64,000 bases of DNA, from assembly GCF_000166775.1 (NCBI RefSeq), contig NC_014720.1, positions 2,288,501-2,352,500 on the forward strand, read 5' to 3'. The DNA is from Caldicellulosiruptor kronotskyensis 2002. Its GTDB lineage: Bacteria > Bacillota > Thermoanaerobacteria > Caldicellulosiruptorales > Caldicellulosiruptoraceae. The translations under genes were made by a program, and so were the position numbers. Below, one piece after another: positions 1-64,000 of this stretch. The notes under the pieces were generated by a model that saw nothing but the letters and a program-made list of their open reading frames with translations, searched no databases and was not told the origin of the DNA. Position 1 is the stretch's first letter; each line of letters starts with the position of its first letter.

Positions 1-5
1 ATCTT

Positions 6-344
6 ATGCTGGGACTTATACTTATGACTACTTGCTTAATACTTTTGTATATCTTATACCTCAGACTTCTACCCTTATATGGTATCATCTTGGGACTTAT
101 TTCGCAATCCTTATGTCTGACATTGAAATTTGGAGGTTATTCAATAATTAGTACAATTGCTAATAATCTCTCGCTCACACCATCAGTGCTTGCATGTGAT
201 ATCACAACACTTGTAATTGAGATAGCTGTTATGAGCGTACTTCTTGCTATTATAAAGAGTAGAAACTACTTGGTATTTGAAATTTGCAAAATATTGCCTT
301 CGCATATTGATAAAGGGAATGAGGTAAAGTATGAAGAAAAGTGA
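6..344 (+). CDS. Membrane protein of unknown function, possibly 5'-truncated by the window edge
   Basis: The visible 112 residues hold about three hydrophobic segments (roughly 1-21, 23-45 and 62-84) followed by a charged tail, so an integral membrane protein is likely. The reading frame stays open to the left edge, so the true start may lie outside the window. It overlaps the following sensor kinase by 14 bases, which implies co-transcription and translational coupling. A small membrane protein next to a Spo0B-type kinase is a layout seen in peptide-sensing two-component systems. I do not recognise the family, and there is no visible cysteine-protease motif of AgrB. Function unknown. Confidence 0.55.
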   Translation: MLGLILMTTCLILLYILYLRLLPLYGIILGLISQSLCLTLKFGGYSIISTIANNLSLTPSVLACDITTLVIEIAVMSVLLAIIKSRNYLVFEICKILPSHIDKGNEVKYEEK

Positions 345-1203
345 CCATACAAAGCTTTTGATATCAATGCTTTTTTTACTTGCACTTATTATGTTTTTGC
401 TCATCTATTCGATATACTTTATAAACACCGAATTCATAAAACATCAAAAGATACCTCAGTGGCAAAGAACGCTTGTTATATATTCTTTCACTCTGCTTGC
501 AATTTTAAATTTGTACACTGTAAAAAACCTTTTTTCAGCACTAAGTATACTAAAGGCAACTCAGGTTTATAAAGACAATATAAAATCATTAGACAATTTT
601 ATAAACATCTTAAGAGCTCAAAGACATGAGTTTAACAACCACCTTCAAATTATATGGGGACTTATTTGTGTTGGAAAATATGATGATGCCATTCGTTATA
701 TTGAGCAAATCAGCGAAAATCTTAAAAATACATCAAAATTTTACGGACTTGGATGTGCAGAACTTTCTGCTTTGATATTTGCAAAAAGTGCTTTGGCTGA
801 GAAGTACGATATAAATTTTGAATTTCATTACAGCGTAGACTTTAGCAATCTCAAGTTTGATTCAATGGACCTTATAAATATCTGCGGCAACTTAATTGAC
901 AACGCATTTTACTACGCCAAATCTTCATTTTCAAAATATGTCGGACTTAATATAGAAGATGAAGGTAATCAAATTGAAATCACTGTAACAAATTCGGGGT
1001 CATATATAGACAAATGTAAAAAGGAGAGAATATTTGAACTTGGATATTCTACAAAAAATTCAAGTGGTCTTGGTCTTTTCATTGTAAAATCAACAGTAGA
1101 GAAATACAAAGGTAAAATTGATGTTTTCTCTGAATACAGAGCACTTGACAAAATAGAAGAAGGATATACAACCTTTACAGTCACACTGCCAAAAAAAATA
1201 TAA
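331..1203 (+). CDS. Sensor histidine kinase, Spo0B/CitA/AgrC-like
   Basis: This is a membrane histidine kinase that probably autophosphorylates and passes phosphate to a response regulator not seen here (it may lie left of the window). Two hydrophobic segments lie at about residues 9-31 and 47-68. A Spo0B-type dimerisation helix carries the phospho-acceptor motif RHEFNNHLQ, with His at about 99. A GHKL ATPase domain follows, with the N box ICGNLIDNA and the G box SSGLGLFIV near the C terminus. There is no large extracellular sensor domain, so sensing would be within or through the membrane, or via the upstream membrane protein. The start has a GAGGTAA ribosome site seven bases upstream inside the preceding gene. 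The ligand is unknown. Confidence 0.85.
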   Translation: MKKSDHTKLLISMLFLLALIMFLLIYSIYFINTEFIKHQKIPQWQRTLVIYSFTLLAILNLYTVKNLFSALSILKATQVYKDNIKSLDNFINILRAQRHEFNNHLQIIWGLICVGKYDDAIRYIEQISENLKNTSKFYGLGCAELSALIFAKSALAEKYDINFEFHYSVDFSNLKFDSMDLINICGNLIDNAFYYAKSSFSKYVGLNIEDEGNQIEITVTNSGSYIDKCKKERIFELGYSTKNSSGLGLFIVKSTVEKYKGKIDVFSEYRALDKIEEGYTTFTVTLPKKI

Positions 1204-1238
1204 CCTCTTCAGCTTTTCACTTGAAGAGGTTATATTTT
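1202..1238 (+). terminator. Rho-independent terminator after the histidine kinase
   Basis: A ten-base stem (AACCTCTTCA with TGAAGAGGTT) closes a nine-base loop directly over the kinase stop codon. It is followed by a T-rich tail on the plus strand. Confidence 0.8.
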
Positions 1239-1265
1239 ATTTCAACTAATCTATCTTTCATTTCC

Positions 1266-1357
1266 TGGCGGAGAAGGAGGGACTCGAACCCTCGCGCCGG
1301 TTTTACCCGACCTACGCCCTTAGCAGGGGCGCCTCTTCACCACTTGAGTACTTCTCC
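1266..1357 (-). tRNA. tRNA-Ser (anticodon GCT)
   Basis: Read on the minus strand, the 5' acceptor strand GGAGAAG pairs with CTTCTCC at the 3' end, followed by discriminator G and an encoded CCA. The anticodon stem CGCCC/GGGCG encloses CTGCTAA, so the anticodon is GCT (serine AGC/AGU). A long variable arm of the serine class and the T-loop GGTTCGAGTCC are present. The total length of about 92 bases including CCA is normal for tRNA-Ser. Confidence 0.95.
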
Positions 1358-1407
1358 GCACCCTCTAAATGGCACATTAATTATTATACCCAAACCTTTT
1401 GCACTTG

Positions 1408-2385
1408 TCAAGGTTGGACAATCACTTTTAGTTGATTCTCAAACTTTTTTGAAAGTGCCTCAGGAAGCTTATCAATCGAAATTTTGTGAGTTATTATATG
1501 TTTCAAATTTATCTTCCCCTGCTGCAGCAGGTCAATTGCAAGCTTTTGGGTAAACGGGTTCACAAATGACCAAAAAATTTGTGCTTCTTTTCTGAACATC
1601 TCAAACGGACAAATTTCAGTAGCAACAAGCGGTGACGGTACTGAAAACACCAAAATTCTGCCACCTTTCCCTATCTTCTTAAATGCCATTTCGATACTTT
1701 CTTTTGTCCCTGCACACTCAATTACAACATCAAAACTTTCTTCTCTGCAATCTTCATCAACAATATCTTTAACTCCATACTCTTTAGCAATATTTTTTCT
1801 AAAATCATCAACTTCATAGCCAAAGATATTGTCAGCCCCATACATTTTTACAAGCTCAAGCATTATAAGGCCAATCGGACCAAAGCCTATTATCAAAACT
1901 TTGTCGGTGGGAAAAATCTTAATTCTATCAAGACCATGAAGACAGCAAGCCAGAGGCTCTGCCAGTGCCGCCTCAGCAAAATCTATATTATCAAATTTTA
2001 TCGCCTGTTTTTCTGGCACAGCGGCATACTGTGCAAACCCACCGTTTATGTTCACACCAAGCGCTGTTAAATTTTCGCAAAGCTGAGGCCTTCCAGTTCT
2101 ACAAAACTTGCACACTCCACAGTAGATGTTAGGGTCAATACTCACCTTGTCTCCTACATTGAAAAGCTTAGATTTTGTCTCAACAACTGTGCCACAAAAT
2201 TCATGACCCAACACTATCGGCGGTGTGACCTTTGCAGACCCTTCTTCTCCATTGAATATATGCACATCTGTACCACATATGCCACACGCCTCAACCTTGA
2301 CTAAAATCTCATTCTCTTTTATCTGAGGCAAGTCAATTTCTTCTACTTTTAAGTTTCTATTACCATAAAATATGGCTGCTTTCAT
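1408..2385 (-). CDS. Zinc-dependent medium-chain alcohol/polyol dehydrogenase
   Basis: A cytosolic NAD(P)-dependent dehydrogenase of the MDR superfamily, of the sorbitol/threonine/butanediol dehydrogenase type. The catalytic zinc site is visible as CGICGTD and GHE near residues 34-62. The structural zinc loop has the usual four cysteines in CGVCKFCRTGRPQLC near residue 88. The nucleotide-binding Rossmann turn is GFGPIG near residue 167. The length of 325 residues is slightly short for the family. It lies 74 bases downstream of the GH130 gene on the same strand, so the two may be co-transcribed and could act on sugars or polyols. The substrate cannot be read from the sequence. Confidence 0.85.
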   Translation of the reverse strand: MKAAIFYGNRNLKVEEIDLPQIKENEILVKVEACGICGTDVHIFNGEEGSAKVTPPIVLGHEFCGTVVETKSKLFNVGDKVSIDPNIYCGVCKFCRTGRPQLCENLTALGVNINGGFAQYAAVPEKQAIKFDNIDFAEAALAEPLACCLHGLDRIKIFPTDKVLIIGFGPIGLIMLELVKMYGADNIFGYEVDDFRKNIAKEYGVKDIVDEDCREESFDVVIECAGTKESIEMAFKKIGKGGRILVFSVPSPLVATEICPFEMFRKEAQIFWSFVNPFTQKLAIDLLQQGKINLKHIITHKISIDKLPEALSKKFENQLKVIVQP

Positions 2386-2459
2386 TGTCTTTTTTAAACC
2401 CTCTTTGATGAAGTTTTTGATTTTCTATTATAAAGTTTATCACTAACTTGAAAGCTACT

Positions 2460-3353
2460 TCAATCAAATTTTATCTTCTCTTTATTAAATTTTGCAACTC
2501 CAATAACAGTGTCAGCACCACCATAGTATACCCAGACCTCATCGCCAACCTCTGCATGACCACAGCTGAAAACCACATTAGGTATGTAACCATCAACTTC
2601 CCAGGAAAGCTCAGGTTCCAAAATAGGTTCTGAAAAACGAGACAGAATCTTTGTTGGGTCTTTTGCGTCCAAAAGCACTGCTCCGAGTCTGTACACATTC
2701 TTATGGTCTGCTGCGTGGTATATCACAAGCCAGCCAAACTTGACCTTTATTGGTGGTCCTGCAATACCTATGCGGCTACTTTCCCATGAATTTTCTCTTA
2801 CAGTCATTATCTGAACATGGTCTGTCCAATTTATCATGTCGTCAGAAAACGCAAGCCACATGTTAGGATATCTTCGGTGAAACATAACATACCTGCCATT
2901 TATCTTCTCTGGAAAAAGAGCTGCATCTTTGTTGGGCTCGTCAAGAGCAACCCCCATTCTCTCCCATTTTATGAGGTTCTTTGATTTTGCTATCATTATT
3001 CTAAAATCACCATCATATCTTCCGCCAAAACCTGTGTATGTCATGTAAAACGTCCCATCAATCTCAACTATGCGCGGGTCTTCAATCCCTCTTCTTTCTT
3101 GTTCGTTTTCTGCCACCATTATAGGCTTGTCAAGCCTGTAAAAGTTAATACCATCTGTTGATACAGCGTATCCTATGGTAGATACATACTCACCATAATC
3201 CTTGTGAGGTGGAATGTTTGTTGCTCTGTAAATCAAATGAAAAAGTCCTCTGTGATATATTGCTGCAGCGTTGAAAACTGCACTTCTTTCCCATTCATTT
3301 TCCTGTTTTGGCTTTAAAACTGGCTTGTCAGTCACCCTTTGAAGTTTAAACAT
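2460..3353 (-). CDS. Glycoside hydrolase family 130 protein (beta-mannoside phosphorylase/mannosidase type)
   Basis: The protein matches the GH130 pattern of a five-bladed beta-propeller with an NEWE segment near the N terminus, GIEDPR (with the family's catalytic Asp region) and YTGFGG, then a C-terminal YYGGAD. Family members phosphorolyse or hydrolyse beta-1,4- or beta-1,2-linked mannosides. There is no signal peptide, so it acts in the cytosol on imported oligosaccharides. The longest frame begins at a GTG at 3389 with no ribosome site. The ATG at 3353, giving MFKLQRVTDKP, has GAGGGGG about 14 bases upstream and matches the usual GH130 start. Linkage specificity cannot be told from the sequence alone. 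Confidence 0.85.
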   Translation of the reverse strand: MFKLQRVTDKPVLKPKQENEWERSAVFNAAAIYHRGLFHLIYRATNIPPHKDYGEYVSTIGYAVSTDGINFYRLDKPIMVAENEQERRGIEDPRIVEIDGTFYMTYTGFGGRYDGDFRIMIAKSKNLIKWERMGVALDEPNKDAALFPEKINGRYVMFHRRYPNMWLAFSDDMINWTDHVQIMTVRENSWESSRIGIAGPPIKVKFGWLVIYHAADHKNVYRLGAVLLDAKDPTKILSRFSEPILEPELSWEVDGYIPNVVFSCGHAEVGDEVWVYYGGADTVIGVAKFNKEKIKFD

Positions 3354-3510
3354 AAAAGTATCTTGCGCCCCCTCTTGTTTTTTTATCACATAATTTTATT
3401 TCGAAATTTCAACACATAATTTTAATTCAAGTTTTGAAAATTTCAATTGAAAAAATAACCTGAACTTTTCTTGTTTTAAATTTTTGAAAATGATATGTTA
3501 CATTTTTACA

Positions 3511-3542
3511 AACAAAAGAGCCTCCTTTTTGGCAAGGAGGCC
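3511..3542 (-). terminator. Terminator after the G5/3D-domain gene
   Basis: The stem GCCTCCTT/AAGGAGGC spans 3520-3541. In the minus direction it ends in a T-rich tract (TTTTGTTTG), just downstream of the 3564-4592 gene. Confidence 0.8.
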
Positions 3543-3563
3543 TTATTTCTTTTCTCCAATTTT

Positions 3564-4592
3564 TTAGTCTGCAAGCACATAAACTTTTACGCGCCGCACA
3601 CCAAATTTATACGCATCCTTTTCAACAAACACATCTATCCTGTTCCCCTTGATAGCAGAACCTGTATCAAGAGCTCTCGCAAAACCATATCCTTCTATAT
3701 AAAGCCTTGTTCCAAGAGGAATCACCCGTGGGTCAACCGCAACAACCCCGCGCTTTACTTTGTGACCTGTTGCAGTCCTGCCATAATCAGGATGAGATGG
3801 ACTTTTTCCTGTATCACTTGGGGTCAAAGAATATGCAGTTGCTATCATTGTATAAACTTTTCTGTATCTGACCACTTCTCCTCTTGATGTCTTGAACCAC
3901 CTTATTGCTCCAACTTCAACAATCCTCGGCTTCGAATTTTTGACAACTCTTTCCTCAATCAACTTTCTCTCAACTTCTTTACCATCTTCCAAGACAACTT
4001 TGTATCTTCTTTCTTTAATACCATCCTGCCCTTGCTGGATAACCTTTTGCTTTCCGTAGTCCATATTATAGTTTATTTTTGTCACTGTACTGAAAGGTAT
4101 TTTTTGTTTTTCCACGACCACCTTCTCTGTCACCTTAGTAATTTTAATGACAGTTGGCTTATCAAGAAGCTGAGAAAGAGGAAGATTTATCTTGTCCAAC
4201 TTTCCAAGAACAACTCCAGCTTTTTTGATAGCATCCTCAACAGTACCGCTTGGAATATATACAACTTTTTCCTCGTCGCCAACAAGTATTTTCACTTCAA
4301 AAGCTCTTTTTATTATTATCTGGGTATTTTCATTTATTTTTGAGTCCAAAGAAGGCGAGACATAGTCATCTTTTGTCAAGTAAATTTGATTTTCTTCTAA
4401 AACCTCTCTTACTGTGGATTTAATCGTTTTATAATAAAATGTCTTGCCGTCAATTGTTATGCTAACTTCTTTCACCAGTGCCTGTGCAGTCATGGCGCCA
4501 AGCAGGACTGACAAAACAAATACAATGACAAAAGCCAGGATAAGCTTTTTCATATCCCTTGGCCTTGCCACAAGGCACTTAAATTTATTCAT
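3564..4592 (-). CDS. Secreted cell-wall protein with DUF348, G5 and 3D domains (YabE-like)
   Basis: A probable peptidoglycan-active protein exported or tethered outside the membrane. After an N-terminal hydrophobic segment (about residues 16-38) come two DUF348-type repeats, a G5 domain, and a C-terminal 3D domain holding the aspartates in AVDPRVIPLG, ALDTG and RIDVF. This order is that of Bacillus YabE/Rpf-like proteins, whose 3D domain resembles lytic transglycosylase folds. The ATG at 4592 sits six bases after AGGAGG and is preferred to the TTG at 4598. A strong promoter lies upstream at 4641-4669 and a 23-base palindrome at 4680-4702. Confidence 0.88.
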   Translation of the reverse strand: MNKFKCLVARPRDMKKLILAFVIVFVLSVLLGAMTAQALVKEVSITIDGKTFYYKTIKSTVREVLEENQIYLTKDDYVSPSLDSKINENTQIIIKRAFEVKILVGDEEKVVYIPSGTVEDAIKKAGVVLGKLDKINLPLSQLLDKPTVIKITKVTEKVVVEKQKIPFSTVTKINYNMDYGKQKVIQQGQDGIKERRYKVVLEDGKEVERKLIEERVVKNSKPRIVEVGAIRWFKTSRGEVVRYRKVYTMIATAYSLTPSDTGKSPSHPDYGRTATGHKVKRGVVAVDPRVIPLGTRLYIEGYGFARALDTGSAIKGNRIDVFVEKDAYKFGVRRVKVYVLAD

Positions 4593-4640
4593 AATCAACC
4601 TCCTACAAAATGGATTTATTTTCTAAAAAACTTCTCTGTT

Positions 4641-4669
4641 ATTTTAATTTAAAAAAAATTTTTTGTCAA
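4641..4669 (-). promoter_or_regulatory. Sigma-A promoter of the G5/3D gene
   Basis: On the minus strand TTGACA (4664-4669) and TAAAAT (4641-4646) are 17 bases apart, about 45 bases before the ribosome site of the G5/3D gene. Confidence 0.8.
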
Positions 4670-4679
4670 ATAACCTTAA

Positions 4680-4702
4680 AAGTCAAGAAATTTTCTTGAC
4701 TT
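4680..4702. promoter_or_regulatory. 23-base palindrome upstream of the -35 box, candidate operator
   Basis: Two perfect 11-base arms (AAGTCAAGAAA and its complement) flank a single central base, starting 11 bases upstream of the -35 box. It lies in the 360-base divergent spacer between the G5/3D gene and dedA. No T-run follows, so an operator is more likely than a terminator. The rest of this spacer (4703-4951) is AT-rich with no further clear signal. Confidence 0.5.
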
Positions 4703-4951
4703 GCAACACCTTTCATATATGAATTTTATACCTTTTGCCCATACTCTATACAAAAATTTTATCAACTTTAAACTAATTTTTATACCATTTATGTGTCTTA
4801 AGAGTTTTTATTGGTTTGAATTCCCTTTTCTGTATTTAACAAAATTTTGAAAAGTCATATTAGCAAATCCAAAGTTTATTTTTCTGTTTATTCTATAAGA
4901 AAAGGAGTAAAATAGATATTGTAAAAACTTGTTTTAAGAGATGATGGAAAT

Positions 4952-5557
4952 ATGATAGAATTTTTAAAATACATTGTTGACAGTTTTGGACTTTGGGGTA
5001 TTTTTTTAATACTGGCAATAGAAGGACTTGGAATTCCATTTCCAACACAGATTGCTTACCTTGGCGCAGTTGCACTTTTAAACTCTCACAAATTCACACC
5101 TTTTACATTGATAATGGTAATATCTTTGGGAAATCTTTGTGGAAATGTGATTGTCAACCTTCTTCTCAGAAGTGGGAGAAAAAGAATTATAAGCTTTTTT
5201 GAAAGACTTTTGAGGATAAAAAAAGAGACGCTTGAGAGCGTCAACAGTTTTTTTGTAAAGTATGGGATATTTGCCGTGCCAGTAGCAAGAATAATAGGTG
5301 TCCCGCGCACCCCCATAATTTTCTTGGCAGGAATTAGTAAAATGAATTTCTATGAATATATCATATCTTCATTTATTGGAAATACTATCTGGGCAACATT
5401 CTATGTGTATTTTTACTGGTATGGTTTTAGCTTTTTCAAGTTCCTTTACAAAAAAGATATAAATCTTTTCTGGCTTGCCATCTCAGTGTTGGTTTTTATT
5501 GTAATATTAGTATGGACCATATTTTTAAAGCTATGGAGAAGAAAAAAAAGAATCTAA
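4952..5557 (+). CDS. DedA/VTT-family membrane protein
   Basis: An integral membrane protein of the DedA (SNARE-associated/VTT) family. Members are linked to lipid flipping and membrane homeostasis. At 201 residues it has the family length and pattern: a re-entrant segment with EGLGIPFPTQ near residue 25, then GNLCGNVIVN, then the conserved arginine and proline region RIIGVPRTPIIFLAGISKM near residues 113-131, and C-terminal membrane helices ending in a basic tail. The gene runs on the plus strand and converges with the CoA-disulfide reductase gene only seven bases away, with no terminator in between. The substrate is unknown. Confidence 0.85.
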   Translation: MIEFLKYIVDSFGLWGIFLILAIEGLGIPFPTQIAYLGAVALLNSHKFTPFTLIMVISLGNLCGNVIVNLLLRSGRKRIISFFERLLRIKKETLESVNSFFVKYGIFAVPVARIIGVPRTPIIFLAGISKMNFYEYIISSFIGNTIWATFYVYFYWYGFSFFKFLYKKDINLFWLAISVLVFIVILVWTIFLKLWRRKKRI

Positions 5558-5563
5558 ATTATT

Positions 5564-7219
5564 TCATTCAATAAGCTGCTTAATAGTCACGTTCGAAATT
5601 CCACCTGAGAGATTATAAACTTTTCTAAATCCGTTTTGCTGAAGGATATTTTGTGCAATATTTGAGCTTACACCACTGTTACAATATACAATTATCTGTT
5701 TTTCCCGTGAAAGCTCATTCATCTTTTCATGAAGCATCTCAAGAGGGATATTTATAGCACCCTTTATGTGCTTGGCTTTATATTGCTCAGGTGTTCGAAC
5801 ATCCAGAACAATAAAATCTTCTCCTTTTTGCATCTTTTCCAAAAGCTTTTCCTGAGTGCAGTTAAACTTTCTCTTGTCAAGAAAGTTTGACATAACCATA
5901 CCAACATAGTGAATAGGATCCTTTGCCGACGAAAATGGCGGTGCATAAGCTAAATCAAGCTGGAAAAGGTCATCTGTTGTAAGCCCTGCAAAGATTGCAG
6001 TTGCCAAAACGTCTATCCTTTTGTCAACTCCTTTTGTACCAACAATTTGAGCACCTATAACTTTTCGAGAGGAAAGTTCTGCTAAAGCTTTTATTGTCAT
6101 TTTTTCAGCCCCTGGATATGCTGTTGTGATATGCGGTTTTGTAATGTGCCCTACCTCATACTCAATTCCATCTTCCTGTGCCATCTTTTCTGTATAGCCT
6201 GTTTGTGCAACTGTAAGGTCAAATACTTTGAAAATGGATGTTGCCAAAACGCCACTGAACTTCATGCTCCCACCTGTTGCATTTTCTCCCGCTATTCTTC
6301 CCATCTTGTTTGCAGTTGAGCCAAGTGGCACGTACATGGTTTTGCCATTTAGCTTGAAATATACAGCAGCACAGTCACCTGCAGCAAAGATTCCTTCAAT
6401 GTTAGTTCTCATATACTCATCAACCTTGATAGCTCCATTTGGCAAAAGCTGTATACCACTTTCTTCTAAAAACTTGGTAGAAGGTCTTACTCCCACTGCA
6501 AGCAAAACAAAGTCTGCCTCAATTTTGCTACCATCGCTCAAAATGGCTCTTTTCACTCTCTTGTCTCCTTCAAACCTTAAAACAGAGGTGCCCTTTCTTA
6601 TCACAACACCGTTTTCTTCAAGATAGCTCTCAACAAGCCTTGCCATGTCACTATCTAAGTTTGGAAGAATATTTTTCTGTTTTTCCACAATGCATACATC
6701 CATCCCCAAAACCTTCAAAGCTTCTGCCATTTCAAGTCCAATGTACCCACCACCAACTATCAAGGCTTTTTTCGGAAGATTGTTATTTATAAATTCTTTT
6801 ATTCTATCTGCATCCTTGACATTTCGAAGGACAAATATGCCCTCAAGTTCTATGCCTTCAATCTGGGGTATCACAGGATGGGCTCCTGTTGCTATAATCA
6901 ATTTGTCAAAACCATCCTCAAAAATATTACCAGTTTTTAAATCCTTCACAATCACTTTTTTGTTTTGTACATCAACCTTCAAAACTTCATGATCTGTTTT
7001 TACATCAACATTAAACTTTTTGAAATATTGGCTATCTCTTGGAACAATGTTTTTTCTGTTATCTATCACACCCGAAATATAATATGCAAGAGAACAACCA
7101 GAATATGATATGTCAGTGTCTTTGTCATATACAATGATTTCTGCTTTGTCGTCATTTCGTCTTATTTTCATCGCAGCTGTCATCCCACCCGCAACAGCAC
7201 CAATCACAACATACTTCAT
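5564..7219 (-). CDS. CoA-disulfide reductase with C-terminal rhodanese domain
   Basis: An FAD- and NAD(P)H-dependent pyridine-nucleotide disulfide reductase fused to a rhodanese. The N-terminal FAD-binding GAVAGG, the single redox cysteine in SYSGCSLAYYISG near residue 43, a second NAD-binding GGGYIGLEMAE near residue 158, and the FAD motif GIFAAGDCA near residue 295 are all visible. The last 90 residues form a rhodanese with the active-site loop YCNSGVSS. This fused layout is known for CoA-disulfide and polysulfide reductases (CoADR-RHD), which handle low-molecular thiols or sulfur. The ATG at 7219 is chosen over the TTG at 7225 because GGATGGTGA precedes it. Confidence 0.88.
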   Translation of the reverse strand: MKYVVIGAVAGGMTAAMKIRRNDDKAEIIVYDKDTDISYSGCSLAYYISGVIDNRKNIVPRDSQYFKKFNVDVKTDHEVLKVDVQNKKVIVKDLKTGNIFEDGFDKLIIATGAHPVIPQIEGIELEGIFVLRNVKDADRIKEFINNNLPKKALIVGGGYIGLEMAEALKVLGMDVCIVEKQKNILPNLDSDMARLVESYLEENGVVIRKGTSVLRFEGDKRVKRAILSDGSKIEADFVLLAVGVRPSTKFLEESGIQLLPNGAIKVDEYMRTNIEGIFAAGDCAAVYFKLNGKTMYVPLGSTANKMGRIAGENATGGSMKFSGVLATSIFKVFDLTVAQTGYTEKMAQEDGIEYEVGHITKPHITTAYPGAEKMTIKALAELSSRKVIGAQIVGTKGVDKRIDVLATAIFAGLTTDDLFQLDLAYAPPFSSAKDPIHYVGMVMSNFLDKRKFNCTQEKLLEKMQKGEDFIVLDVRTPEQYKAKHIKGAINIPLEMLHEKMNELSREKQIIVYCNSGVSSNIAQNILQQNGFRKVYNLSGGISNVTIKQLIE

Positions 7220-7412
7220 CTTCAATTTTCACCATCCTCTTTTAAAAGTCTTTTTCGATTCTAATATACCCTTTTGATAGCCATTTAAAAACACATCTTG
7301 GTGTAAAAATTTTCCTTAAAAATATTTTTACAATTGCGAAACACAAAATCCAATTTTGTGTGGGATAATATAATTGAAAGAAAAATTCAAAATGAAAAGA
7401 GGTGATTTTTCA

Positions 7413-8300
7413 GTGAAAAGGATAAAGACAATAATTGGTATAGGACTTATTGCAATCCTGATTTTAAGTGTAAGCCTTGCATTTGCAGGTTCTTCAAAGG
7501 CAGATTTCACTGCACCTTTCAAGGGTACTCTTACGAAACTCTGTTTTGGAAAATTTGGAAAAGATGTTGCAGGCATAAAGCTTGATATTGCTGGCACAAT
7601 TGAAAATATCCTTGGCATGAAAAAAGAGGATATTCAAAAACAGATTCAAAGCGGAAAGTCTTTCACAGACATCTTAAAGGATAAGGGTTTGACACTTGAT
7701 CAATTCAAATCAAAACTTTTAGAAAGTCTTTACGCAAAGATTGATGAAGCTGTTAAAAACAATAAAATAACAAGCGACAAAGCAACACAGTTAAAGCAGA
7801 ACTTAAAACAGAAAATAGACAGCTGGGATGGAAAATCCCCATTCTTTGGCTTCAAGGTTAGGGCATTTTCAAAAGATTTATACAACCTCGATATGTTCAG
7901 TGATATTGCAACAATCCTTGGTATGACAAAGGATAGTCTTTTAAATGAGCTGAAAAATGGAAAGACCATTGCAGACTTAATCAAGTCCAAGAATATCCTT
8001 GAGTCTGACTTCAAAAACAAACTAATATCAATGCAAACAGCCAAGATTGACAAGCTTTTGCAGGAAGGTAAAATAACAAAAGACCAGGCAGACAAAATAA
8101 AAGAAGCTATCAAAACAAAAATCTCAAACTGGGACCTTTCAAAGGGATTTGCTCCACGAGGATTTGGCAGAAAATTTAAAGGCGCTGCAGGAATGGATGG
8201 AAGCAAGATGGGTGGATTTGGATTTAAGATGAGAGGATTTTGGCCAAATCAGGGAACAAACCAGAACACAAATAACTCTTCAACAAATGTGACATTCTAA
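7413..8300 (+). CDS. Secreted protein with two helical repeats, unknown function
   Basis: A signal peptide (about residues 1-27, basic start then a hydrophobic core ending AFAGS) indicates export. The mature part holds two copies of a roughly 75-residue helical unit. Each has LGM near its start, a GK..(T/A)D(I/L) step, and a middle of K.D...... NKIT or EGKIT with SDKA/DQAD, then W near its end (SWDGK, NWDLS). The C terminus is rich in Gly, Phe, Met, Asn and Gln (MGGFGFKMRGFWPNQG). GTG at 7413 follows AGAGGTGAT and gives a proper signal peptide, so the longer frame from 7374 is rejected. Single-gene unit with its own terminator. Similar repeats occur in uncharacterised Firmicute exported proteins. 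Confidence 0.75.
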   Translation: MKRIKTIIGIGLIAILILSVSLAFAGSSKADFTAPFKGTLTKLCFGKFGKDVAGIKLDIAGTIENILGMKKEDIQKQIQSGKSFTDILKDKGLTLDQFKSKLLESLYAKIDEAVKNNKITSDKATQLKQNLKQKIDSWDGKSPFFGFKVRAFSKDLYNLDMFSDIATILGMTKDSLLNELKNGKTIADLIKSKNILESDFKNKLISMQTAKIDKLLQEGKITKDQADKIKEAIKTKISNWDLSKGFAPRGFGRKFKGAAGMDGSKMGGFGFKMRGFWPNQGTNQNTNNSSTNVTF

Positions 8301-8308
8301 AAAAATAA

Positions 8309-8347
8309 GGGGCTTGAAGGAAAATTTCCCGAAAAGCCCCTTTTCTT
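8309..8347 (+). terminator. Terminator of the secreted repeat protein gene
   Basis: The stem GGGGCTT/AAGCCCC (8309-8315 with 8334-8340) is followed by TTTTCTTTTT on the plus strand. Confidence 0.85.
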
Positions 8348-8349
8348 TT

Positions 8350-10014
8350 TCAGAAGTCATAAAAGCAAGACCCTCCAATGAACTCTCTTATGATTGATTG
8401 TGGTGGGATTTCTCTTTCGTCCTCAATTGTGAGGATAAAGCTCAAAAAGTGTAAAAGCCTCTGCGCCTCGCTATATTCCTCATCTTCTCTTGTGATTGTC
8501 CTAAGTAGCGGCACGGCATATTTCTTTAACACAGCCAGCTCATAAATTAGCGCTGAATTGAACATGGCATCTGCCATCTCCTGGTATGGAAAAATATTCT
8601 TTTCTTCACCGTTTCTAACAGACGGCCACATAGAAATTGTTCTTTTAGCAGATGCTCCTCTTGTTCTGGCATCTCTGACAATCCTTCTCAAAATTCTATA
8701 ATCTGTTGTCTGTATTCTGTTGTGTTTGTCAAGATTTAGATGTGTCAAGGCACTTACATATATTTTGAACTTGCTTTCATCAGGTATCATTGGAGTAAGT
8801 CTTCTGTTTAGTCCATGTATTCCTTCAATTATTATTATATCGTTCTTTTCAAGCTTGACTGGTCTTTCAAATGTCCGCTTTCTTTCTATAAAATTAAACC
8901 GTGGCAGAACAACCTCTTTGCCATCTATCAAATCTTTTAGCTGTTTGTTAAAAAGCTCAACATCAATAGCTTCAATCGATTCATAGTCAGGCTTGCCATT
9001 TTCGTCAAGTGGCACTTTATCCTCAAAGAAATAATCGTCAAGCCCTATATAAACAGGGTTTTTTCCATTTACTTTAAGCTGAATAGAAAGCCTTTGTGCA
9101 AAGGTTGTCTTTCCGGATGATGAAGGTCCGGATATCAAAACAACTTTTATCAGCGGATTTTGCGAAATCTGGTCAGCCAAATATGCTATCTTTTTTTCGT
9201 GTAGAGCTTCTGAGACTCTTATAAATTCTCTTATCTTTCCACTTGCTATCACCTCATTGAGCTCACCGATGCTGCTTACCCCAAGTATCTTGCCCCAGTT
9301 TTTGTACTCATGGTATACTGCAAACAGTTTCTTGTTCTCAACAAACTCTTGAAGCTTAAATGGGTCTGACTTGTCTGGGTACAAAAGCACCATACCGTCG
9401 TGGTATTGAATTAGATTAAATATTTTTAGATATCCTGTAGAGGGCACAAGATGACCATAAAAATAATCAACATAATCCCCACAGTAATAAATGTAAACAT
9501 AGTCGTTTTCTGAAAACTTTATTGTTCTTGCTTTATCGTAAAAGCCTTTTTCTTCAAAAAGTTTAACTGCATCATCTTTTGAAACCTTTTCTCTTCTAAA
9601 TTGAAAATCTTGGTCTACTATCCATTTCATTTTTTGTTTTATAAGATTTATATCTTCAGCTGTCAGCTTTCTGTTTTCAATCTCACAATAAAGTCCTTTT
9701 GAAAGAGAATGCTGAACATTTACAGTTTCTTTAAAAAGCATTCTTGTTGCAACAATTAAAACAAAAATGAGACTTCTTCTGTAAATCCTCATACCATCTT
9801 CTTGGGTCATGTCAATAAATTTTACCTTGCAATCTCTGTGAATAACATACTTCAGTTCTTTAATCTCATTGTCTACCTTTGCTGCAACTATCGGAGATTT
9901 AAAATAACTTTCAAACCTTGGAACAAAGCTCAAAAGATTTGTCCCAACCTCTACATCTTCATATACATTTGCATCTTCAAAAAAGACTTTTACTGTATTA
10001 CCTTGTTTTTTCAT
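8350..10014 (-). CDS. Nucleoside (uridine-type) kinase with TGS/threonyl-tRNA-synthetase-like N terminus
   Basis: A cytosolic P-loop kinase of the uridine kinase/phosphoribulokinase family. The N-terminal ~230 residues resemble the TGS and second additional domains of threonyl-tRNA synthetase, a fusion common in Clostridia and Thermotogae. The kinase half has the Walker A motif SGPSSSGKTT near residue 300, the substrate loop GLDDYFFED and the strand IIIIEGIHGLN. The acceptor nucleoside is probably uridine or cytidine by family. The ATG at 10014 lies five bases after AAGGTGA inside the end of the upstream GGDEF gene, so the two are translationally coupled. Confidence 0.8.
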   Translation of the reverse strand: MKKQGNTVKVFFEDANVYEDVEVGTNLLSFVPRFESYFKSPIVAAKVDNEIKELKYVIHRDCKVKFIDMTQEDGMRIYRRSLIFVLIVATRMLFKETVNVQHSLSKGLYCEIENRKLTAEDINLIKQKMKWIVDQDFQFRREKVSKDDAVKLFEEKGFYDKARTIKFSENDYVYIYYCGDYVDYFYGHLVPSTGYLKIFNLIQYHDGMVLLYPDKSDPFKLQEFVENKKLFAVYHEYKNWGKILGVSSIGELNEVIASGKIREFIRVSEALHEKKIAYLADQISQNPLIKVVLISGPSSSGKTTFAQRLSIQLKVNGKNPVYIGLDDYFFEDKVPLDENGKPDYESIEAIDVELFNKQLKDLIDGKEVVLPRFNFIERKRTFERPVKLEKNDIIIIEGIHGLNRRLTPMIPDESKFKIYVSALTHLNLDKHNRIQTTDYRILRRIVRDARTRGASAKRTISMWPSVRNGEEKNIFPYQEMADAMFNSALIYELAVLKKYAVPLLRTITREDEEYSEAQRLLHFLSFILTIEDEREIPPQSIIREFIGGSCFYDF

Positions 10015-11674
10015 CAAGGTCACCTTCCTTGTTTTTTAGTTTTTCTTCATACATTCTCAAGTCTGCAATCTTCAAAAGTTCATCAAGACTTGTAGTATCA
10101 TCAGGATATACAGCAATTCCACAACTTACTTTTATCTTTTTGGGAAGCTGCTGTTCAGATTCTTTTTCTATAAGCTGCTTTATTGTATTTATTCTATCTT
10201 CTATTGCTTCTTTACTGCAATTTTTAAATATAACTGCAAATTCATCTCCACCAAGTCTTGCAGGAATGTCTGTTTTTCTGATATTGTCTCTTATAATCCT
10301 TCCTATCATCCTGATAGCTTTGTCACCCACACTATGTCCATAAAAATCGTTCAAAAGTTTTAAATTATCCATATCAAAGAAAGCTACACAAAAGTTGTTT
10401 TTGTATCTATCTGCAGATATTGACTCTAATATAAGCTCTTTCATGAAATATCTTCTGTTATATATTCCTGTAAGCTCATCTTCTGTTGATAAATTCTTTA
10501 TTTTTTCAATTCTTTCAATCTGAAAAAGAAGAGCCTGAGAAAAATTTATAAAGATTGTAAGCCCATCTTTTATCTCATCTGTAAGATTAAAATCTTTGAG
10601 TTTCGAATAGCAAACTAAAAATCCAACAAGTTTGCTATGCATTAAAATTGGAACAAATACAGCAATTTTGAAAACCTCAGAAACCAAAGATTCTAAAGAT
10701 TTACACTCAAAAAATCTCTTTAATTCATCAATAGTAAATGTCCTAATTCTATTGATTTGCAACAGTTCCTGACTTACCTTTAATTGGAGGCCAGAGCTTA
10801 TATCACTACTTTGTTTGTTTTCATCTTTGAATACTATAAGCCTGTAGTTATCATCTTCATGGCAGTAATAAAAACACATTCGTGGAAATACTTTTGAATA
10901 CATCTCATATACAAACTCTACAAGTAGCTCAAAACTTTTCTGTAAGTCAAGCCTTTCTTTCAACACTTCAGTACTAAATTTTGATAAACTGTGCAAAAAC
11001 CTGAACCTTTGCATTGCAACTGCAAGAAATATAGCAACAAAAAGATAAAGCAAAGCACCATTTTGAATTGCCTCAGTATACAAAATACCTTTTCTTTTAA
11101 ACATTGCTAAAAAAATCTCACCTGCAGCAAATGTTAAAACAAATATTCTAAAACTTTTTGTTTGTTTAAAATAAAAATTTGTAAAGCTTAAATGTAATAA
11201 AATCAAAATACCGACTGCAACTATTATTTCACTAAAAATGTAAAGAGTTGTAGCAGTTTTCTGAGAATATAGAAAAACAAAATATCTTGAGTTTTTTATT
11301 TTTTCAAACATAAGAAAAACTATTACTGTTATACCTATATTGATTAAAATTGCAGTTTTTTCTAAAAACTTTTTTAGTTTTTCTTGGCACAAAACTGAAA
11401 ATACAAGCGCATATATTATTAAAAATTTCAAAAAAACATTTAAAAAAACAATAGCCTGTATCCCTTCAACTTTGTTTAAAACATCTTTTTCTAATTTTAG
11501 TACATACAAGAACTTCAAAATAACAAGCGATAAAAATATCTTCCCAAAACTATAAATCAATGTATTTTTTAGTTCTTTCCCTAAAAAAACTGAAACAATA
11601 AATATACCACTTATTGCAACAACACCAACCATTTCAAAAAGCTTATAAAGACAGAATTCCAACTGAGAACTCAT
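9998..11674 (-). CDS. Membrane-bound diguanylate cyclase (GGDEF) with GAF-like middle domain
   Basis: Predicted to make cyclic di-GMP from GTP at the membrane. The N-terminal ~230 residues hold about seven hydrophobic segments. A GAF-like region follows (about 240-380), then a GGDEF domain with LTGIYNRRYF and the intact catalytic RLGGDEFAVIF near residue 485. An RxxD-type inhibitory site is not evident at the usual place. The ATG at 11674 (MSSQLEF) is chosen because AAAGGGA precedes it, and the GTG at 11707 has no ribosome site. The end overlaps the nucleoside kinase start. No EAL or PilZ gene is nearby, so the effector is elsewhere. Confidence 0.85.
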   Translation of the reverse strand: MSSQLEFCLYKLFEMVGVVAISGIFIVSVFLGKELKNTLIYSFGKIFLSLVILKFLYVLKLEKDVLNKVEGIQAIVFLNVFLKFLIIYALVFSVLCQEKLKKFLEKTAILINIGITVIVFLMFEKIKNSRYFVFLYSQKTATTLYIFSEIIVAVGILILLHLSFTNFYFKQTKSFRIFVLTFAAGEIFLAMFKRKGILYTEAIQNGALLYLFVAIFLAVAMQRFRFLHSLSKFSTEVLKERLDLQKSFELLVEFVYEMYSKVFPRMCFYYCHEDDNYRLIVFKDENKQSSDISSGLQLKVSQELLQINRIRTFTIDELKRFFECKSLESLVSEVFKIAVFVPILMHSKLVGFLVCYSKLKDFNLTDEIKDGLTIFINFSQALLFQIERIEKIKNLSTEDELTGIYNRRYFMKELILESISADRYKNNFCVAFFDMDNLKLLNDFYGHSVGDKAIRMIGRIIRDNIRKTDIPARLGGDEFAVIFKNCSKEAIEDRINTIKQLIEKESEQQLPKKIKVSCGIAVYPDDTTSLDELLKIADLRMYEEKLKNKEGDLDEKTR

Positions 11675-11780
11675 CAATTTATCATTCCCTTTGTTTAAAT
11701 TTATCACTTGCCCATATAATAATATATTCCCTGAGAAGGGGGATTGATTTTTATTATACTCTACTTTACATAAAATTTAA

Positions 11781-11813
11781 AAGGGAGACTTTTCAAAATC
11801 TCCCTTGTTTTTT
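11781..11813 (-). terminator. Terminator, probably bidirectional, after the 11827-12234 gene
   Basis: The stem AAGGGAGA/TCTCCCTT (11781-11788 with 11799-11806) is T-rich on both sides. It sits between the end of the small hypothetical gene and the GGDEF gene. Confidence 0.7.
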
Positions 11814-11826
11814 TAGACCAATTTTA

Positions 11827-12234
11827 CTATGATTCTACTTTGAATATCTCATCAGAAATTAAAATAAAGCTACATAAGTCAAAAAGTAAACTTCCTTCTG
11901 CGAAAAGTTCATAGAGCAGGATTTTTTTGTTTGCATGCAAAGCCTCACTCCAAGCTTTAAAATGTTTTAAATCTACAAAGTGGTTTTTTATAGTAGTAAC
12001 ATCGATAAACACAACTTCAAGAGATTCCTGCCAGAACTCAACGCAAACGTTTGGGAAAAAAAGTTTTTTGAGTCGCTGGTAAACCTTTTCAGAACCAAAA
12101 AAAGAAAACCTCTCAAGTTCAAGAAGGCGTGCAAGAACAAGAATACTTGAGATAAGATGGGCTTCGCCCACATAGGGTTTTAGAACTGTCAGTGCTTGGG
12201 AGGTCACAAGTTCATGTCCTTCAAGAACTATCAT
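11827..12234 (-). CDS. Conserved hypothetical protein
   Basis: A 135-residue cytosolic protein with no signal peptide or membrane segment and no motif I recognise. The frame stays open to 12429, but that longer start lies inside the SRP RNA gene and is not credible. The ATG at 12234 has GGGAGG eleven bases upstream, and a near-perfect sigma-A promoter lies at 12280-12308, between the SRP RNA 3' end and this start. It is therefore an independent transcription unit immediately after the SRP RNA. Function unknown. Confidence 0.65.
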   Translation of the reverse strand: MIVLEGHELVTSQALTVLKPYVGEAHLISSILVLARLLELERFSFFGSEKVYQRLKKLFFPNVCVEFWQESLEVVFIDVTTIKNHFVDLKHFKAWSEALHANKKILLYELFAEGSLLFDLCSFILISDEIFKVES

Positions 12235-12279
12235 TTGTATCTTATCCTCCCTTTGTAAACCTCTGTTATACTTTTCTAT

Positions 12280-12308
12280 ATTATATTCTAAATCTAAGTA
12301 CCTGTCAA
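12280..12308 (-). promoter_or_regulatory. Sigma-A promoter of the small hypothetical gene
   Basis: On the minus strand TTGACA (12303-12308) and TATAAT (12280-12285) are separated by exactly 17 bases. The ribosome site GGGAGG follows at 12246-12251. Confidence 0.85.
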
Positions 12309-12360
12309 TAAAATTATTTACTTTTAGATTTTTATTCCTGGAAAAAGACAAAAATAAAAT

Positions 12361-12635
12361 GGCTGTGCAACCAGCTTCGATATAACCCTCCTGGTGAAAT
12401 AGCAGACCCGACAGGCTCCTGTTATGCACCCCTGCGGCACACGCGAAAAACTGCTTACCGTTGCTTCCTTCCGGACCTGGCGGGGTTCACAGCCCTCGCG
12501 TTGCGCAGGACACAACCATCCTCACCCCGGCCTGCCCTCAATGCCAAAAGGGTTATACCTCAGTCTGGCTATTCGACCCCGCTATAGCGGATTGCGGGTT
12601 ACAGGGCACCGCTACCTCCCCGTCATAGCACAGCC
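12361..12635 (-). ncRNA. ffs: Signal recognition particle RNA, large bacterial (Bacillus) type
   Basis: The ends pair (GGCTGTGC at the 5' end with GCACAGCC at the 3' end), enclosing about 275 bases, the size of the long Firmicute SRP RNA with an Alu domain. The conserved domain IV apical loop is present as AGGTCCGGAAGGAAGCA, followed by the asymmetric loop side CAACGGTAAG. The 5' part has the Alu-type GGTGCCCTGTAACC segment. It should bind Ffh and target nascent membrane proteins. Its promoter is directly upstream. Confidence 0.95.
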
Positions 12636-12641
12636 AATTCT

Positions 12642-12670
12642 ATTATACTCTTAAAACCTTCTAAAATCAA
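12642..12670 (-). promoter_or_regulatory. Sigma-A promoter of the SRP RNA
   Basis: TTGATT (12665-12670), a 17-base spacer and TATAAT (12642-12647) lie on the minus strand, seven bases before the predicted RNA 5' end. Confidence 0.88.
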
Positions 12671-12680
12671 CTGCCAAAAT

Positions 12681-12968
12681 TTACTTGCCGTTTGCCTGAA
12701 CAAGCCATACATGAGCAAGTTCAAGTGCTTTGTAAAGATTGTCTGCTTCAGCTTTTTTCACAACTCTTTCTCTGACAGTGAGCTTTGGATTGTTTATCTG
12801 AAGTTCAACCGAAATAGGTGATGCTATCTTGTATCCTTTATATTCTTCAATCCCCAGCACTACAAACACAGCAACAAATTTGTCGTCTGGATTTCCATAG
12901 TGGATAAGGTTATTTCTAATTTTATAAACCTCTCTCCCTCTATATTTAAACACTTGTGGTAAGCCCAT
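12681..12968 (-). CDS. Conserved hypothetical protein
   Basis: A small soluble protein of 95 residues rich in charged beta-strand-like segments (FKYRGREVYKIRNNLIHYG at the N terminus, then a region near KLTVRERVVKKAEADNLYKA). It has no membrane segment and no recognised motif. AGGAG lies about 12 bases upstream of the ATG. It lies between the cyanophycin-synthetase-like gene and the SRP RNA promoter, all on the minus strand. Function unknown. Confidence 0.6.
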   Translation of the reverse strand: MGLPQVFKYRGREVYKIRNNLIHYGNPDDKFVAVFVVLGIEEYKGYKIASPISVELQINNPKLTVRERVVKKAEADNLYKALELAHVWLVQANGK

Positions 12969-13044
12969 AGCAAAATCAACTCCTAATCACCATAAATTTT
13001 AGAACTTCTTATAGTGGATATGATACTAAACTTTATTGTGTTTT

Positions 13045-15270
13045 TCAAGCATTGTTCACAAAATTCTTCTTCCTCTTAGCCAGTGCCTCTCTTATCTCAA
13101 ACGTAACATCTCTATTTAAAGGTTCTGGCAGAATGATAAAAACACCATCTCCCTTTTTTGCCTTCTTTATGCCCTCAGATACCATTTCAACTACATCTGA
13201 AAATTTTTCTATATGCTTACATATAATTTTACTTTTGTCTTTTATAAAGTCCAGAATTTGTTCTTGTTCTTTTTCGCATACAAAATAAAGATTTTTAATT
13301 CCTATTGAGATTAGGCTCAAAGCAAGAATTTTTATATGTTCCTTTTTACTAACACTGTCAATAATTACTTTTACACCATTTATATCAAATATATTAAATT
13401 TTCCTGGATTTTGATGTGAATCATTCTTGTACTCAGTCAAAAATTTATATATAATCTCGCTGTCAACACCATAAAAATATAATGCTGCAATTGTCTGGAG
13501 AATATTGTCAACTGCAAACATAAGTTTGCCTTCATATGAGTACGGAATCTCTTTAATGTTGCATAATGAAAAAAACTGCTGACCATCGAAAATCTTCACA
13601 AAATCATTTTCAAGATACACACAGGGTCTTTTCATCTCTATATGAGCCTTTAAATCTGGATGATGATTTGAAATAGATGTAAATACAATATTACATCTGG
13701 CTTTTGCACTGTATAGATATTTATAAGCATCGTTGATGTTCAAAATTAGATATCCATTTTCCTTAATACTTTTAGAAAACAAAAGGTTTCTTTCTATTTG
13801 ATTTTGAGAAAATGTATTGGTAATAATACCTACATCGGGTTCTATTTCTATCTCCTCAATACACTTTTCTGGATTGAATTCAACAAGTTTTATGTCAGAC
13901 AAGTCACCAAAATTTCTTAGATAGAAATTTTCAATTTCACTATCAATGGATGTTTCCAAACCGCATCTTTGTAAAATGTACTTCATTATTTGCAATATCG
14001 TGCTTTTTCCATATGTCCCTGACACAGCAATTATCGGCACAGTTGGATTGGGCATCTTTTCAAAATATACATCCAAAATAGTATTGAAAATATCGCAGTT
14101 GCATGTCTGCGAAAATATACGAAGGTCACAATTTGTCTCAACATCAACAACATATCCTCCTACCACCGAATATGGCAGCGAAATATCTTCTGTAACAAAG
14201 TCTAAAATGGTCACTACATACCCAAACTTTTCTGCAATCTTAATAAAAAGTTGTTGGTTTTCGTATGCTATCTTTTCCGTAACATCTGTGGTTATACATC
14301 CTGTTTTAAAACTGGTCGGTTCCTTCAAAAAAACCTTCATTCCCTTGGGCAAAATATCGTCCAAAGTAAATCCCTGTTTTAAAATATTCTTTTGAATATA
14401 TTTATTATTTCTCTCACCTTGGTCTAAAAGTTCTGAAATTCTTCTCTTACCATCGCCTACAATGTATGGAGAGGTTCTTTCAACAGCTGCTACAACTTTC
14501 CCATTTACAACCAGGATTTTATAGCTTTTACCCGGCACATACCTTTCAACTATCACTCTGCTATCCAGGCTTTTTACCATATCAAATGCTTCCAACGCCT
14601 GTTGATTTGTTCTGATATTCCCTATATTTGGAGAGTCTTTTCTGCAGCCTTTTATCGAAACTGGAAAACCCAGTTTTTTTATGCTGTCCATCAGTTGGTC
14701 AGATGTAAAGACCACATCAAACGGCACAACAGGAAAAGAATTGAGCTTTAAAAACCTTCGGGAAAGTTCCCTGTCTTCAGACAGACTAACTCTGCTAAAG
14801 TCATGATCACTTATAATGGATGCAAAAAGCTTCGCATACTTTCCCTCTCCCAGCATGAATGTATCTGTATATCCAATCCTTGTAAACTTTATACCTCTTT
14901 TCATACAGGCATTTTTCAAAAGTCTTGTATTTGGCGAAAGCTCTGTCTCAATTGTGAGCTTTTTTAACTTTGAAATCTTGTCTGGAAAATGTTCAGGTTC
15001 AAACCCTTTTTCTATGCACTCTAAAGCAAACTCTATGACCTTGTGTACAAGCATCTGATTGTCATGTTCAATCAAAACATCAATATGATCTTCCACGCTC
15101 AAGCATTCCCAGTATTCAACCAAGTTGTATCCTATAAGGTTTTGAATATGGATGCAAAGCTTTGCAAAGTTTCTTGCCTCTTCAATGTCTCCTTTTACCT
15201 TTAATACCACAACTTTTTTGTCTGAGTAAATATTTCTGTGATTGTATACCTTCATACTTTCAATCTTCAT
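13045..15270 (-). CDS. Cyanophycin-synthetase-like ligase (ATP-grasp plus Mur-ligase-like), diverged
   Basis: The domain order is that of cyanophycin synthetase CphA: an N-terminal domain, an ATP-grasp domain (about 165-400, with GKSYKILVVNGKVVAAVER and VGDGKRRISEL matching the family) and a C-terminal Mur-ligase-like domain with the P-loop GTYGKST near residue 437. Several expected catalytic segments differ. The ATP-grasp EVNAAPG-type motif reads DVETNCD, and the Mur DYAHNP motif reads DSVSKKEH. At 741 residues it is about 130 shorter than typical CphA. It probably binds ATP, but a true Asp-Arg polymer product is uncertain. No cyanophycinase gene is adjacent. A ribosome site AAGGAGAG lies 14 bases upstream. 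Confidence 0.65.
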   Translation of the reverse strand: MKIESMKVYNHRNIYSDKKVVVLKVKGDIEEARNFAKLCIHIQNLIGYNLVEYWECLSVEDHIDVLIEHDNQMLVHKVIEFALECIEKGFEPEHFPDKISKLKKLTIETELSPNTRLLKNACMKRGIKFTRIGYTDTFMLGEGKYAKLFASIISDHDFSRVSLSEDRELSRRFLKLNSFPVVPFDVVFTSDQLMDSIKKLGFPVSIKGCRKDSPNIGNIRTNQQALEAFDMVKSLDSRVIVERYVPGKSYKILVVNGKVVAAVERTSPYIVGDGKRRISELLDQGERNNKYIQKNILKQGFTLDDILPKGMKVFLKEPTSFKTGCITTDVTEKIAYENQQLFIKIAEKFGYVVTILDFVTEDISLPYSVVGGYVVDVETNCDLRIFSQTCNCDIFNTILDVYFEKMPNPTVPIIAVSGTYGKSTILQIMKYILQRCGLETSIDSEIENFYLRNFGDLSDIKLVEFNPEKCIEEIEIEPDVGIITNTFSQNQIERNLLFSKSIKENGYLILNINDAYKYLYSAKARCNIVFTSISNHHPDLKAHIEMKRPCVYLENDFVKIFDGQQFFSLCNIKEIPYSYEGKLMFAVDNILQTIAALYFYGVDSEIIYKFLTEYKNDSHQNPGKFNIFDINGVKVIIDSVSKKEHIKILALSLISIGIKNLYFVCEKEQEQILDFIKDKSKIICKHIEKFSDVVEMVSEGIKKAKKGDGVFIILPEPLNRDVTFEIREALAKRKKNFVNNA

Positions 15271-15342
15271 GACAGTAAAAGTTTCTCTCCTTTTTTACTT
15301 TTTATTTTGTATTCTTCCCCCTTCATAAAAGACTAATACCTG

Positions 15343-15380
15343 CAAAAAAAATAAGCAGGGAAAGTGCTTACTTCCCTGCT
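15343..15380 (-). terminator. Terminator ending the acn-icd-gntR operon
   Basis: The stem AGCAGGGAA/TTCCCTGCT overlaps the last codons of the GntR gene and is followed on the minus strand by TTATTTTTTTTGC. Confidence 0.85.
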
Positions 15381-16063
15381 ACTGTTCTCTCTTCACTCTT
15401 CTTTTGTTCAATTAGATTTTTTGCTGCGTTCTTAACATGAAGTTTCATATACTCTTCTGCCTTGTCAGGGTCTCTGCTGACTATTGCTTCAAATATGAGC
15501 TTGTGTTCCTCCATAGCTTCCTCAAGCCTTCCTGGTGTCTCAAAAGAGGTTGCTCTTGCCCTTATTATATAGCTATGGAAGGTGGATAAAACATGTTCAA
15601 GCGGTTTGCTCTTCGATGCTTTGTAAATGAGCTGGTGAAACTGCGAATCAGTTTTCATCACCTTTGGAATATCTTTTTTCTTTGTATAGAGCTCCATAAG
15701 AGTTATAATTTCAGTAAGCTCATCTTCTTCATCTTTTGTAATCTTCTGGGCAGCCCAGCGCGCAGCAAGTCCATCTAAAAGCATCCTGATTGTGTATATA
15801 TCCTCTATATCCTGAGCAGTAACACCTGCAACAAACGCACCTTTGTGAGGAATAGAATATACAAGCCCCTCAAGTTCAAGCTGGCGCAGAGCTTCTCTTA
15901 TCGGTGTTCGAGAAACTCCAAGTTCTTCAGCAAGTTTTACTTCAACAAGAGGGTCTCCCGGCTTTAAAATTCCCATTAAAATCTTTTCTTTTATCACTTC
16001 AAAAATCTTCTCATATAAGGGAGAATATCTTGCATCTTTATCATCTGAATAACTATATACCAT
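15368..16063 (-). CDS. GntR-family transcriptional regulator, FadR/FCD subgroup
   Basis: A DNA-binding regulator of about 231 residues. The N-terminal winged helix contains the GntR signature LAEELGVSRTPIREALRQLELEGLV near residues 46-70. The C-terminal all-helical FCD domain has the family's metal/ligand residues around FHQLIYKAS and MEEHKLIFEAI. It is the last gene of the aconitase-isocitrate dehydrogenase unit, starting 29 bases after icd, so it very likely controls these genes. The candidate operator is the 18-base TTGTATA-N4-TATACAA-type site found upstream of acn and of the Re-citrate synthase. The ligand could be citrate or a related acid (inference). The ATG at 16063 follows AAGGTGG by six bases. 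Confidence 0.88.
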   Translation of the reverse strand: MVYSYSDDKDARYSPLYEKIFEVIKEKILMGILKPGDPLVEVKLAEELGVSRTPIREALRQLELEGLVYSIPHKGAFVAGVTAQDIEDIYTIRMLLDGLAARWAAQKITKDEEDELTEIITLMELYTKKKDIPKVMKTDSQFHQLIYKASKSKPLEHVLSTFHSYIIRARATSFETPGRLEEAMEEHKLIFEAIVSRDPDKAEEYMKLHVKNAAKNLIEQKKSEERTVAGK

Positions 16064-16091
16064 CAAAAACCACCTTCAAACTCTTTATTTT

Positions 16092-17099
16092 TTATATCCT
16101 TTCCATCTCGCGGATGACTGCATCTGCAAACTCTTTTGTACCTGTTGAGCCTCCAAGGTCGTATGTAACCTCTTTGCCTTCTTTTATAACTTTAGCCACC
16201 GCCTTTTCAACTCTATCAGCTGCTTCAAGCTCGCCCAAGTACCTTAGCATCATAACACCAGAAAGTATAGTTGCAGTTGGATTTGCCAAGTTCTGTCCTG
16301 CTCTTTTTGGTGCAGAGCCGTGGATTGGCTCAAATACCGCCCCATCTTCGCCGATGTTAGCACCTGGTGCAATACCAAGCCCTCCCACAAGTCCTGCTGC
16401 AAGATCAGAAAGAATATCTCCATACATATTTGGCATAACCAAAACATCATAGTTTTCCGGGCTTTGGACAAGCTTCATGCTCATTGCATCGACAATCATA
16501 TCTTCAAATTCTATATCCGGATAGTCCTGCGCTACCTTTCTTGCACATTCTAAAAACAACCCATCAGTAAGTTTTTGAATATTTGCTTTATGAACAGCTG
16601 TGACCTTTCTTCTTTTTTCTCTTCTTGCAAGCTCAAATGCGTACCTGACAATCCTCTCACTTGCCTTTCTTGTTATTATTTTAACACCAACCGCCGCATC
16701 ATCGCCAGCCATATATTCAATACCTGCATAAAGGTCCTCTGTATTTTCTCTTACAATGATCAAATCCACATTTGTATATCTTGAAGGAACACCTTCATAA
16801 GACTTTACAGGTCTTACATTTGCATAAAGGTTTAACGCTTGTCTGAGTGCAACATTAACACTTCTAAACCCTGTCCCAACAGGTGTTGTAATAGGACCTT
16901 TTAGTGCAACCTTATTTCTCTTTATACTTTCCAAAACATGGTCAGGAAGTGGCGTCCCATACTCCTGCATAACCTTTTCGCCAGCTTCCACAACTTCCCA
17001 CTCTATCTTTACACCCGATGCATCCAAAACTCTTCTTGCTGCCTCTGTAACCTCTGGTCCTATACCATCGCCAGGAATAAGTGTAATTCTGTATGCCAT
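16092..17099 (-). CDS. icd: NAD-type isocitrate dehydrogenase (isocitrate/isopropylmalate dehydrogenase family)
   Basis: Oxidative decarboxylation of isocitrate to 2-oxoglutarate in the cytosol. The family signatures are [11 protein letters not shown] at the start, the substrate loop [19 protein letters not shown] near residues 81-100, [10 protein letters not shown], and the metal and cofactor region [19 protein letters not shown], then [13 protein letters not shown]. The isopropylmalate dehydrogenase family is close, but the RSVNVALRQ loop and the position directly after aconitase favour isocitrate. At 335 residues it is the short IDH3-like type. The ATG at 17099 is chosen because AGGAGG lies seven bases upstream, and the ATG at 17117 lacks one. 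Together with Re-citrate synthase it supplies glutamate carbon. Confidence 0.85.
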
Positions 17100-17140
17100 C
17101 TTTAGTCCTCCTAACATTAAAATTTGATAACTTTAATAAA

Positions 17141-17160
17141 GAGGGGATTAAACTCCCCTC
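17141..17160 (-). terminator. Hairpin between acn and icd
   Basis: The stem GAGGGGA/TCCCCTC has a short loop and is followed on the minus strand by TTTATT. It lies 42 bases before the icd start and may be a partial terminator or an mRNA-stability hairpin setting the acn:icd ratio. Confidence 0.55.
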
Positions 17161-17171
17161 TTTTATTTATC

Positions 17172-19103
17172 TTATTTCATCCCCATAGCTTTTGTAAGGT
17201 TCAAAAGCCCGCCATGCAAAATCATCTGACGTTGTCTGTCTGTCAGGTTTAAAATCATTCTGTACTTTAATCCTTTCGTGACATTTTCAATTATTAAAAC
17301 ATCACTTTTTTCTATCTGTTCTCTTGCATTTTCAATTTTAAGTTCATCCATCTCTTCAATTGTATCATAATCATTCTGATTTTCAAACACCATTGGTATG
17401 ATTCCGTTGTTTATCAAATTTGCCATGTGTATTCGTGCAAAGCTCTTCGCCAAAACCCCTTTTATACCCAAATAAAGCGGCACAAGCGCTGCATGTTCTC
17501 TTGATGACCCCTGTCCATAGTTTACTCCACCAACTATAAACCCTCCACCATTTTCACGTGCTTTTTTAGGAAAATCAGGGTCGCATGGTGTCAAGCAGTA
17601 ATCAGATAAATACGGAATGTTCGACCTATATGGCAAAAGCTTTGCGTTAGACGGCATAATGTGGTCTGTTGTGATATTATCTCCAAGCTTTATCAAGACT
17701 TTTCCCACAACAACATCTGGCAAAGGCTTCCCTTGCGGGAATGGTTTTATATTCGGTCCTCTTATAACCTCAACCTCGTCAGGATTTTCAGCAGGTGGCA
17801 CTATTAAATTGTCATTTATAAGAAAACTTTTTGGCATCTCAACCTCTGGCTCATCGCCAAGGGTTCTTGGGTCAGTGATATAACCTGTGATGGCAGAAGC
17901 TGCAGCAGTCTCAGGAGAAACAAGGTACACTTTGGCAGAAGGTGTACCGCTTCTTCCTTCAAAGTTCCTGTTAAATGTTCTGAGCGAAATGCCTCCTGTT
18001 CTTGGTGCTTGACCCATGCCTATACAAGGACCACAAGCACACTCTAAAATCCTTGCACCTGCTGCAACCATTGACGCCAGTGCACCGTTTTGAGCAAGCA
18101 TGTTCAAAACCTGTTTTGACCCTGGAGATATGACAAGCGATACATGCTCTGCAATGGTTTTTCCTTCCAAAATCTTTGCCACCTTCATGAGGTCCTTGTA
18201 AGATGAGTTTGTGCAGCTTCCGATTGCAACCTGGTCAACCTTTATACCTTTTAACTCACTCACAGGCACAACATTGTCAGGGCTGTGCGGGCATGCTGCA
18301 AGCGGTACCAGACTCGATAAATCTATCTCAATCTCCTCATCATACTGTGCATCTGGGTCTGGCAGAATCTCAACAAAGTCAGCTTCTCTTCCCTGTGCCT
18401 TCAAAAATTCGTATGTCACCTCATCAGATGGGAATATAGAAGTTGTTGCTCCAAGTTCTGCCCCCATATTTGTAATCGTGGCTCTCTCTGGTATAGATAA
18501 AGCCTTTACACCCTCACCTGTGTATTCAAAAATTTTGCCAACGCCACCCTTTACTGTAAGCCTTCTCAAAAGCTCTAAAATAATATCCTTTGCAGAAACC
18601 CAAGGTTGAAGCTTGCCTTTGAGATTTACTTTTACAATCTTAGGCATAATTAAGTAATATTCACCACCACCCATTGCAACTGCAACATCTAAACCACCTG
18701 CACCAATTGCAAGCATGCCTATTCCACCAGCTGTTGGTGTGTGGCTGTCTGAGCCCAAAAGTGTTTGTCCTGGAACCGCAAACCTTTCAAGATGTACCTG
18801 GTGGCAGATTCCATTACCGGGTTTTGAAAAGTAAATACCATATTTTTTTGCAACAGTTTGTATGTATAGATGATCATCTGCATTCTCTGGCCCTGTCTGA
18901 AGTGTATTATGGTCAATGTATGCAACAGACCTTTTAGTTTTTACCCTGTCAATACCCATTGCTTCAAACTGAAGATATGCCATTGTACCAGTTGAATCCT
19001 GTGTAAGTGTTTGGTCAATTCTGATTGCAATCTCTTTTCCTGGTATCATTTCACCTTTAACTAAGTGTTGTTTTATAATCTTCTGCGCAACTGTCAAACC
19101 CAT
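17172..19103 (-). CDS. acnA: Aconitate hydratase (Aquifex-type, monomeric 4Fe-4S)
   Basis: Interconverts citrate and isocitrate through a labile 4Fe-4S cluster. The 643 residues span the large aconitase domains followed by the swivel domain. The cluster cysteines are visible as GSCTNSS near residue 297 and CACGPCIGMG near residue 363. Other signatures are DSHTPTAGGIG near residue 119 and, in the swivel, NYGQGSSREHAALVPLYLG. The length and sequence style fit the short Aquifex/Clostridia aconitase rather than the ~900-residue AcnA. A ribosome site GGGAGG lies upstream. It is the first gene of the acn-icd-gntR unit, with promoter and operator at 19161-19192. Confidence 0.93.
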   Translation of the reverse strand: MGLTVAQKIIKQHLVKGEMIPGKEIAIRIDQTLTQDSTGTMAYLQFEAMGIDRVKTKRSVAYIDHNTLQTGPENADDHLYIQTVAKKYGIYFSKPGNGICHQVHLERFAVPGQTLLGSDSHTPTAGGIGMLAIGAGGLDVAVAMGGGEYYLIMPKIVKVNLKGKLQPWVSAKDIILELLRRLTVKGGVGKIFEYTGEGVKALSIPERATITNMGAELGATTSIFPSDEVTYEFLKAQGREADFVEILPDPDAQYDEEIEIDLSSLVPLAACPHSPDNVVPVSELKGIKVDQVAIGSCTNSSYKDLMKVAKILEGKTIAEHVSLVISPGSKQVLNMLAQNGALASMVAAGARILECACGPCIGMGQAPRTGGISLRTFNRNFEGRSGTPSAKVYLVSPETAAASAITGYITDPRTLGDEPEVEMPKSFLINDNLIVPPAENPDEVEVIRGPNIKPFPQGKPLPDVVVGKVLIKLGDNITTDHIMPSNAKLLPYRSNIPYLSDYCLTPCDPDFPKKARENGGGFIVGGVNYGQGSSREHAALVPLYLGIKGVLAKSFARIHMANLINNGIIPMVFENQNDYDTIEEMDELKIENAREQIEKSDVLIIENVTKGLKYRMILNLTDRQRQMILHGGLLNLTKAMGMK

Positions 19104-19160
19104 TTCGCTTTTAAACCTCCCAAAAAGCTTTGATTGTAATTGTTAAAAATACCTTATAAT

Positions 19161-19192
19161 ATTATAGCATTAAAGTATACCTGTATACAAGA
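19161..19192 (-). promoter_or_regulatory. acn promoter with overlapping GntR-type operator
   Basis: On the minus strand the -35 box TTGTAT (19185-19190) and the -10 box TATAAT (19161-19166) are 18 bases apart. The -35 box is part of an 18-base near-palindrome TTGTATACAGGTATACTT (19173-19190). The same layout, TTGTATA-N4-TATACAA, occurs at 37451-37468 before the Re-citrate synthase gene. Binding here would block RNA polymerase directly. Confidence 0.7.
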
Positions 19193-19208
19193 GCGTGAAT
19201 TTAAAAAT

Positions 19209-19237
19209 CCCCTCCCTGGCTTTATGCCAGAAAGGGG
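19209..19237 (-). terminator. Terminator after the substrate-binding protein gene
   Basis: An interrupted stem CCCC..CTGGC/GCCAG..GGGG (19209-19220 with 19226-19237) is followed by a T-rich stretch on the minus strand, between the livK-like gene and the acn promoter. Confidence 0.75.
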
Positions 19238-19246
19238 ACAAAATTT

Positions 19247-20419
19247 TTAAGGATTTAGTTTTTGTTTAAATCTCTGAACACCATTTTTTATCTCGATTAT
19301 AACCGCAGACTTCTTTGCATTATGTTTTGCATCTATTGAGATAATTCCAGTAACACCCACAAAGTTCTTGGTGTTTTCAAGTGCTTTGCGAAGTTTTTCC
19401 CTGTCTGTTGTAGAATTCGCTCTTTTTATTGCATCTGCAATGAAATAACCCAAATCATAACCCAGTGCTGAAAGCGCGTTAGGTTCAATCTTATACTTCT
19501 GCTGGTATCTTTTTCTAAAATCCTGCACTTTTTTATCTGTGTCCTGAGAGGAATAATGTGTTGAGAAAAATACATTTGTTGCATATTTGCTGCCTGCTTT
19601 TTCTATAACTTTCGGGTCGTCAAACCCGTCAGAACCTAAAATAGGTATCCACATCCCCAGCTCTCTTGCCTGTTTGATGATAAGTCCTGCTTCATCGTAG
19701 TATACAGGGGCAAAAATAGCTTGCGGTTTTTTGTCTCTTATCTTTGTCAATATTCCATTAAAATCTTGTTCACCTTTCGAAAATGCTTCTTCAGCTACAA
19801 GCTTTCCTCCACCTTTTGTAAATGCCTCTTTGAAATTCTTATAAAGACCTTTGCTGTAATCTGAAGATGCATCGTATATCACAGCTGCAGTTTTGATTTT
19901 TAACGTCTTTAGAGCAAAGTTTGCCATCACGCTGCCCTGAAATGAGTCATTAAAACAAATTCTGAAAATGTACGCTTTTGTTCTACCTGTTCGCTCATCT
20001 ACTGTGACAAGGTCATCTGTTGCTGTAGAAGAAATTAAAGGTACTTTATAACGCTGCGCAGCAACAGAGGCTGATTTTGTTGCACCTGACGTAACTGGTC
20101 CTAACATTGCAAAAACATTTTCTTTTGTAGCAAGTTTTGTGGCAACATTCAATGCTTCTGTCTTGTCTGATTTGTTGTCGTAAATCACAAGCTCAATTTT
20201 TTTGCCTAAAACTCCACCCTTACTGTTTATTTCTTCAATTGCCATTTTAAGTCCTTCCAAATTTCTCTGCCCAAACTGTGCAACACTGCCTGATAGTTCA
20301 AGATTCACACCAAGTCGAATAGTTTTTGTATTTGAAGATTCGGCACTGGTAAAAAGAGAAATTAATAAAACCAAAACTACCGTAATACCAACCAGATTCT
20401 TTAAGGTCAATCTTTTCAT
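19247..20419 (-). CDS. ABC transporter substrate-binding protein, branched-chain amino acid (LivK) type, orphan
   Basis: An exported periplasmic-binding-protein-fold type I protein of 390 residues. The signal peptide covers about residues 1-27 with no lipobox cysteine after the hydrophobic core. The mature start IRLGVNLELSGSVAQFGQ and GLKMAIEEINSKGGVLGKKIELV are hallmarks of the Leu/Ile/Val-binding family, as are GPVTSGATKS and PQAIFAPVYYDEAGLIIKQARELG. No permease or ATPase genes are adjacent, so partner subunits or a sensing role must be sought elsewhere. A ribosome site GGGAGG lies 11 bases upstream. The 5' leader contains a strong terminator (20467-20511), so expression may be controlled by antitermination. 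Confidence 0.85.
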   Translation of the reverse strand: MKRLTLKNLVGITVVLVLLISLFTSAESSNTKTIRLGVNLELSGSVAQFGQRNLEGLKMAIEEINSKGGVLGKKIELVIYDNKSDKTEALNVATKLATKENVFAMLGPVTSGATKSASVAAQRYKVPLISSTATDDLVTVDERTGRTKAYIFRICFNDSFQGSVMANFALKTLKIKTAAVIYDASSDYSKGLYKNFKEAFTKGGGKLVAEEAFSKGEQDFNGILTKIRDKKPQAIFAPVYYDEAGLIIKQARELGMWIPILGSDGFDDPKVIEKAGSKYATNVFFSTHYSSQDTDKKVQDFRKRYQQKYKIEPNALSALGYDLGYFIADAIKRANSTTDREKLRKALENTKNFVGVTGIISIDAKHNAKKSAVIIEIKNGVQRFKQKLNP

Positions 20420-20466
20420 AGTGCTACCATCCTCCCATTAACATAATAAATTTAATTTGAATACTA

Positions 20467-20511
20467 AAAAAGGCAAAGGTAACCCTGCTTTTATGGCCCC
20501 TTTGCCTTTTT
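20467..20511 (-). terminator. Intrinsic terminator in the livK-like leader
   Basis: The 13-base stem AAAAAGGCAAAGG/CCTTTGCCTTTTT ends in a T-run on the minus strand. It begins about 13 bases after the predicted start of transcription and 48 bases before the livK-like start codon, so it lies in the leader, not at a gene end. The same stem core recurs at 34563-34601. Confidence 0.7.
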
Positions 20512-20530
20512 GTCAAGTTCTGATAAAAGT

Positions 20531-20559
20531 ATTTTAGCATAATCTTTTATAGTTTTCAA
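20531..20559 (-). promoter_or_regulatory. Promoter of the livK-like gene
   Basis: TTGAAA (20554-20559) and TAAAAT (20531-20536) with a 17-base spacer on the minus strand, upstream of the leader terminator. Confidence 0.65.
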
Positions 20560-20579
20560 TATTTAAAGTGATGTGGATA

Positions 20580-21292
20580 GTGTCAAGAGTTTGTAGGAAA
20601 AAATTTTTATCAGAATATACCTGCGTTATAGAAGCTACAACTAATCAAAAACTTTAATGCTCTTCGTAACTGGTTAACTTTACCATTTGCTATAATTGGT
20701 ATATTATTCAACTTCCCCGTATCTCTTCGTACTCTTCTCACGTTCTTTATAATTCCTTTTGCTATTTCCTTAACTTCTTGCCTATCTAAATTTTTCGACT
20801 TTATACTTCTTAAATATACATTCATAAGTTCAAAATCATAATCCCCTTCCCCCCACATATCCTTTGCATTCCTTATCTTTGTAATATGTTCTCTCATATT
20901 CAATATAACCAAATATTGTCTTTAAACCCCTCTTGTCTCTCCTCACAACCTCATACCTCTTCTTCCTCTCTTCGTTTACTTTCAATGATTCATCTATAAG
21001 TTCACATGCTTCCTTTATCATCTCCTTGCCTATCAGGTCTAACTGCTTCTTAAGTTCAATTGAATATTCCGCTAAATCCTTCTCCCTTTTCACTATCTTC
21101 TCTAATCCTTCCTCAAAAGTCTTTAAAAGTTCTTCTATTTTTGATACAATATTTTCAGTCATTTTGCTCCCTCCTTTGGTTTGTTTTTCCTTTTTCTTTT
21201 TTTATTTTTCATCATTATATTCTACTTCATTTTTTCTCTTCTACCAAGAGGAGGGAGCTTTTTCCATCCAATGTCCTATAAATATTTTACAC
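20580..21292 (-). mobile_element. Internally deleted ISLre2-family (UPF0236) element
   Basis: The ends form an imperfect inverted repeat. GTGTCAAGAG..TTGTAGGA on the left matches GTGTAAAATATTTATAGGA read inward from the right. The about 713 bases between hold the N-terminal and C-terminal coding parts of an ISLre2 transposase with the middle missing, compared with about 1.5 kb for a complete copy. It lies between the nifV-like gene and the livK-like gene, both on the same strand. Confidence 0.65.
20610..21162 (-). pseudogene. ISLre2/UPF0236 transposase, deleted and frameshifted
   Basis: An N-terminal piece (20836-21162) carries the family segment RDKRGLKTIFGYIEYERTYYKDKEC. After about 100 residues the frame changes to a second piece (20610-20912) with the C-terminal style NAKDMWGEGDYDFEL. 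The catalytic middle of the ~470-residue transposase is absent. The gene cannot make active transposase, though it might be moved by a complete relative. Confidence 0.75.
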
Positions 21293-21310
21293 TAAGTAAA
21301 TTTAATGATA

Positions 21311-22303
21311 TTATAATTTTTCTAAAAATCTTTTTAGTTCGCAATACGCTTCTAAATTAAGTTTTAATCTAATCTCTTCTTTTATTTGAATAAGATCAGA
21401 AAGAAGCATTTCAAAAGAAGCTATGCCTGTTCTCTCACCCACGCCCCTGATACAGCAATTTGCAGTTGATGCTCCAAACAGCCATGCACATACTGCGTTT
21501 GCCTGGGCTTTATAAAAATCATTGTGACCGTGCCATTCAAGTCTTTGATGGGAAAGACCGCAATGTAGCCGCAAGACGTATATAAGCCTTGGAACACCTC
21601 GTGGCAAGCTTGCATACTCGTATGGAACACCCAATCCCAATGTATCACAAAGTTTATAACGAATATCTATGCCCTCGTTTTTTGTTTTACTTTCAATTAA
21701 CATAATAAAAGGTATAACAAAGTTTTGGATATCAGCTCTTGTAATATCCTCAAGGTGAATTCTTGGTTTTAAGTTCAAAGCCAGAGCTTCTTCAATTATA
21801 TTTATATACTCTTTTGCAACTTCAAGCCTTGTTTTGCCAAACTTTTTGTAAATATGATAATCTGATGCTGACATCAAAATTCCAACCTCATCAAGCCCCA
21901 ACTCTTTTGCGATCTTTAGCTCTTCTTTTTTAGCTCTCACCCACCCCACCACCCGTGGGAATTTGAACCCTTTCTTTAAACACTTTTCAACGCATCGTCT
22001 GTGATAGTTTGTATAAAGGAAAAATTCTGAGTATTCTATTATTCCAGTTTCGTTATCTATATAATGGAAATATTCAAAAATTCTTTCCACGTTATCTTCT
22101 CCTATATACGAAATTGCTTGCTGACCTTCTCTGAATGTGCTATCTGAAATGCAAAGAGTTTCTGGAATATCTAAAGGAACGGGTGTATCTTCAAAAGGTA
22201 TCTTTGGTATTGAGGTGTACGGAAAAATATTTTTAAAATAATTTGGGGCGTTTTTTGTTAGAACTTCATATTCCTCATTTTCAATTTTGAACACAGTCCT
22301 CAT
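21311..22303 (-). CDS. nifV: Homocitrate synthase-like protein of the nif operon (NifV role proposed)
   Basis: An HMGL/DRE-TIM-type acyl transferase of 330 residues. It is clearly a paralogue of the Re-citrate synthase at 36036-37433 (shared IFPYT.IPKI, SDYHI.KK, HLEDITRAD, LCDTLGLGV, EWHGHNDFYKA, GVGERTG) but lacks the ~140-residue C-terminal part. The metal-site motif is DSTFREGQQA, with Glu where citrate and isopropylmalate synthases have Asp. An REG form is typical of lysine-pathway homocitrate synthases. It sits 21 bases after modB at the end of the nif operon, so a role making homocitrate for FeMo-cofactor is likely. A GTG at 22294 has better spacing to GAGGAG and may be the real start. 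Confidence 0.75.
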   Translation of the reverse strand: MRTVFKIENEEYEVLTKNAPNYFKNIFPYTSIPKIPFEDTPVPLDIPETLCISDSTFREGQQAISYIGEDNVERIFEYFHYIDNETGIIEYSEFFLYTNYHRRCVEKCLKKGFKFPRVVGWVRAKKEELKIAKELGLDEVGILMSASDYHIYKKFGKTRLEVAKEYINIIEEALALNLKPRIHLEDITRADIQNFVIPFIMLIESKTKNEGIDIRYKLCDTLGLGVPYEYASLPRGVPRLIYVLRLHCGLSHQRLEWHGHNDFYKAQANAVCAWLFGASTANCCIRGVGERTGIASFEMLLSDLIQIKEEIRLKLNLEAYCELKRFLEKL

Positions 22304-22324
22304 CTCCTCTTATCTTCTAAAATT

Positions 22325-23089
22325 TTAATAATCAACATTGTTTAAAAATTTTTTGGTTATATAAAGTAGAAGGTATGAGATGGCTATCACAATAAAGCTT
22401 ACACAGTAAACTTCATCCTGATTTTGAGCATAAAGCTTATAAATATAAAGAGAAACTGTTTGAGTTTTGCCGTAAACATTCCCCGCAAAAACAACTGTTG
22501 CCCCAAACTCACCAAGGGCTCGTGAGAAGGTCCCAAGTATCCCTATCACAATCCCTTTCTTGCAAACAGGCAAATACACTTTAAACAAAAGCCCCAGTTC
22601 ATCCAATCCTAAGATGTACCCTTCTTCTTTGAGCTGTCTATCCACTGCTAAAAATGAAGTATATGAAACTTTTAAATAATATCCCATCGAAACAAATAGC
22701 TGGGCAAGGACAACCGCAGATGTAGTAAATGGAATATCAAAACCAATTTTGCTCAAATACCTGCCTAAAAAACCCATCCTTCCATAAAGTAAAAGAAGCA
22801 AAACTCCTGTTATGATTGGCGGTAGAACATTTGGCAAATCAATTAAAATCTCCAGAAACTCATTTTTCTTTTTCAAAGATGAAAGCAAATAGGCAAACGG
22901 TGTGCACAGCAAAAATGCTAAAGCAGAACAAATCGCAGCAGTAAAAAATGAAAGACCAAATGCAGTTATGGTCTCTTCTTTTGTTATAGCATTTATTAAT
23001 GTAGTATATGGCACAACAAAGATAAGGTTTATAAAAGGCAAGAGTAAAAACAGCAAAAACGGTACTGACAAAAAGAATATCTTTTTCAT
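22325..23089 (-). CDS. modB: Molybdate ABC transporter permease
   Basis: An inner-membrane subunit for molybdate import with about five to six helices. The cytoplasmic coupling EAA-type loop is LKEEGYILGLDELGLLFKVYLPVCKKGIVIGILGTFSRALGEFGA in the C-terminal half (near residues 155-200), and ALGEFGATV is characteristic of ModB. The ATG at 23089 gives a standard ModB start (MKKIFFLSVP). A longer frame begins at 23113, and neither has a strong ribosome site. It follows modA in the nif operon and supplies molybdenum for the nitrogenase cofactor. No modC ATPase gene is present next to it. Confidence 0.88.
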   Translation of the reverse strand: MKKIFFLSVPFLLFLLLPFINLIFVVPYTTLINAITKEETITAFGLSFFTAAICSALAFLLCTPFAYLLSSLKKKNEFLEILIDLPNVLPPIITGVLLLLLYGRMGFLGRYLSKIGFDIPFTTSAVVLAQLFVSMGYYLKVSYTSFLAVDRQLKEEGYILGLDELGLLFKVYLPVCKKGIVIGILGTFSRALGEFGATVVFAGNVYGKTQTVSLYIYKLYAQNQDEVYCVSFIVIAISYLLLYITKKFLNNVDY

Positions 23090-23130
23090 ATCAAGCTCAC
23101 ACACTTTTTGCATTATTTAAAAAAGACCAA

Positions 23131-23916
23131 TCATTCATACCCCTTTTCTTTTAAGAGCTTTGCAATGGTTTTGGTCTTAATAAAAGATATAAAATCTTTT
23201 GCAAACTTTGGATTTTTAGCTTTCTCTACAGCTGCAACATAGTGGCTTGCAACTACATTATATTTATCTGGAATGTCTATTATCTTGAGCTTTGTAAGCT
23301 TTGCATCAGGAAAATAAACAATCCCAGCGTCAGCTTCACCAACCTTTACTTTTTGAATTACATCAGTGAGCTCAAACTCCTGCGAAATAATGTTGGCTAT
23401 TATACCGCTGTAAAGACTCTTGTTATCATTTTTTATCTTGTCAATTAGCATCTTTGTATACATGCCAATGGGAGACACAGGATCAGCTATACAAAGCCTT
23501 ATCCCCTTTTTTGAAATATCCTCAAACTTTTTTATACTTGGGGAACTTGATATAACACAGAGTTTTGTTTTAGCAAAAATTTCGTATTTATCTATATATT
23601 TGGCCTTTTTTAGACTATCAATATACCTTCTGTCTGCTGAAAAAAATACATCACACATTGCTCCATTTTTCAGCTGTGTAACAAGCACGTGTGTTCCTGC
23701 AACATTGAAAACAACTTTACATGATTTTTGTTTTTCGAACTGTTTAGAAATGTCTTTTACAATACTTTCCAATGTGTTAGGAACAAAAACAATCAAACTT
23801 TCTTTTTTGGTTTTATCTTTGCTAAAAGATACATTAGAAACTGTTGAGAATAAAAAAGATGCTATTATAAAAAAATAGACACATCGCATCTTAAAAATAA
23901 AAAGTTTTTTTATCAT
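23131..23916 (-). CDS. modA: Molybdate-binding protein
   Basis: The extracytoplasmic binding protein of the molybdate transporter, about 261 residues with an N-terminal hydrophobic export signal. ModA features are LIVFVPNTLESIVKDI at the mature start, FNVAGTHVLVTQLKNGAMCDVFFSAD (the oxyanion-contact Ser/Thr region and the (A/G)DVF(F/V)SAD signature), IADPVSPIGMYT and VGEADAGIVY. Position inside the nif operon, between the NifX-like gene and modB, ties it to cofactor supply. The start is uncertain because ATGs lie at 23925 and 23916. The latter has AAAGGA 11 bases upstream. Confidence 0.88.
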   Translation of the reverse strand: MIKKLFIFKMRCVYFFIIASFLFSTVSNVSFSKDKTKKESLIVFVPNTLESIVKDISKQFEKQKSCKVVFNVAGTHVLVTQLKNGAMCDVFFSADRRYIDSLKKAKYIDKYEIFAKTKLCVISSSPSIKKFEDISKKGIRLCIADPVSPIGMYTKMLIDKIKNDNKSLYSGIIANIISQEFELTDVIQKVKVGEADAGIVYFPDAKLTKLKIIDIPDKYNVVASHYVAAVEKAKNPKFAKDFISFIKTKTIAKLLKEKGYE

Positions 23917-23962
23917 TTCCTGCATCTTCCTTTCATCTTGCAAAATGCATAATCAGTTTGCT

Positions 23963-24289
23963 TTACATAAAAATCTCTACAATCTCTTTTAAGGCATCTT
24001 TTATAAACCCCTGTCTTTCCAATACAACTTTGTCTGAAAGTTTTTCCAATGCACAAAGCCCAATTCTATTTGCTACAATTACATCACAGTCTTTTAGCAT
24101 ATCCACTCTCTTTTCTATCCTCTGTTCATTAGAACAATCTTCTTCTTTGTCTTTAAATTCTCTAACACATATAAGTTCACAGCTTCCATCGCTGAAAAGG
24201 TCAACTATCAGAAAATTTTCACTATTTCCAAAATGCCTATTTACAAGTCTTCCATCACTCGTTGCAATTGCCACTCTTTTTTTCTTCAT
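23963..24289 (-). CDS. NifX/NafY-like dinitrogenase iron-molybdenum cofactor-binding protein
   Basis: A small soluble protein of 108 residues with the NifX/NifB-C-terminal fold: VAIATSDGRLVNRHFGNSENFLI at the start (His after N is the usual cofactor-binding position in HFG), LKDCDVIVANRIG and a C-terminal helix. Such proteins carry NifB-cofactor or FeMo-cofactor intermediates. Here it would complement the short NifB, which lacks the fused NifX domain. The ATG at 24289 follows AGAGGTGGTGA. The longer GTG start at 24313 would overlap nifB by four bases. No nifY or nafY is otherwise present. Confidence 0.8.
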   Translation of the reverse strand: MKKKRVAIATSDGRLVNRHFGNSENFLIVDLFSDGSCELICVREFKDKEEDCSNEQRIEKRVDMLKDCDVIVANRIGLCALEKLSDKVVLERQGFIKDALKEIVEIFM

Positions 24290-24309
24290 TTTTTTATCAC
24301 CACCTCTTT

Positions 24310-25110
24310 TCACACAAGCAATCCAGCTTCATCCGACCTGCACTGTTTGCAATGGGTCACCAGCTGAATTATTTTACTACACTTTTCTCTTGCTTGAGCA
24401 AGAACACTACAAGATGGTTTTTCAATATCAGAAAATTTTGCATAGGGTATGAGCGGCATTATATTCATCACCGTAGCACCAAGTTCTTTGACTCTTGCAG
24501 CAATCTTCTCAATGTGATGGCTATTTATTCCAGGTATCAAAACTGTATTTACCTTCACCACAAGTCCAAACTCGGATGCTTTGTAGATACCATGTTGCTG
24601 TTTATGGACAATAAGCTCAGCCGCCTCTTTGCCAAAATATAGTAGTTCGTTGTACATGGCAAATTCATAAATGTTCTGAGCAATATTGCTATCTACTGCG
24701 TTGACTGTGACTGTCACATATTTGACATTGTAATTTAAAAGCACTTCCGCCAAATCTTCTAATAAAAGTCCATTTGTGCTTATACAAAACTCTGCCTGAG
24801 CATCATAATTTCTTATAAGCTCAAAAGTTTCAAATGTTTCTTGATTAAAGAGAGGATCGCCCGGTCCAGAAATTCCTACTATCTTTATAGTTTGGTCTTT
24901 GCTTGTGATATCCTTGTACCTTAAAAGCGCCTCTTGAGGAGTTAATACTTTTGAGCATGCGCCAGGGTGGTGATCGTTTATGCATGAGATGTTCTTGTCA
25001 CAGTAATTACATTTGATATTGCAAGACTTTGCAACAGGAAGATGTATTCTGCCAATTTTATATATGACATCTTTATTGAAACATGGGTGACCAAGAAGTT
25101 TACTTTCCAT
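24310..25110 (-). CDS. nifB: Nitrogenase cofactor biosynthesis radical SAM protein NifB (single-domain form)
   Basis: Makes NifB-cofactor, the 8Fe-9S-carbide precursor, using S-adenosylmethionine. The radical SAM cysteines are in CNIKCNYC near residue 30, with the preceding HPC motif near residue 8 supplying another cluster ligand. SGPGDPL is the usual SAM-contact strand, and CKQCRSDEAG at the C terminus is the NifB hallmark. At 266 residues it is the free-standing form without a NifX-like tail, as in methanogens and some Firmicutes. GGAGG precedes the ATG. It starts one base after nifE, so the two are coupled. Confidence 0.92.
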   Translation of the reverse strand: MESKLLGHPCFNKDVIYKIGRIHLPVAKSCNIKCNYCDKNISCINDHHPGACSKVLTPQEALLRYKDITSKDQTIKIVGISGPGDPLFNQETFETFELIRNYDAQAEFCISTNGLLLEDLAEVLLNYNVKYVTVTVNAVDSNIAQNIYEFAMYNELLYFGKEAAELIVHKQQHGIYKASEFGLVVKVNTVLIPGINSHHIEKIAARVKELGATVMNIMPLIPYAKFSDIEKPSCSVLAQAREKCSKIIQLVTHCKQCRSDEAGLLV

Positions 25111-25111
25111 C

Positions 25112-26401
25112 TCAAATCAACCTCCATACAGGTGCATGTATTTCTTTGAACAAATCTTCACACATGTTTAAAAAGCCTTCAAAACATGCATATGGTTTTG
25201 TCTCCTGAGGAAATACCAAAAAAGGTACTCCAAACTTGTGTGCAAGATACCATTCTCTTGTTCCGCCAATAAATACATCAGGTTCTATTCTCAAGAGAAT
25301 TTCCTCTATTTCTGCACAATTAAAATCATCGATAAAAAGTGCAGAAGGAAGTTCAAAGCGTGCTGTCTCATAATCGATATTGCATCCAAACTGACTGCCA
25401 CATACACAGATTTCAAGTCCTGCTTCTTTAAACGCACCAGCCATAAAACCTATCCTTGAACCTCCAAGAAGAATAATTGCTTTTTTGCCAAAAATTTTCT
25501 TTTTATATTTCTCAAGCTTATCTCTTATTTTTTCATACTCTTCTGAAATGACCATTTCTACTTTATGTTCAATACCAAAAAACTTCGAAATCTTTTTAAG
25601 AGAATTTACAGTATTGCTAAGTCCATAGAATGAAACATCTACAAAAGGAATAGAGTATCTTTCTCTCATAAACTGAGCAAGCAAAAGCCCAGAGCTTTTA
25701 CAAACAAGCAAGTTCAATGCAGCAGATGTGCTTTTTTGCATAAGATCTGCATCACAATCACCTGTATAGCTGCATATAACTTCTATTCCTATCTTTTCTA
25801 AAAGTTTTTTTATAACCCTCGTCTCTCCTGCCACATTGTATTCACCAATTATGTTTACAGAAAATGGCTGTGTACTTTCTTTTTTGCAATACTCTGAAAG
25901 ATAACTTATAATAGCCTTCTGAGCTATGTGGTGCCCGTCTGACTGCGAAAACCCTCCAAACCCAGGAACCTCAACAGGAATGATAGGTTTTTGTACTTTT
26001 TCTTTTACTTTCTCTACAACCCATTTTATTTCTTCACCAATCTGTGAAGACGTGCATGTTGAATATACGAATATCATACTGTGTTCAGGAAAGATTTTTG
26101 CTGCTTCTTCAATACACCTTTCAAGCTTTTCATGCGCACCAAAGATAACATCCTTTTCATTCATATCAGTTGAAAGTATTAAATAATTCTTCTTTCTTAC
26201 ATTCTGACCATAATATGCACAGTCAGCAGGTGCGTGCACAATGTGAGTTGAATTTCTTACAGGGGCAAGAACCCAGCGCGCCCCATAATAGGTGCAAGCG
26301 CGCTGGGACATCACACCTGGAATTGTTGGTCTTGAACACTGAGGTATTCCGCTCTGTACAATGTGCCCCTGTCTTTGCTCTAAAAAAGCTTTTATAGCCA
26401 T
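25112..26401 (-). CDS. nifE: Nitrogenase cofactor scaffold protein NifE
   Basis: A NifD-like 429-residue protein placed after nifDK. P-cluster-type cysteines are in QRACTYYG and ADCAYYGQ, then TCTSSQIGEE. The FeMo-cofactor-type cysteine is kept in LLVCKSSGLL near residue 230, and the Gln/His pocket in GFSQSDGHHIAQ. The second cofactor ligand of NifD, the His before GPY, is missing (QETKPYACFEG), as expected for a scaffold that must release its cluster. NifE normally forms a heterotetramer with NifN, but no nifN is seen here, and nifB follows directly. NifE may pair with NifK or itself (inference). Confidence 0.85.
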   Translation of the reverse strand: MAIKAFLEQRQGHIVQSGIPQCSRPTIPGVMSQRACTYYGARWVLAPVRNSTHIVHAPADCAYYGQNVRKKNYLILSTDMNEKDVIFGAHEKLERCIEEAAKIFPEHSMIFVYSTCTSSQIGEEIKWVVEKVKEKVQKPIIPVEVPGFGGFSQSDGHHIAQKAIISYLSEYCKKESTQPFSVNIIGEYNVAGETRVIKKLLEKIGIEVICSYTGDCDADLMQKSTSAALNLLVCKSSGLLLAQFMRERYSIPFVDVSFYGLSNTVNSLKKISKFFGIEHKVEMVISEEYEKIRDKLEKYKKKIFGKKAIILLGGSRIGFMAGAFKEAGLEICVCGSQFGCNIDYETARFELPSALFIDDFNCAEIEEILLRIEPDVFIGGTREWYLAHKFGVPFLVFPQETKPYACFEGFLNMCEDLFKEIHAPVWRLI

Positions 26402-26426
26402 CTTAATTCACCACTTTTCTTCTTGT

Positions 26427-27806
26427 TTACTGGTGAAGTTTGTCATGTGGATAAGAATAATCTAAGATTGTATTTACAATCAAATCCAAAAGCCAGATGC
26501 TTCCTTTGTACCCTGTTATTCCATATCTGAAATATCCAACCCTGTCGTATACAGGGAAGCCTATTCTCACAACAGGGCATTTTACTGATTTTGCAACTTC
26601 AACTGCTTTTGAGTTGCCAAGTATGACTTCAACCCCTGCCTCTTTTGCTAAGTATTCAAATTCATAAAGGTCGCTGTCTACAAGAATTTCACCTTCAATG
26701 TTATATTCATCAAAGATTTTCTTTATCTCATCGGCAAAGGTAGGAGAAGGCGTTGCTGTCTCCACCACCTTTACATCCATCCCAAGTTCACACAAAAACC
26801 TTGTAACAGCTATTACAATGTCAGGGTCACCAAACACAGCTGCCCTTCTCATCATTGTATACTGGCAAGTATCTGCCATAGCATCTAAAAGAAGACCTCT
26901 TTCAACTTTGACTTCTTCTGGAATTTCGATTTCGTAGATAGAAGCAACATTCTCAATAAATTTATCTGTATTTTCCACTCCAACCGGGAACGGACCAAGG
27001 ATACTTTTTACACCAAACTCGCTTTCCAAATAACTTGCACCAGTGCCACCTGCATGAGGACAAAGAGCTAAGATGGCTTTCCCGTTTGCACAGTCTTCAA
27101 GCTCCTGCCATGGCGTGCCACCTTCTGGATAGAGCGGTTTTGGAGGCATCAGTGGTGAGTTTAAGGTTTTTGAAATATCAAATAAAACTGAGTATTCTAC
27201 ACCCATTAAATTTAGAAGATGTTTTACCTCTTCGATGTCACCGGGATTAATCATTCCTGGAATAATATATAGTTTTTGGTTTGGTTCTTTTGATTTTGCA
27301 AAGTACTTAATATACGAAATTGTTGCTGTGTCATAGCCTTTTACATGTGTTCCTGCATAGCTTGGTGTATGAATTGGCACAACAAATACGCTTTGTGCAA
27401 CCTCATCACCCAGTTCTTCTCTCACCTTTTTATATGCCTCTTTTATAAAAGCTTCTATATCGTCTCCTATGGTTTCGCTTGAACATGTTGTGACAACACC
27501 TATCACCTTTGGCGCATATCTAAAAACAAGATTTCTTATTCCTTCTATAAGATTTCTTCTTCCACCAAACACAGCCGCATCTTCGTGGAAAGATGTCACT
27601 GCAATGTTCACAGGTTCTTTGAAGTGCCTGTTGAACTGGTATCGAACATAAGTGCAGCATCCTTGAGAACCTTGAACAAGGGGTACTGCCTTGTCAATAC
27701 CAAGTGTTGCATACATTGCACCAATTGGTTGACACATCTTTGGAGGATTTATGGTAACATGTCTGTTTGCTTTCGAAATTAGCGGACTATCAAGTTTTGT
27801 TGCCAT
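26427..27806 (-). CDS. nifK: Nitrogenase molybdenum-iron protein beta chain
   Basis: The beta subunit of dinitrogenase (component 1). It shows the P-cluster cysteines in MCQPIGA, SQGCCTYVR and TTCSSETIGDD, and the family segments FNRHFKEP and EDAAVFGGRRNL. At about 459 residues it is shorter than the ~520-residue Azotobacter form, lacking the long N-terminal extension, as in deep-branching nitrogenases. The start at ATG 27806 follows AGGAGGTG and overlaps the end of nifD by 28 bases, giving translational coupling for equal amounts of subunits. Confidence 0.93.
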   Translation of the reverse strand: MATKLDSPLISKANRHVTINPPKMCQPIGAMYATLGIDKAVPLVQGSQGCCTYVRYQFNRHFKEPVNIAVTSFHEDAAVFGGRRNLIEGIRNLVFRYAPKVIGVVTTCSSETIGDDIEAFIKEAYKKVREELGDEVAQSVFVVPIHTPSYAGTHVKGYDTATISYIKYFAKSKEPNQKLYIIPGMINPGDIEEVKHLLNLMGVEYSVLFDISKTLNSPLMPPKPLYPEGGTPWQELEDCANGKAILALCPHAGGTGASYLESEFGVKSILGPFPVGVENTDKFIENVASIYEIEIPEEVKVERGLLLDAMADTCQYTMMRRAAVFGDPDIVIAVTRFLCELGMDVKVVETATPSPTFADEIKKIFDEYNIEGEILVDSDLYEFEYLAKEAGVEVILGNSKAVEVAKSVKCPVVRIGFPVYDRVGYFRYGITGYKGSIWLLDLIVNTILDYSYPHDKLHQ

Positions 27807-29182
27807 TGTGATGCCCACCTCCTGTCAACGAATTTCCAAACTGGAGCATAGAGTGACTTGTAAAGGTCTCTTGCAAAATTGACCAGACCTTCAAAAGCTA
27901 CATATGGCCCATTTTCGTAAGAATGTGAGTTCAAAGATGGAACACCAATCTTGTGTGCAAGGTATTTCTCTTTCAATCCTGTGAGGAATATATCGGGTTT
28001 ATACTTTTCTATAACCTCTTCAAGCTCAAGCTCGTTAGGATTATCGATCACCAAAACTCCATCGTCTGCTCTTGCGTTTATCTTTTCATAGTCATCCTCA
28101 TGCCCAAATGTTGTAGCACATGCAACAACTTCTATCCCAAGGTCACGCATAAGCGGTATCCAGTGCCAGACTCTTGGTGCTCCAACGTAAATCATTGCAC
28201 GCTTGCCGCGAAGCTTTTCTCTGAAAAACTCAAGCCTTGACATAATACTTTCGAGCTCTTCTTCAATCACTTCTTCCACCTTTTTATCAATTCCAAAAAA
28301 CTTTCCTATCTCCCTAAGAGAATTAGTTGTTTCGGTAATTCCAAAAAGTGTTACCCTGATAAATGGCGTGCCGTACTTTTCTTTCATAAGCCTTGCAATG
28401 TATGTTGCTGACCTCTGGCAGTGGACAATGTTGAGCTTTGCATAGTGCATCTTGCACAGATTATCATAAGAAGCGTTTCCAGTAAATGCTGTTATAATCC
28501 TCAAGCCAATCTTTGTGAATAGCTTCTCAAGCACCCAGTAATCTCCATCAATGTTGTACTCGCCTATGATATTAACATCATACGGTGTTGGGTCTTCAAG
28601 TTCTTTTGTCCCAACAATCTTTTCAAAGATTGTGTGATTTGCGATATGATGACCTTTAGACTGAGAAACACCGCAAAAACCCGGTGAATTGAATGCAATG
28701 ACTGGTTTTCCTATTGCTTTTGAAGCTTTTTTGGCAACAGCTTCTAAATCATCACCAATTAGGGCAGTTGGACATGTTGCATATATAAATACCGCTTTGG
28801 CTTCAGGAAACTGCTGGTTTGCTTCAATTATTGCATTGTAAAGTTTCTTTTCCCCACCGAAAACTATGTCTTTTTCTTGCATGTCAGTTGAAAAGCAATA
28901 CTTTCTATGAAATTCACTATCGGACAGGTGTCTTCGTGATGACCACGTATAATATGCACAGCCAATTGGCCCATGGACTATCTGAATTACATCTTTAACA
29001 GGTCCTCCAACAACACCTCTTGCTCCTGCAAATGCACAACCACGCTCTGTCATGTCACCCGGGATGGTTCTTACATTGCACACAGGTACAACAGGATTGT
29101 TCCTGTCAGTTATATATGTGTGTTTTCCTCTTTCTTCAATGCACCTGTCACAGTCCAAAGTCACAAATGGCATGACTGTCAA
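27779..29182 (-). CDS. nifD: Nitrogenase molybdenum-iron protein alpha chain
   Basis: The catalytic alpha subunit carrying FeMo-cofactor. P-cluster cysteines are in RGCAFAGARGVVGGP, GPIGCAYYTW and ATCPTALIGDD. The cofactor cysteine is in LNIVHCQRSATYIARLM near residue 250. The pocket Gln and His are in GVSQSKGHHIAN. The His ligand is probably that in NSHSYENGPY, spaced five residues before the Gly as in VnfD/AnfD, rather than six as in Azotobacter NifD. At 467 residues it is compact. This fits a deep-branching molybdenum nitrogenase. The molybdenum assignment rests on the linked nifE, nifB and modAB and on the absence of a delta subunit gene (anfG/vnfG). Confidence 0.9.
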   Translation of the reverse strand: MTVMPFVTLDCDRCIEERGKHTYITDRNNPVVPVCNVRTIPGDMTERGCAFAGARGVVGGPVKDVIQIVHGPIGCAYYTWSSRRHLSDSEFHRKYCFSTDMQEKDIVFGGEKKLYNAIIEANQQFPEAKAVFIYATCPTALIGDDLEAVAKKASKAIGKPVIAFNSPGFCGVSQSKGHHIANHTIFEKIVGTKELEDPTPYDVNIIGEYNIDGDYWVLEKLFTKIGLRIITAFTGNASYDNLCKMHYAKLNIVHCQRSATYIARLMKEKYGTPFIRVTLFGITETTNSLREIGKFFGIDKKVEEVIEEELESIMSRLEFFREKLRGKRAMIYVGAPRVWHWIPLMRDLGIEVVACATTFGHEDDYEKINARADDGVLVIDNPNELELEEVIEKYKPDIFLTGLKEKYLAHKIGVPSLNSHSYENGPYVAFEGLVNFARDLYKSLYAPVWKFVDRRWASQWQQNLIVR

Positions 29183-29210
29183 CCTCCTTTTATTTAAAGA
29201 TTAGGATTTT

Positions 29211-29585
29211 TTATATCAGGGCCTCATAGCCCTTTTCTCTTGTCCTGATTCTTATACTATCTTCAACAGGAAGAACAAATATCTTTCCATCGCCAATTTG
29301 ACCTGTGCGATTTACAGCCGTAATGATATTGACAACCCTCTCAACATCTCTATCATCTACAATGATTGTAACCATTCTTTTGGGAATAAACTCCATAGCG
29401 GTGGATGAAAGAACCATCTCTGTAGCTTTGTCAACCTCCACTGCTTTTACCTCACCAACCAGCCCTCGCTGTTTGCCACGCCCCATGACTTTTTGGAATG
29501 TTGCAGCGGGATACCCCGCTGCAGCCAGCACATCTTTTGTCACACCCACTTTGTTCATTCGGATAATAGCTACAATCTCTTTCAT
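29211..29585 (-). CDS. nifI2: PII-like nitrogenase regulator NifI2
   Basis: A PII-family protein of 124 residues located between nifI1 and nifD, the position typical of methanogens and anaerobic bacteria. The T-loop region differs from GlnK (GRGKQRGLVGEVKAVEVDKATEM), lacking the uridylylated Tyr motif. The C-terminal GQIGDGKIFVLPVEDSIRIRTREKG is the standard PII ending. With NifI1 it forms a complex that inhibits NifDK when fixed nitrogen is plentiful and releases it on binding 2-oxoglutarate and ATP (established for methanogens). Confidence 0.9.
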   Translation of the reverse strand: MKEIVAIIRMNKVGVTKDVLAAAGYPAATFQKVMGRGKQRGLVGEVKAVEVDKATEMVLSSTAMEFIPKRMVTIIVDDRDVERVVNIITAVNRTGQIGDGKIFVLPVEDSIRIRTREKGYEALI

Positions 29586-29608
29586 TTTTAAAAAATACCT
29601 CCTTCTTA

Positions 29609-29926
29609 CTACAGACCTTTTTCTCCCGTTCTGATGGTATAAGCCTCTTCAACAGGGCTTATAAATATCTTACCGTCACCGAAATTGCCGGTATACGCAT
29701 TTTGCAAGATTATATCAACTACTTTTTGGCAGTCATTATCTTCTACTACCATCATGATCATTGTCTTTGGAAGTTCGTCATAGACGATGTTCCCTGTTTT
29801 GATGCCTTTTTGTTTTCCACGTCCAAATACATCAATCTTTGTCATTGAAACAAAACCGTTTGAGTCAAGTGCCCTCACAACCTTTTCTTGCATCTCTGGT
29901 CTAATTATTGCTCGTATCATCTTCAT
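29609..29926 (-). CDS. nifI1: PII-like nitrogenase regulator NifI1
   Basis: A 105-residue PII protein directly after nifH. It starts MKMIRAIIRPEMQEKVV, has the altered T-loop GRGKQKGIKTGNIVYDELPKTM, and ends with GNFGDGKIFISPVEEAYTIRTGEKG. It is the partner of NifI2 in post-translational control of dinitrogenase. AGGAGG lies upstream of the ATG. The order nifH-nifI1-nifI2-nifD implies co-expression with the enzyme it regulates. Confidence 0.9.
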   Translation of the reverse strand: MKMIRAIIRPEMQEKVVRALDSNGFVSMTKIDVFGRGKQKGIKTGNIVYDELPKTMIMMVVEDNDCQKVVDIILQNAYTGNFGDGKIFISPVEEAYTIRTGEKGL

Positions 29927-29949
29927 AACTATTCAAAACCTCCTTTTTT

Positions 29950-30774
<825 letters not shown>

Positions 30775-30870
30775 CTAATTGCCTCCTTTCAGCAAGATTA
30801 AAATTGTTGAATTATGTGTTTTGATATGGTAAACTTAAAAATAGGACAATAAATCAATTTTTTTGCGAGG

Positions 30871-30945
30871 CAGGGGGAGATAAGTTGTGCAAATCTACTA
30901 AGTATCTTCAAGGTAGAGGAAGCACTTTTAATTCTTCTCCCCCTG
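30871..30945 (-). promoter_or_regulatory. Long inverted repeat upstream of nifH
   Basis: CAGGGGGAGA and TCTCCCCCTG, perfect ten-base arms 55 bases apart, lie about 100 bases before the nifH start. No T-run follows on the minus strand, so it is not an obvious terminator. It may shape the nifH leader RNA or be a protein-binding region. A weak promoter (TTGTCC, 17 bases, TATCAA) lies between it and nifH at about 30820-30852. Confidence 0.45.
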
Positions 30946-30982
30946 TATTTTCAAGAAGAATGAGCTAAAATCTATGAAAAAG

Positions 30983-31136
30983 GGCAACAGCAGACATCTA
31001 AAGCCTTGTCATAACGATAACACATGGCAATGGCAGGCACAAAACACACTATTCACTTTTTTAAAAAGAGGGGCGCAAGAGGCAAGGCAGAAGCTTTTTA
31101 TTAAATGTGGGGGTGTTTTGGATGCCTGCTGTTGCC
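30983..31136 (-). ncRNA. Structured glnK-nifH spacer with two alternative long stems
   Basis: On the minus strand the 5' segment at 31136-31121 can pair over 16 positions with the 3' segment at 30998-30983, which is followed by CTTTTTC as in a terminator. Part of the same 5' segment plus the next eight bases can instead pair over 15 positions with an internal segment (about 31049-31033) with a two-base bulge. The two folds cannot both form. Similar GGCA(A/G).GCAG(A/G)CA blocks occur on the plus strand at 30983, 31027 and, less well, 31081. It may end the amtB-glnK transcript conditionally or be a leader of nifH. Not a class I recognise. Confidence 0.45.
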
Positions 31137-31166
31137 AAATTATAAACTCAAGGGATGAGGGAAGGT

Positions 31167-31511
<345 letters not shown>

Positions 31512-31550
31512 TCACCCTTTTCAAATAAAATTTATCTTAAACCCCAAAAC

Positions 31551-32897
31551 TTACTTTACTGCCTGAGACTTTATTACAAAGTCACCATATGCTGTTGCAC
31601 CATGTTCTGTAACGTCCAGACCTTCTATCTCTTCCTCTTCAGAGACTCTCAAACCAACTGTGAGTTTGATTATTGCAAATAGAATAAAGGTTGTTACGGT
31701 AGTCCATATAAATGTTGAAGCAACTCCGGCAAGCTGGACTAAAAATTGCTTTATCCCTCCACCATAGAATAGTCCTCCTTCTGTTGCAAAAAGTCCAACC
31801 ATCAATGTCCCAAAAGAACCACATACTCCATGTACTGATATTGCACCGACAGGATCATCGATCTTTAGTTTTTTATCAATGAATTCAACAGATACAACAA
31901 CCAATATTCCGGCAAGCCCGCCTATTATTGCCGCACCCCATGGGTTGACAGACGCACAGCCTGCTGTAATTGCAACAAGACCAGCCAAAGCACCGTTTAG
32001 TGTCATACTAACGTCTGGTTTTTTGTACTTTAGCCATGTGTATATCATTGCTAAGTTTGCACCCATCGCAGCTGCCAAGTTGGTATTGACAGCAATATCG
32101 CCAATCTTTTCATTCATACCCGAAAGTGTTGAACCTGGGTTGAAGCCAAACCAACCAAACCACAATATAAACGTTCCAAGTGCTGCCAAGGTTATACTAT
32201 GGCCAGGTATTGCATTTATTTTACCATCTTTTGTATATTTGCCAATTCTTGGTCCAAGCATTGCTGCACCAATTAGTGCTGCCCAGCCACCTACTGAGTG
32301 AACAACAGTAGAACCTGCAAAGTCGATAAATCCAAGTTTGCTCAGCCAACCGCCACCCCATGCCCAGTGACCTACAACAGGATAGATGATAAACGAAATT
32401 ACAGCACTGTAAATGCAATACGCAATAAACTTTGTTCTTTCAGCCATAGCACCTGAGACAATTGTTGCAGCTGTTGCAGCAAACACTGTTTGAAACATCA
32501 AAAATGATGTAAGCGGAATAGATAGGCCCAAGTGTTTAAATGAATCATTCAGGAAAAATCCAGACGTACCGATAAACCCACCTGCGTCTTTCCCAAACAT
32601 GAATGCAAATCCAAAGAGCCAGAATATCACAGAGCCTATTGCAAAGTCCATTAGGTTTTTCATAACAATATTGCTCGCATTTTTTGCTCTGGTAAAGCCT
32701 GCTTCGACCATTGCAAATCCTGCTTGCATAAAGAAGACCAAAAACGCTGTAATAAGCACCCACACATTATCAATTGCTGTTGCAACCTTTTCAGGTGTAA
32801 TCTGGTCAGCTTTTGCTATTGATGTAACAAGCAGCAAAGTTGCAATTGTTCCTACCGTGATTAAAAAGGCCTTGTAGTTTTTAATGAGTCTATTCAT
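31551..32897 (-). CDS. amtB: Ammonium transporter
   Basis: An Amt/Mep/Rh-family channel of 448 residues with a cleavable signal (about residues 1-30) and eleven membrane helices. Signatures include VFFMQAGFAMVEAGFTRAKNASNI, the Phe gate and twin-His pore region (HWAWGGGWL, AISVHGVCGSFGTLMVGLFA) and the conserved HSVGGWAALIGA and FGWFGFNPGST. It imports ammonium and, with GlnK, reports nitrogen status. A ribosome site AGGAGGG precedes the ATG. The region upstream is interrupted by an ISL3-type element, which separates the gene from a strong promoter at 34629-34657. Confidence 0.95.
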   Translation of the reverse strand: MNRLIKNYKAFLITVGTIATLLLVTSIAKADQITPEKVATAIDNVWVLITAFLVFFMQAGFAMVEAGFTRAKNASNIVMKNLMDFAIGSVIFWLFGFAFMFGKDAGGFIGTSGFFLNDSFKHLGLSIPLTSFLMFQTVFAATAATIVSGAMAERTKFIAYCIYSAVISFIIYPVVGHWAWGGGWLSKLGFIDFAGSTVVHSVGGWAALIGAAMLGPRIGKYTKDGKINAIPGHSITLAALGTFILWFGWFGFNPGSTLSGMNEKIGDIAVNTNLAAAMGANLAMIYTWLKYKKPDVSMTLNGALAGLVAITAGCASVNPWGAAIIGGLAGILVVVSVEFIDKKLKIDDPVGAISVHGVCGSFGTLMVGLFATEGGLFYGGGIKQFLVQLAGVASTFIWTTVTTFILFAIIKLTVGLRVSEEEEIEGLDVTEHGATAYGDFVIKSQAVK

Positions 32898-33006
32898 CTT
32901 TAAAAACCCTCCTTAAACCTAACTTTTTACTGATACAACTTTGTTCACTTGCCCTGCGCCCCCTTTTCAAAGTAAAGATTCTCTGGTATAATGAAAAAGC
33001 ACGCAA

Positions 33007-33014
33007 TTTTTAAA
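33007..33014. repeat. 8-bp target-site duplication, left copy
   Basis: TTTTTAAA immediately precedes the left end of the ISL3-type element. An identical copy follows the right end at 34497-34504. Confidence 0.85.
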
Positions 33015-33057
33015 GGCTCTATAATAAATATTGGGGTGGTAAGAAAAGAAAAAATAT

Positions 33058-33145
33058 AGCACTTATTCTGAATGCCTGCTATAATTAAAATTGTTTTTAG
33101 AGATAAAAAAACACACAAAAGAAAGGAGGCATCCAGAATAAGTGC
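33058..33145 (+). promoter_or_regulatory. Hairpin that would hide the transposase ribosome site and start codon
   Basis: AGCACTTATTCTGAATGCC (33058-33076) pairs with 33128-33145, which contains the end of the AAAGGAGGC ribosome site and the GTG start of the transposase. RNA initiated outside the element would contain both arms, while RNA started inside the 33077-33127 loop would lack the left arm. Confidence 0.65.
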
Positions 33146-34329
33146 TCAATCATAATTATATCACAGAACTTTTGAAATCAAAAGATATCATTCTCCACCA
33201 AGTAGTAGAAAGCGAAAAGGAGGTAGAACTGCACATAAGTCAGACGCAAAAACCTCACAAGTGTCCTAAGTGTGGTAGTATCACAAGCAAGATACATGAT
33301 TATCGTGTCCAAAGAGTAAAGGACGTACCAATAATGGGTAAGAGAACATATTTAGTTTTAAGAAAGCGAAGATATGTTTGCAAAGAATGTGGAAAGAAAT
33401 TTTTTGAACACATAAATTTTTTAGGCAAGCGACAAAGAATGACAAATAGATTAGCAGCATACATTATAAGTCAGCTCAGTAGCTTAAGCAGTATGAAAGA
33501 AGTGGCAAGACAGACAAATGTATCAGTTACAACAGTTATGAGGTTATTTGATAAGGTAAGTCCTACCAAGAAAATAGAGGATTTTTCTTCTGAGGCGATA
33601 TGCATAGATGAATTCAAAGGAAATGCAGGTGGAGCTAAATATCAGTGTATAATTGTGGACCCTGTGAAAAAGCAGATAGTAGAAATTTTAAAAGACAGAA
33701 GACAAGATGTTTTGATTGAATATTTTAAGAGATTGAAGGATAGGGATAAAGTAAAATATTTTGTATGTGACATGTGGAGACAATTTGTGGAGACAGCAAA
33801 GATATATTTTAAAAACGCGAAAATAGTAATAGACAAATTTCATTTTACAAGATATGTGTATTGGGCGTTAGAAAATGTAAGGAAGAGAGTACAAAAGGAA
33901 TTAGAAGATAATTTAAGGAAGTATTTCAAGAGAAGCAGGAAACTACTGTTAAAGTCTTATGAAGAACTTACAGCAGAGCAGAGAGAAGAGTTAGAAGTGA
34001 TGTTTTGGTACAGTAGAGATTTAAGGAAAGCGCATAGACTCAAGGAAGAATTTAGAAAAGTTTTGGAAAGCAGTAATTCAGCACAAGCAAAAGTTGAATT
34101 AAAAAAATGGATAGAGGCAGCAGAGAGAAGTGGCCTTTCTGAATTTTGCAGATGTATAAAGGTTTTTAGGAACTGGTTTTCAGAGATAGTAAATTCATTT
34201 GATGTTCCATATACAAATAGTGTAACAGAAGGTTTTAACAATAAGATAAAAGTTTTAAAGAGAAATGCATTTGGATATAGAAATTTTGAGAGATTTAGAA
34301 AGAGGATTTTATACAGTTGTGGTAGTTAG
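33142..34329 (+). CDS. tnpA: ISL3-family transposase
   Basis: A DDE transposase of 395 residues. An N-terminal zinc-binding part has CPKC and CKEC pairs (near residues 38-41 and 75-78). A helix-turn-helix region follows (SSMKEVARQTNVSVTTVMRLFDK), then the catalytic domain with DEF near residue 155, CDMWRQF with the second acidic residue, and EGFNNKIKVLKRNAFGYRN, the ISL3 signature with the terminal Glu. The frame is intact. The GTG start follows AAAGGAGG and lies within a hairpin (33058-33145) likely to limit translation from read-in RNA. Confidence 0.93.
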   Translation: MLNHNYITELLKSKDIILHQVVESEKEVELHISQTQKPHKCPKCGSITSKIHDYRVQRVKDVPIMGKRTYLVLRKRRYVCKECGKKFFEHINFLGKRQRMTNRLAAYIISQLSSLSSMKEVARQTNVSVTTVMRLFDKVSPTKKIEDFSSEAICIDEFKGNAGGAKYQCIIVDPVKKQIVEILKDRRQDVLIEYFKRLKDRDKVKYFVCDMWRQFVETAKIYFKNAKIVIDKFHFTRYVYWALENVRKRVQKELEDNLRKYFKRSRKLLLKSYEELTAEQREELEVMFWYSRDLRKAHRLKEEFRKVLESSNSAQAKVELKKWIEAAERSGLSEFCRCIKVFRNWFSEIVNSFDVPYTNSVTEGFNNKIKVLKRNAFGYRNFERFRKRILYSCGS

Positions 34330-34496
34330 GAGTTAGAAAGAGAATATTTAAAACCCGCAAAAGTCGCGGGGAAAGGCAATATTAGGTTTTTAAAATTATT
34401 TACCTGTAATAGGCATATATTACAATTAATGCTTGGTTGATAAAACTGAAAAAGGTGGGCATTCAGAGTACCCACCCCAACTCTTGACAAAGAGCC

Positions 34497-34504
34497 TTTT
34501 TAAA
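34497..34504. repeat. 8-bp target-site duplication, right copy
   Basis: TTTTTAAA follows the right inverted repeat directly and is identical to 33007-33014. Confidence 0.85.
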
Positions 34505-34562
34505 AAGAGAAGATTCAAAAATCAAAAGTGTGTGTGAAGACGGATAAAATTGGGTAATTAAA

Positions 34563-34601
34563 AAAGGCAAAGGCAACCTTTTGAAAGGCGCCTTTGCCTT
34601 T
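34563..34601 (-). terminator. Leader terminator upstream of the insertion sequence, originally before amtB
   Basis: The stem AAAGGCAAAGGC/GCCTTTGCCTTT ends in TTTTTT on the minus strand. It begins about 20 bases after the start predicted from the promoter at 34629-34657, so it sits in a leader. The stem core AAAGGCAAAGG matches the livK-like leader terminator at 20467-20511. Before the insertion it would have lain about 180 bases from amtB. Confidence 0.65.
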
Positions 34602-34628
34602 CTTTCTTTATTCTCTTTGTTTACTCTC

Positions 34629-34657
34629 ATTATATTCTTCATTTTGCAATTTGTCAA
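34629..34657 (-). promoter_or_regulatory. Consensus sigma-A promoter facing amtB
   Basis: TTGACA (34652-34657), a 17-base spacer and TATAAT (34629-34634) lie on the minus strand. The first genes downstream on this strand are amtB and glnK, beyond the inserted element. The remaining sequence to 34944 is AT-rich. It holds an extended -10 (TGTTATAAT, 34902-34909) that could serve the plus-strand toxin pair. Confidence 0.8.
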
Positions 34658-34944
34658 TACCAAAATTGCATTTTATTTTATATAAAGTTTTTAAGGTAAT
34701 TTATAATTGTTTTAGATATAGTATATAAAAAGTAATATATATTTGTATAATTTGTGTTTCGTTAAACAAATATTACAATACTCTATTTGTTAATTATTGC
34801 CTGATAATAAATTTGCAAGATATAATCTCACATAAACTTTTTAGATTCAAATTAAATCAAAGTTAAATTTGAGCTAATTAAATTATTTTTTATGGTTATA
34901 TGTTATAATGGTAAATAAAGAGGAAAATAAAAAAGGAGTCAGCT

Positions 34945-35658
34945 ATGATGGATATGGAAGTATTAGACTCAGTAGGATATGAAATATGTAGAAATATCGC
35001 TAAAAGCAATTTGTCAAAAAAATTCTATCTTGCAGGAGGTACTGCATTGGCATTGCAACTTCGCCATAGAAAGTCATATGATTTAGATTTTTTTCAAAAA
35101 GAAGTTAGCGAAAAAATAGAATTTGAATATATTTACAATGTCTTAACTCAGTTTTTCTCTAAAAGAGATGTAAATATCGTTGTAAAGCAAGTTGACCAAA
35201 TGACTTCTACTATATGTGGAGTAAAGGTAAGTTTCATTGCATATCCTTTCCCTTTGATTGAGCCATTAGTCCAAGGTGATAAAATAGACATTCGTTTAAA
35301 AGGAATCAATTTAGCATCTCCTAAGGAAATAGCTTTGATGAAAGCGTATACCATCGGTAGAAGACCAACATTCAGAGATTATATTGATTTGTATTTTCTA
35401 CTTAAAAAAGGTATTGTAACTTTAGAATATATCTTAGAAAAAGCACCTCAGAAATTTGTAATAGAAGGTGAATCAGTTTTTTCAAAGAAATTGTTCTTAG
35501 AACAACTTATGTATACAGAAGATATAATTGATAAAGAAACAGCATTAATCTCTGTAATAGGTGAAGCACCAAAAGTAGGTGAAATAGAAAGGTTTTTAAC
35601 TCAGCAAGCTAAAATATCAATTGAAAAGTATATAAAGAAAAGAGGTATGCTACCATGA
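34945..35658 (+). CDS. AbiEii/type IV toxin-family nucleotidyltransferase
   Basis: A 237-residue protein with the AbiEii nucleotidyltransferase core LAGGTALALQLRHRKSYDLDFF near residues 28-49, where GG-T and DLD are the nucleotide and metal-binding elements, and the later SPKEIALMKAYTIGRRPTFRDYIDLYFLL typical of the family. Members act as toxins or phage-abortive proteins by transferring nucleotides to tRNA or other targets. AAGGAG precedes the ATG. It overlaps the next gene by four bases, so they form a two-gene module. A decayed copy of this gene is found at 58615-58690. Confidence 0.85.
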   Translation: MMDMEVLDSVGYEICRNIAKSNLSKKFYLAGGTALALQLRHRKSYDLDFFQKEVSEKIEFEYIYNVLTQFFSKRDVNIVVKQVDQMTSTICGVKVSFIAYPFPLIEPLVQGDKIDIRLKGINLASPKEIALMKAYTIGRRPTFRDYIDLYFLLKKGIVTLEYILEKAPQKFVIEGESVFSKKLFLEQLMYTEDIIDKETALISVIGEAPKVGEIERFLTQQAKISIEKYIKKRGMLP

Positions 35659-35984
35659 AACTTCCAGAGGATTTTAAAATCTTATTCAAAAATTATAACT
35701 TTGAAATGTTAGATACAGAAAAACACAAAGAATTAATAATAAAGACAGTATTAGCATACGGCAATTGGGAACACATTGAAAAACTTTTTACTTTTTATAG
35801 CTTCAACGAAATAAAAGATGTATTCTTAAAAGACTTTTATGGAGTTACAGAACTTCCTATACCTACAATTTATCTTTGGGGAAGTATATTTCTTGATGAA
35901 AAAGAGTATTGGGAATACAGAAATATAAGAAGTAAGATGAATTTGGTAGAAAAATGGAAACAGACAAGAAAGATACAAAAATAA
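35655..35984 (+). CDS. DUF6922-like partner of the AbiEii-type protein
   Basis: A 109-residue soluble protein. Its pattern (F-x-NYNFEMLDTEKHKELIIKTVLAYGNWEHIEKLF then YSFNEIKDVF) resembles the DUF6922 family often paired with AbiEii-like nucleotidyltransferases. It is the likely antitoxin or accessory protein by context, since it overlaps the toxin stop by four bases (ATGA). No DNA-binding motif is certain. Its last residues recur as a fragment at 58709-58752. Confidence 0.7.
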   Translation: MKLPEDFKILFKNYNFEMLDTEKHKELIIKTVLAYGNWEHIEKLFTFYSFNEIKDVFLKDFYGVTELPIPTIYLWGSIFLDEKEYWEYRNIRSKMNLVEKWKQTRKIQK

Positions 35985-36017
35985 AGAGCCAGCCCAACTT
36001 TTTAGGACTGGCTCTTT
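35983..36017. terminator. Bidirectional terminator between the toxin pair and Re-citrate synthase
   Basis: The stem AAAGAGCCAG/CTGGCTCTTT has an A-run on one side and a T-run on the other and overlaps the toxin-partner stop codon. It serves both convergent genes. A near-identical copy is at 58751-58787. Confidence 0.88.
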
Positions 36018-36035
36018 TCAAATGCTTGAGAAAAA

Positions 36036-37433
36036 CTATTTTACCCTACTTTCATGCATCTTGAAAAGTTCTGGCATGACTTCTCGAACAACCATTTCAA
36101 GCTCATCGTCGCCAATAACAGTTGTTCTTCCATTTTCGTACTCCCTGTCAACCCACTCTTTGATTTTAGCAACTCTCGGGTCGCGCTTGTCAATCTTTTT
36201 GTCACCTTCAAGTCTGAAATATGTGTTAATCCATGCAGCGATACCTGCAAGCCCAGAGTGTGCATCAACTGCAATGACAATTGGACGGTTTAAAATCTTT
36301 TTTGTATCAAATATGTTGTAGATTTCCTCATCCTTCAAAATACCATCAGCATGAATTCCTGCTCTTGTTGCATTAAATGCTCTGCCAACAAACGGCGTTC
36401 TTGGTGGAATCTCGTAGTCAAGCTCTTTTTCAAAGTAATCTGCAATCTCAGTGATTACCTCAAGTCTCATATTCTTTGTTGTGCCTCTAAGCTGGGCATA
36501 TTCAATTACCATAGCCTCCAAAGGAGTATTACCAGTTCTCTCACCTATACCCAAGAGCGAACAATTAACTGCAGATGCACCGTAAAGCCATGCAGTACCA
36601 GAGTTAACAACAGCTTTGTAAAAATCGTTGTGACCATGCCACTCAAGCCACTCAGATGGCACCTCTGCGTAATGCCTTAGCCCGTAAATTATTCCCTGAA
36701 CACTTCTTGGCAGAGCAACTCCCGGGTAAGACACACCAAGCCCGAGGGTATCGCATGCTCTTATCTTGACCGGCATATTTGCTTGGCGCGCAAGTTTCAT
36801 AAGCTCATTTGCAAACGGAACAACAAAGCCGTAAAAGTCTGCTCTTGTTATGTCCTCAAAATGGCAGCGCGGAATAATTCCATGTTCAAGCGCTGCTTCA
36901 ACAATAGAAAGATACATCTCCATTGCCTGTTTTCTTGTCATGTTGAGCTTTTTGAATATATGATAGTCAGAGCAGGATACCAAAATTCCTGTCTCTTTGA
37001 TGCCCATCTCTTTCACAATTTGAAAATCCTCTTTTCTTGCTCTTATCCATGAGGTAACCTCTGGATACCTGTAGCCTCTTTCCATACATTTTATAACAGC
37101 TTCTCTATCTTTTTTTGAATATAGGAAAAACTCTGTCTGACGGATCACGCCAGAGTCATTGTCAAGTTCATGAAGATAATCAAAAAGCCTTACAATTTGT
37201 TCAACTGTATAAGGAGACCTTGCTTGCTGACCATCTCTGAATGTTGTATCTGTTATCCATATCTCATCAGGCACAAACATAGGAACATGCCTGTGGTTGA
37301 AGGCTATCTTGGGTATCTCTGTGTACGGGAAAATCTCTCTATAGAGGTTCGGCTCTGGAACATCCTGGAGTGTATATTTATACGCTGCCTGCTCAATCAG
37401 GTTTGTCTTGGGATTAAATTCTACTCTTGCCAC
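36036..37433 (-). CDS. Re-face-specific citrate synthase (annotated elsewhere as homocitrate/isopropylmalate synthase)
   Basis: An HMGL-like DRE-TIM enzyme of 465 residues. The metal-site motif is DTTFRDGQQA near residue 58, with EWHGHNDFYKA near residue 233, GIGERTGNTPLEAM, and a long C-terminal domain with FNATRAGIHADGI. The length and N-terminal IFPYTEIPKIAFNHR fit the group to which the Re-citrate synthase of Clostridium kluyveri belongs. It would condense oxaloacetate and acetyl-CoA to citrate for glutamate synthesis, working with the aconitase and isocitrate dehydrogenase at 16-19 kb. No Si-type gltA is in the window. GTG start after GGAGGG. An operator shared with acn lies in its leader. 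Confidence 0.82.
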   Translation of the reverse strand: MARVEFNPKTNLIEQAAYKYTLQDVPEPNLYREIFPYTEIPKIAFNHRHVPMFVPDEIWITDTTFRDGQQARSPYTVEQIVRLFDYLHELDNDSGVIRQTEFFLYSKKDREAVIKCMERGYRYPEVTSWIRARKEDFQIVKEMGIKETGILVSCSDYHIFKKLNMTRKQAMEMYLSIVEAALEHGIIPRCHFEDITRADFYGFVVPFANELMKLARQANMPVKIRACDTLGLGVSYPGVALPRSVQGIIYGLRHYAEVPSEWLEWHGHNDFYKAVVNSGTAWLYGASAVNCSLLGIGERTGNTPLEAMVIEYAQLRGTTKNMRLEVITEIADYFEKELDYEIPPRTPFVGRAFNATRAGIHADGILKDEEIYNIFDTKKILNRPIVIAVDAHSGLAGIAAWINTYFRLEGDKKIDKRDPRVAKIKEWVDREYENGRTTVIGDDELEMVVREVMPELFKMHESRVK

Positions 37434-37450
37434 TTAAACTTCCCTCCACA

Positions 37451-37468
37451 TTGTATATATGTATACAA
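37451..37468 (-). promoter_or_regulatory. GntR-type operator in the Re-citrate synthase leader
   Basis: TTGTATACATATATACAA on the minus strand has arms TTGTATA/TATACAA around four bases. It matches the acn site at 19173-19190 in 14 of 18 positions. It lies between the -10 box and the ribosome site, so binding would act as a roadblock. Confidence 0.65.
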
Positions 37469-37486
37469 TCAAGTGTTATGAGATAT

Positions 37487-37515
37487 ATTATATTCTACTT
37501 TTGCATTTTTGACAA
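37487..37515 (-). promoter_or_regulatory. Promoter of the Re-citrate synthase gene
   Basis: TTGTCA (37510-37515), a 17-base spacer and TATAAT (37487-37492) on the minus strand. Confidence 0.8.
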
Positions 37516-37610
37516 TAGGACATTGCAAATTGTTCTTTTGCACAAGAGTATATTTTAAGATACTGAACGAAATTTTGCAAGATGGAAATTTGAAATCTTC
37601 ATAAATGAGA

Positions 37611-38849
37611 CTATTTTCCTGAACTTTCTTCAGTAGCTTCCTCTTCATAAAGAATCATATCTATATCTTTTTCTGAAGAGAGAGTCTCAACACTTTTAAG
37701 CTTTCTTTCTATAGTTCTTGTCTTTCTTGTTGCAGTGTCAATTGTATCCTGCGCTTCAGAAAGCTTCTTTTTAACCTTTTCAAGAATCTCAGCAAACCTT
37801 GAAAACTCAGTCTTGACGGCAGACAAAAGCTCCCAGACCTCATTTGTTCTCTTTTCAATAGCAAAAGTTTTAAATCCAAGCGAAATGGTGTTGAGCATTG
37901 CAACAACTGTTGTAGGTCCTGCAATAATTACCTTGTATTCCCTTTGCACAGACTCAAATAGTCCAGGTATCTTCAGCACCTCTGCATAAAGCCCCTCAGA
38001 AGGCAAAAACATGATAGCAAAATCTGTTGTTTTAGGCGGGTCAATGTACTTTTCCTTTATAGTCTTTGCATTCTGTCTTATACTATTTTCAAGCTCCTTC
38101 GAAAATCTTGCAACTTCTTCTACATCTGCTTTTTCCTGTGCCTCAATAAGTCGCTGATAACTTTCTATGGGGAATTTAGAGTCTATTGGAAGGTATATAA
38201 ATTCATTATCCTTTGAATTTTTAGAAGGAATCTTTATAGCAAACTCAACTTGTTCTTGAGTGTGTGGTTTTATCCTGACATTTCTTTCGTACTGTGATTG
38301 ATCCAAAATCTGGTCTATGATATTGCCAAGCTGAATCTCACCAAGTGTACCTCTTACCTTTACATTGCTCAAAATTTTTTTAAGATCACCAACACTTCCT
38401 GCTAAAACCTGCATCTCACCAAGGCCTCTGTGGACAAGCTCAAGCCGCTCTGATACAAGCTTGAAAGACTGTGAAAGTTTTGTTTCTAATGTGCTTTGTA
38501 GCTGGCTGTCAACAGTCTCTCGTATTTTCTCAAGCTTGCTATCTATCTCTTTTCGGATACTGTCAAGTCTCTCCTGATTTGATGATGTAAAATTTATTAT
38601 CTGATTGGATAGGTCTGAAAATCTTGTCATCAGAATGCTGCCAAATGAGCTTATCATGTTTTGCATTTCATTTTTATTCTGAGAAAATTGCTGCGAGATA
38701 GAATTTTGAATTTGTTCAAGTTCTTTTTCAATCTCTAACAGTTTATTTTGTGTCTCCAAAGAAGAATTCATATTATTTTTAAATCTTATGAGCAGGAACA
38801 AGTTTGATATGCCAAGAACAATAGCAACAATCAGCAAAACTGCTTCCAA
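37611..38849 (-). CDS. rmuC: DNA recombination protein RmuC homologue
   Basis: A 412-residue protein with an N-terminal membrane anchor (about residues 2-22), a long coiled coil (about 25-150) and the RmuC domain (about 155-370) with VRGTLGEIQLGNII, DSKFPIESYQRL and FLPSEGLYAEVL, then a C-terminal helix. RmuC proteins limit DNA inversions and are predicted nucleases related to PD-(D/E)XK enzymes. The start is TTG after GAGGTGA. It stands alone between a terminator and the Re-citrate synthase promoter. Confidence 0.9.
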   Translation of the reverse strand: MEAVLLIVAIVLGISNLFLLIRFKNNMNSSLETQNKLLEIEKELEQIQNSISQQFSQNKNEMQNMISSFGSILMTRFSDLSNQIINFTSSNQERLDSIRKEIDSKLEKIRETVDSQLQSTLETKLSQSFKLVSERLELVHRGLGEMQVLAGSVGDLKKILSNVKVRGTLGEIQLGNIIDQILDQSQYERNVRIKPHTQEQVEFAIKIPSKNSKDNEFIYLPIDSKFPIESYQRLIEAQEKADVEEVARFSKELENSIRQNAKTIKEKYIDPPKTTDFAIMFLPSEGLYAEVLKIPGLFESVQREYKVIIAGPTTVVAMLNTISLGFKTFAIEKRTNEVWELLSAVKTEFSRFAEILEKVKKKLSEAQDTIDTATRKTRTIERKLKSVETLSSEKDIDMILYEEEATEESSGK

Positions 38850-38889
38850 TCTTTATCACCTCTGTTTTTAAAGAAGAATAATCTTAAAA

Positions 38890-38932
38890 TTTAAAAAACG
38901 GGCTGCTTTCACATTAACTTTTTTAGCAGCCC
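38890..38932 (-). terminator. Terminator after the yaaT gene
   Basis: The stem GGGCTGCT/AGCAGCCC (38900-38907 with 38925-38932) is followed on the minus strand by GTTTTTTAAATT. Confidence 0.85.
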
Positions 38933-38962
38933 TTTTTGCCTTTTTCAAGTTCAAATTCATTT

Positions 38963-39850
38963 TTATTCTTCCAAATCCAAAAGCTCTTTTAGCTCGTCGT
39001 CATCAAGTGTAATAACCGGCTGTTGAATCTTTTTGGTGTCTTTTAGAATCTCAAACTCACCAACAGAGTATTCTTTTACCTCTACATTTTGCATTTCATC
39101 TTCAAATCTGACCTTTATCTTTTCTTTTAAGACGCTTACCTCAACTACTTCACCTATACCATCGGCTGTTTTTACAATCGCACCTATCCCGGGAAGCTTT
39201 AACATTGCCTCTTCATAGAATTTTTGCTCGTATGTCAAGCAGCACATGAGCCTGCCGCAAAGGCCGGATATCTTTGCAGGGTTTAAAACAAGCCCCTGCT
39301 GCTTTGCCATCTTTATTGAAATTGGTACAAACTCACAAAGATGCACTGCACAGCAAACCTCACGACCACATGGTCCCAAACCACCACGGAACTTTGTGTC
39401 GTCTCTGACACCTATTTGTCTCAGCTCAATCCTTGTTCTGAAAACTGCTGCAAGGTCTTTTACAAGTTCTCTGAAATCAACCCTTCCTTCTGCTGTGAAA
39501 TAGAAAAGAAGCTTGTTGTTGTCAAATGTGTACTCGGCATGCAAAAGCTTCATAGGAAGACCATGCTTTTGTACTTTTTCCTTGCAAATCTCAAGTGCTC
39601 TTGCAGCCTTTTCCATGTTCTCTTGAGCCTTTTTGTAATCCTCTTCTGTTGCCTTTCTTACTACCTTTTTGAGAGGTTGGACTATCTCTTCGTCAGGCAC
39701 CTCTCTTTTTTCTATCATAACTTTTCCCATTTCAATTCCACGGACCGTCTCAACAATGACGTCATCTCCGGCTTTTAAATCTATGTTATTCGGGTCAAAC
39801 CAGTATATCTTCCCTGCTTTTTTGAATCTAACTCCAACAACTTCTGCCAT
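38963..39850 (-). CDS. yaaT: PSP1-domain protein YaaT
   Basis: A 295-residue PSP1/RicT-type protein. In Bacillus, YaaT (RicT) joins RicA and RicF in the Y-complex, carries 4Fe-4S clusters and affects sporulation phosphorelay and mRNA processing. The cysteine cluster region GGLGPCGREVCCAVHLCEF and SGLCGRLMCCLTYEQ (near residues 157-210) is intact. It starts seven bases before the holB end and continues the conserved order tmk-yaaQ-yaaR-holB-yaaT. Confidence 0.92.
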   Translation of the reverse strand: MAEVVGVRFKKAGKIYWFDPNNIDLKAGDDVIVETVRGIEMGKVMIEKREVPDEEIVQPLKKVVRKATEEDYKKAQENMEKAARALEICKEKVQKHGLPMKLLHAEYTFDNNKLLFYFTAEGRVDFRELVKDLAAVFRTRIELRQIGVRDDTKFRGGLGPCGREVCCAVHLCEFVPISIKMAKQQGLVLNPAKISGLCGRLMCCLTYEQKFYEEAMLKLPGIGAIVKTADGIGEVVEVSVLKEKIKVRFEDEMQNVEVKEYSVGEFEILKDTKKIQQPVITLDDDELKELLDLEE

Positions 39851-39856
39851 CTTTTT

Positions 39857-40819
39857 TTAGCCCCCTGATAGTTTTAAAAAAATCATGTCAAGCACATTGT
39901 CTGAGATTACATTTGCATCAGGATACTTTTCTAACATTATAAAATCCTGCAATAGCCTGTATATATGAGAGATTGTATGCTTGTTTGCAAACTCAACTAT
40001 CTTTTCTAACTTGTCTGTGTTTATAATAAGCTCAACAAGGTTTGTCTTTTTGAACATAAGCGCATCTCGTAAAAAGTATATAACTGTTTCAAATAAAAAT
40101 GCAAAGTCGTCTTTAAACTTTTCAAAATCACTTTCAAATTCTTTTATCAAACTAAAACTTGCCCCATCGTATGAAAGAAGTTTATCAAAAATATAGTCTC
40201 TTTTATTTTGAACCTCTTTATCATAAAAATCAAGAGCAATTTTAGGATTCCCTCTGCAAAGTTTTAAAACATAGTCTTTGGGTTCAAGCTCATGTTTTTT
40301 TAAAATCTCAGAGATTTCGCTTGAGCTGTACCTTTTGAATGAAAGCACTAATGACCTTGAAATAACTGTCGGCAAAAGTCTTTCTAAATTGTTGCATGTG
40401 AGAATAAAAAGGGCATACTCTGGAGGCTCTTCTAAGGTCTTTAAAAGTGCATTTTGAGCACTTGTTGACATCTCCTCAGCTTCTTGTATTACATATATCT
40501 TTTTTGTTGCAAAAATAGGTCCTCGTGAAATGTCTTTTATAATCTCTCTAATAGCATCAACAGATATCTCTTTTCTGTCTTCATCTCTCTTTATTAATTT
40601 AAAATCCGGGTGTGTGAATGCGTCAAAGAGCCTGCAACTTTTACAAACCCCACACGCAAGCTTTTCTTCACACAAAACTTGCTTTGAAAAGGTCATTGCC
40701 AAAAGCTTTTTGCCAAGTCCTTTTTCACCTTCAAAAATGTATGCGTGAAAAGGTTTATTGAGTGCCTTTTTGAGTGTATTAATAATCTCTCTTTGCCCTA
40801 TAAAAGTATCTAAATTCAT
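39857..40819 (-). CDS. holB: DNA polymerase III delta-prime subunit
   Basis: A clamp-loader AAA+ subunit of about 320 residues. It shows FEGEKGLGKKLLAM (a degenerate P-loop typical of delta-prime), the zinc module CGVCKSCRLF with an upstream Cys, and the sensor region NALLKTLEEPPEYALFILTCNNLERLLPTVISRSL with the SRC-like motif as SRS. The ATG at 40819 follows CAGGGTGAG. The GTG at 40831 is less likely. Confidence 0.92.
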   Translation of the reverse strand: MNLDTFIGQREIINTLKKALNKPFHAYIFEGEKGLGKKLLAMTFSKQVLCEEKLACGVCKSCRLFDAFTHPDFKLIKRDEDRKEISVDAIREIIKDISRGPIFATKKIYVIQEAEEMSTSAQNALLKTLEEPPEYALFILTCNNLERLLPTVISRSLVLSFKRYSSSEISEILKKHELEPKDYVLKLCRGNPKIALDFYDKEVQNKRDYIFDKLLSYDGASFSLIKEFESDFEKFKDDFAFLFETVIYFLRDALMFKKTNLVELIINTDKLEKIVEFANKHTISHIYRLLQDFIMLEKYPDANVISDNVLDMIFLKLSGG

Positions 40820-40846
40820 ACTTTTTCTCACCCTGTATAGATTTTC

Positions 40847-41293
40847 TTAGATAAATAGGTCAACAAGTAGCCCTTTTATTTCCCCTACATATGACAAAAC
40901 TTTGAGATTGTCCGCTTCTTTTTTCAAAATCTCCTGAGTTAACATATCCATTTTTTCATCAATTTTTTTAACAATACCAAACACCTTGTGTCTGCCTTTT
41001 CTGCCAAAAAGACTTTCACTAAAATATTCGTGAGAAGAGAATACTGTATATCCCAAAAGTTCTCTTATCGCCTTTTTATACTCTTTTAGCGTCGAAAGGT
41101 CCAATCTTTCTGCAAGGCTCTTGCCAAGAGAGTCTATTTTGTTAATAAGCTCTTTTATTCTATTGATAATTTCATCTTTCTCAAGCTGCTTTACATAGTT
41201 TGAAAAAGAGTCTTTTGCCCTTTCAACTCTTCGCTGGTCTTGAAAAAACGCTACATTATTTATATTGTTTCTTTTAACATCTTCTACTCTCAT
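40847..41293 (-). CDS. yaaR: YaaR-family protein (DUF327)
   Basis: A 148-residue mostly helical protein of the YaaR family found between the c-di-AMP receptor gene and holB in Firmicutes. Family features include LSTLKEYKKAIRELLGYTV and the C-terminal helical KVFGIVKKIDEKMDMLT. Function unknown. The conserved neighbourhood supports the assignment. Confidence 0.82.
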   Translation of the reverse strand: MRVEDVKRNNINNVAFFQDQRRVERAKDSFSNYVKQLEKDEIINRIKELINKIDSLGKSLAERLDLSTLKEYKKAIRELLGYTVFSSHEYFSESLFGRKGRHKVFGIVKKIDEKMDMLTQEILKKEADNLKVLSYVGEIKGLLVDLFI

Positions 41294-41319
41294 CTTACTT
41301 TCCCACTTCTTAAATTTTT

Positions 41320-41649
41320 TTAAACCTTCTCAAATCTTTCAACATTGAGGACAAATATTGTTGCACCACCAATTGTTATTTCAATAGGATATGGCATGTA
41401 TACACCTGTTGACGGATTGTTTGTAACAGGTGATGAAACAATTTGTTTACGTGTCTTACACTTTTGAGATATAATGTCAATCACCTCAGAAACCCTGTCA
41501 TCATCAATGCCTATGAGCAAAGTGGTGTTGCCAGAACGCAAAAATCCACCTGAGGTTGAAAGCTTTGTTGCCATTATACCTTCTTTTTGAAGAGCGTCCA
41601 AAAGCCTGCCAATGTCTTCATTTTGCACAACTGCTACAATAAGCTTCAT
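41320..41649 (-). CDS. darA: Cyclic di-AMP receptor, PII-like (DarA/PstA/YaaQ)
   Basis: A PII-fold 109-residue protein with MKLIVAVVQNEDIGRLLDAL, then EGIMATKLSTSGGFLRSGNTTLLIGID, the nucleotide-binding glycine-rich segment, and ITIGGATIFVLNVERFEKV at the end. This matches the YaaQ/DarA family that binds cyclic di-AMP. The position after tmk is the conserved Firmicute arrangement. Confidence 0.9.
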   Translation of the reverse strand: MKLIVAVVQNEDIGRLLDALQKEGIMATKLSTSGGFLRSGNTTLLIGIDDDRVSEVIDIISQKCKTRKQIVSSPVTNNPSTGVYMPYPIEITIGGATIFVLNVERFEKV

Positions 41650-41721
41650 CTTCTCTCCTCTCTCCTCTCTATTGCAGTAAAAAGGTTCTTATTTAAAAAC
41701 TCTTCTTCCTTTTCTACTTCT

Positions 41722-42342
41722 CTACTTCCCATTTACCAATAGCTTCTCTATCTCCAATAACACCTTTTCAAAAACCTCTTTTTCTGAACCTTGCGCCTCA
41801 ATGTTCACACATCTTTCAAACCATTTTGATACCTCTTTAAAGCCGCTGTACACAAGCCTGTGAAACTCCAAATCTTCTAAGTCAAGCTTGTCGTTTTTTC
41901 CAGCCATTTTAATTCTCTGCAGAGCTATTTCAGGCTCTAAGGTAAGAACAATGTAAAGATCGGGTTTTATTCTATCTTCAAAGATTGAATTTAATCTCAG
42001 AATATTTTCAACACCAACCCCTCTTACAATGCCCTGGTAAACTACACTACTTAGGATGTATCTGTCGCAAAGCACAATGTACCCTTCATCCAGTGCAGGA
42101 ATGAGTACATTTTTAACATGTTCGTTCCTGTCTGCAGCTAAAAGCAGAGCTTCAGTCAGCCCATCCATCTTATATTGAGGGTCTAAAAGAAGCTTTCTGA
42201 TTCTGTATCCTACTTCTGTCCCACCTGGCTCTCTTGTTGTGAGAACTTTGTATCCCTTTTCTTTAAGATATTTTTCAACTTTTACAAGCTGGGTAGTTTT
42301 ACCTGAACCATCGTTTCCTTCAAATACTATGAGTTTACCCAT
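41722..42342 (-). CDS. tmk: Thymidylate kinase
   Basis: Phosphorylates dTMP to dTDP. It has the P-loop FEGNDGSGKTTQ near residue 6, the DR(Y) motif LCDRYILSSVVYQG near residue 95, and TREPGGTEVG, the substrate-binding loop. The ATG at 42342 gives MGKLIVFEGN, the standard start, and 206 residues. The longer frame from 42381 adds residues with no family counterpart. The start overlaps the stop of the decarboxylase gene by eight bases. Confidence 0.93.
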   Translation of the reverse strand: MGKLIVFEGNDGSGKTTQLVKVEKYLKEKGYKVLTTREPGGTEVGYRIRKLLLDPQYKMDGLTEALLLAADRNEHVKNVLIPALDEGYIVLCDRYILSSVVYQGIVRGVGVENILRLNSIFEDRIKPDLYIVLTLEPEIALQRIKMAGKNDKLDLEDLEFHRLVYSGFKEVSKWFERCVNIEAQGSEKEVFEKVLLEIEKLLVNGK

Positions 42343-43729
42343 CCTCAACCACATCAACCTCATTTTTTTTAATAAATTCAATACCCAAAAGCTCTTGTAA
42401 ATATTCTATAGTATCCTTTTCTATAACCTCACCCTCAACAACAACCGGAAATCCCGGGGGATAAGGAATGATTGCCTGCGCACATACAAAGCCTTCTGCC
42501 TCACAAATCTTTACCCTTCTTTTTTTCATGCTGTCAACTTCATACACTTTTAAAACCTTTTTTGGTCTTGGCGGCGATAAAAACTTTTTTTTCAGCATTT
42601 CTTTTCCTTTTTCTTTTATTATATCATAAAAAAAGCTTTCCAAGATTTCAAAATTAGAAAGAGCATCCACCAGAGAAAAATAAAACAGAATCCTATTTTG
42701 GTCAAAAAGCTCTGGAACAATAGAATACCTCTCCAAAAGACTTTTTATAAAACTTTGATTTTTCCCTACTTTGCTAAAGTTTAAAAGAAGTTTTAAAATA
42801 TCTACATCTTTGTAGACATAGTTTGTATATTCTAAGACCGGCTTGCATAGCTTATCAAGTTTTCTTTTAAGCTCTTCAAAAAACTGTCTGCCAAACATTT
42901 TTGAAAACTCTATCCCATACTCACTCCAAGCAAGCAGCACATACGATGGGCTTGTTGTGTGAAAATAACCCAATGTTGCAGAAAGTTTCTTATTGCCATT
43001 ATCTGCTAAGTTTGACAAAAGCACTGCAGACTGGTTTGGACATGGCAATGTTTTGTGAAGACTTAAAATGCATATATCAGCTCCGCTATCCAAGGCTGTT
43101 TTTTCCCCTACAAATTTATAATAACCACCGTGAGCTTGGTCAACTATGAGCTTTTTTTGATATTTCTTTGCAATCTTTGAGAGCACTTCTACATTCTGCT
43201 CAATGCCATAATATGATGGTGAAGTTATTACAACAATCTGAGCTTTTGAAGTTTGAAGAACACTTTCAAAGTGCTTTTTGTCGATATGTGTAAATATTCC
43301 TAATGAATCATCGTACTGTGGATATATATATTCAATATCAAGCTTTAAAATCTTTGCAATATTATATATGCTTTTGTGAGCATCTCTGTTTATAAGTATA
43401 CTGTCGTACGGATTTGAAAATGCAGCAATTGAGGATTGCAGAAGGTGTGTTGAACCCTGAAGAGACAAAAAACTATAATTTGAACCAAAAAACTCATTTA
43501 TTCCATCTAAAAATTCCTTTATATAACCTTTTGGGTCCAATAAGTTGTCTGTATAGAAGGTTTCTGTGACATCAAAGCTGGGAAATATATTTTTAATTGC
43601 ATCTGGAAAAATCTCTTCTTTACCTTTGTGACCTGGCATGTGAAGACGCAAAAAATTGTAACTTTTAAGAGCATTGAAAATTTTAAGATTATCTAAAATC
43701 CTTTGCATACTTTCTTGGTCCAATTTCAT
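42335..43729 (-). CDS. Orn/Lys/Arg decarboxylase-family PLP enzyme
   Basis: A fold-type I PLP enzyme of the basic amino-acid decarboxylase family (YaaO/SpeA-like) with 464 residues. The N-terminal LHMPGHKGK and the PLP-lysine motif ILSLHKTLPCPNQSA near residue 223 are characteristic. A C-terminal Orn/Lys/Arg decarboxylase domain is present but short. It would make a polyamine precursor such as agmatine or cadaverine; the substrate is undetermined. It overlaps the fumarase beta gene (41 bases) and tmk, which implies tight co-expression. Confidence 0.82.
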   Translation of the reverse strand: MKLDQESMQRILDNLKIFNALKSYNFLRLHMPGHKGKEEIFPDAIKNIFPSFDVTETFYTDNLLDPKGYIKEFLDGINEFFGSNYSFLSLQGSTHLLQSSIAAFSNPYDSILINRDAHKSIYNIAKILKLDIEYIYPQYDDSLGIFTHIDKKHFESVLQTSKAQIVVITSPSYYGIEQNVEVLSKIAKKYQKKLIVDQAHGGYYKFVGEKTALDSGADICILSLHKTLPCPNQSAVLLSNLADNGNKKLSATLGYFHTTSPSYVLLAWSEYGIEFSKMFGRQFFEELKRKLDKLCKPVLEYTNYVYKDVDILKLLLNFSKVGKNQSFIKSLLERYSIVPELFDQNRILFYFSLVDALSNFEILESFFYDIIKEKGKEMLKKKFLSPPRPKKVLKVYEVDSMKKRRVKICEAEGFVCAQAIIPYPPGFPVVVEGEVIEKDTIEYLQELLGIEFIKKNEVDVVEDG

Positions 43730-44246
43730 ATATATCTTCCCCTTGAGAATCTATTGCAACAATGCATGGCAAGCTTTCGACCTCAATTTCACGAATTGCC
43801 TCTGCACCAAGGTCATCAAACATAACAATCCTTTGAGATTTTACACAGCTTTGAATCAACATTGCAGCACCACCAAATGTAGCAAGATAAACGCTGCCAT
43901 GTTTTTTAATTGCCTCTTTTACAGCGTCACTTCTTTTACCCTTTCCAATTAAAACCTTTATTCCAAGCTCAAGCATCATGGGAGTAAATACATCCATCCT
44001 GCCTGCTGTTGTTGGGCCACATGGTCCTATTACTTCACCTGGCTTTTCAGGACAGGGACCCATATAATATATCGCACCGTTTTTAAAATCTATTGGGATT
44101 TTTCTTCCTTTTTGAATCATTTCAAAAAGCCTTTTGTGAGCAGCATCCCTTGCAACAAAAAGTTTGCCATACACTAAAACTTCTTGACCACATTTTAGCT
44201 TCTGTATCTCCTCAGGATTTTGAACTGGAACATAAATCCTGTTCAA
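43689..44246 (-). CDS. fumB: Fe-S fumarate hydratase (class I) beta subunit
   Basis: The beta (C-terminal) component of two-subunit fumarase/tartrate dehydratase. Signatures are YMGPCPEKPGEVIGPCGPTTAGRMD near residues 61-85, KRSDAVKEAIKKHG and YLATFGGAAMLIQ. The two-subunit enzyme needs an alpha subunit carrying the 4Fe-4S cysteines, and none is adjacent. TTG at 44246 follows AAGGAAGGG and is preferred to the TTG at 44270. A ferredoxin gene lies upstream. Reaction: fumarate to malate, or a related hydro-lyase. Confidence 0.85.
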   Translation of the reverse strand: MNRIYVPVQNPEEIQKLKCGQEVLVYGKLFVARDAAHKRLFEMIQKGRKIPIDFKNGAIYYMGPCPEKPGEVIGPCGPTTAGRMDVFTPMMLELGIKVLIGKGKRSDAVKEAIKKHGSVYLATFGGAAMLIQSCVKSQRIVMFDDLGAEAIREIEVESLPCIVAIDSQGEDIYEIGPRKYAKDFR

Positions 44247-44312
44247 TTTCTTTTTCGCCCTTCCTTTCAACTATACAGATTTTTCTAATTTTGTTTCAAT
44301 TTATAATTTAAA

Positions 44313-44340
44313 GACCGGGCACTTGATTTTCTACCCGGTC
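44313..44340 (-). terminator. Terminator after the ferredoxin gene
   Basis: The stem GACCGGG/CCCGGTC is followed on the minus strand by TTTAAATTATAAATT, between the ferredoxin stop and the fumarase beta start. Confidence 0.75.
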
Positions 44341-44367
44341 CTAAGCTAATTTTGCAACTTTCAAGAA

Positions 44368-44541
44368 CTACTCTCTTGGCTTTGGAGCATCAACTGGACA
44401 TACATTTGCGCATGCACCGCATGAGATGCATTCTTCTTCGTTAATTACATACTTTCCATCGCCAGGGGATATGCACGAAACAGGGCATTCGCTCTCGCAT
44501 GCGCCGCATGAAATACAATCATCTGTGATGTAATATGCCAT
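44368..44541 (-). CDS. 2[4Fe-4S] ferredoxin
   Basis: A 57-residue electron carrier of the clostridial type. Two CxxCxxC...CP units are visible, CISCGACESECPVSC and CISCGACANVCPVD, each binding one 4Fe-4S cluster, with the pseudo-twofold spacing of this family. AGGAGG lies nine bases before the ATG. It likely serves low-potential redox enzymes, possibly including nitrogenase, but no partner is fixed by context. It is too short to be seen in a longest-frame scan with a 60-residue cut-off. Confidence 0.95.
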   Translation of the reverse strand: MAYYITDDCISCGACESECPVSCISPGDGKYVINEEECISCGACANVCPVDAPKPRE

Positions 44542-44697
44542 TTTATCTTTGCCTCCTTTTTGAAATTAGATTTACTTCTATAATAATACCACGATTTTGT
44601 GGTTTTTAAAATAGATTTTTAATTAGGTTTTTAAAAGGAAAGAATTAAGCAAAAGATTTTTAAGAAAAATAAGATATGAGGAGGTGAAAGCGTAAAG

Positions 44698-45309
44698 ATG
44701 AAAAAAATATTTGCATTTTTGAGCATCCTATTTTTTCTGAATTTTTCAAGTGCCTTTGCACAAACAAAGATTTATACCATCCAAAGCGGAGACACTCTGT
44801 GGAGTATAGCTGTTAAAAATCAAGTTAGTATAAGCGAACTTTTAGCAGCAAACCCTCAGATCAAAAATCCAAGCTTAATATTTCCCGGACAAAAGATAAA
44901 TATCCCCAATCAATCCGATTTTAAATCTTTTGAGGATGAAGTAATAAGACTTACAAACCAAGAGCGCGCAAAAGCAGGGCTTGCGATACTTAAGTCAAAT
45001 TGGCAGCTTTCACGCGTTGCCAAATACAAATCTCTGGATATGGCAAGCAAAAACTATTTTTCACACTATTCCCCAACTTATGGCTCGCCATTTAAGATGA
45101 TGGAAAGTTTTGGGCTCAAATTTTCTGCAGCAGGGGAAAATATTGCGTACGGGCAAAAATCACCTCAAGAGGTTGTTCGTTCATGGATGAACTCCCCAGG
45201 GCACAGAGCAAATATTCTTAGCCCCTCTTTTACTGAAATTGGTGTTGGGGTTGCAAAAAATAGCAAGGGAGTTTTGTATTGGACCCAGATGTTCATAAGA
45301 CCATACTAA
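44698..45309 (+). CDS. Secreted LysM and CAP (SCP/YkwD) domain protein
   Basis: The signal peptide (about residues 1-21, ending AFA) is followed by one LysM domain (YTIQSGDTLWSIAVKNQVSISELLAANP, about 25-70), which binds peptidoglycan, then a CAP domain of the YkwD type (about 78-203) with LTNQERAKAG, MASKNYFSHYSP, GENIAYG and WMNSPGHRANIL. The CAP active-site residues His, Glu and His are present. The layout is like spore-coat or cell-wall proteins of Bacilli. AGGAGGTGA precedes the start. Confidence 0.9.
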   Translation: MKKIFAFLSILFFLNFSSAFAQTKIYTIQSGDTLWSIAVKNQVSISELLAANPQIKNPSLIFPGQKINIPNQSDFKSFEDEVIRLTNQERAKAGLAILKSNWQLSRVAKYKSLDMASKNYFSHYSPTYGSPFKMMESFGLKFSAAGENIAYGQKSPQEVVRSWMNSPGHRANILSPSFTEIGVGVAKNSKGVLYWTQMFIRPY

Positions 45310-45356
45310 ATTGAAAATAATAAAAAAGTAATATATTTATGGATTCTGCAAAATTA

Positions 45357-45404
45357 AAAGCAGGGGCTGTCAAAAATTATTTTGAGATGGACAGTCCCTG
45401 CTTT
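45357..45404. terminator. Bidirectional terminator between the LysM-CAP gene and cimA
   Basis: The arms AAAGCAGGGGCTGTC and GACAGTCCCTGCTTT pair with one bulge, have A- and T-runs on the outer sides, and lie between convergent genes. Confidence 0.85.
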
Positions 45405-45408
45405 ATAT

Positions 45409-46989
45409 TTATTTCCCCACTTTTTCTTTGCAAAGCTTATACTCCAGTGAGTCAACAAGTGCAATCCAGCTTGCATTGACAATGTCTGTTGAAACACCTA
45501 CAGTTGTCCAGGTGTCTTTTCCGTCTGTTGACTCAATCAGAACTCTTACCTTTGCAGCAGTTGCTGTCTCGGCGTTGAGCACTCTTACTTTGTAGTCAAC
45601 AAGATGAACCTCTTTGAGCTCGGGATAAAACTTTTCCAAAGCCTTTCTCAAAGCACTATCTAAAGCATGAACAGGACCATCACCTTCTGCAGCAGTGATT
45701 GCTGTAACCCCATCTACTGCAATCTTTACAATTGCAGATGAGCTGTACTCTACTGCCGGTTCATTAATGAGAACTTTAAATTCTTTGAGAGTAAAGAACG
45801 GCTGGTAAAGTCCCAGCTTTTTCCTAATTAACATCTCAAATGAAGCCTCTGCAGACTCAAACTGATACCCTTCATTCTCAAGGCGCTTTAGCTCATCAAT
45901 AATCTCTTTTGTGACAGGTGAGTCTTTTGTAACTGTCGGGTCAATTTCGCGAATCTTGTCAAGAATTGTAGCCCTTCCGGCAACCTCAGACAGTACTATT
46001 CTTCTTGTGTTTCCAACAATCTCAGGGTTAATATGCTCAAACGAAGCTGGATTTTTCTTGACAGCATCAATGTGCATTCCTGCCTTGTGAGTAAATGCAT
46101 AAGCTCCAACATATGGTGCGCGCTCGTTTGGAATCATGTTTGCTATCTCTGCAACATACCTTGAAAGAGATGTCAGGTGTTTTATGTTCTCATCTGGTAC
46201 ACATTTAAAACCAAGCTTTAGCTGAAGATTTGGAATGAGCGTGATAAGGTCTGCGTTCCCACACCTCTCACCATATCCGTTTATAGTTCCCTGTACCTGA
46301 CGAGCTCCTGCCAAAACAGCCATGATTGAGTTTGCAACAGCCATACCTGTGTCGTTGTGACAGTGAATTCCAATCAATGTCCCAGGAAACATCTCAACAA
46401 CTTCTTTTGTGATGTTGTAAATATCCATTGGGAAGGTGCCACCGTTTGTATCGCACAGGTCCAAAGAATCTGCTCCTGCTTCCTTTGCAACCTTTAAAGT
46501 CTCCAAAGCGTATTTTCTGTTATTCTTGTACCCATCAAAAAAGTGCTCTGCGTCAAATACAACATACTTGCCTAAGGACTTTAAATATTTTATTGTATCA
46601 TAAATCATCTGAAGATTTTCATCCTCTGTTGTTTTTAAAACCTCTTTAACATGAAAATCCCATGACTTGCCAAAGATTGCAACAGCTTCGGTGTCAGCTG
46701 CAATTAATGACTGGATGTTAGGGTCATCTTTCACGTCAATTCCCACTCGTCTTGTCGAACCAAAGGCAATAAGCGTTGCATTTTTCAGTTTCATCTTTTT
46801 AACTCTTGCGAAAAACTCCTGGTCTTTGATGTTAGAGCCGGGATTGCCTGCTTCGATGAATTTTACACCAAATTTGTCAAGTCTCTCTACAATCTTGAGC
46901 TTATCTTCCAAAGTGTATGAAATTCCACCAGCCTGAGCACCGTCTCTTAAGGTTGAGTCATAAATGATGATGGTCTTATTATCTTCCAC
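45409..46989 (-). CDS. cimA: (R)-Citramalate synthase
   Basis: Condenses pyruvate and acetyl-CoA to citramalate, the threonine-independent entry to isoleucine. An HMGL-type barrel has YDSTLRDGAQAGGISYTLEDK at the start, GNPGSN, HCHNDTGMAVANS, and a C-terminal allosteric LeuA-dimer domain. DGAQ, in place of the DGEQ of isopropylmalate synthase, is the CimA form. The GTG at 46989 has GGAGGG eight bases upstream and replaces the longer ATG frame at 47016. It follows leuA on the same strand after a terminator (47018-47050). Confidence 0.88.
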   Translation of the reverse strand: MEDNKTIIIYDSTLRDGAQAGGISYTLEDKLKIVERLDKFGVKFIEAGNPGSNIKDQEFFARVKKMKLKNATLIAFGSTRRVGIDVKDDPNIQSLIAADTEAVAIFGKSWDFHVKEVLKTTEDENLQMIYDTIKYLKSLGKYVVFDAEHFFDGYKNNRKYALETLKVAKEAGADSLDLCDTNGGTFPMDIYNITKEVVEMFPGTLIGIHCHNDTGMAVANSIMAVLAGARQVQGTINGYGERCGNADLITLIPNLQLKLGFKCVPDENIKHLTSLSRYVAEIANMIPNERAPYVGAYAFTHKAGMHIDAVKKNPASFEHINPEIVGNTRRIVLSEVAGRATILDKIREIDPTVTKDSPVTKEIIDELKRLENEGYQFESAEASFEMLIRKKLGLYQPFFTLKEFKVLINEPAVEYSSSAIVKIAVDGVTAITAAEGDGPVHALDSALRKALEKFYPELKEVHLVDYKVRVLNAETATAAKVRVLIESTDGKDTWTTVGVSTDIVNASWIALVDSLEYKLCKEKVGK

Positions 46990-47017
46990 TTCATTTTCCC
47001 TCCTTTTTGATATCAAA

Positions 47018-47050
47018 AAAGCCCAGCCTGTGATTTTTAGGCTGGGCTTT
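47018..47050 (-). terminator. Terminator or attenuator before cimA
   Basis: The stem AAAAGCCCAGCC/GGCTGGGCTTTT has T-runs on both sides, 30 bases before the cimA start and 32 bases after the small gene at 47082. It may end the ilv-leu transcript or act as a leader attenuator for cimA. Confidence 0.75.
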
Positions 47051-47081
47051 TAAAATTCAATCTCAAATTTGATTGCAAATT

Positions 47082-47246
47082 CTAAAGATGCCCTAAGGGT
47101 CTTTTCAAAAACCCTCTTTGCTCATACACAGGCCAAAATGGGTGCAATGCGGCATATGAAATTTTATAAATCCACTTAATTATTCTCTTTTTAATTATTG
47201 AAATAACGCTAATAATTGTGATTGCGCCGCATATTCGTATTATCAT
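47082..47246 (-). CDS. Possible small membrane protein
   Basis: A 54-residue frame with a hydrophobic N-terminal half (MIIRICGAITIISVIS..) and a basic middle. The ATG at 47246 has AAAGGGGTG seven bases upstream, better than the start at 47270. It lies in the leuA-cimA spacer. No family is recognised, and it could be chance. Confidence 0.35.
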   Translation of the reverse strand: MIIRICGAITIISVISIIKKRIIKWIYKISYAALHPFWPVYEQRGFLKRPLGHL

Positions 47247-47324
47247 TTTTTGCACCCCTTTGACCCTCAAGTTTTATTTGCTAATTATTTTAAACCCAAT
47301 TTAAAAAATTGTAAAGAGTCAATT

Positions 47325-48848
47325 TTACTCCTCTGAAATTTTATACAGCATCTTATTTATAGCATTTACATACGCCTTTGCGCTTGCTTCTAAAATATCT
47401 GTAGATAAGCCTCTTCCCAAAAACGCTTTGCCATCCTTCTTAATTCTGACTGTTACCTCGCCAAGAGCATCCTTGCCCTGGGTGACAGCCTTTATGCTAT
47501 AATCATCAAGTTCAACCTGAAGACCTGTAATTCTGTCAATTGCCTTGAAGATTGCATCAACAGGACCATCACCTGTCGCCGCCTCTTCAAACTCCTCCTC
47601 ACCCGATTTTATCCTTACAGATGCAGTTGATATAAGACCGTTTCCGCTTATTATCTGGAACCTCACAAGCTCATATGTCTCTGGAATATTGAGCGACTTT
47701 TGTTCTAAAAGTGCCTCAATGTCTTTGTCAAGCACAACCTTCTTTTTATCTGCCAAAACTTTAAACTTTTCAAACGCAGCGTCAATTTCTTCTCTTGTGA
47801 GGTCTGTATATCCAAGCTCTTTGAGCCTTTCTTCAAACGCATGGCGGCCAGAATGCTTACCCAAAACCATCCTGTTCTTAGGGAGACCAATTGATACAGG
47901 GTCAATAATCTCATAAGTAGTTCTTTCCGAAAGTACACCATGCTGATGAATCCCAGACTCGTGCGCAAAAGCATTTGCACCAACTATTGCTTTGTTTGGC
48001 TGAACAAATACACCTGTAAGAGAAGACACAAGCTTGCTTGTTCGATAAATCTGGGTTGTATCTATCAAAACATCAACATCATAAAAGTCTTTTCTTGTCT
48101 TAAGAGCCATAACAATTTCCTCTAAGGCAGCATTCCCAGCCCTCTCACCAAGACCGTTTATTGTACATTCAACCTGATGAACCCCTTCTTCTACCGCTGC
48201 AAGTGAGTTTGCAACAGCAAGACCTAAGTCGTTGTGGCAGTGAACTGAAATTTGAACCTTGTCAATGTCAGGAATGTTTTCTTTTATTGCTCGAATAATC
48301 CTTTTCATCTCTTCAGGTGTTGTGTAGCCTACCGTGTCTGGTATGTTTATAACTGTTGCACCAGCCTTTATAACAGCGTCAAATACCTTTATCAAAAACT
48401 CAATCCTTGAACGTGTTGCATCCTCACATGAAAACTCTACATCAGACACATATCTTTTTGCATATTTTACCATAGCAATTGCTCGCTCGAGTACCTCATC
48501 TTCTGTCATCTTGAGCTTGTATTTCATATGAATATCACTTGTTGCAATGAATGTATGAATTCTTGGGGATGAAGCCTTTTTGAGTGCTTCATATGCTCTG
48601 TCTATGTCTTTTTCAATCGCTCTTGCCAAAGAGACTATTACTGCATCCTTTATATTCTCAGATATTACTTTTATTGCCTCAAAATCGCCAGGAGAGGCTA
48701 TTGCAAATCCTGCTTCTATTACATCAACTTTGAGTTTTTCAAGCTGTTTTGCAATCTCAAGCTTTTCATTAACGTTGAGCGACACACCTGGTGTTTGCTC
48801 ACCATCTCTGAGCGTGGTATCAAATATTTTTATCACTCTTTTTCCCAT
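47325..48848 (-). CDS. leuA: 2-Isopropylmalate synthase
   Basis: First committed step of leucine synthesis: 2-ketoisovalerate plus acetyl-CoA. It is a 507-residue protein with [18 protein letters not shown] at residues 6-23, [20 protein letters not shown] near residue 202, the linker GRHAFEERL and a C-terminal regulatory LeuA-dimer domain with [12 protein letters not shown]. It ends the ilvB-ilvN-ilvC-leuA cluster, starting 16 bases after ilvC. Leucine feedback control is expected by family. Confidence 0.95.
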
Positions 48849-48864
48849 TAAAAACCCCTCACCC

Positions 48865-50381
<1,517 letters not shown>

Positions 50382-50431
50382 CTTTTTACATCCCCCTATC
50401 ACCAAAAATTTTAGCAAGCTTAATTAAACCC

Positions 50432-52039
50432 TTAAGGTATAGTTGGCTCATCAGGGCTTGTTACAACTTCAAGTAAAAACGGACCCTTGTGGCTTTTCAT
50501 AATCTCAATAGCCTCTTTTAACTTTTCTTTGCTCTCAAGCCTCATACTCTCAATGCCATATGCTTTTGATAATATCATAAAGTCAGGGTTACCATCCAAA
50601 CATGTTGCAATAAATCTGCCTGTGCATCTTTTCTTTTGAAGCTCATATACCATTCCAAGCCTTGTGTTGTTGAAAAGAACAATTTTAATCGGCACCTGTT
50701 CTCTTTTAATGGTAGCAAGCTCCTGCAAAAGCATCTGAAAACTTCCATCACCAGTGATGCTAATTACCTCCTTCTCGGGTCTACCAAACTTCGCGCCAAT
50801 TGCAGCAGGGACACCATATCCCATTGTACCAAGTCCACCCGAAGTTATAAATGTCCCTGGTTCTTTTATATACAGATTATGAGCTGCCCAAATCTGATGC
50901 TGCCCAACATCTGTTGTGATTATATAATCTCCATTGTACGCCCTTGAAATTTCTCTTAGCACATCATAAGGATGAAGCTTGTCATCATCTGGAAGAACTT
51001 TCTTTTGCGCTTTAATCTCATAAGCCCAAAAATCTTTTCTTTCTGAAATTCTTTTATTAACCTCTGAAAGCACCTGTTTTGCATCGCCAACAATTGGAAT
51101 GTTTGTATCAACATTTTTGCCTATCTCAGCAGGATCAATATCTATATGAATAATCTTCATATCCTCAGTGATCTTTGTATCACCCAAGGCTCTGTCTGCA
51201 AGCCGCGCACCTATCACAATTAAAAGATCTGCCTGTCTGAGCGCTAAATTTGCCTCTTTCTGACCATGTGAACCTATCATGCCAAGATAGTAAGGATGGT
51301 CTGTTGGAATAGAACCAATTCCCATTAGGGTTGAAATCACAGGGATTTTTTGTTTTTCTATCAAAATTTGCAGCTCTTGTGATGCGCCTGATGCAATAAC
51401 TCCACCACCGCTGCATACAACAGGTCTTTTTGAGCTTTCTATCGCTTCTACTGCCCTTTTTATCTGCAGAGGATGCCCTTTTTCTTTTGGCTTGTAGCCA
51501 GGAATATCAATTTCTTTTGGGATTTCAAATTCAATCTCCTGCATCTGAACATCTATAGGAACATCTATCAAAACAGGCCCACGTCTTCCTGTTGAGGCTA
51601 TATAGAATGCTTCTTTTAAAATCCTTACAATTTTTTTAGGGTCTTTTACAAGATAGTTATGCTTGGTAAACGGAGCTGTTGCCCCTGTTATATCCACTTC
51701 TTGAAACACATCTTTTCCAATTAAACTTGAATTTACCTGACCTGTGATAGCCACAATAGGAACTGAATCCATATATGCAGTTGCAATGCCAGTTATAAGA
51801 TTTGTAGCACCAGGCCCAGAGGTTGCAACGCACACACCTACCTTGCCAGTTGTGCGCGCATATCCACTTGCCTCATGAACTGCTGCCTGTTCTGTTCTCA
51901 CAAGGACATGCTTTATGTTAGAATCATAAAGAGCATCATAAAACGGATATATTGCCGCACCTGGAATGCCAAAGATAATCTCTACACCTTCGCTTTTTAA
52001 AACCTCTACCATTGCCCGTGCTACCGTCATCTTTGCCAT
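50432..52039 (-). CDS. ilvB: Acetolactate synthase large (catalytic) subunit
   Basis: A thiamine-diphosphate enzyme forming acetolactate or acetohydroxybutyrate. It is a 535-residue protein with the active-site glutamate region VRTEQAAVHEASGYAR near residue 45, TSGPGATNLITGIA, and the ThDP-binding GDGSFQMLLQELATIKRE...NNTRLGMV in the C-terminal third. First gene of the ilvB-ilvN-ilvC-leuA unit. No ilvD gene is in the window. The leader holds a terminator, so transcription may be attenuated. Confidence 0.96.
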   Translation of the reverse strand: MAKMTVARAMVEVLKSEGVEIIFGIPGAAIYPFYDALYDSNIKHVLVRTEQAAVHEASGYARTTGKVGVCVATSGPGATNLITGIATAYMDSVPIVAITGQVNSSLIGKDVFQEVDITGATAPFTKHNYLVKDPKKIVRILKEAFYIASTGRRGPVLIDVPIDVQMQEIEFEIPKEIDIPGYKPKEKGHPLQIKRAVEAIESSKRPVVCSGGGVIASGASQELQILIEKQKIPVISTLMGIGSIPTDHPYYLGMIGSHGQKEANLALRQADLLIVIGARLADRALGDTKITEDMKIIHIDIDPAEIGKNVDTNIPIVGDAKQVLSEVNKRISERKDFWAYEIKAQKKVLPDDDKLHPYDVLREISRAYNGDYIITTDVGQHQIWAAHNLYIKEPGTFITSGGLGTMGYGVPAAIGAKFGRPEKEVISITGDGSFQMLLQELATIKREQVPIKIVLFNNTRLGMVYELQKKRCTGRFIATCLDGNPDFMILSKAYGIESMRLESKEKLKEAIEIMKSHKGPFLLEVVTSPDEPTIP

Positions 52040-52065
52040 AAATACAATCCCACCCTTTATATATG

Positions 52066-52099
52066 AAAAGTCCGACCATGCTACTTTAATTTGTCGGAC
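52066..52099 (-). terminator. Leader terminator of the ilvB operon
   Basis: The stem GTCCGAC/GTCGGAC (52070-52076 with 52093-52099) is followed by TTTTC on the minus strand, between the promoter and the ilvB start. It is a candidate attenuator for the branched-chain operon. I see no T-box consensus or leucine-rich leader peptide. Confidence 0.6.
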
Positions 52100-52151
52100 A
52101 ATTGCTTTTTTGCTAATAGCTTTTTGTTATTTTCAAATTAAATTTTGAAAT

Positions 52152-52180
52152 ATTTTAGCACGTATTTTTATTCGTGTCAA
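52152..52180 (-). promoter_or_regulatory. Promoter of the ilvB-ilvN-ilvC-leuA operon
   Basis: TTGACA (52175-52180), a 17-base spacer and TAAAAT (52152-52157) on the minus strand, about 110 bases before ilvB. Confidence 0.8.
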
Positions 52181-52212
52181 GGAATTTAGGTGCAAAGACT
52201 ATTACAATCTTT

Positions 52213-53007
52213 TTAACTTTTTTTAAATGCTTTTTCAACTATAAAATCTGAAAGGTGTGGAAAAAGGCGGGTAAAAAGCACAAATATATAGTCTTTTTTT
52301 GATGTGTAGATCTCTTTTCTGTTCATCTCTATCCCTCTGATAATTCTTCTTGCAGCAACATCTGGCGAAAGCCTTGAAAGCCGAACTTCATCTTCTGGAT
52401 ACGGCTTTCCTAAAGCTTTTTTTCTAAAACTTGTTGAAATAGAACCTGGATATGCATTTAAAATATTTATGTTATATTTTTTAAGCTCCATTCTTGCAAC
52501 ATCTGCCAAGCTTGATAGTGCAGCCTTTGATGCTGTATATCCACCTGTAAATGGCACAGGTCTTTTTACACCAAGCGAACAAATATTCACAATTGTACCT
52601 CTTCCCTGCTCTTTGAAAAAGGCTATTCCATACTTCATAATATAAAAAGCACCAAAAAAGTTAGTATCAAATACCTTTTTAAGATCAAGAACATCGATTT
52701 CTTCCACTTCACATCTCAAGCCAACTCCTGCGTTGTTAATTAAGACATCTGCCGTTTTTAGCTCATCTTTTATGATTTTAAATGCATCTTCACAATCTTT
52801 TTTAAAGCTTATATCTGCCTTTATTAAAAATAGATTTTTTGAAAACATCGTAAGCTCATTTTGAAGCCCTTTTAAAGACTCTTCTGACCTTGAAATGGCA
52901 ACAACCTTTGCACCTTTTTCAAGTAAAATCTTTGTCATTTCCTTCCCAAGACCAGATGTTGCCCCTGTAATAATGATGGTCTTATCCCTCCAGAAATCTT
53001 TTCTCAT
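52213..53007 (-). CDS. Short-chain dehydrogenase/reductase
   Basis: A classical SDR of 264 residues. The cofactor motif is TGATSGLGKEM near residue 13, NNAG near residue 90, with catalytic Ser in NICSLGV and the YxxxK triad in YTASKAA near residue 158. The DhbA/YqjQ-type C terminus is short and basic. The substrate is not assignable. It begins 23 bases after the metallo-hydrolase gene and may be co-transcribed. Confidence 0.85.
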   Translation of the reverse strand: MRKDFWRDKTIIITGATSGLGKEMTKILLEKGAKVVAISRSEESLKGLQNELTMFSKNLFLIKADISFKKDCEDAFKIIKDELKTADVLINNAGVGLRCEVEEIDVLDLKKVFDTNFFGAFYIMKYGIAFFKEQGRGTIVNICSLGVKRPVPFTGGYTASKAALSSLADVARMELKKYNINILNAYPGSISTSFRKKALGKPYPEDEVRLSRLSPDVAARRIIRGIEMNRKEIYTSKKDYIFVLFTRLFPHLSDFIVEKAFKKS

Positions 53008-53030
53008 GCGGCACTACCACCTTTTAAGAA

Positions 53031-53825
53031 TTATGATGATATTTCAATCACATCTCCCACACCACAAACTTTTAGCTTATTTGCCAATTCGTTACCAAAA
53101 TAAATTAATGCTTCTGTCCCAGAGCAGTGAAGAGGTACAAGCTTATAGATTCTCTTTTCCTTGAAAAACTGACAAAGCCTTTTAAAATCATCTTTTTGAA
53201 AATTCTTTGAATGAAATCCGCCGATTACTGCGAAGATGCTCTGAGAAAAACATTTTTCCACTTTTTCTATAATATTCTCAATTCCGTTGTGACTGCAGCC
53301 GACAATAAGTATAAGTTTGTCATCTTCCTTAACTACAAGAGATTGTTCTTCTAAAAACAAATCGCTTTGAAACCGACCATCTTTGAGAATATAAAACTCA
53401 TTAGATTCCTTACCTGAGGTAACATTCACCACAAAAATACCATCAAATATCTCATAGACATCTTCATTAACAACCTTAAACCTTGCCATGTCAAACCTTT
53501 CAAAATTTTCACCTATAAATTTGTACTCCCCTTCTCTATTGGCAAACTTTTTCTCAAAAAATCCATTGTGCACCCAAATATTACAATCTGTTCTTTCAAT
53601 AAGAAATTTAAGTCCACCAGTGTGGTCATAATGGGCATGGCTAAGGACCACAGCATCAAAATCAAAGCCCACACCCATCTTCTCAATGTTTTTCACAATG
53701 GCATTTGTTTGCCCACAGTCAAACAAAATCTTTTTGTCATCTTTTTCAATCAAAATCGAAAGACCATGTTCAGCTAAATACCCGCCTTTGAACGTCCAGT
53801 TGTTGACAAGTATTTTGGCTTTCAT
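53031..53825 (-). CDS. MBL-fold metallo-hydrolase
   Basis: A metallo-beta-lactamase-fold protein of 264 residues. The metal site HAHYDHTGG near residue 62 is intact, with later ligands in VGCSHNGIEN and the C-terminal LHCSGTEAL. Its style (FDCGQTNAI, then GGFHSKNF) resembles the 7,8-dihydropterin-6-methyl-4-(beta-D-ribofuranosyl)-aminobenzene-phosphate synthase group. The exact substrate is unknown. It lies between the amidohydrolase and SDR genes on one strand. Confidence 0.85.
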   Translation of the reverse strand: MKAKILVNNWTFKGGYLAEHGLSILIEKDDKKILFDCGQTNAIVKNIEKMGVGFDFDAVVLSHAHYDHTGGLKFLIERTDCNIWVHNGFFEKKFANREGEYKFIGENFERFDMARFKVVNEDVYEIFDGIFVVNVTSGKESNEFYILKDGRFQSDLFLEEQSLVVKEDDKLILIVGCSHNGIENIIEKVEKCFSQSIFAVIGGFHSKNFQKDDFKRLCQFFKEKRIYKLVPLHCSGTEALIYFGNELANKLKVCGVGDVIEISS

Positions 53826-53880
53826 TCTAAAAAAGCCTCTCTTTCTAATTTGCCATTTACTAATCTATACACAAAACGTC

Positions 53881-54696
53881 TTAGTTTGCCCTATGGACAA
53901 TTTTGAGTCCAAGTAGCTGCTGCGCATTCTTCCAAAAAATCTTTTCTTTCTCTTCTTCAGAAAGTTTTAAGCTATTAACATGCTCAACTTCTCTTTTCTG
54001 GTCTTTCCAGGGAGAGTCTGTTGCAAACAAAATCTTATCTATGCCGTGTTTCCTGAAAATTTCTTCTGGATTTTGTATATCAACTTCACCAAAGAAAAAG
54101 GATGTATCAAGATACACATCTTCACCTATCAAATACTCAAGCGTCTCATCAAAAAACCTATATCCACCCATATGCGCTGCAACAATCTTTGCACCCGAAA
54201 AATCTTTTAGAACCTTATGAAGCTTTTTTGGTGTACAATGGTAAGGTGGCATAAAAGCCGGGTCAACTCCGCTGTGAAAAAGTATAATCATATCGTTTTG
54301 GAAAATAGCATCATAGATTGGATACATCTTTTTGTCATCTACAAAAAAATCCTGATAATCAGGGTGAAATTTTACTCCCTTAAAACCTTGTGATTTTAAC
54401 CATTCAATTTCTTGCTGCCACTCATCAAACTCAGGATGAACTGTTCCAAAACAAATTATGTCCTTGTTTTCTTCCATTACCGACAAGGCCCATCTGTTAA
54501 TTGACCTTGTTTGCTGAGGTTTTGTTGCAATGGGCAGAACCACGCACATGTCAATTCCAGCTTTTTTAGCAGAGTCTTTCAGACCTGACAAAGTACCGTT
54601 GTGATAATATGGCATACCAGAATTTTGTGAAAGCTTTGACATTGCTCTTGGTGCAAGTTCATCTGGAAAACAGTGGGTGTGAAAGTCTATAATCAT
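53881..54696 (-). CDS. Amidohydrolase-family metal-dependent hydrolase (amidohydrolase 2)
   Basis: A TIM-barrel amidohydrolase of 271 residues (PF04909-like). It shows the N-terminal metal motif DFHTHCFPDE, a barrel His in VKFHPDYQD and AAHMGG, and the C-terminal catalytic Asp in LFATDSPW. Members include decarboxylases and lactonases; the substrate is unknown. AGGAG precedes the ATG. The first 86 codons, with the upstream spacer, are duplicated at 59503-60410. Confidence 0.82.
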   Translation of the reverse strand: MIIDFHTHCFPDELAPRAMSKLSQNSGMPYYHNGTLSGLKDSAKKAGIDMCVVLPIATKPQQTRSINRWALSVMEENKDIICFGTVHPEFDEWQQEIEWLKSQGFKGVKFHPDYQDFFVDDKKMYPIYDAIFQNDMIILFHSGVDPAFMPPYHCTPKKLHKVLKDFSGAKIVAAHMGGYRFFDETLEYLIGEDVYLDTSFFFGEVDIQNPEEIFRKHGIDKILFATDSPWKDQKREVEHVNSLKLSEEEKEKIFWKNAQQLLGLKIVHRAN

Positions 54697-55343
54697 ACTC
54701 TCCTACTCTCCTTTTTTCTTTTCTAAATTTTTCATTTGATTATTGCAAGCATTTTTCATTTTCAGGTGGCTGGAGCAAAAAATTTTTTAAAACTTATCTC
54801 TTAGTTTTAATATTTTACCATAGTTTCCTTATTAGTTATCAACAAAATTTCTTTTTGTCTTTATCTAAAACTTTATTTAAAATGCTAATTGTTTTTTCTT
54901 TTTTTTTTTTTTTTTTTTTGCTAATATGAATGTAAATAATTAACTTGAGAGGTGATTTCATCATCTAAAACTTTTGCCTTCTAATTCAACAACTTTGTTC
55001 TTCTTATATTATTTTCAAATATACCAAAGAGTCGAAGGGTGATTTACTAAGGATTTCTAATAGACTAAAAACTATAAAAGCACAAAGAATAACTTTATAG
55101 CATTCTATATTGCCATGGCATCTATAGGTTAAGTTATACAAAAGTACAGAAGAAAGAAATATTAAGGGCAAAACTTTTTATGTTGCAGCAAAAAATTATG
55201 TGTAGAAAAAATAAAAATTGTTTTTTGTCTTTGCTAAAAGTTCTTTGGCGGCTTCGGCTTTCTGAAGTTTATTTAATTGTATGTGCCATGCGGTGCAGAA
55301 GTGAAACAGCATTTATATCCGATTCTGATCAAAATATAATGCA
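54427..55343. repeat. ~0.9-kb direct repeat, copy A
   Basis: From inside the amidohydrolase gene through 650 bases of AT-rich spacer, this block matches 59503-60410 nearly base for base. A T-run is 21 long here and 17 in the other copy. The spacer 54697-55412 has no gene: it holds the T-run, an AGAGGTGAT ribosome-site-like element without a following frame, and near the end the ribosome site of the next gene. Confidence 0.9.
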
Positions 55344-55412
55344 AGAAAGGAATTGTTGTTAAAATTGTAAATTGTAGTTATATAAATAATTAACTTGAGG
55401 AGGAGTTTAATA

Positions 55413-56954
55413 GTGAGAAATAAAATAATTACTAAAATACTAGCAGTATTGATGATAATATCTTTTTCTCTTATTACGAGTGCCTTTAATATTAAAGCGT
55501 ATGCTGAAAACAATGAATTGATTGTTGACAATGGTATTTTAAAAGGAATACAATATAAAGGTGGAAATTTTGTTAAAGTTGATTCCGAAAATCAACTGGA
55601 TTCTAAATTGATAATTAAAAAAATGCAAATAAAAAATGATGAGCTTATTTTAGAAGCTGTAATAGAAAATAAAAATATGCAAAACTTAATTCAAGCAACT
55701 GGAAAAATATATTATTCTCAAAACATGATGTTGAAGAAAACAAGATCTCTAACAGTATTATTTAACAATGAAGGAGATTACAAAATATTATCATTTATAA
55801 TTGAAAATAACGCCAATGAAGGACTTCTTCTTCCTGTAAATAGAAAACTTAAAAATAAAACTGTGGCTAAAATAGCAGTATTGTGCACAAACACAGATGA
55901 TATTTTCTACTTTGAAGATGTTTTCCCCAGTATAAATAAATTATCAAGTTTATATAATCTTGCTAAAGAGCCAGCTGAAACTTATAATAAAGATAAAGTT
56001 GATAAATCAGGTATAGAAATTGGCAATACAAACATTGACGAATCTGACAAAGTAGGTCTTTCTGAAAATTGGTTTATGCCTTTTATCGCAAACAGTAATA
56101 CTTCCCAGCTTGAAGAAACCAAAGATGTTAGCCATAAGGAATCTCAAATTGTTAGTCTCACAACAACATCTCCAGTACCTGGTGTTCCCGTGAGTGATTT
56201 TACTACTCTTGGCAAGAAGTTATTTACAGCTGATAACGCTTATGGTTACTACAAAAACACTGTAGAGTGGCCAGTAGGAAGCGGCAATAGACTTACAACT
56301 TTACTAAAATGGGGATATACAGTTAATCCACCTTCAGATACTAGAAACAACACAGCTGTAAATGGTGGTATTCAGTTAAGTATCGAAACCGAAGCCCAGT
56401 ATATTTATCTTGCATATAACGGTTCAATTCAATTATTTGATAATAGTGCCAATTTAAGAGTAAGAAATGCATATATTCAAGTAGGTATTGGAACAGGAAA
56501 TACCGATATAATGTATAGAATTAGTAGAGAGGAACAACTTTATGTTACTAATATAAATTTTGATATAATTGCAGCAGTGGGATTATTACCTTTTGCTCAA
56601 AATTATACCAATGCAGTTGATTTTTTTAGATCAATCATATCACGAGATGAAGTATTAGCCCCTACTTACTTGTATCCTATGTCAGTAAAAGAGCAAGAAA
56701 AGCAAAAAGGAAATACTGTTAGGGCTTTCAAGCTTAGTGCACTATCAAACTCATATTTAAATACAGAAGGTCACCGCTTGCTTTTAATGTATGATGTTTG
56801 TGTGCCAACTGACAGAACAAAAGTTTTAGGGAGTCGTACAATTTATAATAAATTTTATTTTGAAATATATTCACGTCATCCTGTTTGGTTAACATATAGT
56901 GTATTGGAAGCAACTGTAGACAAAACAATTACAAAAAATTATTATATTCAATAA
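55413..56954 (+). CDS. Large secreted protein of unknown function
   Basis: A 513-residue exported protein. A signal peptide (about residues 1-30, ending KAYAEN) is followed by an N-terminal beta-rich domain (about 35-160), a Ser/Thr/Asp-rich linker (about 170-245), and a C-terminal domain (about 250-510) with TRNNTAVNGGIQLSIETEAQYIYLAY. No known catalytic motif is seen. GTG at 55413 lies six bases after GGAGGAG. The gene starts immediately after a duplicated spacer and is followed by two small anchored proteins, so the three may form an accessory surface module. Function unknown. Confidence 0.7.
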   Translation: MRNKIITKILAVLMIISFSLITSAFNIKAYAENNELIVDNGILKGIQYKGGNFVKVDSENQLDSKLIIKKMQIKNDELILEAVIENKNMQNLIQATGKIYYSQNMMLKKTRSLTVLFNNEGDYKILSFIIENNANEGLLLPVNRKLKNKTVAKIAVLCTNTDDIFYFEDVFPSINKLSSLYNLAKEPAETYNKDKVDKSGIEIGNTNIDESDKVGLSENWFMPFIANSNTSQLEETKDVSHKESQIVSLTTTSPVPGVPVSDFTTLGKKLFTADNAYGYYKNTVEWPVGSGNRLTTLLKWGYTVNPPSDTRNNTAVNGGIQLSIETEAQYIYLAYNGSIQLFDNSANLRVRNAYIQVGIGTGNTDIMYRISREEQLYVTNINFDIIAAVGLLPFAQNYTNAVDFFRSIISRDEVLAPTYLYPMSVKEQEKQKGNTVRAFKLSALSNSYLNTEGHRLLLMYDVCVPTDRTKVLGSRTIYNKFYFEIYSRHPVWLTYSVLEATVDKTITKNYYIQ

Positions 56955-56975
56955 TGCTAAAGCATAACCATCTAA

Positions 56976-57031
56976 ATATGAATGCGCTGCATAAGCTTTG
57001 AATTATGCAGTGCATTCATATACTTTTTTTA
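56976..57031 (+). terminator. Terminator after the large secreted protein gene
   Basis: A roughly 18-base stem with one G-U pair (ATGAATGCGCTGCATAA with TTATGCAGTGCATTCAT) ends in TACTTTTTTT. Confidence 0.85.
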
Positions 57032-57064
57032 TTTATGGAGGTATATTGAGAGAGGAGGAAATTC

Positions 57065-57676
57065 ATGAAGAGAAAAATTATTTATATCCATATTGTTTTC
57101 TTGGTTATAATAGCATTAATTTTATCTATTTTTTATAAAAATTACTCAGTAAAAAGAACATATTTTGTTAGAGCTTTGGAGAATATGAAATCGATAGTCT
57201 CTTCTGAAATACGAGAAACCACGTGGTTTACAAATAATATAATATATAATTTTGATAAATACGGTTTTTCTATGGAAAATGTATTGTTTTTAAAATCTAA
57301 AGTAGAATTTGTTTCTTATATTATAGAGGCACTTAAGTATATAGACATCGATTCTTTGGAGATACTTGATTATAATGCAAAATTAAATTCAATGTATTGG
57401 ACATTTTTACAATATGGTAGATTTTTGAGTAAAGTTATTGAGTATATTAAAGACGGAGGCAAGCCTTTTAATTTATTTGACAACAATGATAACAAGTTTT
57501 TAATAAAAACTAAAAAAGATATATATAACGAGTTTTTATTATATCACGACCTTTTTTCAAAATTAGACTTACACGTAACAAAGTCTTCTACAGGTACTGA
57601 GTTATTTAATAAGATTATTAAAACTTGGGATATTGAAAAGGCAAACAAAATAGTATACCCTTCTGAAAGAAATTAA
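57065..57676 (+). CDS. Membrane-anchored protein of unknown function (paralogue 1)
   Basis: A 203-residue protein with one N-terminal transmembrane segment (about residues 4-24) and a helical extracytoplasmic part. It aligns with the next gene in layout: the start MK(R/N)K.IY, an E/K-rich helical region, the segment DGGKPFN.FDNNDNKFL... versus SEGKPITTNDSNKLKFL, and the C-terminal KIIKTWDIEKAN versus KMLEKWDLKKAE. GAGGAGG precedes the start. A broken copy of its 5' end is at 59345-59480. No known family. Confidence 0.65.
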   Translation: MKRKIIYIHIVFLVIIALILSIFYKNYSVKRTYFVRALENMKSIVSSEIRETTWFTNNIIYNFDKYGFSMENVLFLKSKVEFVSYIIEALKYIDIDSLEILDYNAKLNSMYWTFLQYGRFLSKVIEYIKDGGKPFNLFDNNDNKFLIKTKKDIYNEFLLYHDLFSKLDLHVTKSSTGTELFNKIIKTWDIEKANKIVYPSERN

Positions 57677-57804
57677 AAATAAATCTTAGCTTGTGATAGC
57701 TTATGAAAAAAAAGATTAACTACATTAGGGTTGATATGTTTATGAAAATAACAGGCAGCAAAAGCTATTATATTAAATAAAACTAAAATATTTGCATTTA
57801 TATA

Positions 57805-57909
57805 GGGCTGTCTTAAAAATTATTGGGACTGTCCCTTCATTACAATAAATATAAAGTTTTTAATTATTATCACATAAAATTTTTAAAACTTAGTTTTTAA
57901 GACAATCCC
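57805..57909. repeat. Short inverted-repeat element (MITE-like)
   Basis: About 105 bases bounded by GGG.TGTCTTAAAAA and TTTTTAAGACA.TCCC, with a further internal copy of the GGGACTGTCCC part. It lies between the two paralogous genes and has no coding capacity. No target duplication is certain. Confidence 0.45.
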
Positions 57910-57942
57910 AAGTAATTTTTATTTTCGGGAGGGAAATCCTTA

Positions 57943-58581
57943 ATGAATAAAAAACTTATTTACAAACTTGCTTTCTTATCAATTATTTTAGCCTTGATTT
58001 TGGCAGTAATTTGCTGGAATTACTTTAATATCAAAGAGAGATTTGCTAACTCAAGTAAAGCTGCTAAATATGAATTTTTCTGTTCAATAAAAGATACTTA
58101 CTTTAATGCTTTATATTTCATGGAAAATTTGAAAAAAAATAATAAACTGACTTTTTCTCAGGAGTTTTTATATCTAAGAGATAGCTTGACCAGTAGCGCA
58201 CGTCTTTTAGTAATATTACGTAACACAAATCCCAGATATAGAAAATATGAATCAAAGGTCCCATCTATTTTGTATACGGTTAATGATATTAACTCGTTAA
58301 TAGGGCAAATATATTTTAATCTTTCAGAAGGTAAGCCTATTACTACAAATGACAGCAATAAACTTAAATTTTTAACAAACGAAGATATTTACAATATGCT
58401 ATCAAATTATTGCAGCTTGATAAAAAACATAATATCTGAAAATGGAGAGATTATAGAAAGTGATAAAGCTTTACATAACCCCGACAAGTATTTTGATAAA
58501 ATGCTTGAAAAGTGGGACTTAAAAAAAGCAGAGTTGTTATTTCACAAAGGCTTAAAAGCTGATATAACTGATTGGCCTTGA
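57943..58581 (+). CDS. Membrane-anchored protein of unknown function (paralogue 2)
   Basis: A 212-residue protein with one N-terminal hydrophobic anchor (about residues 7-27) and a helical exterior part. It is a diverged tandem paralogue of the 57065 gene, with the shared C-terminal W(D)L/I-K-KA motif and GKP..(T/N) segment. A ribosome site GGGAGGG precedes the start. Its job is unknown. A shared surface role with its neighbours is an inference from context only. Confidence 0.65.
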   Translation: MNKKLIYKLAFLSIILALILAVICWNYFNIKERFANSSKAAKYEFFCSIKDTYFNALYFMENLKKNNKLTFSQEFLYLRDSLTSSARLLVILRNTNPRYRKYESKVPSILYTVNDINSLIGQIYFNLSEGKPITTNDSNKLKFLTNEDIYNMLSNYCSLIKNIISENGEIIESDKALHNPDKYFDKMLEKWDLKKAELLFHKGLKADITDWP

Positions 58582-58614
58582 ATTAGTTCACCTTTAGTTT
58601 AATTTTTACCCCTC

Positions 58615-58752
58615 CTAAAAAGTAAATTTCATTGCATATCCCCTTTCATTTGATTGAGCTATTTGTCTAAGGTAATAAATATAGATATTGTTTAAGCGTC
58701 AAGACTAACCTGGTAGAAAAATGGAAACAGACAAGACAGATACACAAGTAAA
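58615..58752 (+). pseudogene. Remnants of a second AbiEii-type toxin pair
   Basis: Bases 58621-58690 match the part of the AbiEii gene around 35227-35300. After a deletion, bases 58709-58752 match the end of the partner gene and its stop region (35940-35984). No usable frame remains. It ends in a copy of the terminator at 35983. Confidence 0.75.
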
Positions 58753-58787
58753 AAGCCAGCCCAACTTTTTAGGACTGGCTCTTTTCA
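58751..58787. terminator. Copy of the toxin/Re-citrate synthase terminator
   Basis: AAGCCAGCCC..AGGACTGGCTCTTTT, nearly the same stem as at 35983-36017, carried over by the duplication. Confidence 0.75.
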
Positions 58788-58802
58788 AATACTTGAGAAA
58801 AA

Positions 58803-59327
58803 CTATTTTACCCTGCTTTCATGCATCTTGAAAAGCTCTGGCATGATTTCTCGAACAACCATTTCAAGCTCATCATCGCCAATAACAGTTGTTCTTCCAT
58901 TTTCGTACTCCCTGTCAACCCACTCTTTGATTTTAGCAACTCTCGGGTCGCGCTTGTCAATCTTCTTGTCACCTTCAAGCCTGAAATATGTGTTAATCCA
59001 TGCAGCGATACCTGCAAGCCCAGAGTGTGCATCAACTGCAATGACAATTGGCTTGTTTAAAACCTTCTTTGTATCAAATATGTTGTAGATTTCCTCATCC
59101 TTTAAAATACAGTCAGCATGAATTCCTGCTCTTGTTGCATTAAATGCCCTGCCAACAAACGGCGTTCTTGGTGGAATCTTGTAGTCAAGCTCTTTTTCAA
59201 AGTAATCTGCAATCTCAGTGATTACCTCAAGCCTCATATTCTTTGTTGTGCCTCTAAGCTGGGCATATTCAATTACCATAGCCTCAAGCGGAGTATTACC
59301 AGTCCTCTCACCAATACCTAAGAGCAA
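58803..59327 (-). pseudogene. C-terminal fragment of a Re-citrate synthase copy
   Basis: About 174 codons match the last third of the gene at 36036-37433 with only a few changes (for example HADC for HADG). The TIM-barrel with metal-site and HGHND motifs is absent. The join on its upstream side is to a fragment of the 57065-type gene. The frame is intact, but there is no promoter or ribosome site, so it is regarded as non-functional. Confidence 0.88.
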
Positions 59328-59344
59328 ACAGTCGAATGCAGAGG

Positions 59345-59480
59345 ATGAAAATTATTTATATCCATATTGTTTCTATAGTAGTTATAGTAGAATTGATTTT
59401 ATCTGTTTTCCACTAAAAAATTATTCAACAAAAATACGCAATGATTTAACATATTATATTGTTAATTTTCAAGATCATTT
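59345..59480 (+). pseudogene. 5' fragment of a 57065-type gene
   Basis: From the ATG at 59345 the bases follow the start of the 57065 gene (MKIIYIHIV..) for about 23 codons to a TAA at 59414. Weaker similarity continues to about 59480. It is placed between the citrate synthase fragment and the amidohydrolase fragment. Confidence 0.7.
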
Positions 59481-59774
59481 TTGAATACAATCTATTTTCG
59501 TGCCAAACTCAGAATAAACTGTGCCAAAACAAATTATCTGCTTGTTTTCTTCCATTACCGACAAGGCCCATCTGTTAATTGACCTTGTTTGCTGAGGTTT
59601 TGTCGCAATGAGCAGAACCACGCACATGTCAATTCCAGCTTTTTTAGCAGAGTCTTTCAAACCTGACAAAGTACCGTTGTGATAATATGGCATACCAGAA
59701 TTTTGTGAAAGCTTTGACATTGCTCTTGGTGCAAGTTCATCTGGAAAACAGTGGGTATGAAAGTCTATAATCAT
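59475..59774 (-). pseudogene. N-terminal fragment of the amidohydrolase gene
   Basis: About 86 codons match the start of the gene at 53881-54696 (MIIDFHTHCFPDEL onward) with few changes, then run into unrelated sequence and stop. Only the first metal motif is kept. It is the left end of direct repeat copy B. Confidence 0.88.
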
Positions 59775-60410
59775 ACTCTCCTACTCTCCTTTTTTCTTTT
59801 CTAAATTTTTCATTTGATTATTGCAAGCATTTTTCATTTTCAGGTGGCTGGAGCAAAAAATTTTTTAAAACTTATCTCTTAGTTTTAATATTTTACCATA
59901 GTTTCCTTATTAGTTATCAACAAAATTTCTTTTTGTCTTTATCTAAAACTTTATTTAAAATGCTAATTGTTTTTTCTTTTTTTTTTTTTTTTTGCTAATA
60001 TGAATGTAAATAATTAACTTGAGAGGTGATTTCATCATCTAAAACTTTTGCCTTCTAATTCAACAACTTTGTTCTTCTTATATTATTTTCAAATATACCA
60101 AAGAGTCGAAGGGTGATTTACTAAGGATTTCTAATAGACTAAAAACTATAAAAGCACAAAGAATAACTTTATAGCATTCTATATTGCCATGGCATCTATA
60201 GGTTAAGTTATACAAAAGTACAGAAGAAAGAAACATTAAGGAAAAACTTTTTCTGTAGCAGCAAAAAATTATGTGCAGAAAAAATAAAAATTGGTTTTTG
60301 TCTTTGCTAAAAGTTCTTTGGCATCTTCGGCTTTCTGAAGTTTATTTAATTGTATGTGCCATGCGGTGCAGAAGTAGAACAGTTCTTTATATCAGATTCT
60401 GAACAAAATA
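59503..60410. repeat. ~0.9-kb direct repeat, copy B
   Basis: Nearly identical to 54427-55343 apart from single-base changes and a shorter T-run (17). It diverges just before the acetyltransferase gene, whereas copy A runs to the large secreted protein gene. The spacer between 59775 and 60485 carries nothing else I can identify. Confidence 0.9.
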
Positions 60411-60485
60411 TTATAAAGTAAAAAAGTTTTCTTTTCAGAATTATTAATTGCTGATAAAAATACTTGAATAATAGGAGGGAAATAA

Positions 60486-60986
60486 TTGAGTTATATAAGG
60501 TTAGCTAAAATTGAAGATGTAGCTATTATGAGTAGAATACACGCTTTAACGTGGAAAGAAGCTTATAAAGGTTTGATACCGCAAGAATATCTAAATGAGA
60601 TTTCGGAAGATAAGTGGATCAAGCCATTTACCGATGCGTTATCTAATAAATTGCATGAAGCGGCGATAATAAATAATGGAGAAACTGATACTGGATGTGT
60701 TTGTTTTGGCAAATCGCGTGATGGAGAAGCTGGATACGGAGAGATCATATCGATATATGTTTTACCAGCATATTGGTCAACTAAGCAAGGTTATGAATTA
60801 ATGAATTTTGCTTTAAATAGATTGAAAAAGCAAAATTTTGATTATTGTCACCTTTGGGTTTTAGAAGGCAATACGAGAGCTTTGAATTTTTATGAAAGGT
60901 ATGGGTTCAGAAGTGATAATAAAGTAAGAATAATTAATATTGCAGGGGTAAATTTGAGAGAATTAAGGTATTCTATTAAACTATAA
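60486..60986 (+). CDS. GNAT-family N-acetyltransferase
   Basis: A 166-residue acetyl-CoA-dependent transferase. The N-terminal RLAKIEDVAIMSRIHALTWKEAYKGLIP is typical of one GNAT subgroup. Motif A is ISIYVLPAYWSTKQGYELMNFAL near residues 89-111, with a weakened Q/RxxGxG/A loop, and the C-terminal LWVLEGNTRALNFYERYGF is the classic motif B. The start is TTG with GGAGGG seven bases upstream. The substrate is unknown. Confidence 0.83.
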   Translation: MSYIRLAKIEDVAIMSRIHALTWKEAYKGLIPQEYLNEISEDKWIKPFTDALSNKLHEAAIINNGETDTGCVCFGKSRDGEAGYGEIISIYVLPAYWSTKQGYELMNFALNRLKKQNFDYCHLWVLEGNTRALNFYERYGFRSDNKVRIINIAGVNLRELRYSIKL

Positions 60987-61153
60987 TATTAGCCTGTTAA
61001 ATAAAGAAGATGAAAAATTTAAAAAAGCTATAGGTAGGAATAGTGAAGAGCATTTTGAACATTTATATTTTGATTTATTTTATGTTTTTAATACAAGCTA
61101 TTGGGTATAAATATCTCTGAGAACAAAAATCTTATAAAAGGAGAGACCTTGTG

Positions 61154-61648
61154 ATGAGCAAAAAGATTGAAAACATATTAAAATTTGGAATGAAGATGGA
61201 GAAAAATGCACAAGACTTTTATTCTTTCTATGCAAATAGCCTGCAGGATGAGACTTTAAAAAAACTTTTTGAAGAGTTTGTAAAGATTGAGCAGGAACAT
61301 TATAAGTATCTTGAGAATATTCTAAAAAGTCTGGGCAGCCAAGAACCACCAATTTCAATTTCATGGGTTGTAGATGACCAAAACAAGATGGTTGACCCGC
61401 ATATATTAGTTGATAACTCCAAAATTTTGGAAACTGACTTTTCAGACCTTACAATTTTAAGGCTTGCATATCTGATTGAGAGCGATTTTGCAGCATTTTA
61501 TAAACATGCTGCTGAAAAGGTTGAAGATGGCAATGTAAAAGGTTTGCTTCTACATCTTGCAAAGTGGGAAGAGGAACATGAGAAATTCTTTAAAGACAGG
61601 TACCACAGTCTTATGAAAAAAGAGTGGGAAGAAATTGATTTGTTCTAA
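61154..61648 (+). CDS. Ferritin-like/rubrerythrin-type diiron protein
   Basis: A four-helix-bundle protein of 164 residues. Metal ligands are visible as EKNAQDFY on helix 1, EQEHYKYLE on helix 2, LIESDFAAF on helix 3 and EEEHEKFF on helix 4, with the Exx H pairs of diiron centres. There is no C-terminal rubredoxin domain, so it belongs to the erythrin-like group, often linked to peroxide defence or iron handling. The ATG at 61154 follows AAGGAGAG. The spacer 60987-61150 has no clear gene. Confidence 0.82.
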   Translation: MSKKIENILKFGMKMEKNAQDFYSFYANSLQDETLKKLFEEFVKIEQEHYKYLENILKSLGSQEPPISISWVVDDQNKMVDPHILVDNSKILETDFSDLTILRLAYLIESDFAAFYKHAAEKVEDGNVKGLLLHLAKWEEEHEKFFKDRYHSLMKKEWEEIDLF

Positions 61649-61670
61649 AAAAGACCTACAAAAAGCAGTA

Positions 61671-61708
61671 AGGGAGCAGTCTTTATTCTATTTTTTAGAC
61701 AGCTCCCT
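61671..61708 (+). terminator. Terminator after the ferritin-like gene
   Basis: The stem AAGGGAGC.GTCT/AGAC.GCTCCCTT, with matched A bulges, is followed by TAAATTTTTTT. Confidence 0.8.
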
Positions 61709-61742
61709 TTAAATTTTTTTTAAATTATTTTTGAACATAGTT

Positions 61743-62729
61743 TTACTTTTGTCTATTTCTAACATGTTTGTAGAATAGATGCTGGTAAGAAAATTTCCAC
61801 TTTGAGCATATAACAACAATAGCAGTTAGGATAAGTAAGAATATGGCAATCATGGCATTCTGAGTTCTTTCTTTTTTGGCAGCAGCAAAGTATAATGTCT
61901 TTGAAGGATCTTCCCCACCTATCATTATCTTTTCAGGAGCTTCCCTCATCAATCTACTTCTTTCTTCTATAGCGTTTAAAATTTGAACTGGTATTTTATT
62001 TAATGCATCTTTTATTATGCCAAAATCCCATATATGATTTTCGTAACCTTTTGCACCAGCACACCACCAATTTCCATCACCTGATACTGCGTATAATGTC
62101 ATTTCTCCAATATTGACAATTTTTACATCACTCTTCATGCCCCGTTGTACCAAATATTTTTCCAAATTATTTACTGCATTACCCAATGAATCATTACCAA
62201 ACACTCCAGTATTCACTATATAATTGTTCATTTTACTATCCCACTCGATAAGAAGATATCCAACAGGTATATTATCGTAATATACAATTCTTGCCCATCC
62301 ATTGTCTACAAATTCAGTATTAAAAACATCTTTCCAAGAGTTAAATCTCAAATTTTTAATTTTATCTTTTACCTCATCTCTTACAATATGATATGGACGC
62401 CCATTTTCAGCTATTTTAACTTCAGTTGGAATATGAAATACCCTGTAATATTCATACTCTTTGCTCAACTTGAATTTTTCAATGTTATACGGTCCATTGA
62501 TATTTGTTATTTCATTTAACGATTGCAGCATAGGTGAGTCTTTTATAGAATTTTTAATAAGAGTACTGATATAAAGATTGAGCCATGACTCGGCTAAGTA
62601 CTGCCTTCTGAGTATATTAATTTCATCATTGTGGTCGATTGAATAGCTTGCTCCAGTAGCTGAAAATGTCGTAAAGAAAAGCAACAAAAAGGTCATTACA
62701 AAACCAATATATACCTTATTCTTTTTCAT
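61743..62729 (-). CDS. Exported protein with C-terminal membrane anchor, unknown function
   Basis: A 328-residue protein with a signal peptide (about residues 1-27) and one C-terminal hydrophobic segment (about 288-308) followed by a basic tail, so it should be exposed outside and anchored at the C terminus. The middle has a GYLLIEW-type strand and GDGNWWCAGAKGYENH. No known motif. AGGGGGGTGA precedes the ATG. It starts 22 bases after the papain-like protease frame, so the two form one transcript. Confidence 0.65.
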   Translation of the reverse strand: MKKNKVYIGFVMTFLLLFFTTFSATGASYSIDHNDEINILRRQYLAESWLNLYISTLIKNSIKDSPMLQSLNEITNINGPYNIEKFKLSKEYEYYRVFHIPTEVKIAENGRPYHIVRDEVKDKIKNLRFNSWKDVFNTEFVDNGWARIVYYDNIPVGYLLIEWDSKMNNYIVNTGVFGNDSLGNAVNNLEKYLVQRGMKSDVKIVNIGEMTLYAVSGDGNWWCAGAKGYENHIWDFGIIKDALNKIPVQILNAIEERSRLMREAPEKIMIGGEDPSKTLYFAAAKKERTQNAMIAIFLLILTAIVVICSKWKFSYQHLFYKHVRNRQK

Positions 62730-62751
62730 TCTATTTCACCCCCCTGTTATA

Positions 62752-63381
62752 TCAATATGGTTTAAATACTCTTATCGCATCTAAGTAATCCTGGTAATTG
62801 TCATTATCCCTCAACTCAGAATCAGGAATACTAATTACTCCACCTATAGCTGGATCCATAATCATTATATAATTTTGTAGATATCCATTTGAGTCAAAAT
62901 ATTGCTATATACCATTTAAAATAACAAAATGATTTTGACTTACTGTTGCTGTAATTACTAATCCTATTGGACTTTTATAATTTACAATTTGCTCTGCAAT
63001 TTGCCCATATGAAATTATCCAGCCACTTACTGGTATCATGCGTGTAGAACCAACACCATAATAGCTCAGTGCTCTTTGTATATCATAAAGAGATGCAGGT
63101 TTATTTACATAGCTTCCATAAATATATTTCACTATATCCCACTGTGTTGCCTCTCTTCCAAAACCTAAATAGTTTTTGCAATAGTAAAGTATTGACTCAC
63201 TTCCTGCTGCCCAGCACCAATTTGAATATGCCTGACTTACCTTTTTAACTGGAAGTTCAACATACGTAACTGTATTTTCTGCAAACGCATCACTAAGGTT
63301 CAGTAAGAGTAATGTAAAAAACACAATAACACTAATCACGATTCTTTTGTACCTTCCCTTTTTTAGTAATTTTCTGACCAT
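62752..63381 (-). pseudogene. Secreted papain-like (C39/C70-type) cysteine protease interrupted by a TAG codon
   Basis: The frame from 63381 encodes a signal peptide (about residues 10-34, ending AFAEN) and a papain-like domain with the catalytic cysteine in YSNWCWAAGSE near residue 57 and the catalytic His in QNHFVILNGI near residue 152. A TAG at 62905-62907 then stops it. In the same frame the next 50 codons (QYFDSNGYLQ.., MDPAIGG.., to a TGA at 62752) continue the fold and hold the expected third catalytic Asp/Asn region. It is either a recent pseudogene, a read-through product or a sequence error. Gene order suggests co-transcription with the anchored protein downstream. Confidence 0.8.
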
Positions 63382-63842
63382 ATCTTCTCACTCTTTCGTT
63401 TTTTAATTCTATTTCATTTAAGAACCTTTAATTATAATTTATAACTGCTGTTTTAATTTCAATTCATAATATTGTTTTTTTTGCAATATTCTGCACTCAA
63501 TCTTACATTATTTTGTCTTGCCAAAGATAAAAATTTACCCTGGACTGTTTTCTGTTTTTAAATTAAACCAATTACTATATTTTTTGCACTCCAATTACAC
63601 ACTTAAAAAACAAACATAAATCCAAAGGGAAAAATCACATGAAATGACCGTTGTGAACTGATTCAAAGTTATCTTTATTAGACATAAAAACCTCTCGCAA
63701 AGCTTTAAAATTCTGCAATTAAAGAAAGTGGTTTTAAAATCGCGTCTTTTTCACCTGAATTCTTATCGATATGATATAATATTTGATGTTGATTAATATA
63801 GGACAATTTTAAAATACATTTAATCAGGAGAGATATACAGCA
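63382..63842. other. 460-base spacer with a probable aspA promoter
   Basis: This AT-rich spacer separates the divergent protease and aspA genes. An extended -10, TGATATAAT (63773-63780), lies 60 bases before aspA. No -35 box at the usual distance is clear. I see no RNA gene or further frame in it. Confidence 0.5.
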
Positions 63843-64000
63843 ATGTCAAGAATAGAAAAAGATTTCTTGGGCAGTATTGAACTTTCTGACATTGAACTTT
63901 ATGGAATTCACACAAAACGCGCTTTTGCTAATTTTAACGTCTCTGGAAAGAGTGTTGACAAAGATTTAATAAAAGCGTTTGTCATGGTCAAAAAAGCGTG
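63843..64000 (+). CDS. aspA: Aspartate ammonia-lyase (partial, cut by window end)
   Basis: The 52 visible residues begin MSRIEKDFLGSIELSDIELYGIHTKRAFANF, the N terminus of the aspartase/fumarase superfamily. The phrase YGI.T.RA..NF..SG matches aspartate ammonia-lyase rather than fumarase (which has YG.QT.R...NF.IG). AGGAGAG precedes the ATG. It would give fumarate and ammonia from aspartate. The rest lies beyond 64000. Confidence 0.82.
   Translation, partial: MSRIEKDFLGSIELSDIELYGIHTKRAFANFNVSGKSVDKDLIKAFVMVKKA

Follow-up and report, generated by a model that had tools for sequence, protein, structure and literature searches.

Caldicellulosiruptor, whose nitrogenase is among the deepest-branching, fixes N2 at 70–78 °C without NifN, and its nif locus raises the question of where the homocitrate for the cofactor comes from. 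Growth on N2 and acetylene reduction have been reported for C. kronotskyensis 2002, and the same paper, on nif in Caldicellulosiruptor, mentions neither nifV nor homocitrate (PMC8209448). The closest tested NifEN-less nitrogenase is the NifDK of Roseiflexus, which also does without NifEN, and there homocitrate was required for cofactor assembly in vitro (PMC11573651). According to an earlier survey that applied a BLAST threshold of 20% identity, the NifN-less group retains nifV (PMC3464626); the gene counted in that survey could be the one described below or another member of its family.

The last gene of the nif/mod operon

The window, by which we mean the whole analyzed stretch of 64,000 nucleotides, comes from a Caldicellulosiruptor genome of 2,843,785 bases and contains a run of 11 same-strand genes in the order nifH-I1-I2-D-K-E-B-X-modA-modB followed by a short paralogue of Re-citrate synthase (Re-CS), with gaps of only -40 to +28 nt (Table 1). 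A sequence-only reading of this DNA had placed the short gene last in the nif/mod run, as it indeed is, and had matched it over about 310 residues to the full-length Re-CS at 36 kb; in BLASTP, 138 of 310 residues (45%) were identical, with a score of 301 bits. The product, a DRE-TIM barrel of 330 aa, stops where the C-terminal domain of the 36-kb enzyme would begin, and the ~130 C-terminal residues of the latter, whose absence the same reading had noticed, are missing from all nine orthologues in the genus. Pfam recognizes the HMGL-like barrel alone in the short protein; in full-length Re-CS it adds a weak match to HCS_D2. The metal and catalytic motif residues of the short barrel (FR.GQQ, HGHND, E185 and GER) are all kept. 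Translation probably starts at codon 4, a GTG at 22294, with an AGGAG box 9 nt upstream and an ATG at its place in the closest orthologues. Elsewhere in the operon, the NifX-like part missing from the C-terminus of NifB is found as a separate, overlapping gene (window 23963-25110, minus strand).

Table 1. Genes of the nif/mod run and the nearest full-length homologue, in window coordinates
Feature	Position	Strand	Remarks
Barrel-only Re-citrate-synthase paralogue (short Re-CS), proposed homocitrate synthase alpha subunit (NifV-equivalent)	21311..22303	-	BLASTP, alignments, model
modB-like molybdate ABC permease	22325..23113	-	adjoins short Re-CS in 9/9 nif-bearing genomes
modA, molybdate-binding protein	23131..23943	-	
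NifX-like protein	23963..24313	-	
nifB	24310..25110	-	short, without C-terminal NifX-like domain
nifE-like	25112..26401	-	
nifK	26427..27818	-	
nifD	27779..29182	-	GVSQSKGHH (Q191/H195) and GLKEKY (homocitrate anchor K426) kept; roles of these residues as given in PMC3464626
nifI2 (PII-like)	29211..29585	-	
nifI1 (PII-like)	29609..29926	-	
nifH	29950..30771	-	
Full-length Re-citrate synthase, 465 aa	36036..37433	-	FRDGQQ, GERTGN, GIHADG...Y; nearest homologue in window

A UPF0236-type insertion-sequence remnant lies directly downstream of the operon (20610-21162, minus strand). Truncation by this element was considered and rejected, as an orthologue with no adjacent insertion sequence has the same end point; because the nine genus orthologues share one end, the shortness is native to the gene and not caused by the insertion.

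The predicted structure of short Re-CS is a full barrel with one additional helix (pLDDT 83); full-length Re-CS, predicted without an alignment, reached a pLDDT of 41. For residues 40-330 of the short model, the closest structures are the homocitrate synthase (HCS) 6ktq and other HCS/IPMS catalytic domains, and the alignment with Lys4 stops at residue 297 of the latter. HMG-CoA lyase and 4-hydroxy-2-oxovalerate aldolase, barrel-only enzymes of an HMGL type that needs no C-terminal domain, are also among the fold matches, and one might imagine that homocitrate is made as a side activity of full-length Re-CS, LeuA or CimA while the short protein performs another nif task, for example as such a lyase or aldolase. 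We find this quite unlikely: the matches to these enzymes are weaker than those to HCS/IPMS (Z 23–24 vs. 26–28), the operon contains no pathway for a lyase of this kind, and the motifs of the Re-CS family are fully conserved.

Descent and distribution

The sequence-only reading had proposed an origin separate from the isopropylmalate-type NifV and named a phylogeny as the means of checking it. In a tree of 70 barrels, including Re-CS, NifV, NifV-alpha, lysine HCS, LeuA and CimA, the short proteins fall within the Re-CS family and not within classical NifV: the branch that places them on the Re-CS side, apart from NifV, NifV-alpha, lysine HCS, LeuA and CimA, has an SH-aLRT of 100 in the quick tree. 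A forced union with NifV and NifV-alpha is rejected (AU p = 6e-5), as is one with lysine HCS, which was represented by three rows and by barrel parts only (AU p = 5e-4). In the careful tree the short clade has a long stem of its own within Re-CS, and a clade uniting it with both Caldicellulosiruptor Re-CS is not rejected (AU p = 0.56). Against the NifV model TIGR02660, short Re-CS scores 94.3 bits, below the curated cut-off of 462.9; among the five genus genomes covered by the scan, no protein exceeded this value, the best match having an E-value near 1e-96 when true members reach 1e-140 or lower. By tree and profile, then, short Re-CS is a member of the Re-CS family, of an origin independent of NifV, and the separate origin proposed earlier holds.

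Among 12 Caldicellulosiruptor genomes, the short gene occurs in nine, which are exactly the nine with nifK, and three genomes have neither (Fisher p = 0.0045 for the 12 genomes, with kinship ignored). The nine orthologues are 330–348 aa long with a common end point, and within species groups their dN/dS is 0.09–0.26; the gene is under purifying selection. In one genome, nifK itself is apparently split by an in-frame TAG (G004:C1:534961-536261; L041, L042), as a pseudogene or by a sequencing error. Full-length Re-CS is present as two paralogues in all 12 genomes, the second of them a Re-CS-type enzyme of 455–458 aa encoded beside a ferredoxin-domain protein (G000:C1:542270-543574; L003); the sequence-only reading had mentioned neither this third family member of the genome nor the strand of the short gene. 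That short Re-CS should be a decaying, truncated duplicate with no function we regard as very improbable: it lacks a domain thought to be essential and has the insertion-sequence remnant just downstream, but the purifying selection, the single end point in nine genomes and the exact co-occurrence with nifK all speak against decay.

Between two species groups of the genus, short Re-CS is far less conserved than full-length Re-CS, with identities of 63% and 97–98%, respectively; modB, at 75%, shares with the short gene a dS of about 2, against 0.4–1.1 for the full-length enzymes. The nif/mod block (window 21311-30771 and the orthologous blocks) is far more diverged between the species groups than housekeeping genes such as full-length Re-CS, which points to an exchange of the block by recombination among members of the genus. 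This bears on the earlier proposal that the gene arose by duplication of a citrate synthase: descent from the Re-CS family stands, but the long stem and the signs of block exchange lend no support to a recent duplication in this genome.

Beyond the genus, no short form was found among the best 80 contig loci, 79 of which have a full-length frame, nor among the matches listed from 398 sampled phylum genomes. One candidate, L079, was rejected as a short form, its frame of 326 aa lacking the N-terminal motif and containing GIH.

Metal site, keto-acid pocket and missing lid

Nineteen alignment columns are fixed in the short clade for a residue other than the one that 90% or more of full-length Re-CS have, and two of these lie at the metal site, where all nine short proteins have E for D at column 59 and I for N at column 294. 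The first of these changes is the FREGQQ in place of FRDGQQ of the 36-kb enzyme that the sequence-only reading had pointed out, and the alignments show it in 9/9 genus orthologues; the second, GERTGN to GERTGI, goes beyond what had been noted. A change of T to S at column 55 follows nearly the same pattern. Every lysine-HCS row that extends over the two columns has E59 and I294, just as the earlier reading had claimed of REG, whereas D59 and N294 are found in all 39 full-length Re-CS, in all NifV and NifV-alpha rows and in the LeuA of the host genome itself. At the level of the alignment, D59E and N294I thus match the lysine-type homocitrate synthases, and REG cannot serve as a mark of NifV, RDG being present in every NifV and NifV-alpha row examined. 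Nor does the synthesis of homocitrate require REG, as NifV itself has RDG.

The pocket gives a different picture. The short proteins have W121, R181 and H183, the same residues as Re-CS, while the corresponding columns are H, R and S/T in lysine HCS and W, S and N in NifV; going by published lysine HCS structures, we place these three columns close to the keto acid's distal carboxylate. With the pocket columns still Re-CS-like, the switch to 2-oxoglutarate is hypothetical, and the substrate may still be oxaloacetate. The case for homocitrate as the product is therefore one of context and metal site, not of the pocket, which is unchanged from Re-CS.

The same residues could be taken to mean that the protein is a Re-CS subunit dedicated to nif that converts oxaloacetate to citrate, either as the cofactor acid or, through aconitase and isocitrate dehydrogenase, as a precursor of the 2-oxoglutarate used to assimilate ammonia while N2 is fixed. 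The genes for these two enzymes are indeed nearby, at 16–19 kb of the window, so that steps of the citrate synthase path are at hand, and the tree places the short protein within the Re-CS family. On the other hand, all genomes of the genus already have two full-length Re-CS, the only other enzymes with the metal-site changes are homocitrate synthases, and a cofactor bearing citrate is poor in N2 reduction. The strain nevertheless grows on N2 (PMC8209448), and overall we consider the citrate-making subunit improbable, if worth keeping in mind.

The lost C-terminal domain had been described as a regulatory tail, which proved mistaken, as it holds the catalytic lid. In lysine HCS, the lid residues are His321 and Tyr332 (S. 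pombe numbering), eleven apart and contributed by the post-barrel domain of the neighboring subunit. Re-CS has a GIHADG motif and a conserved Tyr that are also spaced by eleven (columns 407 and 418), and this GIH...Y lid is present in the full-length relatives examined and absent from all nine short proteins. Since the lost domain carries the lid, truncation by itself would be expected to inactivate the enzyme if the domain were not provided by another protein, and short Re-CS probably depends on a full-length partner acting in trans.

A separate omega gene was not found in the 12 genus genomes by searches with PF22617 or the Re-CS C-domain, which a strongly diverged omega could escape. In these genomes, the missing C-domain occurs only in full-length enzymes, save one fragment derived from the 36-kb gene in two genomes, and, this decayed fragment apart, domains of the HCS_D2 type are carried only by LeuA, CimA and the two full-length Re-CS. 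The fragment, at 58803-59327 (minus strand) of the window and at L197 in genome G002, is an open partial copy from the final third of the 36-kb Re-CS gene (94.8% DNA identity over 632 bp). As a hidden omega it was rejected, its GIHADG motif being decayed to GIHADC/GIHANC and the copy being present also in a genome without nif; it is probably debris of a duplication.

With the intact domain confined to LeuA, CimA and the two Re-CS, a working enzyme would most simply be obtained as a mixed dimer with Re-CS, and the 36-kb Re-CS is a candidate donor of the missing domain. We give slightly better than even chances to the reading that short Re-CS is the NifV-equivalent of Caldicellulosiruptor, an alpha barrel of a homocitrate synthase recruited from Re-CS that would obtain its lid in trans from full-length Re-CS. 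The barrel would bind a divalent metal, 2-oxoglutarate and acetyl-CoA; the 36-kb or the 542-kb paralogue would contribute the catalytic GIH...Y lid within a mixed dimer; and the homocitrate produced would be used for the FeMo-cofactor.

Orphan barrels and known systems

A similar arrangement exists outside the Re-CS family. NifV of C. pasteurianum is split into alpha, the barrel, and omega, the C-part, and both are needed. Split NifV-omega/NifV-alpha genes are known from C. acetobutylicum, C. beijerinckii and C. butyricum (PMC12342839, PMC6429469). We found a barrel-only NifV-alpha in at least 19 of 299 sampled phylum genomes; at most of the ten loci inspected (L185-L194) it has nif genes in its vicinity or follows immediately on mod genes, and at one of them (L187) it comes directly after a mod operon, as short Re-CS does in Caldicellulosiruptor. 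No omega gene was seen beside NifV-alpha at these ten loci, nor a free C-domain (PF22617) in the 19 genomes beyond a negligible match of 40 aa. A full-length TIGR02660 protein is encoded in 18 of the 19, compared with 111 of the 299 overall (hypergeometric p = 9e-8, with kinship ignored). Some of these full-length proteins adjoin aconitase-like genes, a setting that fits the second type of Re-CS, an enzyme frequently mislabelled as homocitrate synthase in annotations (PMC12016533). The NifV-alpha genomes and Caldicellulosiruptor thus show the same pattern, and two families seem to have given rise to barrel-only nif proteins that are accompanied by a full-length paralogue elsewhere.

The pattern could also arise if the barrel were a partner with no turnover of its own, pairing with full-length Re-CS and altering its substrate range or regulation. 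The lack of the GIH...Y lid in short Re-CS would agree with this, as would the co-occurrence of the omega-less NifV-alpha with a full-length paralogue in 18 of the 19 other genomes. Yet in a pseudoenzyme one would expect to see some of the metal and catalytic residues lost, and in short Re-CS those of the barrel are all kept and dN/dS is low; we judge such a role to be rather unlikely, a little more so than the dedicated citrate-making subunit.

Returning to a catalytic short Re-CS, we tentatively extend the proposal, in a form that we think possible but doubtful: a homocitrate synthase for nitrogenase would have arisen a second time, from Re-CS, through convergent metal-site changes and loss of the lid; it would work only as a mixed complex that borrows the lid of housekeeping Re-CS, and the same rule of borrowing would apply to the omega-less NifV-alpha of other Firmicutes. 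If short Re-CS is indeed the NifV-equivalent, the supply of homocitrate has at least two evolutionary origins, and in Caldicellulosiruptor it depends on a naturally split, heat-stable enzyme. This would also correct the earlier surveys that list nifV by BLAST in this group and give a rule for orphan NifV-alpha genes.

Among the known systems, Re-CS of the Clostridium kluyveri type is the closest by descent: tree and motifs put it in the same family, with 38–45% identity over the barrel and the family-specific FR.GQQ, SDYHI, EDITR.D and EWHGHND blocks in common, and short Re-CS differs from it in the absence of the C-terminal domain, in E59 and I294, and in being tied to nif rather than universal. 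With the NifV-alpha of clostridial nif clusters it shares the barrel-only form, an end before the GIH lid, the position at the end of nif/mod runs and the proposed role, but the two belong to different families, their union in one clade is rejected by the AU test, and in Caldicellulosiruptor the omega gene was not found. The resemblance to NifV proper (TIGR02660) is one of operon context and proposed product, NifV keeping its C-domain and an RDG/GN metal site. The lysine homocitrate synthases (Lys4/LysS; 3ivs, 2ztj, 6ktq), finally, are the nearest solved structures and have REG, GERxGI and R181 in common with short Re-CS; unlike it, they are full-length, have H at 121 and S/T at 183, and do not share a clade with it.
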